A stretch of DNA of 40,155 nt from an uncultured Burkholderiales bacterium. GTDB taxonomy: Bacteria; Pseudomonadota; Gammaproteobacteria; Burkholderiales; Burkholderiaceae_C. Numbering within the stretch: the first letter of the stretch is position 1; the number at the start of each line of letters is the position of its first letter. The stretch is taken from the NCBI GenBank assembly GCA_903820745.1, contig CAIJIT010000031.1, forward strand, positions 1 through 40,155. Direction: 5' to 3'. The position numbers and the translations under genes are program-made. Shown here piece by piece: positions 1 through 40,155 of the stretch. The notes under the pieces are model-generated. The model saw only the letters and a program-made list of their open reading frames with translations. It made no database searches and was not told the origin of the DNA.

Positions 1-177
1 AACGCCTTGAAAGGCACATCAAGTGGTCTTGTGCGCCGAGATCGCCCCGACATTGCGTCGAAATACTGGAAAGGCGTGCTGTGGTCGCCTTCGTACTTCG
101 TCGTCAGCGCAGGCGGTGCGCCACTGGAAACCATCAAGGCCTACGTCGAGGCGCAGCGCGCTTGCTCTGCACCGTAA
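1..177 (+). CDS. tnpA: IS200/IS605-family TnpA transposase, C-terminal part (cut by window edge)
   Basis: The reading frame is open from base 1 to a TAA at 175-177 and encodes 58 residues. It contains YWKGVLWSPSYFVVSAGG and then APLETIKAYVEAQ, which is the characteristic end of Y1/HUH transposases of the IS200/IS605 family. The YVEAQ segment fits the YxxxQ motif that carries the nucleophilic tyrosine in this family. The HUH motif would lie upstream, outside the window, so it cannot be seen whether the gene is intact. The next gene starts 64 bp downstream, so the element ends directly against the indolepyruvate oxidoreductase gene. Confidence 0.85.
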   Translation, partial: NALKGTSSGLVRRDRPDIASKYWKGVLWSPSYFVVSAGGAPLETIKAYVEAQRACSAP

Positions 178-225
178 GCAGCCCTCACGGGCTGCCCCTC
201 TACCTCCCCGCCATGACTGGCGGGG
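178..225 (+). mobile_element. Two hairpins at the right end of the IS200-like element
   Basis: Two perfect stem-loops follow the transposase stop. GCAGCCC/GGGCTGC (178-184 and 189-195) has a TCAC loop. CCCCGCC/GGCGGGG (206-212 and 219-225) has an ATGACT loop and is followed by TTTCT. IS200/IS605 elements carry subterminal hairpins that TnpA recognises, so one of these may be the right-end structure. The second could equally act as a rho-independent terminator. The exact element end cannot be set from one side. Confidence 0.5.
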
Positions 226-241
226 TTTCTCGGGAATTCCG

Positions 242-3200
242 ATGAATGCACCCTTGCCTGAACATATCCTGCGCGCGCTGGAGAAGGTCACGTTGGACGA
301 CAAATACTCGCTGGACAGCGGCCGCGCCTTCATGAGCGGTGTGCAAGCCCTGGTGCGACTGCCGATGCTGCAGCGCAAGCGTGACGCGCTGGCCGGACTG
401 AATACCGCCGGCTTCATCAGCGGCTACCGCGGCTCACCGCTGGGCGCTTATGACCAGTCGCTGCTGGCGGCCAAGAAGCATCTGGCGGCGCAGCACATCG
501 TCTTCCAGCCCGGCGTCAATGAAGAGCTGGCGGCCACTGCGGTTTGGGGCACACAGCAGCTGTCGCTGTTCCCGGAGAAAAGCAAATTCGACGGCGTCTT
601 CGGCATCTGGTACGGCAAAGGGCCCGGCGTCGACCGCAGCGTCGATGTCTTCAAACACGCCAATATGGCCGGCACCTCAAAGCATGGCGGCGTGATCGCG
701 ATCGCCGGTGACGACCATGTGGCCAAGAGCAGCACGGCCGCGCATCAGAGCGACCACGTCTTCAAAGCGGCTGGCTTTCCGGTGTTCTTCCCGAGCAGCG
801 TGCAAGAAATTCTGGACCTGGGCTTGCACGCGATCGCGCTGTCGCGTTTCTCGGGCGTCTGGTCAGGCATGAAGACGATCCAGGATGTCGTCGAGTCGAG
901 CGGCAGCGTCGACGTCGACCCCGATCGGGTCAGGATCATCATGCCGGAAGACTTCCAGATGCCCACTGGCGGGCTGCATCTGCGCTGGCCCGACTCGGCA
1001 CTCGAGCAAGAAGCCCGCTTGATGGAATACAAGTGGTATGCGGCGCTGGCCTATGTGCGCGCCAACAAGCTCAACTACAACGTCATTTCTGCCCCGCATG
1101 ACCGCTTCGGCATCATCGCCAGCGGCAAGGCCTACAACGACACGAGGCAGGCCATGCAGCAGCTCGGTCTGGACGAGGACAGTTGCCGGCGCATCGGCCT
1201 GCGCCTGCACAAGGTCAATGTCGTCTGGCCGCTGGAAGCCACGATCACCCGCGACTTCGCACGCGGGCTGCAGGAAATCCTGGTGATCGAGGAAAAGCGC
1301 CAGATCATCGAATACCAGGTCAAGGAAGAGCTTTACAACTGGCGCACCGATGTGCGGCCGAATGTGCTGGGCAAATTTGACGAAGCCGAGGGCGATGAAA
1401 GCGGCGGCGAATGGAGCCGGCCGAACCCGAGCCAGAACTGGCTGCTGCGCCCGCAGGCCGATCTGACCCCGGAGCTGATCGCCCGCGCGATCGCCAAGCG
1501 GCTGAAGAAGCTCGGCGTTGACGCTGACATCGTGGCCAGGCTGGACGCCGGCATGGCGCGGCTCGATGCCAAGGAGCAGTCCCTCAAGCTCGAAATCCAG
1601 GCGGCGGCCGGCGCTGACCGGATTCCCTGGTTCTGCAGCGGTTGCCCGCACAACACCAGCACCCATGTGCCTGAAGGCTCGCGTGCGGTGGCCGGCATCG
1701 GCTGCCACTACATGGTCAACTGGATGCCCGGCCGCAACACCTCGACCTTCACGCAGATGGGCGGCGAAGGCGCGACCTGGGTCGGTCAGGCGCCGTTCAC
1801 GAACGAACAACATATCTTTGCCAATCTCGGCGACGGCACCTACTTCCATTCGGGCAGTCTGGCGATTCGCCAGGCAATCGCTGCCGGCGTCAACATCACC
1901 TACAAGATCCTCTACAACGATGCAGTCGCGATGACCGGCGGTCAGCGGGTCGGCGAGCGGCCCGAAGGCCATTCGGTCCTGCAGATCATGCGCAGCGTCA
2001 GCGCCGAGGGTGCTTCCGCCGTCGTCATCGTCACCGATGAGCCGGAAAAATATCAGGGCATTTCCCTGCTTGAAGGGGTCAACGTCGAGCACCGCGACCA
2101 GCTCGACGCGGTCCAGCGCCGCTTCAGGGAAATCAAGGGCTGCTCGGTGATCATCTATGACCAGACCTGTGCCACCGAAAAACGCCGCCGCCGCAAGCGC
2201 GGCAAGCTGGTCGACCCGGCCAAACGCGTCGTGATCAACGAGCTCGTCTGCGAAGGCTGCGGTGACTGCTCGGTGCAATCGAATTGCCTCAGCGTCGAGC
2301 CGCTCGAGACCGAATTCGGCCGCAAGCGCCAGATCAACCAGAACAGCTGCAACAAGGACTATTCCTGCCTGAAAGGTTTCTGCCCGAGCTTTGTCACCGT
2401 CGAGGGCGGGGCGCTGAAGAAGCCGAAACAGGCGCAGCGCCCGAGCCCGTTCGACGCCGGCCTGGGCCTGCTGCCAACGCCCTCGCTGCCTGACTCGACC
2501 CGCGCCTGGGGCATCGTCGTCGCCGGCGTCGGCGGCACCGGCGTAATCACGATCGGCCAATTGCTCGGCATGGCCGCGCATCTTGAAGGCAAGGCCGTGA
2601 TCACGCAGGACTCGGCAGGTCTGGCGCAAAAAGGCGGCAGCACCTGGAGCCATATCCAGATCGCCGACAGCGCCCAGGCGATCTGCACCACCAAGGTCAG
2701 TGACGCCGATCTGGTGATCGCCTGCGATGCCATCGTCGCCGCCAACAAAACCACCTTGACGGTGATGGCCCTGGGCCGCAGCTATGTGGCGATGAACACC
2801 CATGCTTCGCCAACTGCAGCCTTGGTCAACGATGCCAACTGGCATTTCCCGGCCAGCGCCTGCGAAAGCGCGGTCGGCAAGGCAGTCGGCAAGGAAAATA
2901 TCGGGCTTTTCGACGCCGAAGAAGTGGCGGTCAAGCTGCTCGGCGATTCGCTCTACACCAACCCCTTGCTGCTTGGCTTTGCCTGGCAAAAGGGCCGCGT
3001 GCCGCTCAGCCATGCAGCCATGCTGCGCGCGATCGAGCTCAATGCGGTGCAGGTCGACAACAACAAGGCTGCCTTCGAATGGGGGCGGCGCTGCGCCGAC
3101 GATCTGGCTGCGGTCCAGGCCCTGTATGCGGCCCGCCAGGTCATCAACATCGTCAAGCGTGCCGGCGTCGATGAACTGATTGCCAAACGCGTCGAATTCC

Positions 3201-3796
3201 TCACCGATTACCAGAACCCAGCCTATGCCCAGAGCTACCGGGAATTCGTCGAGAAAGTCCGTGCCGCCGAGAGCCCTTTGGCCTCGACGAGACTGACCGA
3301 AGCGGTGGCGCGCTACCTGTTCAAGCTGATGGCTTTCAAGGACGAATACGAAGTCGCACGCTTGCATGTCGACGAAAAATTCAGCGCCAGCATCGCCGCC
3401 AGGTTCGAGGGTGATTACAAGATCGTCCACCATCTGGCACCGCCGCTGCTGGCCAGGACGAACGAAAAAGGCGAGCTGCAAAAAAGTCGTTTTGGCGCCT
3501 GGATCCGCCCTGCATTTTTGGTGCTGTCCAAGCTCAAAGGCCTGCGCGGCAGCGCTTTCGATCCCTTCGGCTACAGCGCAGAGCGCCGCACCGAGCGCGC
3601 CTTGATTGACGAGTACCGCAGCAGCATCGACGCCTTGCTGGCACGCGGGCTGAGCGCCGAGAGACTGCAGCTGGCGGTCGAGATCGCCCGCATCCCCGAA
3701 GAAATCCGCGGCTATGGTCATGTCAAGGTCAGGCATCTGAAGGCGGCAAGAACCAAGTGGGACGCCTTGATGGCGCAATGGCTGAAGGCCGGCTGA
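242..3796 (+). CDS. Fused indolepyruvate:ferredoxin oxidoreductase (IorA-IorB type)
   Basis: A 1184-residue enzyme expected to decarboxylate aryl-pyruvates (indolepyruvate, phenylpyruvate) oxidatively to the acyl-CoA with ferredoxin as electron acceptor, in the cytosol during aromatic amino acid breakdown. Visible parts in order: an N-terminal 2-oxoacid oxidoreductase region (GFISGYRGSPLGAYDQ); a TPP-binding region from about residue 485 (GIGCHYMVNW, then GDGTYFHSG); a Cys-rich Fe-S segment from residue 670 (CEGCGDCSVQSNC, then CNKDYSCLKGFCPS); and a gamma-type domain from about residue 757 (GIVVAGVGGTGVITIGQ). A long C-terminal extension follows. The length matches the fused proteobacterial form of about 1150-1190 residues. 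The start at 242 is chosen because the protein there begins MNAPLPEHILRALEKV, as in the family, and GGGAATTCCG precedes it. The in-frame stretch back to base 23 runs through the transposase tail and is not coding. Confidence 0.93.
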   Translation: MNAPLPEHILRALEKVTLDDKYSLDSGRAFMSGVQALVRLPMLQRKRDALAGLNTAGFISGYRGSPLGAYDQSLLAAKKHLAAQHIVFQPGVNEELAATAVWGTQQLSLFPEKSKFDGVFGIWYGKGPGVDRSVDVFKHANMAGTSKHGGVIAIAGDDHVAKSSTAAHQSDHVFKAAGFPVFFPSSVQEILDLGLHAIALSRFSGVWSGMKTIQDVVESSGSVDVDPDRVRIIMPEDFQMPTGGLHLRWPDSALEQEARLMEYKWYAALAYVRANKLNYNVISAPHDRFGIIASGKAYNDTRQAMQQLGLDEDSCRRIGLRLHKVNVVWPLEATITRDFARGLQEILVIEEKRQIIEYQVKEELYNWRTDVRPNVLGKFDEAEGDESGGEWSRPNPSQNWLLRPQADLTPELIARAIAKRLKKLGVDADIVARLDAGMARLDAKEQSLKLEIQAAAGADRIPWFCSGCPHNTSTHVPEGSRAVAGIGCHYMVNWMPGRNTSTFTQMGGEGATWVGQAPFTNEQHIFANLGDGTYFHSGSLAIRQAIAAGVNITYKILYNDAVAMTGGQRVGERPEGHSVLQIMRSVSAEGASAVVIVTDEPEKYQGISLLEGVNVEHRDQLDAVQRRFREIKGCSVIIYDQTCATEKRRRRKRGKLVDPAKRVVINELVCEGCGDCSVQSNCLSVEPLETEFGRKRQINQNSCNKDYSCLKGFCPSFVTVEGGALKKPKQAQRPSPFDAGLGLLPTPSLPDSTRAWGIVVAGVGGTGVITIGQLLGMAAHLEGKAVITQDSAGLAQKGGSTWSHIQIADSAQAICTTKVSDADLVIACDAIVAANKTTLTVMALGRSYVAMNTHASPTAALVNDANWHFPASACESAVGKAVGKENIGLFDAEEVAVKLLGDSLYTNPLLLGFAWQKGRVPLSHAAMLRAIELNAVQVDNNKAAFEWGRRCADDLAAVQALYAARQVINIVKRAGVDELIAKRVEFLTDYQNPAYAQSYREFVEKVRAAESPLASTRLTEAVARYLFKLMAFKDEYEVARLHVDEKFSASIAARFEGDYKIVHHLAPPLLARTNEKGELQKSRFGAWIRPAFLVLSKLKGLRGSAFDPFGYSAERRTERALIDEYRSSIDALLARGLSAERLQLAVEIARIPEEIRGYGHVKVRHLKAARTKWDALMAQWLKAG

Positions 3797-3823
3797 ACCT
3801 GACTGAGGCACAATCGGGAAACG

Positions 3824-4129
3824 ATGCGTAAGGCCCTGCTCTCGCTGCTCCTGCCCCTGTTCATGCTGCTGTCGCAGCAGGGCGCGCTGTGGCATGAGGT
3901 CGGCCATTTCGGCAATGGTCAGGCTCCGGCCAGCCAGAAGAAAGAGACGCTCGACAAGGTCTGCGAATCCTGCATCGCCTTCGCCCATCTGGCCGCCGCG
4001 GCGAAGCCTGAATTGTTTGCTTCGGCCAGCACGGCCCTCACTTATGCAGCGCCTGCGACTGGCCAACTTGCCTCGGTTGCCTCGGCAGCACCGGCACAGC
4101 GCAGCCGCGGTCCGCCTGCTTTCCTCTGA
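3824..4129 (+). CDS. Small secreted His/Cys protein (DUF2946-like) before a TonB receptor
   Basis: A 101-residue protein with a clear signal peptide (MRKALLSLLLPLFMLLSQQG). The mature part carries a WHEVGH segment (HxxxH) and a CESC pair (CxxC), then an Ala-rich tail ending SRGPPAFL. This layout resembles the small DUF2946-type periplasmic proteins that sit beside copper-related or TonB genes in proteobacteria, which often end in a similar RGPP segment. Metal binding is inferred from the His and Cys pairs only. The gene begins 27 bp after the IOR stop and ends 81 bp before the TonB receptor start, so it most likely works with the receptor. Confidence 0.7.
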   Translation: MRKALLSLLLPLFMLLSQQGALWHEVGHFGNGQAPASQKKETLDKVCESCIAFAHLAAAAKPELFASASTALTYAAPATGQLASVASAAPAQRSRGPPAFL

Positions 4130-4210
4130 TCGTTTTGCCAGTTGGTTTGTCTTGGGTCCGGTGACGGAATCAAGGCCGATTTCATTGTCAGGTTCAGAGG
4201 AATTGAAAAA

Positions 4211-6316
4211 ATGTTTACCCCAAGCAAGCGCCTGCTGGCGCTGGCTGTTCTTGTCGGCATGCCATTGGCAGGGCTGGCTGACGAAGTCCAGTCTCTGCAA
4301 AAAGTCGAAGTCACGAGCAGCCGAAAAAAACTCGACGAAGCGCGCAATGGCCTTTCACCCGATACCGGCAGCTCGGTCTACCGGCTCGATAGCCAGGACA
4401 TCAAGAATTTGCCACTCGGCGACAGTACGCCGCTGAACCAGGTGATCCTGCAGACACCCGGCGTGGTGCAGGGCTCGTATGGCCAGTTGCATGTCCGCGG
4501 CGACCATGGCAATGTGCAGTACCGGATCAACGGCGTGATCATTCCTGAATCGATTGGTGGCTTCGGCCAGGCATTGGAAACCCGTTTCGCCGACCATCTC
4601 AGCATCTTGACCGGCGCGCTGCCGGCGCAATATGGCTTGCACAACGCGGCCGTGGTCGACATCCAGAGCAAGGGCGAAATGGCCGCCGATGACGCCAGCA
4701 TCAGCTTCACCGGCGGCAGCCGCGGTCATGCGGAAACCTCGGTCGAGGCCAGTGGCACCGAGGGCTCATTCAGCTATTACCTGACCGGCTCGACGATGCG
4801 CGATGGCAGCGGCATCGAGAATCCGACACCGTCCAACAATGCCCTGCACGACCAGACCAGGCAGACCAAAAGCTTCGGCTATCTGTCCTATCTGCTGGAC
4901 GCAGACAGCCGCATCAGCGTGCTGTTCGGCAGCAGCGACAACCGCTTCCAGATTCCCAACCTGCCGGGCGAGCAGCCCCAGTTCAACCTCGCGTCGACGC
5001 CGCCGCTTGATTCGGCCAAGCTCGACGCGAACCAGCGCGAGCGCAACCGCTTCGCTGCGCTGAGCTACCAGGGCGTGATCGGTGCTTCACTGGACTATCA
5101 ACTGTCGGTTTTCCAGCGGGTCACCGATGTGCATTACCAGCCCGACCCGGTCGGCGACCTGCAGTTCAACGGCGTCGCTGCCGACATCCTGCGACGCAAT
5201 CAGGCCAGCGGCCTGCAGGCCGACTTCAGCTACCGGCTGGGTGCTCACCATACCTTGCGCAGCGGGCTGTTCGCCCAAGCGGAAACAGCCAGCGCAGCCA
5301 ACAGCGCCACCGTTTTTGCGGCTGATACCGATGGCATGCAGACCAGCAATCGGCCGATACAGATCCAGGATGGCTCCAGCATCAAGGGCCGGCTCTGGGG
5401 TGCCTACTTGCAGGACGAATGGCGGATCAGCCCGCCATTGACACTCAACTACGGCCTGCGCTATGACCAGGTCAGGACGGTGGTCGATGAACACCAACTG
5501 AGCCCTCGCGTCGGCATCGTTTACGACATCAACAAGAACCTGCGCCTGCATGCCGGCTATGCCAGCTATTTCACGCCGCCATCGACCGAGAAGATCGACA
5601 GCACTTCGGTGCAGAAGTTCCTCGGCACCACCAATGCCCTGCCTTCGAACGCCAATATGGCCATCCGATCGGAACGCTCTGACTACCTTGATGCCGGCCT
5701 GGCCTATCAACTCACGCCGCAAATCACGCTGGGGCTGGATGGCTATCACCGCGCGATCAAGCATTTGCAGGATGAAGGCCAATTCGGCAAGGCGCTGATC
5801 TACTCGGCCTTCAACTTCAAGCAGGGCCGGATCTATGGGCTCGACCTGTCGGCGAGCTACCGCGACAAGCAGATTTCAAGCTACCTGAACCTCGGCCTGA
5901 GCCATGCGATGGCTCAAGGCGTGGAGAGCGGACAGTTCAATTTCTCGCAGGATGAGCTCGACTACATCAACTCGCATTGGGTCCACCTCGACCATGAGCA
6001 GCGGCTCAGCGCCTCGGCCGGTCTGTCCTACCGCTTCGAGACCCAGTTGAATTTGAGCGCCGATGCGCTGTTCGGCAGTGGTATGCGCAAGGGCTTTGCC
6101 AACACCGAACGCCTGCCGAGCTATGCCACGGTGAACCTGGCAGTCGCCAAGCCGGTCGACTTCGGGTCCGGCTTGGGCAAGCTAGACCTCCGGCTCGCCC
6201 TGAACAACCTGTTCGACCGCATCTATCAGCTCCGCGATGGCTCGGGCATCGGCGTCGGCGCGCCGCAATACGGCATGCGCCGGACTATTTACCTGGGCGC
6301 CAGCAAGTCTTTCTAA
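4211..6316 (+). CDS. TonB-dependent outer-membrane receptor (first of two)
   Basis: A 701-residue receptor that would import a substrate across the outer membrane using TonB/ExbBD energy. It has a signal peptide (MFTPSKRLLALAVLVGMPLAGLA), a possible TonB box near QKVEVTSS, and a plug domain with NQVILQTPGVVQGSYGQLHV and YRINGVIIPE. A 22-strand type barrel follows, with NYGLRYDQVRTV, SPRVGIVYDINKNLRLHAGY and LRLALNNLFDRIYQLRDG, and the protein ends in an aromatic residue (ASKSF) as needed for barrel assembly. The start at 4211 is supported by AGAGGA 8-13 bp upstream and by the signal peptide. The earlier in-frame ATG at 4142 would bury the signal peptide. The substrate is unknown. The small His/Cys protein next to it hints at a metal or metal complex. 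Confidence 0.92.
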   Translation: MFTPSKRLLALAVLVGMPLAGLADEVQSLQKVEVTSSRKKLDEARNGLSPDTGSSVYRLDSQDIKNLPLGDSTPLNQVILQTPGVVQGSYGQLHVRGDHGNVQYRINGVIIPESIGGFGQALETRFADHLSILTGALPAQYGLHNAAVVDIQSKGEMAADDASISFTGGSRGHAETSVEASGTEGSFSYYLTGSTMRDGSGIENPTPSNNALHDQTRQTKSFGYLSYLLDADSRISVLFGSSDNRFQIPNLPGEQPQFNLASTPPLDSAKLDANQRERNRFAALSYQGVIGASLDYQLSVFQRVTDVHYQPDPVGDLQFNGVAADILRRNQASGLQADFSYRLGAHHTLRSGLFAQAETASAANSATVFAADTDGMQTSNRPIQIQDGSSIKGRLWGAYLQDEWRISPPLTLNYGLRYDQVRTVVDEHQLSPRVGIVYDINKNLRLHAGYASYFTPPSTEKIDSTSVQKFLGTTNALPSNANMAIRSERSDYLDAGLAYQLTPQITLGLDGYHRAIKHLQDEGQFGKALIYSAFNFKQGRIYGLDLSASYRDKQISSYLNLGLSHAMAQGVESGQFNFSQDELDYINSHWVHLDHEQRLSASAGLSYRFETQLNLSADALFGSGMRKGFANTERLPSYATVNLAVAKPVDFGSGLGKLDLRLALNNLFDRIYQLRDGSGIGVGAPQYGMRRTIYLGASKSF

Positions 6317-6327
6317 GGCTTTCGCTT

Positions 6328-7581
6328 TCAGTCCGTGTTGGCTTGCAAGCAGACCCGGGTCTGAGCCAGGAAATCATCAGCCAGTTGTTCAGCTTCAGCT
6401 CGACTGGCTGCGCAGGTCATGACATAGCCGATCCGGTCCGCATTCTGCAGCGGGCGCCGGACCCTGTCGCCGGGCAATTTCAATAGCTCGACACAACGCA
6501 CGCCAGGGGCCGGCTGCAAGGGCAAATCGACCCGCTCGAGGATGCCCTCCCGATCAGCCACGATCCAGCGCGTCACGGCCACAGCGGGCGTTTGGGTGGT
6601 CAACGGGGCGAGCGTCTCGCCGAGGTGCAAGGAAATCAGATCGGCATGAATGGATCGATCCAGCGCATAGCCGATCAGACGCGCAATCTTGGCCCCCACC
6701 AGGCGGGAGTTGATCTCGATCAGCTGGGGTCCGCTATCGGTCAGCATCAACTCGGTATGGGCAGCACCACAATCAAAGCCGACCGCATCGAGTGCGGCAA
6801 AGACATAGCGTTCAATCGCCTCGACCGTCGGGTTGTTGGGGGTAAAGCAACCGCCAAAAATCGCAAATGAAGGGGGTTCAAAAAACAGTTTTTCGTTGAT
6901 GCCCAGGAGCTGATGCCGGCCATCGACCGTCAGGGTGTCGCAGCCGATGAACCTTCCTGACAGGTAGCGCTCGACCAGCCATCGATCGTTGGCAAGCACG
7001 CCCAAACCGTAGTCGGCTCGGCATGGCAATAAATCATCCAGCGGGCTCAGCATCGGGTCGAGATCTTCGGGATGACGCAACAGGATGATGTTCTGTGAAC
7101 CATAGCCGTCGGCGGGCTTGATCAGCACGGGCAAACCCATGGTCTTGACTGCCTGTTGGAGTTCCTGGTTCGACTGGGCGAGCATGAATTCTGGCTGCGC
7201 CAGACCTTGCTCGGCGAGACGACTGCGCACATCGAATTTGTCACGCAACAAGGCCGCGCTGGCCGGGTTCAAATGCCGCACACCCAGACGTTCGGCAAGT
7301 CGCGCCGCCTCGGTCATGCGAATATCTATCAGACACAAGACGGCGTCAATCGGCCTGTGCGCATGCAGGGCCAGAATGCGTTGTTCGACCGCTGCATAGT
7401 CGAATGGCGAGATTTCAATCAGTTCACGCGCTGCCGCCAATTTGACGTTGACCAAGGTCTGCTGCTGGTACAGCGCCAGATGCGAGGTCAGGAAAGTGAA
7501 CTCGTCACTTCGCTCAATCGCAGCCTGGACAATGTCGACATCGTTGCCGCCGGGTAAATCGATGATCAGCAAATGGGCCAT
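6328..7581 (-). CDS. ATP-grasp enzyme, L-amino-acid-ligase-like
   Basis: A 417-residue ATP-grasp protein, last gene of the minus-strand operon. Seen: a Rossmann-like N-terminal domain (HLLIIDLPGGNDVDIVQAAI), the ATP-grasp lysine strand (GLPVLIKPADGYGSQNIILL), WLVERYLSG, and the metal-binding end HTELMLTDSGPQLIEINSRL with the E-x-N pair. The HTEL...EINxRL pattern resembles the BacD-type L-amino-acid ligases and carnosine synthase relatives, which join a carboxylate to an amine through an acyl phosphate. I infer amide-bond formation on a small molecule or peptide. ATG at 7581 is preferred over TTG at 7584. It lies 21 bp after the FGE-like gene stop, so it is co-transcribed. Its stop is 11 bp from the convergent TonB receptor stop. 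Confidence 0.88.
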   Translation of the reverse strand: MAHLLIIDLPGGNDVDIVQAAIERSDEFTFLTSHLALYQQQTLVNVKLAAARELIEISPFDYAAVEQRILALHAHRPIDAVLCLIDIRMTEAARLAERLGVRHLNPASAALLRDKFDVRSRLAEQGLAQPEFMLAQSNQELQQAVKTMGLPVLIKPADGYGSQNIILLRHPEDLDPMLSPLDDLLPCRADYGLGVLANDRWLVERYLSGRFIGCDTLTVDGRHQLLGINEKLFFEPPSFAIFGGCFTPNNPTVEAIERYVFAALDAVGFDCGAAHTELMLTDSGPQLIEINSRLVGAKIARLIGYALDRSIHADLISLHLGETLAPLTTQTPAVAVTRWIVADREGILERVDLPLQPAPGVRCVELLKLPGDRVRRPLQNADRIGYVMTCAASRAEAEQLADDFLAQTRVCLQANTD

Positions 7582-7602
7582 CAAGGCTTTCAGGGCAAAA
7601 GT

Positions 7603-8622
7603 TCAGATGCTTTCGGCCAGCCGAAAGCCCATCGCATAGGTGGCTGAGCGAGGATTGTGTCCATGGCGGCGACGCGTGCGCGCCAGGTCACGGAACCGGG
7701 CGAAGCTGCCTCCCCGGGCGACACGGTAGTTGCCGTGAATCTGCGCCAGATGATCCGCGATCCACTCGCCGCCCGGGTAGGCGGCGTAGTTTTCAGACGT
7801 ATATTCTTCGACATTGCCGGCCAGGTCCGAGACGCCGTAGGTCGACTCGCCACCGACAAATGCCCCGACTGGCGAACTGGTCAAGAGGCCGGTCTCGGCG
7901 GTGTTGGCCAAGTTCGCATCAAAACGCTCGCCCCAGGGAAATTCACTGCCTTGCGGCCCTGCCGCCGCCCATTCCCATTCCGCTTCGGTGGGCAAACGAA
8001 ACCCGCGTCCGCTGCGCTGCGCCAGCCATTGAGCATAGGCGTCGGCCGCTGCGGCGCTGACCGTATAGACAGGATGATTGGCCAGCGCCTGCGGGAACTG
8101 CCTGAATTGCCAACTGCCGGGCAGCTCTGCATAGCCTGTATCCAGCAGGAACTCACGGTATTCGGCATGGGTCACCGGATAGCGGGCCAGACGGAAGGCT
8201 TTCAAGCTCAGCCGATGGCGTGGGCACTCCTTGGCGAACCAGCTGCGGTCGAGCCCCAGCCCGGCGTAGCGCAGCATCACCTGGTCGAGTTGCGCAGAAT
8301 CGAGACCGATCTGGACTTCACCGCCCGGCACCGCCAGCATCTCGGGATGCTCGCAACGGATGCGCGGGTCACCCAGCAGCGCCAGCAATCCACCGCTGGC
8401 CAGACGCAAGGCCAGCGAAGACAGCGGTGACGCCAATGTCTCGAGCAGTTGATCGATCGAACGTCCACGCAGCTCCGCATAGGCCGTCGGTAGCGCTGCA
8501 TCAAGGCGCCCGGCGACATAGCGCAACGGCAGCCCCAGGCGTTCGCGGTCGCTCAGTTCCGCACAGAGAATGGCTTTGAACTGCGGCCAATGCCATGCAG
8601 GATCGGGACCAACCCCAGACAT
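7603..8622 (-). CDS. Formylglycine-generating enzyme (FGE/EgtB-fold) family protein
   Basis: A 339-residue protein. Residues 1 to about 90 are not recognised. From about residue 95 it is an FGE-sulfatase domain: MLAVPGGEVQIG, FRLARYPVTHAEYREFL, GRGFRLPTEAEWEWAA, SDLAGNVEEYTSENYAAYPG and a C-terminal segment at 303-339 starting RGGSFARFRDLARTRRRHG and ending GFRLAES. True aerobic FGEs bind copper through two cysteines in that last segment. Both are missing here, and the segment looks more like the EgtB/SenA branch. No EgtB-like N-terminal DinB domain with its iron-binding histidines is seen. The protein may use another metal site or be non-catalytic. The start overlaps the preceding flavoprotein stop (TGATG). 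Confidence 0.88.
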   Translation of the reverse strand: MSGVGPDPAWHWPQFKAILCAELSDRERLGLPLRYVAGRLDAALPTAYAELRGRSIDQLLETLASPLSSLALRLASGGLLALLGDPRIRCEHPEMLAVPGGEVQIGLDSAQLDQVMLRYAGLGLDRSWFAKECPRHRLSLKAFRLARYPVTHAEYREFLLDTGYAELPGSWQFRQFPQALANHPVYTVSAAAADAYAQWLAQRSGRGFRLPTEAEWEWAAAGPQGSEFPWGERFDANLANTAETGLLTSSPVGAFVGGESTYGVSDLAGNVEEYTSENYAAYPGGEWIADHLAQIHGNYRVARGGSFARFRDLARTRRRHGHNPRSATYAMGFRLAESI

Positions 8623-9236
8623 CAGGATTGCCTGGCTGCAGATTGGGCGAAATTGCCGGCCAGCCGCAGCACCCGCCCCAATGCCGAATCGATGCGCTCA
8701 TCGAAGAAGGGTTCGAACAGATAACCCACATCGGTCCAGGACTCGGCGGCATAGGGCAGACAGAGCCGATCGCCAATCACAAGACAACCGATATAAGCGA
8801 ACAAGGCCCGGGCTGAAGCCATTGCCACAGCGCCACCGCTGCTGCCGGTCGTAGCGCTGCACAGCAGCACCGGTCGGTCGAGAAACGGGTTGTCAAAGCG
8901 CGGGTCGATATGCGCCAGGCGCGATGTCCAATCGATCAGATTTTTCAAATAGGGTGGCAACTGGCCGTTGTACTCGGGGCTGGCGACGATCATGCCATGG
9001 CAGGCGCTGAAGCGACGATGCAGCCCGGCCAGCCGCAAGATCATCTGTGGATCTGCCTCGAGATCCTGGTCAAACAAGGGCAGCTCGACCTGTTCGGGCG
9101 CCAAAAAGTCAACCCGGCAGCGCCCTTGCAATCGCCAGGCCAAGTCCTGCAATAAGCGAGCATTGAACGATTCTCGGCGCATGCTGCCCGGGACCAGCAA
9201 GAGAGTTGGCAGCGGTTCGATCGGGGCAAAGGTCAT
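8622..9236 (-). CDS. NADPH-dependent FMN reductase-like flavoprotein
   Basis: A 204-residue flavodoxin-fold protein. The FMN-phosphate loop is GSMRRESFNARLL at residues 17-29, matching the family GSxRxxSxN pattern. SPEYNG at 86-91 is followed by QLPPYLKNLIDWTSR, the family signature that packs on the flavin and forms the dimer surface. These enzymes pass electrons from NAD(P)H through FMN to quinones, metals or a partner enzyme. Here the partner is likely another protein of the operon. The start ATG at 9236 overlaps the WD40 gene stop (ATGA), and its own stop overlaps the FGE-like start, so translation is coupled on both sides. Confidence 0.9.
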   Translation of the reverse strand: MTFAPIEPLPTLLLVPGSMRRESFNARLLQDLAWRLQGRCRVDFLAPEQVELPLFDQDLEADPQMILRLAGLHRRFSACHGMIVASPEYNGQLPPYLKNLIDWTSRLAHIDPRFDNPFLDRPVLLCSATTGSSGGAVAMASARALFAYIGCLVIGDRLCLPYAAESWTDVGYLFEPFFDERIDSALGRVLRLAGNFAQSAARQS

Positions 9237-10948
9237 GCGGGAACTGGGTAGATTTGTCCATCGTAGGACGAGGCCAGAAAATGTCCGTCATCGTTGTCCC
9301 AGACGATCGATGAGATGCCCGCATCGGTGGGGCGGGACATGCCGAGCCAGCGCCGACCGGCCAGATCGAAGGCGGCCAAGGTGCCGCCATAGCTGCCGGT
9401 CAGCAAAAGGGTTCGCGCGGCATTGACGGCGATGCATTTGACTGAATTGGGATGCGGACTCGGATACAACTCGGCGACGCCGTCAGTCCAGACGCGCAGC
9501 GTCCGATCGCGGCCAACAGTGGCAAAGCCCCCCGTACCGATGGCGCAGCAAGCATTGGCAATGCGCTGATGGGCACCAGGAATTCGCCTGATCAGCGCCC
9601 AGTCATGGCAATCGTGCCAGCTGATCTCGGTCGACGCGCAGACCGAACAGAGCTGGCTATCGCTCCAGCTGAGGCCCTTGACTGCGTTGTCGTACACAGC
9701 GAGCTCAGTCACAAGATTGAGGTCACCATTGACAGCCAAGGCGAAGATCAAAATTTCGCCGGTGTAGCTGCCGATCGCCAGGTGCGGCAGGCCTTGGCGT
9801 TCGAAGCTGACGCCGCAGTTAAGCGGCGAAGGGTGTTGGTAAAGCAGTTTGCCGGTTTGCGCATCGAACAGCTGCCCCAGTTGCCCACCGGTGACTATCC
9901 TTTTGCCTACGGCAACCAGAAAGTTGCACAGGCTGCCCATCTCGGCGACAGTCTGGCCGTCCAATTGGACAATGCCAGCGTCACCGACGGACCAGGTTCG
10001 ACCGTCGATCTGGCACAAGGCGTTGAGCGCAGGACCAGCGGCCACCCCTTGCAGATCCCAGGTCGAGCTCAGCGGATCGAAAACCGCGTAGGTGCCGCCG
10101 AAGGTTCCAACTGCAATCTTGCCATCGTCGAGGATTGCCGCTGATCTTGCCCAGGCAATTGCCGGCAATGTCGAACGGCTGATTTCTTTGAGCCGGGGCG
10201 CTTTGCCGGCAACAGCAGAAATTCGCCAGACGGCCAAGGTCCTGTCGTAACTCAATGAAAGCAACAGTCCGCGCTCGGCGTCGAGCACGATCTTCTTGAT
10301 TCCGGCCTGATGCGCATCGATGAAATCGGCTTGACCCGCACACAAAATCGCGATCCGGCCGAGGTCGTCGCCAGCGTAGGCCACGCCATCAGGCGCGATC
10401 TCAACGGTGTCAGTGCGCACCGACAGGTCGGCAATGCGCAAGGCCTTGCCCTGAATTGCATCCCACCAGCGCAAAGTGCCGTCGACACTGGAAGAGACCA
10501 GTTCACGGCTGTCAGGCGACCAGGCCAGCGACAGCACATTGCCCTGGTGACCTTGCAGGGTATGCAGACAACGACCACCAAGGTCGAAGATCCGCACGCA
10601 GCGATCCAACGCACAGCTTGCGATCAGGCGGCCATCCGGAGAGAACAGCGCCATATCGACATCGTCATCATGGCCAGCAAGAACCGCCTGCAAGCGCATC
10701 TCAGGCACCGCCCAGATGCGCGCCGAGGCATCGCTGCCGGCACTCACCAACCAGCGCCCGTCGGGGCTGAAAGCGCAATGATTGACCAGATGATCATGGC
10801 TGCCGCCAGCCAGCGCCTGGCGGGTTCTTGCATCCCACAGGATCACCCGGTTGTCATAGCCAGCGCTGGCGACCAAGCCCTGCTGCGCGGCCAGCCCGGC
10901 GATCGGCCCGACATGCCGCAAACGACGGCCCGGGCTTAGATTCACCAA
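9233..10948 (-). CDS. WD40-repeat beta-propeller protein
   Basis: A protein of about 571 residues made almost wholly of WD40-like blades, with no signal peptide. Clear blades include VASAGYDNRVILWDARTR, SAGSDASARIWAVPEM, ASCALDRCVRIFDLGG and SSSVDGTLRWWDAIQG. More degenerate blades run to the C-terminus, such as ATVGRDRTLRVWTDG and LTGSYGGTLAAFDLAG. The number suggests two propellers. Such proteins act as binding platforms. Beside FGE-like, flavin and ATP-grasp proteins it could hold a substrate peptide or gather the enzymes. No ATG is available: TTG at 10948 or GTG at 10945 starts the frame 3-6 bp after the stop of the upstream small gene, which suggests translational coupling. Confidence 0.9.
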   Translation of the reverse strand: MVNLSPGRRLRHVGPIAGLAAQQGLVASAGYDNRVILWDARTRQALAGGSHDHLVNHCAFSPDGRWLVSAGSDASARIWAVPEMRLQAVLAGHDDDVDMALFSPDGRLIASCALDRCVRIFDLGGRCLHTLQGHQGNVLSLAWSPDSRELVSSSVDGTLRWWDAIQGKALRIADLSVRTDTVEIAPDGVAYAGDDLGRIAILCAGQADFIDAHQAGIKKIVLDAERGLLLSLSYDRTLAVWRISAVAGKAPRLKEISRSTLPAIAWARSAAILDDGKIAVGTFGGTYAVFDPLSSTWDLQGVAAGPALNALCQIDGRTWSVGDAGIVQLDGQTVAEMGSLCNFLVAVGKRIVTGGQLGQLFDAQTGKLLYQHPSPLNCGVSFERQGLPHLAIGSYTGEILIFALAVNGDLNLVTELAVYDNAVKGLSWSDSQLCSVCASTEISWHDCHDWALIRRIPGAHQRIANACCAIGTGGFATVGRDRTLRVWTDGVAELYPSPHPNSVKCIAVNAARTLLLTGSYGGTLAAFDLAGRRWLGMSRPTDAGISSIVWDNDDGHFLASSYDGQIYPVPA

Positions 10949-10951
10949 GCG

Positions 10952-11326
10952 TCAGGCCGCAAGATTGAACATCGAACCCGCGCCGGCTGGCGTCGGAGGC
11001 TGCGTGGTGGCGGTGGCCACAACTGGTGTTGTTGGCTGATGGTGGTGGTGGTGCTGGCCACCGCGTGCTGCCTGGAGCGACTGCGCCGCCTGCTGAGCTG
11101 CGCCCAGATCACCACTTTGCAGGGCTTTGCCGATCTGCGCCAAGGGGCCGCTGCCCTGGACAGCATTGGTGCCATTGGACATGCTCGCATAAGCCGATTG
11201 CGCCCCGGCCAAGTCGCCCGCAGTCAAGGCCTTCATCATGCTTTGCACGCCTTGCTGACGCTGCTGCCAAGCCGCGGCACCCTGGCTGGCACTGGTCGAA
11301 CCCGAACCACTGATTTGCATTCCCAT
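10952..11326 (-). CDS. Small Ala/Gln-rich repeat protein with a His5 run; first gene of the WD40/FGE/ATP-grasp operon
   Basis: A 124-residue protein of unknown function. The start at 11326 (MGMQISGSGSTSASQG) is chosen over upstream starts because GGAG lies 6 bp before it. Two copies of a helical unit are visible: ALTAGDLAGAQSAYASM and, about 35 residues on, ALQSGDLGAAQQAAQSL. Similar AL-x2-G-D/N-L-x2-AQ units occur in many small proteobacterial proteins of unknown role. A His5 run follows (GGQHHHHHQPT), then a Pro/Thr/Ala-rich tail ending GAGSMFNLAA. There is no signal peptide. As first gene of an operon of modifying-type enzymes it could be their substrate or a metal-binding helper. Both ideas are inference. 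Confidence 0.75.
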   Translation of the reverse strand: MGMQISGSGSTSASQGAAAWQQRQQGVQSMMKALTAGDLAGAQSAYASMSNGTNAVQGSGPLAQIGKALQSGDLGAAQQAAQSLQAARGGQHHHHHQPTTPVVATATTQPPTPAGAGSMFNLAA

Positions 11327-11417
11327 CGTATTCTCCAAGTTGTTGAGCTTCAGCGGGGCCGGTCTTGCCAACGCCCTGAACGAACTCTAGGTTGCCAAGC
11401 CCTGAAGTTTGTTTCTG

Positions 11418-11434
11418 AACGTTTCATTAACGTT
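11418..11434. promoter_or_regulatory. AACGTT-N5-AACGTT repeat in the divergent intergenic region
   Basis: Two copies of the palindrome AACGTT, 5 bp apart, lie in the 163-bp gap between the divergent small-repeat-protein gene (start 11326) and the cytochrome b561 gene (start 11490). The flanks extend the symmetry by one or two bases (TGAACGTT and AACGTTGA). The placement suits an operator acting on one or both promoters. No strong sigma70 pair is obvious. This rests on symmetry and position only. Confidence 0.25.
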
Positions 11435-11489
11435 GATTTACTCTGTAAAGTCCGATGGAGTCACCTTTTTACAACTATTTCCCCGTGCA

Positions 11490-12062
11490 ATGGAAAAAAC
11501 CTCACCCACCCGATATGGTCGTTTGGCCCAGTCATTTCACTGGCTCACGGCCGTCCTGGTGCTGTCTGCCTTCATCCTCGGCCCTGAAGGGTCGGAGCAA
11601 AACATCTATCTGCCGATTGCGGATTTCGAGCGGCAATGGCACGAGACGCTCGGCCTGAGCGTGTTCGCGCTTGTGGCGCTGCGCCTGCTCTGGCGCTTTT
11701 TCGACCAGCGGCCGGCGGCGCCGGATCTGCCGCGCTGGATGAATCGCCTGTCAGCGGGTGTTCATGGTTTGCTCTACCTCTTGCTGTTTGCCGTGCCCTT
11801 GTCGGCGATCGCCGGCGCCTGGCTCGAAGGCCATCCGCTGACCTTGCTGGCCGGCCTGCAGATCGCGCCGCCGATCGCCGCTTCACATGATTTGGGTGAA
11901 TCGATTTCCGAGCTGCATGGCTTGCTCGGCGACGTGATCTTGTGGCTGGCCGGGCTGCACGCTGCTGCGGCAATATTCCATCACTTCAGGCTGAAAGACC
12001 AGGTGCTGGTCTCGATGCTGCCGCGCTGGCTGCCGTTCTTCAATCGGCCGCCTAAGATCTAA
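11490..12062 (+). CDS. Cytochrome b561 family membrane protein
   Basis: A 190-residue integral membrane protein with four hydrophobic segments. It begins SPTRYGRLAQSFHWLTAVLV, typical of bacterial (CybB-like) cytochrome b561. Candidate haem b ligands are H17 (FHWL), H51 (WHETLG), H143 (ELHGLLG) and H157 (GLHAA), placed in or near the helices as in the family. Such proteins move electrons between the quinol pool and periplasmic acceptors or superoxide. The ATG at 11490 is chosen because it gives the family N-terminus. The rhodanese gene starts 42 bp after its stop in the same direction, so the two may share a transcript. Confidence 0.9.
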   Translation: MEKTSPTRYGRLAQSFHWLTAVLVLSAFILGPEGSEQNIYLPIADFERQWHETLGLSVFALVALRLLWRFFDQRPAAPDLPRWMNRLSAGVHGLLYLLLFAVPLSAIAGAWLEGHPLTLLAGLQIAPPIAASHDLGESISELHGLLGDVILWLAGLHAAAAIFHHFRLKDQVLVSMLPRWLPFFNRPPKI

Positions 12063-12104
12063 CCCGCCAACCGCGCGTCGCGGCTGATCACTCCCCTGCA
12101 TCAC

Positions 12105-13706
12105 ATGACAAATTTTGTAGACGCCGTCGAACTGAAATTCTGGTTGCACGATGGCCAGGAAATTGCCCTGTTTGATGTCCGGGAGCATGGGCAATATGGG
12201 GAGTCTCATCTGTTTTTTGGCGTTCCCCTGCCCTATAGCCGACTCGAGCTGGAGGTGCGGCGACTGGCACCGCGACTGGGCGTACGGCTGGTGGTGTACG
12301 ACGATGACGGCCAGGGCGTGGCAGTGGCCGCCGCGGGCCGGTTGGCCGAGTTGGCTTACACCGATGTCCATGTGCTGCGCGGCGGCACCCACAGCTGGCA
12401 GGCCGCCGGTTTTGCGCTGTTTGCCGGGGTCAATGTCCCGCACAAAGCCTTTGGCGAACTGGCCGAGCAGGCGTACCACACGCCCCGCGTCACCGCGACC
12501 GAACTGGCGCGACTGCTGGCTGACAAAGAGGACGTCGTGGTGCTGGATGGTCGGCCGTTTTCGGAGTTTCAGAAAATGAATATCCCGACCGCCACCAGCT
12601 GCCCGAACGGTGAACTCGGCCTGCGGATCCGCGACCTGGTGCCGAGCGAGAAAACCCATATCGTGATCAATTGCGCTGGCCGAACGCGCAGCATCATCGG
12701 CGCGCAAACGCTGATCAACCTCGGCGTGACCAACCCCATCTCGGCACTCGAAAACGGCACTCAGGGCTGGTACCTGGCTGATCTGGGGCTCGAGCATGGT
12801 GGCAAACGCCGCTATCCAGATGTTGCCCAAGCCCGGTCGCCAGCCGCACAAGCAGCGCAAGTCGAAATGCGCGCTGCGGCTGAGGCCTTGGCGGCGAGTT
12901 TCAATGTCCCTACGGTCAGCGCGCAGACGGTGCAAGCCTGGTCGCAAGATCCGCAACGCACGCTGTTCTTGTGCGATGTACGCAGCCCGGAGGAATTCGC
13001 TCTTGGCAGCCTGCCCGGCGCCCAACATATGCCGGGCGGCCAGCTGATGCAGGCCAACGACCACTATGTCGGCGTGCGTCACGCCAGGCTGGTGCTGTTT
13101 GATTCTGACGGCATCCGTGCCTGCACGGTGGCCAGTTGGCTGAACCAGATGGGCCACGATGCCAGCGTGCTCAGCCAAGGGCTGGCCAGCCAACTCGCTT
13201 TGCCCACAGTGGCTGCAGCCGCCATGCCGGCGCTGCCGAAAATCAGCGCCCTGAACATGGCCGCCGGGCTGGCCAAGGGCGAGCTGATCGCCATCGACCT
13301 GCGCCCGAGCATGCAGTTTCGCCAGACCCATATTGCCGGCAGCCGCTGGTCGATCCGCCCGCAACTCGCAGCAATGCTGGCAGGCACCCATCTCCCGGTC
13401 GTGCTGATTGCCGATGAGCAAGGCCTGGCCGCTTATGCAGCGCTTGACCTCCAGCCGCTGGGTCTGTCGGTGAGTCTGCTCGAAGGGGGTCTGAGCGCCT
13501 GGCGGTTGGCCGGTTTGCCGCTGCAGAGCGCAGGCGATTCACCAGCCGATGGCGATTGCATCGACTACCTGTTCTTCGTGCATGACCGGCATGACGGCAA
13601 CAAAGAAGCGGCACGCCAATACCTGGCCTGGGAGATCCAGTTGATCAGTCAGCTCGATGCGCTTGAGCTGAACTCGTTTCGACTCCCCAGGGCCAAGGCG
13701 GCCTGA
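12105..13706 (+). CDS. Four-domain rhodanese (sulfurtransferase-like) protein
   Basis: A 533-residue cytosolic protein with four successive rhodanese-like domains. Domain 1 has IALFDVREHGQYGESHL, domain 2 VVVLDGRPFSEFQKMN, domain 3 LFLCDVRSPEEFALGS and domain 4 LIAIDLRPSMQFRQTH. Only domain 2 has the active-site loop with a cysteine (INCAGRTRS, Cys190). The matching loops are YDDDGQG in domain 1, FDSDGIR in domain 3 and IADEQGL in domain 4, all without Cys. The protein probably carries a persulfide on one domain, with the rest acting as scaffold or substrate sites. The sulfur acceptor is unknown. The last 45 residues are a charged helical tail. Confidence 0.88.
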   Translation: MTNFVDAVELKFWLHDGQEIALFDVREHGQYGESHLFFGVPLPYSRLELEVRRLAPRLGVRLVVYDDDGQGVAVAAAGRLAELAYTDVHVLRGGTHSWQAAGFALFAGVNVPHKAFGELAEQAYHTPRVTATELARLLADKEDVVVLDGRPFSEFQKMNIPTATSCPNGELGLRIRDLVPSEKTHIVINCAGRTRSIIGAQTLINLGVTNPISALENGTQGWYLADLGLEHGGKRRYPDVAQARSPAAQAAQVEMRAAAEALAASFNVPTVSAQTVQAWSQDPQRTLFLCDVRSPEEFALGSLPGAQHMPGGQLMQANDHYVGVRHARLVLFDSDGIRACTVASWLNQMGHDASVLSQGLASQLALPTVAAAAMPALPKISALNMAAGLAKGELIAIDLRPSMQFRQTHIAGSRWSIRPQLAAMLAGTHLPVVLIADEQGLAAYAALDLQPLGLSVSLLEGGLSAWRLAGLPLQSAGDSPADGDCIDYLFFVHDRHDGNKEAARQYLAWEIQLISQLDALELNSFRLPRAKAA

Positions 13707-13715
13707 ACGTCGCCC

Positions 13716-14825
13716 TCAAGCCTCTCGGGACTGGCCGAGCGCGGGGTAATCGGTATACCCCTCCTCGCTGCCGCCGTACCAGCCCACCGCGCGCGGGTCG
13801 TTGAATGGCCCGCCTTGACGGATGCGCGCCGGCAGGTCCGGATTGGCCAGGAAAGGCCGGCCGAAAGCGACCATGTCGAAAGTTCCGGCAGCAACATAGT
13901 TCTGCGCGGCTTCGGGCGTGATTGCGCCATTGCCGATCAAGGTGCCGCTGAAATGCGGCTTGGTCGCGGCCAGCAACTGCGGCATGTCCGGACTGCCGGC
14001 CCAGGCATTGGTGTCGGCCAGATGCAGATAGGCCAGGCCATAGCCCTCGAGCAATTGGGCCACGGCCGTGGTCGTCGCTGCCGGGTCGGTATCGCGGCTG
14101 TTGTTGTAGCCGGCGAATGGCGAAATACGCACGCCAACGCGGTTGGCGCCGACTTTGGCGACCACCGCCTCGACCACTTCGCGCAGAAAGCGCAAGCGGT
14201 TTTCCATGCTGCCGCCATACAGATCGCTGCGCTGGTTGGTGCCCGGCGAGAGGAACTGGTGCGGCAGATAGCCGTTGGCGGCATGGATCTCGACCCCGTC
14301 GAGCCCGGCCCTGATAGCGTTCGCCGCGCCCTGTGCATAGTCGGCAATCGTTTCCTGGATTTCAGCCAAGGTCATCGCACGCGCTGGCGTTGCCGCGAGG
14401 CGGGCATAACGGCCGTTGGCCATCTGGCCGTAGACCTGCAGCGCGTCGAGGTCGTCGTTGACTTCGGAAGGCCCCAGCGGCGGCTCGCCATTGAGGATCG
14501 CGTCGGCGCCGACCCGGCCGCAATGCCAGAGCTGCATGAAGATATGGCCACCCTCGGCATGGACGGCGTCAGCCACCTGGCGCCAGCCCTCGACCTGCGC
14601 CTCGCTGTAGATGCCCGGCGCCTTCTCGAAAGCGCAGGACTTGGCGGTGATGTTGGTGCCCTCGGCAATGAGCAGCCCGGCAGAAGCGCGCTGACGGTAA
14701 TAAGTCGCGCTGATCGGCAGCGGCACGTCACCGGCACCGGCGCGGCAGCGGGTCAAGGGCGCCATCACGATGCGGTTGGGTAAATTCAGGCCCTTCAGGT
14801 CAAGCGGGTCAAATAGCGCAGTCAT
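13716..14825 (-). CDS. Old Yellow Enzyme family alkene reductase (OYE1)
   Basis: A 369-residue FMN-dependent NADPH:alkene reductase of the NemA/OYE family, which reduces activated C=C bonds and nitro compounds. It starts LFDPLDLKGLNLPNRIVMAP and has the active-site His/Asn pair in VEIHAANGYLPHQFL, then RSDLYGGSMENRLRFL and the FMN phosphate region VAFGRPFLANPDLP. Its length is normal for the family. The start has AGGAGA upstream. It is divergent from the MOSC gene with 114 bp between them. A second member (OYE2, 26797-27876) lies 12 kb away. The two differ clearly in sequence, so this is not a recent duplicate. Confidence 0.93.
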   Translation of the reverse strand: MTALFDPLDLKGLNLPNRIVMAPLTRCRAGAGDVPLPISATYYRQRASAGLLIAEGTNITAKSCAFEKAPGIYSEAQVEGWRQVADAVHAEGGHIFMQLWHCGRVGADAILNGEPPLGPSEVNDDLDALQVYGQMANGRYARLAATPARAMTLAEIQETIADYAQGAANAIRAGLDGVEIHAANGYLPHQFLSPGTNQRSDLYGGSMENRLRFLREVVEAVVAKVGANRVGVRISPFAGYNNSRDTDPAATTTAVAQLLEGYGLAYLHLADTNAWAGSPDMPQLLAATKPHFSGTLIGNGAITPEAAQNYVAAGTFDMVAFGRPFLANPDLPARIRQGGPFNDPRAVGWYGGSEEGYTDYPALGQSREA

Positions 14826-14939
14826 GCAATCTCCTGTGAATCAAACGGGGTGGGCGCGCCATTCGGCCAGCGCCAAGCTCCGGTATTCTGAGGGGTTTTC
14901 AATTTTCTCGCAGCCGGCCGGATTGGCCAAGGAACCAGC

Positions 14940-15503
14940 ATGCAGATCCTCAGCCTCAACACCGCCGCCGCCAGTCCCTTGGCGATCGACGCGAACCGCA
15001 GCGTCCTCAGCGGCATCAACAAGGCCCCGCGCCAGGGTCCCGTGGCGGTAACGACGCTCGGGCTGGCAGGCGACGAGCAGGCCGACCTGAGCGTGCATGG
15101 CGGCCTGACCAAGGCGATCTACGCCTATCCGAGTGAGCATTACCCGTTCTGGCAGACGGTGCGGGCGCAGGCCAAGGCGGCCGCCTGGGACGCTGTGCTG
15201 CCGCCGGGTGCGATGGGCGAGAACCTGACCTTGTCCGGACTGCTTGAACAGGATGTCTGCATCGGCGACATGCTGCGCTTTGCCGATTGCGAACTGGTCG
15301 TCAGCGAGCCACGCTTCCCCTGCTTCAAGTTCAACGCGGTCATGGGCTTCAAGCAGGCGGCCAAGCTGATGCAGCAAAACGGCTGGTGCGGCTTTTACCT
15401 GGCGGTCAAGCACCCGGGGCAACTGCAGGCCGGTGAAGCATTCACGCTGCACCATGGCCCGCGCGAAATCTCGATCAACGAGTTGTTCCGCGCCCGCAAC
15501 TGA
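14940..15503 (+). CDS. MOSC domain protein (YiiM-like)
   Basis: A 187-residue MOSC-domain protein. Such proteins share the C-terminal domain of Mo-cofactor sulfurases and of the YiiM/YcbX group that helps detoxify N-hydroxylated compounds with molybdoenzymes. Seen: LGLAGDEQADLSVHGGLTKA, the early family motif; GAMGENLTLSGL; IGDMLRFADCELVVSEPR; and the cysteine in RFPCFKFNAVMGF, the likely sulfur or metal-cofactor ligand. It ends REISINELFRARN. The last 48 bases, with the first bases downstream, recur at 26740-26805 as a detached copy next to OYE2. That implies this gene once ended directly against OYE2. Confidence 0.9.
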   Translation: MQILSLNTAAASPLAIDANRSVLSGINKAPRQGPVAVTTLGLAGDEQADLSVHGGLTKAIYAYPSEHYPFWQTVRAQAKAAAWDAVLPPGAMGENLTLSGLLEQDVCIGDMLRFADCELVVSEPRFPCFKFNAVMGFKQAAKLMQQNGWCGFYLAVKHPGQLQAGEAFTLHHGPREISINELFRARN

Positions 15504-15521
15504 CGGGCCAATTCAATCGGC
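15456..15521. repeat. Left 66-bp direct repeat (DR-L) at the MOSC 3' end
   Basis: This segment matches 26740-26805 without gaps in 58 of 66 positions, at a constant offset of 11284 bp. The central 34 bp (15466-15499) are identical. It covers the last 15 MOSC codons, the TGA, a 9-bp spacer and then TCA-ATC-GGC, which matches the complement of the OYE2 stop and last codons (TCA-GTC-GGC). Similarity stops sharply on both sides. The copy therefore spans a MOSC/OYE2 convergent junction, although OYE2 is now 11 kb away. Confidence 0.85.
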
Positions 15522-15533
15522 TTGCTGGCTCGC

Positions 15534-17768
15534 TCAGAAGCCCAGTCGCAACGTGAGCCTCAAGGTACGAGGTTCTCCGGCGTGGACGACCTTGTCGTTG
15601 ACCGGGGCAGCTTCGCCCTTGAGTTGCGTGGCGTAGTCATACTCGATGTCGTTGTAGTGGCGATCGAAGAGGTTCAGGATGTCCAGCGACAGGCTGCTGC
15701 CGGCTGACAGCTTGCGGCTGATACGCAGGTTGCTCAGCAGCGATGAACTCGAGCGCACGCTGTTGTCAGAAGTCAGCGCGCCCGAGCCGATATAGCGTTC
15801 GGTAAGGCTCAGCGTCCAGGGACCACGATCCTTCAGCGTGACCGTGCCGGTGAATACGCGGTCGACCGAATTAGGCACATAGGGCCCGGTCGTGATGTCG
15901 TCGGATTCGTTGCGCTTGAAGCGCGCATGCGTCCAGGCCAGGTCCAGGTCGAACAGCAGCCAGGGTCGCGGTATCCAGTGGTTGTTCCACTCGAAGCCGT
16001 AGCGCCGGCTGGGGCCGTTCGGGGATGTGGTGCCCGCATCGCCCGAATAGGTCAGCTCTGAATCAAAGTCCAGCTTCCACAAGGCCAACGAGCTCTGCAG
16101 GCCGGGAATCGCTTCCGTCCGCAGGCCCAGTTCAGAACCTTGGGCGCGCACCAGGCCCGGCACGCGATCCAGCGGATCACCGGTCTTGGGATTTGCCGCA
16201 GTCGTCATGCCGCGCGCGTCGTTGCTGTGAAAACCACTGCCGGCGTTGACGAAGAACTCGGTCTTGCTCCAGGGACCGAACACCAGCGACAGTTTGGGTG
16301 ACAGCAGGGATTTGCCGGCTGAGCCGGTGTTCAAGGGCTGCAGCAGGCTGTCGACATGGGCCAGGAGGCGGTCAGCGCGCAGACCAAAAAGGCCGCGCAG
16401 CTTGGGCGCGAATTCAACCGCTGTTTGCGCATAGGTCCCGAGCAGGGTCTCGCCGACCTCGTCACGGCGTGTCGTGTTGGTGATGGTGCGATCCTGTGAC
16501 TCGAACAAGCCGAGCTGGATGCGGTCGCGGCGGATCTGCAATCCGACCTCGCTGCGCGCGATGAACGGGCCCCAGTTGTGATCGATGCTGCGCGAAGCCG
16601 ACAGTCCGAAGACCTTGCGCACATCCTGCTGCGCGAACTGGTCGCCTGTATCGGGGCGGTCCATCAGGTAGGTGAAGTTGGAAAACAGCTTGAGCCTGTA
16701 CCGCATCGCGTAGCCCGACACCTGGGTCGTGCCGTACGCATCACTGTCGTGCCAGTTCGCCGACAGACTGCTGCGCGAGGTCTCGCCGCCATCGCTCGGG
16801 TCGACAGCATCGAAACGGCCGAAGGGCTTGCCCTGATAACTGCCAGCCGCGATCAGCCGCTGTGGCACCTGGTCGGTGGATTGCCACTTGGCGTCGTAGC
16901 CCATCAAGGTGGTCGACCAGCCCGAAACGCGGGTGCCGCCGGCGAGCGTGACCACGCCATTCGTGCGTTGCAGATTCTCTTTAAGCGCCCAAGGACCGTC
17001 GTTGCGCATGACCTCGATCGCCCCGAGCAAAGTGGTGGCTGCTGCCATGGGGGTACTCCCCGCGCTGACCAGTCGCAGATAACCATTCGCGCCCAAGGTG
17101 GCCTGCGCGAAGGGCGAGTCCAGCGTCGTGCGGTAGGCGATGTCGGCCGAGCCAGCGGCAGCGAAGTCACCGTTCTTCGCGAAGTACGGACCCTTGCGGT
17201 AGTCGATCCGGTCGACCAACTCGGGAATCAGGAAGTTCAGGTCGGAGTAGCCCTGACCATGTGCGTGGGTGGGCATGTTCACCGGCATGCCGTTGATGCT
17301 GGTGGCAAAGTCGGTGCCATGATCGAGATTGAACCCGCGCAGGAAATACTGGTTGGCCTTGCCGTCACCCGAATGCTGGGTAACCACCAGACCGGGCACC
17401 GCCTCCAGCACCTCGCCCGGGCGCAGCAGCGGCCGGCTGTTCAGCAACTCGGCGCGCACCACGCCCTGCGAGGCCGCATCGCTGCTGCCCAGGGCGTTGT
17501 CATAGTGGCGTCCCTTGACCGTGACCGTTTCCAACTGGGCCACAGCCACCGCCGTGGCGCTTTGGACGATGCCCAGACTTTCCTGAGCCTGCAGTGGAGC
17601 GGCCGTGAGCATCGATGCGGTGGCCGCCATGGCGATCTGCAAGGGCGCCTGAAGCCCCGCCTGAAGCAAGCTGGTCGTGCCCGCAACCGGCCGACAGTCG
17701 CTGAAGGTTCTGAAAAATTCAGGCGACAGGAGCCGACGTGCTGCGGCACGGACAGATCGGAAGGTCAA
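15534..17768 (-). CDS. TonB-dependent outer-membrane receptor (second), last gene of the metal-linked block
   Basis: A receptor of about 744 residues. The mature region starts near APLQAQESLG. Plug motifs are QLETVTVKGRHYDNALG (TonB-box-like), LLRPGEVLEAVPGLVVTQHS, NQYFLRGFNLDHGTDFATS and VDRIDYRKGPYFAKNGDF. The barrel ends SLDILNLFDRHYNDIEYDY and EPRTLRLTLRLGF, with a terminal Phe. The start is uncertain: TTG at 17768 overlaps the stop of the PCu(A)C-like gene and gives a long N-terminus before the signal region, while a later TTG at about residue 36 would leave a short signal peptide. No convincing ribosome site marks either. Context (PCu(A)C-like, HupE/UreJ) suggests a metal or metal complex as substrate. 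Confidence 0.88.
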   Translation of the reverse strand: MTFRSVRAAARRLLSPEFFRTFSDCRPVAGTTSLLQAGLQAPLQIAMAATASMLTAAPLQAQESLGIVQSATAVAVAQLETVTVKGRHYDNALGSSDAASQGVVRAELLNSRPLLRPGEVLEAVPGLVVTQHSGDGKANQYFLRGFNLDHGTDFATSINGMPVNMPTHAHGQGYSDLNFLIPELVDRIDYRKGPYFAKNGDFAAAGSADIAYRTTLDSPFAQATLGANGYLRLVSAGSTPMAAATTLLGAIEVMRNDGPWALKENLQRTNGVVTLAGGTRVSGWSTTLMGYDAKWQSTDQVPQRLIAAGSYQGKPFGRFDAVDPSDGGETSRSSLSANWHDSDAYGTTQVSGYAMRYRLKLFSNFTYLMDRPDTGDQFAQQDVRKVFGLSASRSIDHNWGPFIARSEVGLQIRRDRIQLGLFESQDRTITNTTRRDEVGETLLGTYAQTAVEFAPKLRGLFGLRADRLLAHVDSLLQPLNTGSAGKSLLSPKLSLVFGPWSKTEFFVNAGSGFHSNDARGMTTAANPKTGDPLDRVPGLVRAQGSELGLRTEAIPGLQSSLALWKLDFDSELTYSGDAGTTSPNGPSRRYGFEWNNHWIPRPWLLFDLDLAWTHARFKRNESDDITTGPYVPNSVDRVFTGTVTLKDRGPWTLSLTERYIGSGALTSDNSVRSSSSLLSNLRISRKLSAGSSLSLDILNLFDRHYNDIEYDYATQLKGEAAPVNDKVVHAGEPRTLRLTLRLGF

Positions 17769-18199
17769 TGCGCGCCGATGGAGATTTGCACATCGATCGC
17801 ACCGGCCTTCTCGAAGACGACCCGCAAGTCGTAGCTGCGACCCCACTGCAAGGGGGTGACCAAGCCGCGCAGCAACAGGTGCGGATGACCCGGCTCGAAC
17901 AGCAGCCGCTCGGCCGGGGCGATCGCGATGGCAGCCAGAGCCGGGGCAGTCAGGTCGTCGCTGCCGCGCAATTCAACCCGCTCGGCCAAGCGGGTGGTGG
18001 CTGACAGCAGACGATCGTTGCGGCTGACGTTGTCGAGCCTGAAGTAAACCGGTGCATCGGTAGCGCCGGGCGCAGTCGCTTCTGCCCAGGGATGAATGAA
18101 GGTCAAGCCCTCGGCGTAGTACTCATGGGCCTGAGTCGGGCCAGCCAAAGCAGCCAAGGTGGCCAAAGCCGGAATGAAGCGTCGTATTGTCTGGTACAT
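17765..18199 (-). CDS. PCu(A)C-type copper chaperone-like protein with degenerate metal site
   Basis: A 144-residue exported protein with signal peptide (MYQTIRRFIPALATLAALAGPTQA), then the PCu(A)C start (LTFIHPWAEATAPGATDAPV) and end (GRSYDLRVVFEKAG). Typical members bind Cu(I) with an H-x(n)-M ... H-x-M set and deliver it to cytochrome oxidase. Here the usual VELH is VELR and the usual HxMLMGL is HLLLRGL, so the first His and the Met ligands appear lost and only one His of the second pair remains. It may have a new ligand or be a structural relative. ATG at 18199 has GGGAA upstream. The gene lies 12 bp downstream of the oxygenase and overlaps the likely receptor start. Confidence 0.82.
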   Translation of the reverse strand: MYQTIRRFIPALATLAALAGPTQAHEYYAEGLTFIHPWAEATAPGATDAPVYFRLDNVSRNDRLLSATTRLAERVELRGSDDLTAPALAAIAIAPAERLLFEPGHPHLLLRGLVTPLQWGRSYDLRVVFEKAGAIDVQISIGAH

Positions 18200-18211
18200 G
18201 GTGTTCCCGGT

Positions 18212-18835
18212 TCAGGCGGAAAAGCTAAGGCCATAGCCCCAGGCGTCGAGCCGGCGGGGAATGGCGTTGAAGGCGATGCTCACGCGCAGTCCGCCCCGGT
18301 TGGGCGGCACTTCGTGCAACAGTGAACTGGGGAACAGCACGGCGTCACCGATGGCCGGCGCCGGCCCTATCCATTTATCGGCATTGAAGGCGCCTGTGAC
18401 GGTGCCGGCATGGCTGTTGCTGAAGACGAAATCGCGCCCGCCCAGACTGCGAATGAAGCGGGTCTGCGCAGAGGCGTCAACTTCGCTCAAATAGACCACA
18501 CCCGAGACAAAGCAATTGGCGTGGTTGTGCACCGCTTGGTGGGCACCGGTCTGCAGCACATTGGCCCACATTTCCTTGATCGCCCAGGGCAGCGTTTCGC
18601 CGAACATCAGCCGGCCCATCTCGACCACCTCGGGCAGCAGGCGCCGGGCCAGCGCGGCCAACGCCGGATCGTCGGCCGGATCGATGATCTGGCTGTGCGC
18701 CAGGGCGCTGTCGCGGTGGTTGGGCAGGGCGGCTTCGCGGATAAAACGTTCGCGCAGGGCCTGGGCCTGGTCGGCGTCTATCAGTTGCGGGCATTGCATC
18801 AGCGGCGTTGGAAAGAGTGCCAGGACCTGGGCCAT
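18212..18835 (-). CDS. Putative 2-oxoglutarate/Fe(II) oxygenase (TIGR02466-like)
   Basis: A 207-residue cytosolic protein. It has the double-stranded beta-helix pattern of 2OG-Fe(II) oxygenases of the TIGR02466 type. The N-terminus is LALFPTPLMQCPQLIDADQA. HQAVHNHANCFVSGVVYL gives the first iron histidine, and AIGDAVLFPSSLLHEVPPN with GLRVSIAFNAIP gives the distal His and the Arg that binds 2-oxoglutarate. The substrate is unknown. In this block it could hydroxylate a peptide or small ligand. It starts at ATG 18835 with GGAG 9 bp upstream, 21 bp after the HupE/UreJ stop, so it is an internal operon gene. Confidence 0.82.
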   Translation of the reverse strand: MAQVLALFPTPLMQCPQLIDADQAQALRERFIREAALPNHRDSALAHSQIIDPADDPALAALARRLLPEVVEMGRLMFGETLPWAIKEMWANVLQTGAHQAVHNHANCFVSGVVYLSEVDASAQTRFIRSLGGRDFVFSNSHAGTVTGAFNADKWIGPAPAIGDAVLFPSSLLHEVPPNRGGLRVSIAFNAIPRRLDAWGYGLSFSA

Positions 18836-18856
18836 GCGGGGTGCTCCGGTTGGGTG

Positions 18857-19828
18857 TCAGGTGGCAATTGTCGCGATGCGGGTGATCGACCAGAAGGCGG
18901 CCGTGGCGCCGATCGCATAGATCAGCCCGCGGCGCAGCGGCAGTCGCCAAGCCTGACGGGCCGCCAGCACGCTCAAGCCCCATGCCAAGGCCACCACGCC
19001 CAGTTGGCCGGCTTCGACGCCCAGATTGAAGCTCAGCAAGGCGATCGAGACATGCTGCTCGGGCAGGCCGATGTCCTTGAGCGCGCCCGCAAATCCCAGA
19101 CCATGTACCAGCCCGAACAAGAACGCCACCAGCGCCGGCCAACGCCGCGACAGGGTCTCGCGATCGTTCAAGGCTTCGGCCGCGACCAGCACGATGGACA
19201 GGGCAATGCAGGCCTCCACCGGCGGCGAACGCAAGACCAGCCAGCCCAGGGCGCTGGACGCCAGCGTCAAGCTGTGAGCCAGCGTAAACGCGGTGATGGT
19301 GCCGACCAGGCGACGGCGAAAGCCCACCAGCAACAGCAAGCCGATCACGAACAACAAGTGGTCGACGCCGGTCAGGATGTGCTCCACGCCCAGCCAGCCA
19401 TAGGCGCGCGCCACTTCGGCGCCGCCACGGCCGTCGCTCGCGCCACCGAACAACAGCACCCGCGGCTGGCCGCTCGTCACGGTGTAGACGCTGCTTTCAC
19501 CGCCGCGCCAATGGATGCGCACGATCACCGCCGAATAGGCTTGGCCGACGCCCTGCACCGACAGGTTACCCACGAGTCCCTTGGGACAGTTCACGACCTG
19601 GCCCGTGCCGACGCAGCCTTCGGGCCACAGCGGCGTCAGGTCCTCGGCCACCGGCTTGTTCTTGCCCGGCGCGCCCCAGGCCCAGACAAATTCGCCGGGA
19701 CCGGCTTCGCGCAGCGTCAGGTCGGCCATGCTCATCTCATGCGCCGAGGCGTTCGACGTCAGCCCGGACAGAGCCACCAGCCAGAGCCAAAGCAAACGTC
19801 GAGCGACCCGCAAGATGCTGCCGATCAC
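18857..19828 (-). CDS. HupE/UreJ family membrane protein
   Basis: A 323-residue protein: signal peptide, a periplasmic domain of about 120 residues with two Cys (EGCVGTGQVVNCP), then a membrane domain of about seven helices. The HupE/UreJ hallmarks are YGWLGVEHILTGVDHLLFVI, TITAFTLAHSLTL, FLFGLVHGLGFAGALKD and SFNLGVEAGQLGVVAL, rich in conserved His, Asp and Glu. The family is linked to nickel or cobalt supply for hydrogenase and urease, but many members are found without those enzymes, as here. The GTG start overlaps the parvulin stop (GTGA), which shows tight coupling. Confidence 0.88.
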   Translation of the reverse strand: MIGSILRVARRLLWLWLVALSGLTSNASAHEMSMADLTLREAGPGEFVWAWGAPGKNKPVAEDLTPLWPEGCVGTGQVVNCPKGLVGNLSVQGVGQAYSAVIVRIHWRGGESSVYTVTSGQPRVLLFGGASDGRGGAEVARAYGWLGVEHILTGVDHLLFVIGLLLLVGFRRRLVGTITAFTLAHSLTLASSALGWLVLRSPPVEACIALSIVLVAAEALNDRETLSRRWPALVAFLFGLVHGLGFAGALKDIGLPEQHVSIALLSFNLGVEAGQLGVVALAWGLSVLAARQAWRLPLRRGLIYAIGATAAFWSITRIATIAT

Positions 19829-20700
19829 TTGACAGCCCCTTGACCCAGGACCTTGAATTTTTTGCCCATTTCGCGCACCGCACGAGTCGTCAACTCGGCC
19901 ATGGTGTCGTCCTTCCAGTCACGGTAGACGGCCTCTTCGATGGCCTCGAACCGGGCCGGCACGCCCGGGGTCAATTGCACCAGGCGCACCACACGCAGGC
20001 CGTCGGCACTGGCCAGAGCTTGCCATTCCCCGGGAGTCGCCTGCTCCAGCGCAGCGGTGAACGCCTCACCATAACCCTGCACCAGATTGCCGCGCGGCCG
20101 GTCCTTGAACACCCGCAGGCTGCTCTCGACCTCGCTCTTGCCGCGGCCGTTGAGCGCCTCGACGAAGGGCTTCAGGCTTTCGGCGCTGCGTTCGATGCTG
20201 ACCACCGCTTCCATGAAGTCAACCCGCGCCGGCGCGTCGTAGCGGGCATGGCGAGCTTCGAACCATTGGCGCAGGCCGTCCCGTTCGATCTTTGGCAGGT
20301 TCAGGCCGGACTGGGTCAGGCTCAAGGCCTTGAAGATCACGCGCTCGCGGATACTGCTATCGCCGCGGTCCAGCCCCAGCGCCAGGCCTTCGCGGTACAG
20401 CACTTCGTTGTCGACCCAGCGATCGACCAGGATCTTCAAGTCGGCCGGGCTGGGGTCGCGCTTCATGCCACTCTTGAAAGTCTCGGTCGATTCCTTGCGG
20501 ACATCGGCGCTGACCACGATGGTCTGCTGATCGCCGCGCTGCGCAGCGATCAACCGGTCGGCGCCGAAGATCAGCGCGCCCAGCAGCAGGAAATGCAGCA
20601 AGGGCTCGCGGGCCAGATGGCGCCAGGCCAGCCTCGAGGCTGGCGCTTGTGGCATCGCTTGGGCTGCGGGAATTGCGGTGTTTTCGGGGGGCATTTTCAT
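19825..20700 (-). CDS. Membrane-anchored parvulin-type peptidyl-prolyl isomerase (PpiC/SurA-like)
   Basis: A 291-residue protein with a cytosolic N-terminal stretch, one membrane anchor (LLHFLLLGALIFGADRLI, about residues 33-50) and a periplasmic SurA/PpiC-like part. VDNEVLYREGLALGLDRGD and RERVIFKALSL are typical of the chaperone region. The rotamase-like domain covers about residues 150-250 and is weakly conserved. Relatives with the same REPLLHFLLLGA anchor are often found beside HupE/UreJ genes, as here. It probably helps fold an exported partner such as the receptor or the HupE-like periplasmic domain. It begins 22 bp after the stop of the spermidine-synthase-like gene. Confidence 0.83.
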   Translation of the reverse strand: MKMPPENTAIPAAQAMPQAPASRLAWRHLAREPLLHFLLLGALIFGADRLIAAQRGDQQTIVVSADVRKESTETFKSGMKRDPSPADLKILVDRWVDNEVLYREGLALGLDRGDSSIRERVIFKALSLTQSGLNLPKIERDGLRQWFEARHARYDAPARVDFMEAVVSIERSAESLKPFVEALNGRGKSEVESSLRVFKDRPRGNLVQGYGEAFTAALEQATPGEWQALASADGLRVVRLVQLTPGVPARFEAIEEAVYRDWKDDTMAELTTRAVREMGKKFKVLGQGAVK

Positions 20701-20722
20701 GGAATCAGGGTTAGTAAAAAAT

Positions 20723-23407
20723 TCAAGGCCGTGGTGATGCGGGCTTCGCCTGCAGCACGACCCTCAGCCGCTGTGCGCGCTCGGGATCGCGTTGCGCCAA
20801 GCCGCTGGCCATCGCGTTGAGCGCATCGCGAGCGGGAGTGAACTCGGGGCTCAGATCGAGCAGGGCCAGCAGGGGGTTTTGCAGCCGGGTCAGGGTCTGC
20901 GCCAGGTCACTGTCGGGCTGCACCTGCATGCCGAGTTCGAGGTAGGTCTGGCGCGCCGACCAGTAGGCCTGCAGCCGCTGCGCGGCGGGCGAGGCGGGAT
21001 CTACGAGCAGATCGGCCGCTTGTGGCTGCAACGCCTGGATCAGTCCCAGCAAGCGCTGGCGCGGCGTGCTCTGCGGCGCGTAAGTGTCCCAGGGCGCGCT
21101 GTGCACGACCTGGGGCCGGTCATCGGTATTGATCACCGCGCCCTGGGCAAATTGGCGCAGCGCCGCTGACCCGGCCAGCAGGCTGCCCAGCAAGCCGAAA
21201 TCGTCGTCCAGGCGCGCACGCAGCCGCGCTTGTTGCCAGGCCGCGCCGCCGTCCGCTGTGAGCGACACCAGCGGCGCCTGAGCATCGAAGCGCGGCATAT
21301 CCGGCCGGGCCAGCAGGCCCAGCACCGGCGTGTCCAGGCTGTTGCTGGCCAGCACCGCCACCCCTTGCGGGTAGACCTGCAGAAAAGCCGAGACGATGCT
21401 GCGCAGCGTGCCCAGTTCCATCTGGTGCAGCGCCAGCCACTGGCAGAACAGGCCGCCCGAGGCCAGTCGCGCGCGTACCGCGGCAAACTGCTCGACGGTG
21501 TAAAGCGTGCCAGCGCCGTTGCGCGCTGGATGGAACAAGTCGGCGACGATCACGTCGTAGCGTTCGTCACCGGCCTGGACGAAGCGGCGCGCATCGGCGG
21601 CAAGCCAGCGCACCGGCATGGCCGCCTGTGGCGCGCCAGGGGCGCGGGCAAAAAACTCGGCGGCCGCAATCACCTCGGGCAGCAACTCGACCGCGTCGAC
21701 CTGCACCCGCGCATCGCTGGCCGCGGCCGCGGCGGTGAAGCCAGTGCCCAGGCCCAGAAACAAGGCACGCCGGGCCAGGACAGGCAAGGGGTCGATACCG
21801 CTGCCAGCGCCGCTGGCATGCAGCAGCAAGGGCAGTTGAGCCAGCCGCCATTCCAGCCAACCGCTGGCGCTGCTGCCCTCCTGGGCGCGGTTGTTGATGC
21901 GCAGGCGCGAGACGCCCTGGGCATCCTGCACCACGCTGACCGCTGCCATCACGCCATCGCGGTAACTGACCAAGGTGGAGCCGGGCGACTGCTCGATGAA
22001 GCGCAGCGGCGGCGCCCACAGCGCCAGGGCCAGGGCGGCCAGCGCTGGCGCCCAGGCAATCGTATGGCGCCAGCGTTGCAGCGGTTGCAACAACACATAG
22101 CCGAGCACCAGCAGCGCCAGCGTGGCGCAAGCACCCACCGCCGGCAACGCCACCACACCGATCAGCAGCGGCGCCACCGCTGCACCGGCTGTGTTGACGG
22201 CCAGCGCCCGGCCCAGCGCCCAGCCGTGCGCTTGAGCGCGCAGGCACAAATGGGTGAACAGGCCGCCCATCACCAAGGTTGGACCGGCCATCGCCAGGGT
22301 GGCGGCTAGCGCTTCGCCGGCCAGCGCGGTCCAGGGCGCCGCGCCCCACTGTTGCGCCGGCCAGGCGCACAGCGCCTGCGACCACCACAGACTGGCACCG
22401 CCCGCAGCCACCGTCAAGGCCAGGCATGCCAGCCAGCGCGAGAGGGTGGCGGCATCGCTTGCATCCCTGGTTTGACCTGCCAAATAAATTTGCCAGCGTG
22501 GATACAAGGCCGCTCCAGCCGCAGTACCCAGCAGGTAGACCGCCAGCAGCACCGCCTGGCTGTAGACCGTGTTTTCAGTGACTTGGCTGAGCACCCGCAC
22601 GGCCAACACCTCATAGCCTATGCCCAGCAGGCCGCTGCCGAACAGCAGGCTGGCCATGCCGAGCCGAGGCAGGTACGGGTCGGCGGCCAACACGGGATCG
22701 CGACTCTGTTCGATCGGCAAAGCATCGCGCCACAACCCCCAGGCCAGCAGCGCACACAAGGCATTGACCGCCGCGCATCCCAGACCGGTGCGCAATACGC
22801 CCCATTGCGGCAAGGCCCAGAACACGGCCAGCAGCACGCCGGCAACTGCGCCCAGGGTGTTGGCGGCATAGAGGCCACTCAGCCCGTGCGAACCTGCGGA
22901 ACGGCCAGCCCGGTCAGCCTCGGCGCGCAGCACCCGCTCCAGCGCTGGCAAGGTCGCACCCATCGCCGCCGTGGCCGGGAGCAGCAGCAGGCCAGGCAGC
23001 ATGAAGGCCACGCTCCAATGCCAGACAGCCGAAGGCTCGGGGCCGATCAATACAGCGCTGTACGCGATCAACCGGGGTCCTGCCAGACAAAGGGCCAGGC
23101 CCCATAGCGCCATCACAAGCTCGCAGCCGGCATACCAATGCTGCGGCCTGCTGCTGCGCTCGATGGCCCGCCCCAGCGCCATCGCGCCCAGCGCCAAACC
23201 GGCAAAGAAGGCGGCCATGGTGGCCAGCACGGCCAGCGCCTCATGGCCCAGTACCGCGCCGAACTGGCTGGTCCACACCCATTGCCAGCCCAGGGCAGCC
23301 GCGCCGGACAAACCCATCAACAGCAGCGACGCAGGGCCGCGACCAGCGGCGTAGCACACAGCTGACTTGCGCGAAGAAATTTCAACCGACACAGACACCT
23401 TGGCCAT
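20723..23407 (-). CDS. Fused polytopic membrane / spermidine-synthase-like protein
   Basis: About 894 residues. The first ~500 form a polytopic membrane region of about 12 or more helices (starting LLLMGLSGAAALGWQWVW). A soluble spermidine-synthase-like methyltransferase-fold domain follows, with a SAM/dcSAM-type loop ALFLGLGTGFTAAAAASD, an acidic strand VDAVELLPEVI and YDVIVADLFHPARNGAGTLY. The last ~150 residues are helical and may be TPR-like. Such fused proteins are common in bacteria and their product is mostly unknown, so polyamine synthesis is not assured. ATG at 23407 is a likely start, but the GAGG before it is too close to it, so GTG codons 3 or 5 positions on are alternatives. A terminator lies between it and the upstream DUF3604 gene. 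Confidence 0.82.
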   Translation of the reverse strand: MAKVSVSVEISSRKSAVCYAAGRGPASLLLMGLSGAAALGWQWVWTSQFGAVLGHEALAVLATMAAFFAGLALGAMALGRAIERSSRPQHWYAGCELVMALWGLALCLAGPRLIAYSAVLIGPEPSAVWHWSVAFMLPGLLLLPATAAMGATLPALERVLRAEADRAGRSAGSHGLSGLYAANTLGAVAGVLLAVFWALPQWGVLRTGLGCAAVNALCALLAWGLWRDALPIEQSRDPVLAADPYLPRLGMASLLFGSGLLGIGYEVLAVRVLSQVTENTVYSQAVLLAVYLLGTAAGAALYPRWQIYLAGQTRDASDAATLSRWLACLALTVAAGGASLWWSQALCAWPAQQWGAAPWTALAGEALAATLAMAGPTLVMGGLFTHLCLRAQAHGWALGRALAVNTAGAAVAPLLIGVVALPAVGACATLALLVLGYVLLQPLQRWRHTIAWAPALAALALALWAPPLRFIEQSPGSTLVSYRDGVMAAVSVVQDAQGVSRLRINNRAQEGSSASGWLEWRLAQLPLLLHASGAGSGIDPLPVLARRALFLGLGTGFTAAAAASDARVQVDAVELLPEVIAAAEFFARAPGAPQAAMPVRWLAADARRFVQAGDERYDVIVADLFHPARNGAGTLYTVEQFAAVRARLASGGLFCQWLALHQMELGTLRSIVSAFLQVYPQGVAVLASNSLDTPVLGLLARPDMPRFDAQAPLVSLTADGGAAWQQARLRARLDDDFGLLGSLLAGSAALRQFAQGAVINTDDRPQVVHSAPWDTYAPQSTPRQRLLGLIQALQPQAADLLVDPASPAAQRLQAYWSARQTYLELGMQVQPDSDLAQTLTRLQNPLLALLDLSPEFTPARDALNAMASGLAQRDPERAQRLRVVLQAKPASPRP

Positions 23408-23416
23408 CCTCAAACG

Positions 23417-23448
23417 AAAAAACCCAACCGGGCCTGAGCCTGGCTGGG
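23417..23448 (-). terminator. Rho-independent terminator after the DUF3604 gene
   Basis: On the minus strand CCCAGCC (23448-23442) pairs with GGTTGGG (23429-23423), one pair being G-U, and is followed by TTTTTT (23422-23417). It lies 53 bp past the DUF3604 stop. A second possible hairpin (GCCGGCTGGGG with CCCAGCCAGGC) lies just before it. It should separate or attenuate transcription between DUF3604 and the downstream genes, and it overlaps the region just before the next start. Confidence 0.7.
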
Positions 23449-23500
23449 AAGGTCACCCCAGCCGGCCTAGGCTGGCTGGGCAAGCCACGGAGACAAGGGG

Positions 23501-25639
23501 TTACTTGACGCCGGCAACCTTGACCGAGTTGACGACCTCGACAAACACCGGGTTGCTGTAGAACCACAGGTCAGCCCAGGCCGCGACGTCATTGCTGGAA
23601 ACCTTGGCACCGACCGTCAAGCCGGCCTTGTTGCCGGCCACTGCCAGCGCCATGTGGGCCGGGCAGGCAGCGTCGCTGCAGGCGATGTTGCCTGCCGAGT
23701 CGAAGTCCTTGACCGGGTTGCCGTTGGCATCGGTCTCGTAAGGCACGTTGGCCGGCAGGTTGGTGCCGCGCAGACGGAAATACTGCGAGGCCTTGACGCC
23801 CGAGACCCTGTAGCTCATCGTCAGCGTGCCGTCGGCCGCTGCGGTCCAGCCGGTCTTGTCAAAGACCTTGGCCACCTTGGTTGAGGCGTTCACCGCTGCC
23901 GGCGTGCCCTTGTTGGCGGTCCATGCGCCGGCATAGCTGGCCAGATTGGCCGGGTCGACATAGCCGGTGACGTTGCCGTTGATCAGGTCAACATGGTCCA
24001 GCACCGGTGCATTCAGCGGCTGGGTCACGTTGATCTGCTTGAGCGACGGGTTGGCAAAGCTGTAAGGCGAGTTGTTGGTGCCGACCGGATCGCGCACCGC
24101 GATCGTGACGATCACATCGGCGCCCGGACGGATGATCAACTTTTCGCCCATCGTGGCGCAGCCGTCGATACGCACCTCGCTGTTCTTGGCGACTGCCGCA
24201 GCTGCGGCCTTCTCCAACAACGCCTTGTTGGCGACGCGCGGCAGACCCGGGTTCGCAGCGCAGACGGTAAACGACAGGCGGTCGATCAACTGGCCGTTGG
24301 CGACGAAGCTGTTGCCGCTGCGCAGGCCATCGATGATGCCTTCGGCGCTCAGGCTGTTGCTGCCCTTGCGCACCATCACATGGTCGCGGGTGTATTCGCC
24401 GGGGAAGAAGTCGGCGTTGGTCTCACGCTGGTCCGGACCGAAGCTGCCGCGGTTGTGGTAATCCGAGCTGGCAAAGAACCACCAGTTGCGGCCCTCGCCC
24501 AGCAAGGCGTCCCAGACGCCACCCACTTCAGCCGCGTAGACACCGGTGCCGCCGAAAGTACCGCCGCCCACGGCGCTGGTGCTGTAGCTGCCGCGGTTGG
24601 TATCGGCACCGTGGCCGGGCATGGACTCGAAGCCGAAAGCGATGCGCGGACCGGCGTTGTTGAAGTTGCGCAGGTGCTCGATGTTGAAACCGTTGCTGCC
24701 CGTCGGGTTGTAAACCCCCGCGCGCTCGAGGTGGGCCGGCACGAAATAGCTGCCAGTCGGGGCCTTCTCGCTCATCCAGCGTATGCCTTCGACCGTCTTC
24801 AAGTGGCCGAGGTTGGCCGTGCTGCTGCTGTTGTTGCCGGTGATCTTCTTGGCCGTGCCATCGACATTGGCGTTGTTGTTGATGCTGCCCTGCACCGAAC
24901 AGTCCCACAAGTTGGTAGCACCGCGGCTGGTGTCGCTGTCGCTGCGGTCAAAGCAGTACTCATACTGCGCCTGCAGGTTGGCATTGCCGGCGCCCGTCTT
25001 GGGCCAAGGCAGCTGGCCGGTCAGCACGGTGGTAGAGACATGCTCGTGACCGGGTGCGTTCTGCTCCACGCCAATCCAGATCGGCTTGCTGCGTGTGCGA
25101 CCCTCGGCCTCAAGGATGGCGTACTGGAATGACTGGATTTCCTGCCAGCGCCACATCGCCTTCGGCGTGGCCGTGCCGTCACCCAGGATGTCGGCGCGGC
25201 CGTTGGGCAGCGAGCTTTCCCAGGTCTGGTTCGGGCCCTTGCCGGTGCTGGCTGGCTGGCCGCCACCGGGGTAGGTGGCCGGGGGGTAGGGGCCGGTAGC
25301 ACTGTTGCTCAGGCCCAACGCCGGTTCGACCGGCGTGAACGGGTCTTCGGAGAGTGTGCAGTTGCGGGTGCTGCTGCCGCCGTGGTCGGCTTGCACAAAC
25401 CAGTCGAGGTTGCCGGCGCCAAGCGACGAGCCGGCGGCTTTATCAACCAGCTTCTTGACCGACAGCGTGCCGTCCGAGCAGGTGGTGTGGTTGTGGAAGT
25501 CGCCGGTGACATAGGTGCCGGCGGCCTTGGTCTTGGCCTGGTCGGCAGCACGGGCCAGATCGGGCGTGGCAGCGGACAAGACAGCAGCCAGACTGGCAAC
25601 AGCCAGGGTGGTTTGGCGCAGACGAAGATTCTTGTTCAT
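23501..25639 (-). CDS. Secreted PHP-like DUF3604 protein
   Basis: A 712-residue exported protein with signal peptide (MNKNLRLRQTTLAVASLAAVLSAATPDLARA). The mature part opens with YVTGDFHNHTTCSDGTLS, the H-x-H-x(3)-SDG start of PHP-type metal-dependent phosphoesterases. Other likely metal ligands are QADHGG, GHEHVS and SSDYHNRGSFG. The DHVMVRKGSNSLSAEGIIDGLRSGNSF segment, quoted by its ends DHVMVRKG and LRSGNSF, is typical of DUF3604. I infer a periplasmic or secreted metallohydrolase acting on an unknown ester or phosphate. ATG at 25639 has AGGAG upstream and yields the signal peptide, unlike the earlier frame start. It lies 51 bp after the lipoprotein stop. Confidence 0.85.
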   Translation of the reverse strand: MNKNLRLRQTTLAVASLAAVLSAATPDLARAADQAKTKAAGTYVTGDFHNHTTCSDGTLSVKKLVDKAAGSSLGAGNLDWFVQADHGGSSTRNCTLSEDPFTPVEPALGLSNSATGPYPPATYPGGGQPASTGKGPNQTWESSLPNGRADILGDGTATPKAMWRWQEIQSFQYAILEAEGRTRSKPIWIGVEQNAPGHEHVSTTVLTGQLPWPKTGAGNANLQAQYEYCFDRSDSDTSRGATNLWDCSVQGSINNNANVDGTAKKITGNNSSSTANLGHLKTVEGIRWMSEKAPTGSYFVPAHLERAGVYNPTGSNGFNIEHLRNFNNAGPRIAFGFESMPGHGADTNRGSYSTSAVGGGTFGGTGVYAAEVGGVWDALLGEGRNWWFFASSDYHNRGSFGPDQRETNADFFPGEYTRDHVMVRKGSNSLSAEGIIDGLRSGNSFVANGQLIDRLSFTVCAANPGLPRVANKALLEKAAAAAVAKNSEVRIDGCATMGEKLIIRPGADVIVTIAVRDPVGTNNSPYSFANPSLKQINVTQPLNAPVLDHVDLINGNVTGYVDPANLASYAGAWTANKGTPAAVNASTKVAKVFDKTGWTAAADGTLTMSYRVSGVKASQYFRLRGTNLPANVPYETDANGNPVKDFDSAGNIACSDAACPAHMALAVAGNKAGLTVGAKVSSNDVAAWADLWFYSNPVFVEVVNSVKVAGVK

Positions 25640-25690
25640 GAGTAGCTCCTTGGATTCAGAAATCGTTGTTGGACAGAACACCGTGGCCGA

Positions 25691-26194
25691 TCAGCTGGCC
25701 AAGCCGTCGCCGAGCAAGCGGAACTTGCCGTCGCTGTACTTGACCCGGCTGGTGAAAATGATCGATGTGGTGTTGTCGGCACTGGTGTCGACGTCGTTAT
25801 TGCTGAGCGTGCCGGTGAGCGTGCAGACATTGCTGCTGTCGCAGGCGCTGATGCTGGCGGTCGACAAACCAGCCATCGGAAACGACGGCAGGTCGGGCGA
25901 AGCAGCCATCGCGGCAGCTTCCTGCGCCAGGCTCGCGGTAAGCAGCGGCTTGGTGTTGCCGGCATCGAGGAAGCTGGCGTCGAACAAGTCGATGAAGACG
26001 GCGCTAGTCAGACCGGCATAGATGTTGAGGACCTTCAGCCCCTGGGTGTAGTCGGCGACAAAGCTGCTTTGCTTGTCGGGGTTGGTGGCCACATCGGTGG
26101 ACGGTACGCTCAAACCGCCGCCGCCGCCGCAGGCGCTCAGCGCCACTACCGCAGTGCCGACACAGACGACCCGAAATATTGATTGCTTGTTCAT
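25691..26194 (-). CDS. Predicted lipoprotein, first gene of the metal-linked block
   Basis: A 167-residue protein with a lipoprotein signal (MNKQSIFRVVCVGTAVVALSAC, lipobox LSAC, Cys22) followed by five glycines, as often seen in Burkholderiales. The rest is mostly beta-rich with a Cys pair (SACDSSNVCTL) near the C-terminus that could form a disulfide. Residues YTQGLKVLNIYAGLTSAVF and LFDASFLDAGNTKPLLTASL suggest a compact soluble domain. I do not recognise the family. It lies upstream of DUF3604 in the same direction and is probably its periplasmic partner. Confidence 0.8.
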   Translation of the reverse strand: MNKQSIFRVVCVGTAVVALSACGGGGGLSVPSTDVATNPDKQSSFVADYTQGLKVLNIYAGLTSAVFIDLFDASFLDAGNTKPLLTASLAQEAAAMAASPDLPSFPMAGLSTASISACDSSNVCTLTGTLSNNDVDTSADNTTSIIFTSRVKYSDGKFRLLGDGLAS

Positions 26195-26739
26195 GTCTTG
26201 TAACCTTTGGGTTAGGGGCAGTGGCCATTCCGGCCTGCCGCACCGATTGATAAGAAGGATGAGGTTTTGTTTCCGAAGCCGGAATTTATCGACCTTCTAT
26301 GACGCGAATAAGTCGCCTCAATTTCATTACATGGAGTGTGGGAATAGGCACTGGAGGCTGCGCTATTTGCTGTTTTTGCCAGCCAGCGGCTCTCGCCAGC
26401 CAGACTGACTTTCGCAGGAATATGTTTCGTTCTCGGTGAGCTGGACTGCCATTTTTTAAGCGCCCGGACAGGCAACAAGCGCTGAAATGCCTGCTGCGGG
26501 ATCTAGCCGAGCGGCCTCAGGCCTTGAAATCGCGCCCGCACCTGGTTGCAATGCGGCCCCTTTGGCGCGAAGCGCTAGGCTCAGCAAGTTCCTCGAGCGA
26601 CGGTTGCATCGCGCCCGATGCATGCTTAGGCGGGTCGGAAAAAAGCGGCGCACGTAACCCGGCGCTTCACAGCGCCTGAGCAATTTTTTGCGCCCAGCCG
26701 GTTCACGCTTTTTTGCTGGCGAATCGATCAGTCAGCTGC
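26195..26739. other. 545-bp gene-free stretch before OYE2
   Basis: No convincing gene is seen. The part next to 26194 must hold the promoter of the lipoprotein/DUF3604 genes. The middle (about 26280-26460) is AT-richer than its surroundings. The right part has GC-rich inverted repeats and T-runs, including an orphan terminator-like hairpin at 26661-26689. A 75-codon minus-strand frame (26456-26683) is Arg/Ala-rich and looks like chance. The stretch ends at the detached MOSC remnant. Confidence 0.6.
26661..26689 (+). terminator. Orphan terminator-like hairpin
   Basis: GGCGCT (26661-26666) pairs perfectly with AGCGCC (26671-26676) over a TCAC loop, followed after 7 bases by TTTTTT (26684-26689). 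It would work for plus-strand transcription, but there is no plus-strand gene upstream. It may be left over from a lost gene or from the end of the inserted block. Confidence 0.4.
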
Positions 26740-26786
26740 GGCCCGCGGAAAATCTCGATCAACGAGTTGTTCCGCGCCCGCAAATG
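26740..26786 (+). pseudogene. Detached 3' end of a MOSC gene
   Basis: In frame this reads GPRKISINELFRARK then TGA, against GPREISINELFRARN at the end of the intact MOSC gene (14940-15503). The frame and the stop are kept but everything upstream is missing. It cannot be expressed as a MOSC protein and is best read as a scar left where the 11-kb block split the old MOSC/OYE2 junction. Confidence 0.8.
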
Positions 26787-26805
26787 ACCGGCAATATCAG
26801 TCGGC
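26740..26805. repeat. Right 66-bp direct repeat (DR-R) at the OYE2 3' end
   Basis: Partner of the repeat at 15456-15521 (58/66 identical, no gaps; 34 identical bp at 26750-26783). Its right side runs into the intact OYE2 gene, which ends here. Its left side is unlike MOSC. The pair encloses 15522-26739. This is the pattern of an insertion flanked by a duplicated target or by att-like sites. Confidence 0.85.
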
Positions 26806-27876
26806 CAGCGTCGGGTAGTCGAGATAGCCATGCGCGCCACCACCGTAGAAGGTGCTGGCGTCAAGCGTCGGCTGCAGCGGCGCATCCAGGCGCAGGCGCC
26901 GCACCAGATCCGGGTTGGAGATGAAGGGGCGCCCGAAGGCGATCAGATCAGCATGGCCTGTAGCCACGGCCTGCAGGGCCATCTCGCGGTTGTAGCCGTT
27001 GTTGACCATCCAGTTGCCGGCAAAAGCTTGGCGCATCGCGTCATAGTCGAACGGTGCAATGTCGCGCGCACCGCGGGTCTGGCCTTCGACGACATGCACA
27101 AAAGCCAGCTTCAGCAAACTCAGTTGCGCGGCCAGATGGGTGTAGAGCGTTTGCGCGTCGCTGTCCTGCGGGGCGTCATTGACCGGCGTGACCGGGCTCA
27201 ACCGGATGCCGGCGCGGCCCGGGCCGATCGCAGCGGCGATCGCGGCCATCACTTCGACCGCGAGGCGCACGCGGTTTTCGACCGAGCCGCCATATTCATC
27301 ATGGCGGTCGTTGATGCTGTCGCGCAGAAATTGCTCGATCAGATAGCCGTTGGCACCATGCACTTCGACGCCGTCGAAGCCGGCCTCCATCGCGCAGCTC
27401 GCAGCATGGGCGAAATCGGCCACCAGCCCGGGCATTTCATCGGTGCGCAATGCACGCGGTGTAGAGGCCTGCACAAAGCCTTCAGCAGCAAAAGTCATGC
27501 CCTTGGCGGCCTTGTTGGTCGATGAGACCGGCGCCTGGCCATCGACCTGGAACTGTGTATGCGAGATGCGGCCGACATGCCAGAGCTGCACGGCGATCTT
27601 GCCACCCTCGGCATGCACCGCATCGGTGACGCGCTTCCAGGCCTTGATCTGGTCCGGGCGATGGATGCCCGGTGTGTCGAGGTAGCCCTGGCCTTGCTGG
27701 CTGATCTGCGTGCCTTCGCTGATGATCAGGCCGGCGCTGGCACGCTGGCGGTAATACTCGACTGCCATCTCGCCGGGCAGCAAGCCCTTCGAGCGGCTGC
27801 GCGTCAGCGGCGCCATGACGATGCGGTTGGCGAGCTGCAGGTCGCCGATCTGGATGGGGTCGAAAAGGCTGGGCAT
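26797..27876 (-). CDS. Old Yellow Enzyme family alkene reductase (OYE2, NemA-like)
   Basis: A 359-residue FMN-dependent ene-reductase. It begins MPSLFDPIQIGDLQLANRIV, has VAVQLWHVGRISH-like substrate-site residues (IAVQLWHVGRISH), the His/Asn pair in VEVHGANGYLIEQFL, HDEYGGSVENRVRL, and the FMN phosphate site IAFGRPFISNPDLVRRLR. It is the closer of the two OYEs to E. coli NemA in overall layout. ATG at 27876 is chosen; the longer frame to 27942 adds 22 residues that do not belong to the family. Its last codons lie in the right direct repeat, so it was probably the convergent neighbour of MOSC before the insertion. Confidence 0.93.
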   Translation of the reverse strand: MPSLFDPIQIGDLQLANRIVMAPLTRSRSKGLLPGEMAVEYYRQRASAGLIISEGTQISQQGQGYLDTPGIHRPDQIKAWKRVTDAVHAEGGKIAVQLWHVGRISHTQFQVDGQAPVSSTNKAAKGMTFAAEGFVQASTPRALRTDEMPGLVADFAHAASCAMEAGFDGVEVHGANGYLIEQFLRDSINDRHDEYGGSVENRVRLAVEVMAAIAAAIGPGRAGIRLSPVTPVNDAPQDSDAQTLYTHLAAQLSLLKLAFVHVVEGQTRGARDIAPFDYDAMRQAFAGNWMVNNGYNREMALQAVATGHADLIAFGRPFISNPDLVRRLRLDAPLQPTLDASTFYGGGAHGYLDYPTLAD

Positions 27877-28025
27877 GGTGAATTTTTCAGTAAAGCAAAG
27901 CGCGCCAGGATCGGCGAACAATCGCTGATTATCCATATCCAATTGACCAGGCCGCCTTGCCGCAAGCCAAGCAGTTGAGGGTTTGCCCCTCGATCACTGC
28001 CCACCAAGAATGCAAGAATCGTCGC

Positions 28026-29183
28026 ATGATGCGCGACGCCTTCCTGCTCGACCCCGACCTGATCTTCCTCAACCATGGCTCGTTCGGGGCCTGTCCACGC
28101 GAGGTGTTTGAGCAGTACCAGCGCTGGCAGCTCGAACTCGAGCGTAACCCGGTGGAATTTCTCGGCCGCAGGTCGGGGTTGCTGCTGGCCGAAGCCCGCG
28201 CCGCATTGGCGGATTACCTGGGCGCCAGCAGCGAAGACCTGGTGTTCGTGCCCAACGCCACCACCGGTGTCAACATCGTGGCACGCTCGCTGGACTTGCA
28301 GCCTGGCGATGAAATCCTCGGCACCGACCATGAATACGGGGCTTGCGACGCAACCTGGGAGCGCGAATGTCAGCGCGTCGGCGCCCATTACCGCCGGGTG
28401 CTGCTGCCGCTACCGTTCAAACCCGAAGAATTTGCTGCGCGCATGATGGCCGAGGTCAGCCCGCGCACGAAGCTGATCTTTGCCAGCCACATCACCTCGA
28501 CCACGGCCTTGATCCTGCCGGTGGCCGAGCTCTGCCAACGGGCGCACGCAGCCGGCATCCCGACGCTGATCGACGGCGCCCATGCACCCGGCCAAATGGC
28601 GCTTGATCTGCAGGAAGTGGGTGCCGATTTCTACACCGGCAACTGCCACAAATGGATGTGTGCGCCCAAGGGCGCGGCCTTCATGCATGTGCAGCCAGCG
28701 CGGCACAGCACCATCGAAGCCACCGTGGTCAGCTGGGGCTATGTGGCGGGCGAAGGTGGCCATACCGGTTTTGATGCCTACACCGGCCGCAGCATGCTGG
28801 AGCGCCGGCTGCAATGGCAGGGCACGCGCGATCTGGCGGCCTATCTCACAGTGCCGGCGGCGATTTCCTTCCAGGCAAGGCATGACTGGCTACAGCAGCG
28901 TAAACGCTGTCATGACTGGGCTTGCGCGACCCTGCACAAGGCCCTGGCCCGCAATCGGCTGGAGCCGGTGGCGCCCGACCATGCTTACGCGCAGATGGTG
29001 CCAATTCCGGTTCGCGCCACCGACGCAGAAGGCCTGCGCCAGCGGTTGTTCGAACAACACCGCATCGAGGTCCCGGTGACCCAGCATGGGCCGCATACCT
29101 TTGTGCGCTTGTCCGTGCAGGCCTACAACACACAAGCCGAACTCGACGCCCTGCTCGCTGCCTTGGCTGAAGCCGGGGTCTAG
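28026..29183 (+). CDS. Class V aminotransferase (isopenicillin-N epimerase-like)
   Basis: A 385-residue PLP enzyme of the class V fold. It opens FLNHGSFGACPREVFEQY, as in isopenicillin-N epimerase and related desulfurase-like proteins. PNATTGVNIVARSL binds the PLP phosphate, LIDGAHAPGQMALDL carries the Asp and His that hold the pyridine ring, and YTGNCHKWMCAPKGAAFM carries the Schiff-base lysine (HKW). The substrate is unknown; the family includes epimerases, lyases and cysteine desulfurases. The start at 28026 (MMRDAFLLDP) fits the family; no strong ribosome site is seen. It is divergent from OYE2 with 149 bp between starts. Confidence 0.9.
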   Translation: MMRDAFLLDPDLIFLNHGSFGACPREVFEQYQRWQLELERNPVEFLGRRSGLLLAEARAALADYLGASSEDLVFVPNATTGVNIVARSLDLQPGDEILGTDHEYGACDATWERECQRVGAHYRRVLLPLPFKPEEFAARMMAEVSPRTKLIFASHITSTTALILPVAELCQRAHAAGIPTLIDGAHAPGQMALDLQEVGADFYTGNCHKWMCAPKGAAFMHVQPARHSTIEATVVSWGYVAGEGGHTGFDAYTGRSMLERRLQWQGTRDLAAYLTVPAAISFQARHDWLQQRKRCHDWACATLHKALARNRLEPVAPDHAYAQMVPIPVRATDAEGLRQRLFEQHRIEVPVTQHGPHTFVRLSVQAYNTQAELDALLAALAEAGV

Positions 29184-29220
29184 GAAGGACGCCAGCAAGG
29201 CGGCCGGATGGGCTGGGCGA

Positions 29221-29245
29221 TGCCAACCGGGCAGGCCTTTTTTTT
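29221..29245 (+). terminator. Possible terminator after the aminotransferase
   Basis: TGCC (29221-29224) and GGCA (29230-29233) form a short stem, followed by GGCC and eight T (29238-29245). The stem is weak, but the T-run after a GC-rich stretch 38 bp past the aminotransferase stop suits a terminator before rlmJ. Confidence 0.4.
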
Positions 29246-29321
29246 ATGGCCTATTGACCCAGCGAGGCGACCCCTCGAGCCGGCGAAGGCCTGGCGCCTT
29301 GCACCAAGCTACAGTTCAGCC

Positions 29322-30176
29322 ATGCTCGCCTACCGACACGCCTTCCACGCCGGCAACCATGCCGATGTCCTCAAACACCTGATCCTGACCCAGGTGCTTC
29401 GCTATATGGGCGAGAAAGACAAGCCCTACACCCTGGTCGACACCCATGCCGGTGCCGGCGGTTATTCGATCGAAGGCCAATACGCGCAGAAGAAAGGCGA
29501 ATATGTGCACGGCGTTTCCAAGCTCTGGGACGCCAAGGATTTGCCGGCACCGCTGGCCGATTACCTCGATCTGGTGCGCGCCTTCAACCCCGACAAGCAG
29601 TTGCGCCAATACCCCGGCTCGCCGGCGATCGCCAATCTGGTGATGCGCGAGGAAGACCGGCTGCGCACCTATGAGTTGCACCCGACCGATTTCCGCATCC
29701 TGCAGAGCTATCTGGATTCGCGCCCGAATACGCAGGTGGCCGATACCGACGGTTTTGCCAGCCTACGCGGCGAGCTGCCGCCACCCTCGCGCCGCGCTGT
29801 CGTTTTGATCGACCCGTCATATGAGCTCAAGACCGATTACGCCAAGGTGCTGGCCGCCTTGCGCGAAGGGCTCGAGCGCTTTGCCGATGGCGTCTACATG
29901 ATCTGGTATCCGCAGCTGCAATTGCTCGAATCAGCGCAGCTAGCCCAGCGCCTGAAAGCTGCCGCTGACGCCAGCAAGCGGGGTTGGCTGCATGTGCGTT
30001 TGACCGTGCAGCAACAGGCCGACACACGCGGCTTCGGCATGCTTGGCAGCGGCATGTTCATCGTCAACCCGCCGTTCACGCTACACGATGATCTGCAGGC
30101 CTGCCTGCCTTATCTGGTCGAGAAGTTGGGCCAATATGACGGCGCCAATTTCATCCTCGAGCAGCGCGCCAAGTAA
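29322..30176 (+). CDS. rlmJ: 23S rRNA (adenine(2030)-N6)-methyltransferase RlmJ
   Basis: A 284-residue SAM-dependent methyltransferase that modifies A2030 of 23S rRNA. It begins MLAYRHAFHAGNHADVLKHL, the RlmJ signature. The SAM site is YTLVDTHAGAGGYSIEG, and VLIDPSYELKTDY carries the catalytic DPPY-type motif, here DPSY as in RlmJ. It ends with GMLGSGMFIVNPPFTL. The length matches the family (about 280). The start at 29322 gives the exact family N-terminus; the frame upstream to 29208 is not conserved. The CPBP protease gene follows after 6 bp. Confidence 0.95.
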   Translation: MLAYRHAFHAGNHADVLKHLILTQVLRYMGEKDKPYTLVDTHAGAGGYSIEGQYAQKKGEYVHGVSKLWDAKDLPAPLADYLDLVRAFNPDKQLRQYPGSPAIANLVMREEDRLRTYELHPTDFRILQSYLDSRPNTQVADTDGFASLRGELPPPSRRAVVLIDPSYELKTDYAKVLAALREGLERFADGVYMIWYPQLQLLESAQLAQRLKAAADASKRGWLHVRLTVQQQADTRGFGMLGSGMFIVNPPFTLHDDLQACLPYLVEKLGQYDGANFILEQRAK

Positions 30177-30182
30177 GCCGCA

Positions 30183-30851
30183 ATGAAGCTCAGCCCGGCG
30201 GCGATTGCCCGCGTCCTGCCTTTTGCCACTTGCATGGCGCTGCTGGCCTTGCGCGGCCATCTGCCCGCCAGCCTTGGTTTTGACTTGCGGTGGATCTACG
30301 GGATCAGCGTGGTCAGCGTCGGCGGCCTGCTGGCCTGGTTCTGGCGCGGCTATGGCGAGCTGGCAAGGCAGAACCTGCCGACCTGGCGCGAAGCGCTGCT
30401 GAGCATTGCCGTCGGTGCCATGGTCTTCATGCTGTGGATCAAGCTCGATGCACCCTGGATGCAGCTCGGAGAACCGAGCGCCGGATTCCTGCCGCTCGAC
30501 CCGCAAGGCGCAATGATCTGGCCCTTGATCAGTGCGCGCTGGATCGGCGCTGCATTGATCGTGCCGCTGATGGAAGAGTTGTTCTGGCGCAGCTTCCTGA
30601 TGCGCTGGCTCGAAAGCGCAAGTTTCGAAATCGTCGATCCGCGGCGTATCGGCATCAAGGCGATCGTGCTGTCGACCTTTGTCTTCACGCTCGCGCACAC
30701 GCTGTGGCTGGCAGCGATCGTTGCCGGTCTGGCCTATGCGTTGCTGTACCGCAGCAGCGGCAAGCTCTGGTGCGCCGTCATTGCCCATGCAGTGACCAAT
30801 GGCCTGCTGGGCCTCTGGGTCGTGCAGACCGGGCAATGGCAGTTCTGGTGA
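30183..30851 (+). CDS. CPBP-family intramembrane protease (CAAX-protease-related)
   Basis: A 222-residue membrane protein with about six to seven helices. The CPBP/Abi glutamic protease motifs are all present: EELFWR with E131, E132 and R136, then H172 (FTLAHTLW) and H202 with N206 (IAHAVTN). Size and motif spacing resemble the CAAX prenyl protease-related group (TIGR03008) that occurs with exosortase/PEP-CTERM systems. No exosortase or PEP-CTERM protein is seen in this window. It begins 6 bp after rlmJ, so they share a transcript by position. Substrate unknown. Confidence 0.87.
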   Translation: MKLSPAAIARVLPFATCMALLALRGHLPASLGFDLRWIYGISVVSVGGLLAWFWRGYGELARQNLPTWREALLSIAVGAMVFMLWIKLDAPWMQLGEPSAGFLPLDPQGAMIWPLISARWIGAALIVPLMEELFWRSFLMRWLESASFEIVDPRRIGIKAIVLSTFVFTLAHTLWLAAIVAGLAYALLYRSSGKLWCAVIAHAVTNGLLGLWVVQTGQWQFW

Positions 30852-30862
30852 GTTAGGGCGAG

Positions 30863-31357
30863 TTAGCGCCGCAACGCGCTTTTGATCGCCCGTTTCCATG
30901 CCTGCGCAGCCTGCCAGACCGGCCAGGCATGGACCCAATCGAGCAGACCGGTTTTCCAGGCAGTCCAGCGGGCATAGAGCCGCGCAAACCAGGGCAGCTG
31001 CAGCAAGGCCGGCTGGGTCAGCTGGAACAGCCGCGCGACGATCGCCGTGCCCACCAGTTTGGCCAGCAGGATGACCAGCAAACCGACACCCGTGCGGCCG
31101 ATGCTGATCAGCCAGAGCGCCAGTAGTTTGACCGGCAGCAGTGCCAGCGTGGGCAGCAGCAAAATCCCCAGCGCCGCATAGGGCGGCAAGGCCTTGATCG
31201 CGCGCTCGAGCTGCCGGAACACCGGCAGCCTGCCGATCCATGCCATGCCGCGCGACAGCGGCTCCCAGCCCCATTCCTCGAACAGGATCAGCAGCGCCAG
31301 CAGCAGCCGGATCAACCAGAGTAGCGGCGCCAGCAGGGTCAGGATCAGCGATTTCAT
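30863..31357 (-). CDS. Hypothetical integral membrane protein
   Basis: A 164-residue protein with three or four hydrophobic segments (ILTLLAPLLWLIRLLLALLI, then GILLLPTLALLPVKLLALWL and GVGLLVILLAKLVGTAIV) and a Trp- and Arg-rich basic C-terminus (WVHAWPVWQAAQAWKRAIKS). No catalytic motif is seen and I do not recognise a characterised family. It lies 47 bp downstream of tgt on the same strand and may be read with the queA-tgt genes. Confidence 0.75.
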   Translation of the reverse strand: MKSLILTLLAPLLWLIRLLLALLILFEEWGWEPLSRGMAWIGRLPVFRQLERAIKALPPYAALGILLLPTLALLPVKLLALWLISIGRTGVGLLVILLAKLVGTAIVARLFQLTQPALLQLPWFARLYARWTAWKTGLLDWVHAWPVWQAAQAWKRAIKSALRR

Positions 31358-31404
31358 ACGCAGCGCCTAATTCGGCAACAAACAAGAATTTCGGCTCGCC
31401 ATGG

Positions 31405-33599
<2,195 letters not shown>

Positions 33600-33744
33600 T
33601 ATGTCGAGGGCCGGACAGACCCGTACCAAACAGGGTCGCAGATTCTCCCATGCGCCCTTCACGCGGGCCGCAGCTACCGTAGTTCTTGACCGTTCTCAAG
33701 CTGCGTCGCCAGAGGGGGTGCCAGTATGAAGTCAGGAGAAAACC

Positions 33745-34140
33745 ATGAGCCAACACCTGAGCGCCGCCCAACTTGCCTTGCTTGAAGCCGCCTTGCTGCA
33801 GCGCCAGCGCGAGTTGCAAAGCGAGTTGCAGACCCATCTGGGCGGGCAGGACCGCGTCGAGCATGCACGCGAGCAATTGCTGCAGGAAGCCGATGGTGAA
33901 CGCGCCCATGACGCCGACCGGGAAGTCGACCTGGCGCGCAGCGACATGACGCTCGATGCCTTGCGCCAAGTGAGCCAGGCCTTGCAACATCTGGCCGGCC
34001 AGAGCTACGGCCTTTGCATCGAATGCGGCCAGGCGATTGCCTTCGAGCGGCTCCATCACAGCCCGGAAGTGACCCGCTGCATCAAATGCCAGAGCGCCGC
34101 CGAAGGTTACTTCGGCGCGGCGCAACGCCACAGCCTCTGA
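33745..34140 (+). CDS. TraR/DksA-type zinc-finger protein
   Basis: A 131-residue protein with a helical N-terminal half and a four-cysteine zinc finger: C91-x2-C94 (CIEC) and C112-x2-C115 (CIKC), 17 residues apart. This matches the TraR/DksA family, which binds the RNA polymerase secondary channel. Acidic residues in the helical region (ADREVDLARSD) could form the tip, but the DxxDxA signature of true DksA is not clear, so a stringent-response role is not assured. AGGAGAAAACC precedes ATG 33745. recG follows 52 bp later. Confidence 0.88.
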   Translation: MSQHLSAAQLALLEAALLQRQRELQSELQTHLGGQDRVEHAREQLLQEADGERAHDADREVDLARSDMTLDALRQVSQALQHLAGQSYGLCIECGQAIAFERLHHSPEVTRCIKCQSAAEGYFGAAQRHSL

Positions 34141-34192
34141 AGCGGGCCCCGAGAGTTCGCCGCCGGGCTGCAGGCAGGGCAGAATCCAGCCC

Positions 34193-36268
34193 ATGCCCGA
34201 GGCCAACAGCAAACCAGTCAGCAAGCCGAAGTCAGCGCCCCAGAAAGCGCTGGAAAAGCTCGGCCTGCTGCGCGACATCGACCTCGCCTTGCACTTGCCG
34301 CTGCGCTACGAAGACGAGACCCGCATCACGCCAATCGCCCAGGCCCATGAAGGGCAGGCGGTGCAATGCGAGGGCCTGGTGAGCGAAAGCCATGTCGACC
34401 TGCGCGGACGCAGGCAGTTGCTGGTCAAGCTCGAGGACGCGAGCGGTGAGTTGCTGCTGCGCTTCATCCACTTCTACCCCGCCCAGCAAAGAAGCATGGC
34501 GGTCGGTCAGCGGCTGCGCGTGCGCGGCGAATTGCGCCATGGCTTCTTCGGCCGCGAGATGGTGCACCCGACCTTCAAGGCGGTCGACGAGAACACCCCT
34601 TTACCCAGCGCCCTGAGCCCGGTCTATCCGACCAGCGCCAGCCTGCCGCAAGCCTATCTGCGCCGCGCGGTGACGTCGGCGCTGCAGCGCGCGGCCCTCG
34701 AAGAGCTGCTGCCCGCCGGCGTGGTGCCCCCGCAGCTGCCGCCCTTACGTGAAGCCTTGATGTTTTTGCACCACCCGCCACCGCAAGCGCGCCTGGGAAC
34801 ATTGGAGGATCAAAGCCATCCCGCCTGGCAGCGACTGAAGTTCGACGAGCTGCTGGCTCAGCAGTTGAGCCAGTTGCAGTCGCAGCGCGAACGGGCGCGG
34901 CTGCAAGCGCCGGCGCTGAACGCCTCGCGTGGCGGCATCCATGAGCAGTTGCTGGCGGTGCTGCCGTTCGCGCTGACCAACGCGCAGCGGCGTGTCTGTG
35001 AGGAAATCGCCGGCGATCTGGCGCGGCCGCAACCGATGCATCGACTGCTGCAGGGCGATGTCGGCTCGGGCAAGACGGTGGTCGCCGCGCTGGCGGCGAC
35101 CGTGGCGATCGACGCCGGCTGGCAATGCGCCTTGATGGCACCGACCGAAATCTTGGCCGAACAACATTTCAAGAAACTGCTCAGCTGGCTCGAGCCGTTG
35201 GGCCTGCAAGTGGCCTGGCTGACCGGCAGCGTCAAAGGCAAAGCGCGCCAGAAGATGCTGGACGCAGCGGCCTCGGGTGAGGCGCAGCTGGTGATCGGCA
35301 CCCATGCGGTGATCGAGGAGAAAGTCCGCTTCGCCCGCCTCGGGCTGGCCATCATCGACGAGCAGCACCGTTTCGGCGTGGCCCAACGGCTGGCCTTGCG
35401 CCAGAAGCTGGCTTCGATGGAGTTGGAGCCGCATCTGCTGATGATGAGCGCCACGCCGATCCCGCGCACCTTGGCGATGACTTATTTCGCCGACCTCGAC
35501 GTCTCGACGATCGACGAGCTGCCGCCCGGCCGCACCGCCATCGTCACCAAAGTCTTTGCCGATGGCAAACGCCTCAACGTGATCGAGAAGATCCAGGCTG
35601 AAGTCGCGCGCGGCGCGCAGGTCTACTGGGTCTGCCCGCTGATCGAGGAAAGCAATGCAGAAGAAGGCGCGCCGCCGCCGCTCGACCTCAGCAATGTGAT
35701 CGAAACCCATGCCGAGCTGACCGAGGCGCTGGCCGGATTCGGCGTCGGCCTGCTGCATGGCCGCATGGCTGCGGCCGAGAAAGCCGCAGTGATGGCGCAG
35801 TTCAGCGCCGGTTCATTGAGCGTGCTGGTGGCGACGACGGTGATCGAGGTTGGCGTCGATGTGCCCAATGCCAGCCTGATGGTGATCGAGCATGCCGAAC
35901 GCTTCGGCCTGAGCCAGTTGCACCAGTTGCGTGGCCGGGTCGGGCGCGGCAGCGCAGCCAGCGTCTGCGTGCTGCTCTACAGCGGGCCGCTCTCGGCCAC
36001 CGGCAAGGCCCGGTTGAAGGCGATGGCCGAGACCAATGATGGCTTCGAGATCGCGCGCCTCGACCTTGAAATCCGCGGCCCCGGTGAATTCATGGGCGCA
36101 CGCCAGAGCGGTGCCGAATTGCTGCGCTTTGCCGACCTGCAACAGGACGGGCTGCTGCTCCAGGCCGCCCGCCGGCTCGCGCCGCAGCTGCTCGATCGCC
36201 ACCCCGATGCCGCTCGCCGCCATGTCGTGCGCTGGCTGGGGTCCAAGGCGGAATTCCTCAAGGCCTGA
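34193..36268 (+). CDS. recG: ATP-dependent DNA helicase RecG
   Basis: A 691-residue helicase that remodels stalled forks and branched DNA. An OB-fold wedge domain lies at about 60-160 (VKLEDASGELLLRFIHFYP). The helicase motifs are Walker A GDVGSGKT at 288-295, motif II DEQH at 389-392 (IIDEQHRFGVAQRLAL), MMSATPIPRTLAMTYF (motif III), LVATTVIEVGVDVPNAS (motif V) and QLHQLRGRVGRG (motif VI). Length is normal for the family. The start (MPEANSKPVSKPKSAPQ) is the first ATG of the frame. A toxin-antitoxin pair lies downstream. Confidence 0.97.
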   Translation: MPEANSKPVSKPKSAPQKALEKLGLLRDIDLALHLPLRYEDETRITPIAQAHEGQAVQCEGLVSESHVDLRGRRQLLVKLEDASGELLLRFIHFYPAQQRSMAVGQRLRVRGELRHGFFGREMVHPTFKAVDENTPLPSALSPVYPTSASLPQAYLRRAVTSALQRAALEELLPAGVVPPQLPPLREALMFLHHPPPQARLGTLEDQSHPAWQRLKFDELLAQQLSQLQSQRERARLQAPALNASRGGIHEQLLAVLPFALTNAQRRVCEEIAGDLARPQPMHRLLQGDVGSGKTVVAALAATVAIDAGWQCALMAPTEILAEQHFKKLLSWLEPLGLQVAWLTGSVKGKARQKMLDAAASGEAQLVIGTHAVIEEKVRFARLGLAIIDEQHRFGVAQRLALRQKLASMELEPHLLMMSATPIPRTLAMTYFADLDVSTIDELPPGRTAIVTKVFADGKRLNVIEKIQAEVARGAQVYWVCPLIEESNAEEGAPPPLDLSNVIETHAELTEALAGFGVGLLHGRMAAAEKAAVMAQFSAGSLSVLVATTVIEVGVDVPNASLMVIEHAERFGLSQLHQLRGRVGRGSAASVCVLLYSGPLSATGKARLKAMAETNDGFEIARLDLEIRGPGEFMGARQSGAELLRFADLQQDGLLLQAARRLAPQLLDRHPDAARRHVVRWLGSKAEFLKA

Positions 36269-36369
36269 GGGGTCGCAGGGCTGAAAAACCATTCGGCCGC
36301 TAGATCGCACCGCAGACCAGGCCTCTTTCAGCGTCAACTCCGGCAATCAGCGAGCCTGATTTGCATTGA

Positions 36370-36402
36370 TTGACAAGTAATATGTGCGCACATATTATGT
36401 GC
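36370..36402 (+). promoter_or_regulatory. Near-consensus promoter with palindromic operator for the VapBC-like pair
   Basis: TTGACA (36370-36375), a 17-bp spacer and TATTAT (36393-36398) form a near-perfect sigma70 promoter 29 bp before the antitoxin start. A perfect 18-bp palindrome (AATATGTGCGCACATATT, 36379-36396) fills the spacer and covers part of the -10 box, and an extra ATGTGC half-site follows at 36397-36402. Toxin-antitoxin complexes commonly repress their own promoter at such sites, so autoregulation is expected. Confidence 0.8.
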
Positions 36403-36426
36403 AAATCACAAGCAACCGAGGCGGGT

Positions 36427-36651
36427 ATGAACATCACCTTATCCATTGACGAGCAAGTTGCCCAGCGCGCCCGTGGGGCCGCAAAAAAGATGGGGAAAAG
36501 CCTCAATCAGGCCGTTCGCGACTACCTTGAGCAACTGGCTGGAAGCGAACATCGTGACACGCAATGGCTGCAATTCGAGTCGCGTTGCCTGCAATCAGCT
36601 GCCACCCTGGACGGCTGGCGATTCAATCGCGAGGAAGCCAATGAGCGCTGA
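36427..36651 (+). CDS. VapB-type antitoxin (short DNA-binding protein)
   Basis: A 74-residue protein. The N-terminus (MNITLSIDEQVAQRARGAAK) and KMGKSLNQAVRDYLEQLAG fit a ribbon-helix-helix DNA-binding domain. The tail DGWRFNREEANER is the kind of C-terminal segment that binds and blocks a PIN toxin (W-x-FNR-x-E). ATG 36427 is chosen because it starts the beta strand and has GAGG upstream; the longer frame starts inside the promoter. It overlaps the toxin gene by 11 bp, typical of such pairs. The strong palindrome upstream is its likely binding site. Confidence 0.85.
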   Translation: MNITLSIDEQVAQRARGAAKKMGKSLNQAVRDYLEQLAGSEHRDTQWLQFESRCLQSAATLDGWRFNREEANER

Positions 36652-37069
36652 ACAAGTCACGCTGCGCAGCTTCATCGACACCAATGTGCTGGTCTACGCC
36701 GAGGCCAGCGATGCCCCGGAAAGACAGCGGGTGGCGCTGGATCTTCTCAAACGATTATTTCAAACTGCAAACGGTGTGCTGTCGACGCAGGTTCTGCAGG
36801 AATATTGCAATGTTGCGGTCAAGAAACTGAAACTGCCAACCCAATATATCCGGGCGCAGCTGGCGATGTACGAGCAGTTCGAGATTGTCCAGGTCACACC
36901 GGCGATCATCCACGATGGACTGGACTTGCATCAAACACGCAGTCTGTCCTTTTACGATGCCGTCGTGGTGGCCAGCGCACAGGCAGCCGGCTGCAGCGTC
37001 TTGTTCAGCGAGGACATGAATGCCGGCGAGACAATCGGCGGCGTCCGCATCGTCAATCCATTTTCCTGA
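36641..37069 (+). CDS. PIN-domain toxin (VapC-type)
   Basis: A 142-residue PIN-domain ribonuclease. The acidic site is visible: D13 in SFIDTNVLVYAEAS, a Glu in QVLQEYCNVA, an Asp in RSLSFYDAVVVASAQA and a further Asp in LFSEDMNAGE. VapC toxins cut tRNA or rRNA and stop growth until VapB neutralises them; the target here cannot be told. It overlaps the antitoxin gene and so is translated from the same message. All acidic residues appear intact, so the toxin should be active. Confidence 0.88.
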   Translation: MSAEQVTLRSFIDTNVLVYAEASDAPERQRVALDLLKRLFQTANGVLSTQVLQEYCNVAVKKLKLPTQYIRAQLAMYEQFEIVQVTPAIIHDGLDLHQTRSLSFYDAVVVASAQAAGCSVLFSEDMNAGETIGGVRIVNPFS

Positions 37070-37163
37070 ATCGACGCCTTCACCCGGCGACCCAAGCCTT
37101 GCCTCAGCCGTCTAATCTGGGGCGAATGGCTGGAGTGGAGTTGATCAAGGCTCAGCGGCCGGC

Positions 37164-37838
37164 TTACTTGAGCTTCTTGGCCCAGTACAGCAGCACTTCG
37201 GTGGCGGGCGACTCGACGTTGCCGGACCAGCGGGCCTCGGCATTGATCTTGTCGATCGTGTCGAGACCCGAGATCACCTTGCCGAACACCGCGTAGCCAA
37301 GGTTGCTGGCGGTGTAATCGAGCCCGGTGTTGTTGACCGTATTGAAGTAGAACTCGCTGGTGGCTGAATCGGCCGCACTGGAACGCGCCATCGCGAGCGT
37401 GCCGCGCAAGTTGCTCAGGCCGTTGTTGCTTTCCAGCTTGATCGCTGCATAGGTGGGCACCTTGCTGACGCCGCCGGTTGTCTGGCCGCCGCCTTGGACG
37501 ACGAAGTCCTTGGGCACGCGGTGGAACAGGGTGTTGCTGTAATAGCCATCGCCGACATATTTCAGGAAGTTGGCGACCGAGAGCGGCGCCTTGTCGGCAT
37601 AGAGCTCGACGACGATTTCGCCGTCGCTGGTCAGCATGCAGACGGTGTTCGACGCAATGCTGGCAGCTGAGGCCGTAGTGCCGGCGGCGCTGCAATTGGT
37701 GGTCGGGGCGACAGTCACGGCATTGGCCTTGATCGCCGTCGAGACCGGCGTCGTGGTGGTCGATCCACCGCCACCGCCGCAGGCGGCCAACAGGGTCAGC
37801 AGGGCAAAGCAGAACAGGCGCTTGAAATTTGATGTCAT
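37164..37838 (-). CDS. Cyclophilin-type peptidyl-prolyl isomerase lipoprotein
   Basis: A 224-residue protein with a lipoprotein signal (MTSNFKRLFCFALLTLLAAC, lipobox LAAC) followed by five glycines and a Ser/Thr linker. The cyclophilin domain starts near MLTSDGEIVVELYADKAPLS, with the active-site region LFHRVPKDFVVQGGGQ and ATSEFYFNTVNN, and ends KVISGLDTIDKINAEARW. The catalytic Arg (FHR) is kept, while the usual SQFFI is SEFYF. It would speed proline isomerisation of periplasmic proteins. It is convergent with the PIN toxin. Confidence 0.9.
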   Translation of the reverse strand: MTSNFKRLFCFALLTLLAACGGGGGSTTTTPVSTAIKANAVTVAPTTNCSAAGTTASAASIASNTVCMLTSDGEIVVELYADKAPLSVANFLKYVGDGYYSNTLFHRVPKDFVVQGGGQTTGGVSKVPTYAAIKLESNNGLSNLRGTLAMARSSAADSATSEFYFNTVNNTGLDYTASNLGYAVFGKVISGLDTIDKINAEARWSGNVESPATEVLLYWAKKLK

Positions 37839-37870
37839 CGAAAATTCTCTTGTCTTGGGTATGAAGTCGG

Positions 37871-38704
37871 TCAGCCAACTTCGAAATTGTCAATCAGGCG
37901 CGTGCTGCCCAGGCGGGCTGCGGCCAAGGCCACCAGGGCCTGACCTGGCTCGGGCGAACCGAGGTCATGCTGGCGTCGCAGGGCAATATAGTCGGGCTCC
38001 CAGCCATGCTCGCGCAGCTGCGCCATGGCCCATGCTTCCAGCGCTGCAATATCGCGTCCACCGGCCTGCCAGCCGGCGATCAGGGCCTTCAACGCCTGGC
38101 TCAGGCGCAGCGCCTCGACCCTTTGTTCATCGCTGAGGTAGGCATTGCGCGAAGACAGCGCCAGGCCTTCACCGCTGCGCACGGTCTCGCCGCCGAGGAT
38201 CTTGATCGGCAAAGCCAGTTGGCTGACCATCTGGCGCACGACCATCAGTTGCTGGTAATCCTTCTTGCCGAACACGGCGATGCTGGGCTGGACGATATTG
38301 AACAGCTTGAGCACGACGGTACAAACGCCGACGAAAAATCCCGGCCTGAAATGGCCTTCCAGGATCTGGTCGAGGTCGACCGGCGGATGCACCTTGTAGG
38401 TCTGCAGCTCCGGGTAGATTTCCCGTTCATCGGGCGCGAAGACGATGTCGCAACCGGCGGCGGCCAGCAACTCGCAATCATGCTTGAGCGTGCGCGGATA
38501 GCGGTCGAAATCCTCATGCGGCGCAAATTGCAGGCGGTTGACGAAGATGCTGGCGACCACCTGACCTTGCGGGGCAGCCAAGCGCGCCTGCCGCACCAGG
38601 GCCAGATGACCTTCGTGCAGATTGCCCATCGTCGGGACAAAGGCAATCTCTGTTTGACCGGCCAGCGTCTGGCGCAGGCCGGGTATCTCGTGAATCAGCT
38701 GCAT
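37871..38704 (-). CDS. panC: Pantothenate synthetase (pantoate-beta-alanine ligase)
   Basis: A 277-residue enzyme that joins pantoate and beta-alanine with ATP, the last step to pantothenate. Seen: [16 protein letters not shown] with the HxGH-type site (H30, H33), [55 protein letters not shown] and [10 protein letters not shown] at the end. Length is typical. Its ATG lies 1 bp after the panB stop, so the two form an operon in the order panB-panC. Confidence 0.97.
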
Positions 38705-38705
38705 T

Positions 38706-39512
38706 TCAGTAGGAATGCAGGTCGTCTTGCGGGAAAGTCTGCGCCTTCACTTCGGCCACATAGTGCCGCACCGCTTCCTGCACCGAAGCCGCGCCCAGCA
38801 TGAAATTCTTCACGAAACGCGGCAGGCGGCCTGGCGTCACATTGAGCATGTCGTGCAACACCAGTACCTGCCCTGAGCAACCGACGCCAGCACCAATGCC
38901 GATGACCGGGATCGGCAGCATGCGGGTCACTTCGGCAGCCAGCGCGGCCGGCACCATTTCCAGCACCAGCATCTGCGCCCCGGCTTCGACCAGTTCCTGC
39001 GCATGCTGCTTGAGCAAATTTGCCGCAGCTTCATTGCGGCCCTGCACCTTGTAGCCGCCCAGCATCGTCACCGTCTGCGGCGTCAACCCCAGATGCGCGC
39101 AGACGGGGATGCCGCGTTCGACCAGGAAGCGCACGGTAGCTGCAGTCCAGCCGCCACCTTCAAGCTTGACCATATGCGCGCCCGCCTGCACCAGACGCAA
39201 GGCGCTCGCCCAGGCCTGCTGCGGGCTCTGCTGGTAGCTGCCAAAGGGCAGATCGGCGATCAGCCAGGCGCTCTTGCGACCACGTGCGACACAAGCGGTG
39301 TGATAGACCATCTCGTCGAGCAGCACCGGCACGGTGCTGGCCTGGCCCTGCAGCACCATGCCGAGCGAGTCACCGACCAGCAGCGTCTCGACACCGGCCT
39401 CTTCCAGCAACGTGGCGAAAGCCGCGTCATAGCAGGTCAGCATGGTGATCTTGTCGCCGCTGGCATGCATGTCCAGCAGGCGTTGCAAGCTCATTGGTTT
39501 GCGTTCAGTCAT
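38706..39512 (-). CDS. panB: 3-methyl-2-oxobutanoate hydroxymethyltransferase
   Basis: A 268-residue enzyme that adds a hydroxymethyl group from 5,10-methylene-THF to 2-oxoisovalerate to make ketopantoate, the first committed step of pantothenate synthesis. Seen: [71 protein letters not shown] and [20 protein letters not shown]. Length is normal. The start at 39512 has GAGG 7 bp upstream. panC follows on the same transcript. Confidence 0.97.
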
Positions 39513-39746
39513 CGGAAAACCTCATCTGCGGCAGCGCAGCAAAAATGGAGATGTATCGGCCGCAGTGTAGCGGTCTGCTGCAAGCCCAGGGATGCTCTGC
39601 ATAATTCAGCGCGAGTGGGTGCAGTGCGGATCGGGATGGGATGCAAGGCCGCAGACCGCCCGAGGCCACGCTTGCACAAGCCGTGAGGGCTTATGCATTG
39701 CATCCCAAGCACAATGTACGCTTTCGCGCCGACTGGAGTTGCTCCG

Positions 39747-40155
39747 ATGACCTTGACTGAATTGCGCTATATCGTTGCCGTGGCACGTGAACGCCATTTC
39801 GGCCGTGCTGCCGAGGCCTGCTTCGTCTCGCAGCCAACGCTCAGCGTGGCGATCAAGAAGCTCGAGGAAGAGCTCGACATGAAGATCTTCGAGCGCGGCG
39901 CTGCCGAGGTATCGATCACGCCGTTGGGCGCCGAGATCGTTCGCCAGGCCCAGTCGGTGATCGAGCAGGCCAGTGCGATCAAGGAAATCGCCAAACGCGG
40001 CAAGGACCCGCTGGCTGGCGCGCTGCGCTTGGGCATCATCTACACCATCGGCCCCTATCTGCTGCCCGAACTGGTGAAGGGCGTGATCGACCAATATCCG
40101 CAGATGCCGCTGATGCTGCATGAGAACTTCACCGTCCGGTTGCTGGAAATGCTGC
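39747..40155 (+). CDS. oxyR: LysR-family regulator, OxyR-like, 5' part (cut by window edge)
   Basis: The frame is open from ATG 39747 (GGAG 9 bp upstream) to the window end, giving 136 residues. It begins MTLTELRYIVAVARERHFGR and has the winged-helix region CFVSQPTLSVAIKKLEEEL, KIFERGAAEVSITPLGAEI, then LRLGIIYTIGPYLLPELV. This is very close in style to betaproteobacterial OxyR, the peroxide sensor for katG and ahpC type genes. The redox cysteines (Cys199 and Cys208 in E. coli) would lie beyond the window, so the OxyR call rests on the N-terminal region alone. Confidence 0.82.
   Translation, partial: MTLTELRYIVAVARERHFGRAAEACFVSQPTLSVAIKKLEEELDMKIFERGAAEVSITPLGAEIVRQAQSVIEQASAIKEIAKRGKDPLAGALRLGIIYTIGPYLLPELVKGVIDQYPQMPLMLHENFTVRLLEML

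What the first reader, a model, noticed from the sequence alone, without database searches (positions are those of the whole stretch)
6328..11326. Five-gene coupled operon: repeat/His-rich small protein, WD40, FMN reductase, FGE-fold, ATP-grasp
Seen: all five genes are on the minus strand with overlaps or gaps of a few bases (3, ATGA, TGATG, 21 bp). Known: FGE/EgtB-fold enzymes, NADPH:FMN reductases and L-amino-acid-ligase-like ATP-grasp enzymes modify peptides or small molecules, and WD40 propellers are binding platforms. Inference: the small first gene supplies a peptide substrate or metal helper, and the set makes a modified peptide or amino-acid metabolite. I cannot match the combination to a named pathway.
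Basis: partly seen in the sequence, partly recalled or inferred. Interest (0 to 1): 0.78.

Follow-up and report, generated by a model that had tools for sequence, protein, structure and literature searches.

The report
Toxoflavin-type ring-making operon, new variant
Two of the five genes belong to the pair that builds the nitrogen-rich ring of toxoflavin-like compounds in other bacteria, here combined with two different finishing enzymes and no toxoflavin-type methylation gene, so the operon probably makes a new relative of that compound family.

Summary
The five minus-strand genes are real and tightly coupled. The WD40 and FGE-fold genes are relatives of the ToxC/PsdE and ToxD/PsdC pair implicated in making the 7-azapteridine core of toxoflavin and pseudoiodinine: the closest solved structure of the FGE-like protein is ToxD (7spq, E 3.6e-100), and the two genes lie within 2.4 kb of each other in 20 of 20 loci. 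One relative (L098) has the same five genes in order plus a GTP cyclohydrolase II, toxoflavin's first step. FMN reductase and ATP-grasp ligase form a second pair: in one genus they lie away from WD40+FGE yet are kept, and 8 of 8 sampled order genomes with the ligase carry the WD40 gene. Toxoflavin's methyltransferase, cyclohydrolase and deaminase are not in the operon. Best reading: an azapteridine core made from a riboflavin precursor, then reduced and joined to an amino acid. Core assignment strong; tailoring inferred. The small protein's family also occurs without the operon, so 'peptide substrate' is weakly supported.

The parts
10952..11326 (-). Small repeat protein (124 aa): MGM start, two [A/S]GDLxxAQ repeats, His run, C-terminal FNLAA; accessory of unknown role
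   Evidence: GGAGA upstream of the start; relatives in 7 of 20 loci by profile; family also outside the operon
9233..10948 (-). WD40 protein, ToxC/PsdE-type: predicted azapteridine-core enzyme (start may be 10945 or 10921)
   Evidence: 47-48% identity to the WD40 genes of toxoflavin-type clusters L013, L014, L111; many residues conserved in at least 19 of 20 sequences; all-beta model, mean pLDDT 91.7
8622..9236 (-). NADPH-dependent FMN reductase-family flavoprotein, predicted reductive tailoring enzyme
   Evidence: PF03358 9.8e-28; in the locus in 11 of 20, and paired with the ATP-grasp gene elsewhere in 3 further genomes
7603..8622 (-). FGE-fold protein, ToxD/PsdC-type: predicted azapteridine-core enzyme
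   Evidence: PF03781; closest solved structure 7spq ToxD, E 3.6e-100 over residues 22-338, next best 4.8e-26 with a 63-residue best stretch
6328..7584 (-). ATP-grasp ligase with LAL_C2 domain, L-amino-acid-ligase-like; likely start ATG at 7581
   Evidence: PF13535 and PF18603; closest solved structures include L-amino acid ligases 3vot, 30vh, 4wd3; 8 of 8 genomes with it in a 398-genome order sample also have the WD40 gene
4142..6316 (+). TonB-dependent receptor, convergent with the operon; possible transporter of the product or unrelated
   Evidence: PF00593 3.6e-38; a 55% identical receptor lies 1.5 kb downstream of FGE in L009; no hit in the other loci

Best explanation
The operon makes a 7-azapteridine (pyrimido[5,4-e][1,2,4]triazine) metabolite. 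The host riboflavin pathway (one GTP cyclohydrolase II and one RibD, side by side on another contig) supplies 5-amino-6-ribitylaminouracil. The WD40 (ToxC/PsdE-type) and FGE-fold (ToxD/PsdC-type) proteins join it to glycine, close the N-N-containing triazine ring and oxidise off the ribityl chain, giving a 1,6-didemethyltoxoflavin-like core. There is no toxoflavin-type methyltransferase; instead the FMN reductase-type flavoprotein reduces the core or an adduct, exposing an N-H nucleophile, and the ATP-grasp enzyme joins an amino acid to it. The small repeat protein is an accessory. Shown here: homology, gene linkage, co-occurrence, no match to the methyltransferase. From the literature: the role of the WD40/FGE pair in core formation. 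Inferred: substrate supply, which of the two proteins does which step, what the FMN reductase and ATP-grasp act on, the final product.
For: FGE best structural match is ToxD, 7spq, E 3.6e-100, nearly full length. Of the 80 FGE loci kept, I examined the first 22: the top 8 all carry the WD40 gene, the next 14 none, though some of these are short contigs. All 11 non-window genomes found by WD40 alone carry the FGE in the same locus. L014 and L111 hold MTase-FGE-GCHII-WD40-RibD, the published toxoflavin set; L013 too, with RibD matched over 152 of 368 residues only. psdC and psdE mutants are rescued by 1,6-didesmethyltoxoflavin. L098 has the window's five genes in order plus GCHII; L011 has a GCHII-like ORF between ATP-grasp and WD40. 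FMN_red+ATP-grasp persist as a separate pair in G304, G364, G392. The TOX-clade cluster L106 also holds FMN_red and ATP-grasps with GCHII and RibD. Own genome: one GCHII, one RibD, no toxA-like MTase.
Against: The window operon has no GCHII or RibD of its own, so the substrate is inferred. L009 and L104 show no FMN reductase in the locus; of the six toxoflavin-type loci only L106 has an ATP-grasp and only L106 and L112 an FMN_red. No product is known to me for any ATP-grasp-type cluster. 1,6-didemethyltoxoflavin has no carboxylate or primary amine for a ligase, so the ATP-grasp may act earlier or on another intermediate. A ToxC sequence of a proven producer was not compared; that ToxC is the WD40 member follows by elimination from the gene set and from psdE. 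The toxA-like search of the own genome had no positive control.
Confidence: 0.7

Rival explanations
1. One reading: FGE/EgtB-type and ATP-grasp enzymes modify the small His-rich peptide (a RiPP-like pathway), with WD40 as docking platform.
For: Small proteins sit directly before WD40 in window, L008, L010, L098; two per locus in L010, L011, L012; short 61-63 aa forms with the same MGM start in L009, L011, L012, L015; conserved last residues.
Against: Small protein found by profile in 7 of 20 loci only; the family, its C-terminal tail and His runs also occur in genomes not among the WD40-bearing ones, next to unrelated genes. FGE is ToxD-type with no Cys after residue 134 and no DinB domain.
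Confidence: 0.08
2. The azapteridine or an amino acid is joined by the ATP-grasp enzyme to the C-terminus of the small protein, which acts as carrier (like amino-group carrier proteins, recalled) or as a protein-bound redox centre.
For: Cluster copies share an M[G/E]M start and a hydrophobic-N/D-x-x-A/V C-terminus with a variable middle.
Against: Similar tails exist in genomes without a WD40 hit; L102, L103, L104 have the ligase but no small protein by profile, and the ligase loci of the g187 genomes none either.
Confidence: 0.1
3. The operon makes toxoflavin itself, borrowing the missing enzymes from elsewhere in the genome.
For: Core pair conserved; GCHII and RibD exist in the genome.
Against: No toxA-like methyltransferase in the own genome at E<=1e-10; no hit in the 40 kb window to the RND-type transporter proteins of L014; WD40 and FGE fall outside the TOX groups (100/99 and 99/96); two extra conserved enzymes unexplained.
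Confidence: 0.05
4. The product is a metal-binding azapteridine taken up by the convergent TonB receptor (a metallophore).
For: TonB receptor directly convergent with the operon, preceded by a DUF2946-like gene; a related receptor beside the L009 cluster.
Against: A relative of this receptor is seen in 2 of the 11 ATP-grasp-type loci; the DUF2946 match is below the Pfam cut-off.
Confidence: 0.1

Closest known systems
Toxoflavin operon toxABCDE (Burkholderia glumae, Pseudomonas protegens Pf-5)
   Same: ToxD-type FGE-fold protein and a WD40 (ToxC-type) protein close together; GTP cyclohydrolase II present in relatives L098 and L011
   Different: No ToxA methyltransferase, ToxB or ToxE in the window operon; adds FMN reductase, ATP-grasp ligase and a small repeat protein; no relative of the L014 RND-type exporter in the window
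Pseudoiodinine cluster psdABCDEFG (Pseudomonas mosselii 923, PMC9911603)
   Same: psdC (sulphatase-modifying factor) and psdE (WD-40) pair, whose mutants are rescued by 1,6-didesmethyltoxoflavin
   Different: No psdA/psdF methyltransferases, psdB, psdD or psdG in the operon; tailoring enzymes differ
L-amino acid ligases (BL00235 3vot, 4wd3, BacD)
   Same: ATP-grasp_4 plus LAL_C2 domains; among the nearest solved structures
   Different: Distant (E 5.8e-22 by profile); in the sampled order found only in genomes with the azapteridine pair; substrate unknown

Membership tests
ToxC/ToxD (PsdE/PsdC) azapteridine core pair | FGE-fold protein homologous over nearly full length to ToxD | tested here: met
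   7spq E 3.6e-100, residues 22-338 of 339
ToxC/ToxD (PsdE/PsdC) azapteridine core pair | Nearby WD40 gene homologous to that of toxoflavin-type clusters | tested here: met
   47-48% identity to L013, L014, L111 genes; ToxC of a proven producer was not itself compared
Toxoflavin / pseudoiodinine biosynthetic cluster | Dedicated GTP cyclohydrolase II and RibD-type deaminase in the cluster | tested here: not met
   No tblastn hit in the window; one of each elsewhere in the genome; L098 has GCHII behind the same five genes
Toxoflavin / pseudoiodinine biosynthetic cluster | SAM methyltransferase (ToxA, PsdA/F) | tested here: not met
   No match at E<=1e-10 in the own genome with the L013 methyltransferase
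Toxoflavin / pseudoiodinine biosynthetic cluster | 1,6-didemethyltoxoflavin as intermediate | not testable with these tools
   Needs chemistry
Canonical formylglycine-generating enzyme | Copper-binding Cys pair in the C-terminal part (position recalled) | tested here: not met
   No Cys after residue 134 in the window protein; no Cys among positions conserved in at least 19 of 20 sequences
EgtB/OvoA/SenA sulfoxide or selenoxide synthases | N-terminal DinB iron domain (recalled) and scores over the family cut-offs | tested here: not met
   Only FGE-sulfatase found by Pfam; SenA 93 bits against cut-off 420, EgtB 90 against 360
L-amino acid ligase (ATP-grasp) | ATP-grasp core plus LAL_C2 domain | tested here: met
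   K155-P156 and DGYGS 158-162 invariant in the seven sequences aligned, window included
L-amino acid ligase (ATP-grasp) | Joins two amino acids | not testable with these tools
   Substrate unknown
RiPP precursor peptide | Gene consistently beside the modifying enzymes | tested here: not met
   By profile in 7 of 20 loci; family also in genomes without a WD40 hit

The most novel reading that the evidence does not exclude
A new, possibly older branch of azapteridine biosynthesis: a four-enzyme module (ToxC-type WD40, ToxD-type FGE, flavoprotein reductase, amino-acid ligase) that makes amino-acid- or peptide-conjugated 7-azapteridines, from which the methylated toxoflavin toxins arose by swapping the ligase/reductase half for a methyltransferase; in some hosts the product may be a redox cofactor or shuttle rather than a secreted toxin, since no relative of the toxoflavin-type RND exporter was found in the ATP-grasp-type loci (other exporters were not searched).
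Probability: 0.35. Interest if true: 0.85.

Novelty: new variant of a known kind. Interest (0 to 1): 0.68.

Why it matters
How the N-N bond of toxoflavin-type rings is made is called unclear in the pseudoiodinine paper and only proposed for ToxC in a 2025 preprint. This operon type shows the WD40+FGE pair working apart from the methyltransferase and deaminase, so it isolates the core step and offers new orthologues for mechanism studies. It also points to a set of azapteridine products, in MAGs labelled Burkholderiales and Oxalobacteraceae among others, findable by WD40+FGE together with FMN_red+ATP-grasp.

Tried and rejected
Considered and rejected: (1) FGE as sulfatase activator or EgtB/OvoA/SenA-type enzyme: scores far below cut-offs, no DinB domain found, no late Cys. 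(2) Small protein as a cluster-specific RiPP precursor: at first suggested by a single-sequence search that rang in 2 of 59 relatives' genomes, the own one and one chance-level hit with stops inside, and by the conserved termini, then weakened by profile hits in other genomes. (3) ATP-grasp without the cluster: genus-mates G008 and G016 carry a relative (about 47% identical in G008), a result against strict co-occurrence; but these copies lack about 55 residues spanning the nucleotide-binding core, and Pfam finds no ATP-grasp core domain in the one scanned, L107. Their 18-19 kb loci show no WD40, FGE or FMN_red; their whole genomes were not searched for WD40. (4) FGE structure model: mean pLDDT 53, not used. 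(5) Foldseek of the WD40 model gave generic propellers, 2ymu first; the sequence search of solved structures likewise, and the 60 shown of 109 include no ToxC. (6) Literature: ten searches in an open-licence library; none turned up a paper joining toxoflavin-type genes with this ATP-grasp cluster. Of the two hits one (PMC12154649) was read in passages and outline, the other seen as a listing only; the one hit was seen as a listing only. Song 2023 (Org Lett) and PMC6559721 are not held; Song 2023 is known here only through a review's passages and reference lists.

Rows dropped or biased: L008-L015 were found by FGE, L098-L106 and L111, L112 by WD40, so 20 of 20 is 8 of 8 plus 11 of 11 plus the window. 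The ATP-grasp gene of L102 is broken into two frames and was counted from its pieces; the piece of L108 used in the ATP-grasp alignment was too short. In the FGE tree the outgroup branches are very long and the root is weakly supported; L106 WD40 is a long branch. Searches are draws from the same order; I did not verify genome by genome that the draws coincide. G156, one of the 8 small-protein genomes without a WD40 hit, was not fetched; in L128 the hit lies in a frame that my gene caller did not list.
Full report
Observation. WD40, FMN_red, FGE-sulfatase and ATP-grasp/LAL_C2 are confirmed by Pfam; the small protein reaches no Pfam cut-off.

What the FGE and WD40 genes are. The closest solved structure of the FGE-like protein is 7spq, deposited as 'Serine/threonine kinase ToxD', E 3.6e-100 over residues 22-338 of 339; the next, CalU17, scores 4.8e-26 with a best stretch of 63 residues. 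I examined the first 22: the top eight (L008-L015, 51-68% identity) all hold the WD40 gene, and the next fourteen (L016-L029, some on short contigs) do not. Two of the eight, from Pseudomonas lundensis and P. weihenstephanensis (L013, L014), hold methyltransferase, FGE, GTP cyclohydrolase II, WD40 and RibD genes (RibD of L013 matches only 152 of 368 residues of that of L014), with transporter genes that I recognise by eye as RND type beside them; L111 has the same set. This is the gene set published for toxoflavin: ToxA methyltransferase, ToxB cyclohydrolase, ToxC 'unknown function', ToxD 'serine/threonine kinase', ToxE deaminase (PMC5851621, passages; the five-gene operon also in PMC6337347 and PMC10708333, passages). 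ToxD being the FGE (7spq), ToxC is the WD40 gene by elimination. In the pseudoiodinine cluster psdC is a sulphatase-modifying factor and psdE a WD-40 protein; the authors propose that one or both form the N-N bond with glycine, and feeding 1,6-didesmethyltoxoflavin rescues both mutants (PMC9911603, passages). A 2025 preprint calls ToxC a new oxidase family proposed for N-N bond formation (PMC12154649, passage and outline). A review gives the path GTP, deaminated pyrimidine, dephosphorylation, ribityl pyrimidotriazinedione, oxidation to 1,6-didemethyltoxoflavin, two N-methylations (PMC10884874, passages).

Spread and linkage. Searching by WD40 (E<=1e-60) found 10 of 399 genomes of the order and 3 of 398 of the phylum, own genome included in both. 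With the eight FGE-found loci this gives 20 loci including the window. By profile or, for the last three, single-sequence search: FGE 20 of 20 (within 2.4 kb of WD40); ATP-grasp 12; FMN_red 11 (two of them, L106 and L112, distant, confirmed by Pfam); small protein 7; GCHII 8; RibD 5; toxA-like methyltransferase 3. They fall into three types: ATP-grasp type (11: window, L008-L012, L015, L098, L102, L103, L104), toxoflavin type (6: L013, L014, L105, L106, L111, L112) and WD40+FGE only (3: L099-L101, one genus). In the genomes of the last three an FMN_red+ATP-grasp pair lies elsewhere (L138-L140; about 2 Mb away in the closed genome G304, on other contigs in the drafts; FMN_red 49-51% and ATP-grasp 44-46% identical to the window). 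In the order sample the ATP-grasp profile (E<=1e-60) rings in 8 of 398 genomes, all 8 among the 10 with the WD40 gene; they belong to five genera. So two two-gene cassettes, WD40+FGE and FMN_red+ATP-grasp, appear to be kept together even when not linked. Against this: outside that sample, genus-mates G008 and G016 hold an ATP-grasp relative without WD40, FGE or FMN_red in the locus, but these copies lack about 55 residues of the nucleotide-binding core.

Bridges to the toxoflavin route. L098 carries small, WD40, FMN_red, FGE and ATP-grasp in the window's order followed by a GTP cyclohydrolase II, and that genome has a second copy on another contig. L011 has a GCHII-like ORF between ATP-grasp and WD40. 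L106, in the toxoflavin group of both trees, has two ATP-grasp genes, an FMN_red, a methyltransferase, a cysteine-synthase-like and a MetX-like gene on one strand with FGE, WD40, GCHII and RibD. The window's genome has one GCHII and one RibD, within 2 kb of each other on another contig, and no toxA-like methyltransferase at E<=1e-10 (no positive control). The substrate must then come from the riboflavin pathway (inference).

Trees. The toxoflavin-type FGE sequences form one group (99/96, in 98% of 200 bootstrap trees), and so do their WD40 sequences (100/99). With distant FGEs as outgroup the toxoflavin group is nested among ATP-grasp types, which would make toxoflavin the derived form, but the root is weak and the outgroup branches long.

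Enzymes. No Cys follows residue 134 in the window FGE and none is among the positions conserved in at least 19 of 20 sequences, so the copper site of true FGEs (recalled) is missing. The WD40 protein keeps dozens of positions conserved in at least 19 of 20 sequences, many of them His, Asp, Asn, Cys and Trp, down to 35% identity, which suits an enzyme better than a passive platform (inference). Its model is all beta, 55 strands, consistent with two seven-bladed propellers, mean pLDDT 91.7. The ATP-grasp is nearest to L-amino acid ligases; K155-P156 and DGYGS 158-162 are invariant in the seven sequences aligned, window included.

Small protein. Relatives in the clusters begin M[G/E]M-x-[I/V] and end hydrophobic-N/D-x-x-A/V; short 61-63 aa forms exist in L009, L011, L012, L015, found by motif and each with a purine-rich stretch upstream. 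But the family also rings in 10 of 300 order genomes, 8 of which are not among the WD40-bearing genomes; in the seven of these neighbourhoods fetched (L127-L133) no gene resembling WD40, FGE, FMN_red or ATP-grasp was called, and similar C-terminal tails and His runs occur there. The profile finds the family in 2 of 14 cluster-bearing or ligase-bearing genomes searched. It is an accessory, not a proven substrate.

Mechanism. Core formation by WD40+FGE from a riboflavin intermediate and glycine is the best-supported step. The next steps, reduction by the FMN_red protein and amino-acid ligation by the ATP-grasp, are inference from family membership and co-occurrence. The final product and its use (antibiotic, redox shuttle, cofactor, metallophore) are open.

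Noticed in passing
3824-4129 and 4142-6316 (+): DUF2946-like ORF (below cut-off) followed by a TonB-dependent receptor convergent with the operon; a 55% identical receptor lies beside the L009 cluster.
   Followed up: partly
L008:10451-11821, L009:3255-4595, L011:1-846, L015:1451-2917: An outer-membrane-like protein with an N-terminal CxACH haem-type motif lies near the cluster in 4 of the 11 ATP-grasp-type loci; the L008 copy hits no Pfam or NCBIfam model.
   Followed up: partly
L107:9120-10436, L108:8995-10203 (genus-mates G008, G016): ATP-grasp relatives that lack about 55 residues of the nucleotide-binding core, next to a P-type ATPase with a heavy-metal domain (L107) and a MerR-like regulator (by eye): degenerate or repurposed copies.
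   Followed up: partly
L106:50-11829: A rich cluster: two ATP-grasp genes, FMN reductase, methyltransferase, cysteine-synthase-like and MetX-like genes with FGE, WD40, GTP cyclohydrolase II and RibD; may make an amino-acid-decorated azapteridine.
   Followed up: partly
L133:8490-10028, L131:577-1101, L127:9342-9764, L129:9161-9940: Members of the SGDLxxAQ repeat family away from the operon, some with His runs, with VNTSA, INTTA, HVTA or STHA ends; one (L133) is followed by a FliD-like gene (recognised by eye). Function unknown.
   Followed up: partly
L104:6168-8378: A PF00141 peroxidase gene (736 aa) lies directly before the WD40 gene; toxoflavin is reported to generate hydrogen peroxide.
   Followed up: no
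12105-13706 (+): A 533 aa protein with four rhodanese-domain stretches, close to the operon.
   Followed up: no
13716-14825 and 26797-27942 (-): Two old-yellow-enzyme-type genes in the window, 40% identical to each other.
   Followed up: no
L102:5944-7184: The ATP-grasp gene is split over two frames in this draft genome; the sister genome's copy (L103) is in one frame.
   Followed up: no
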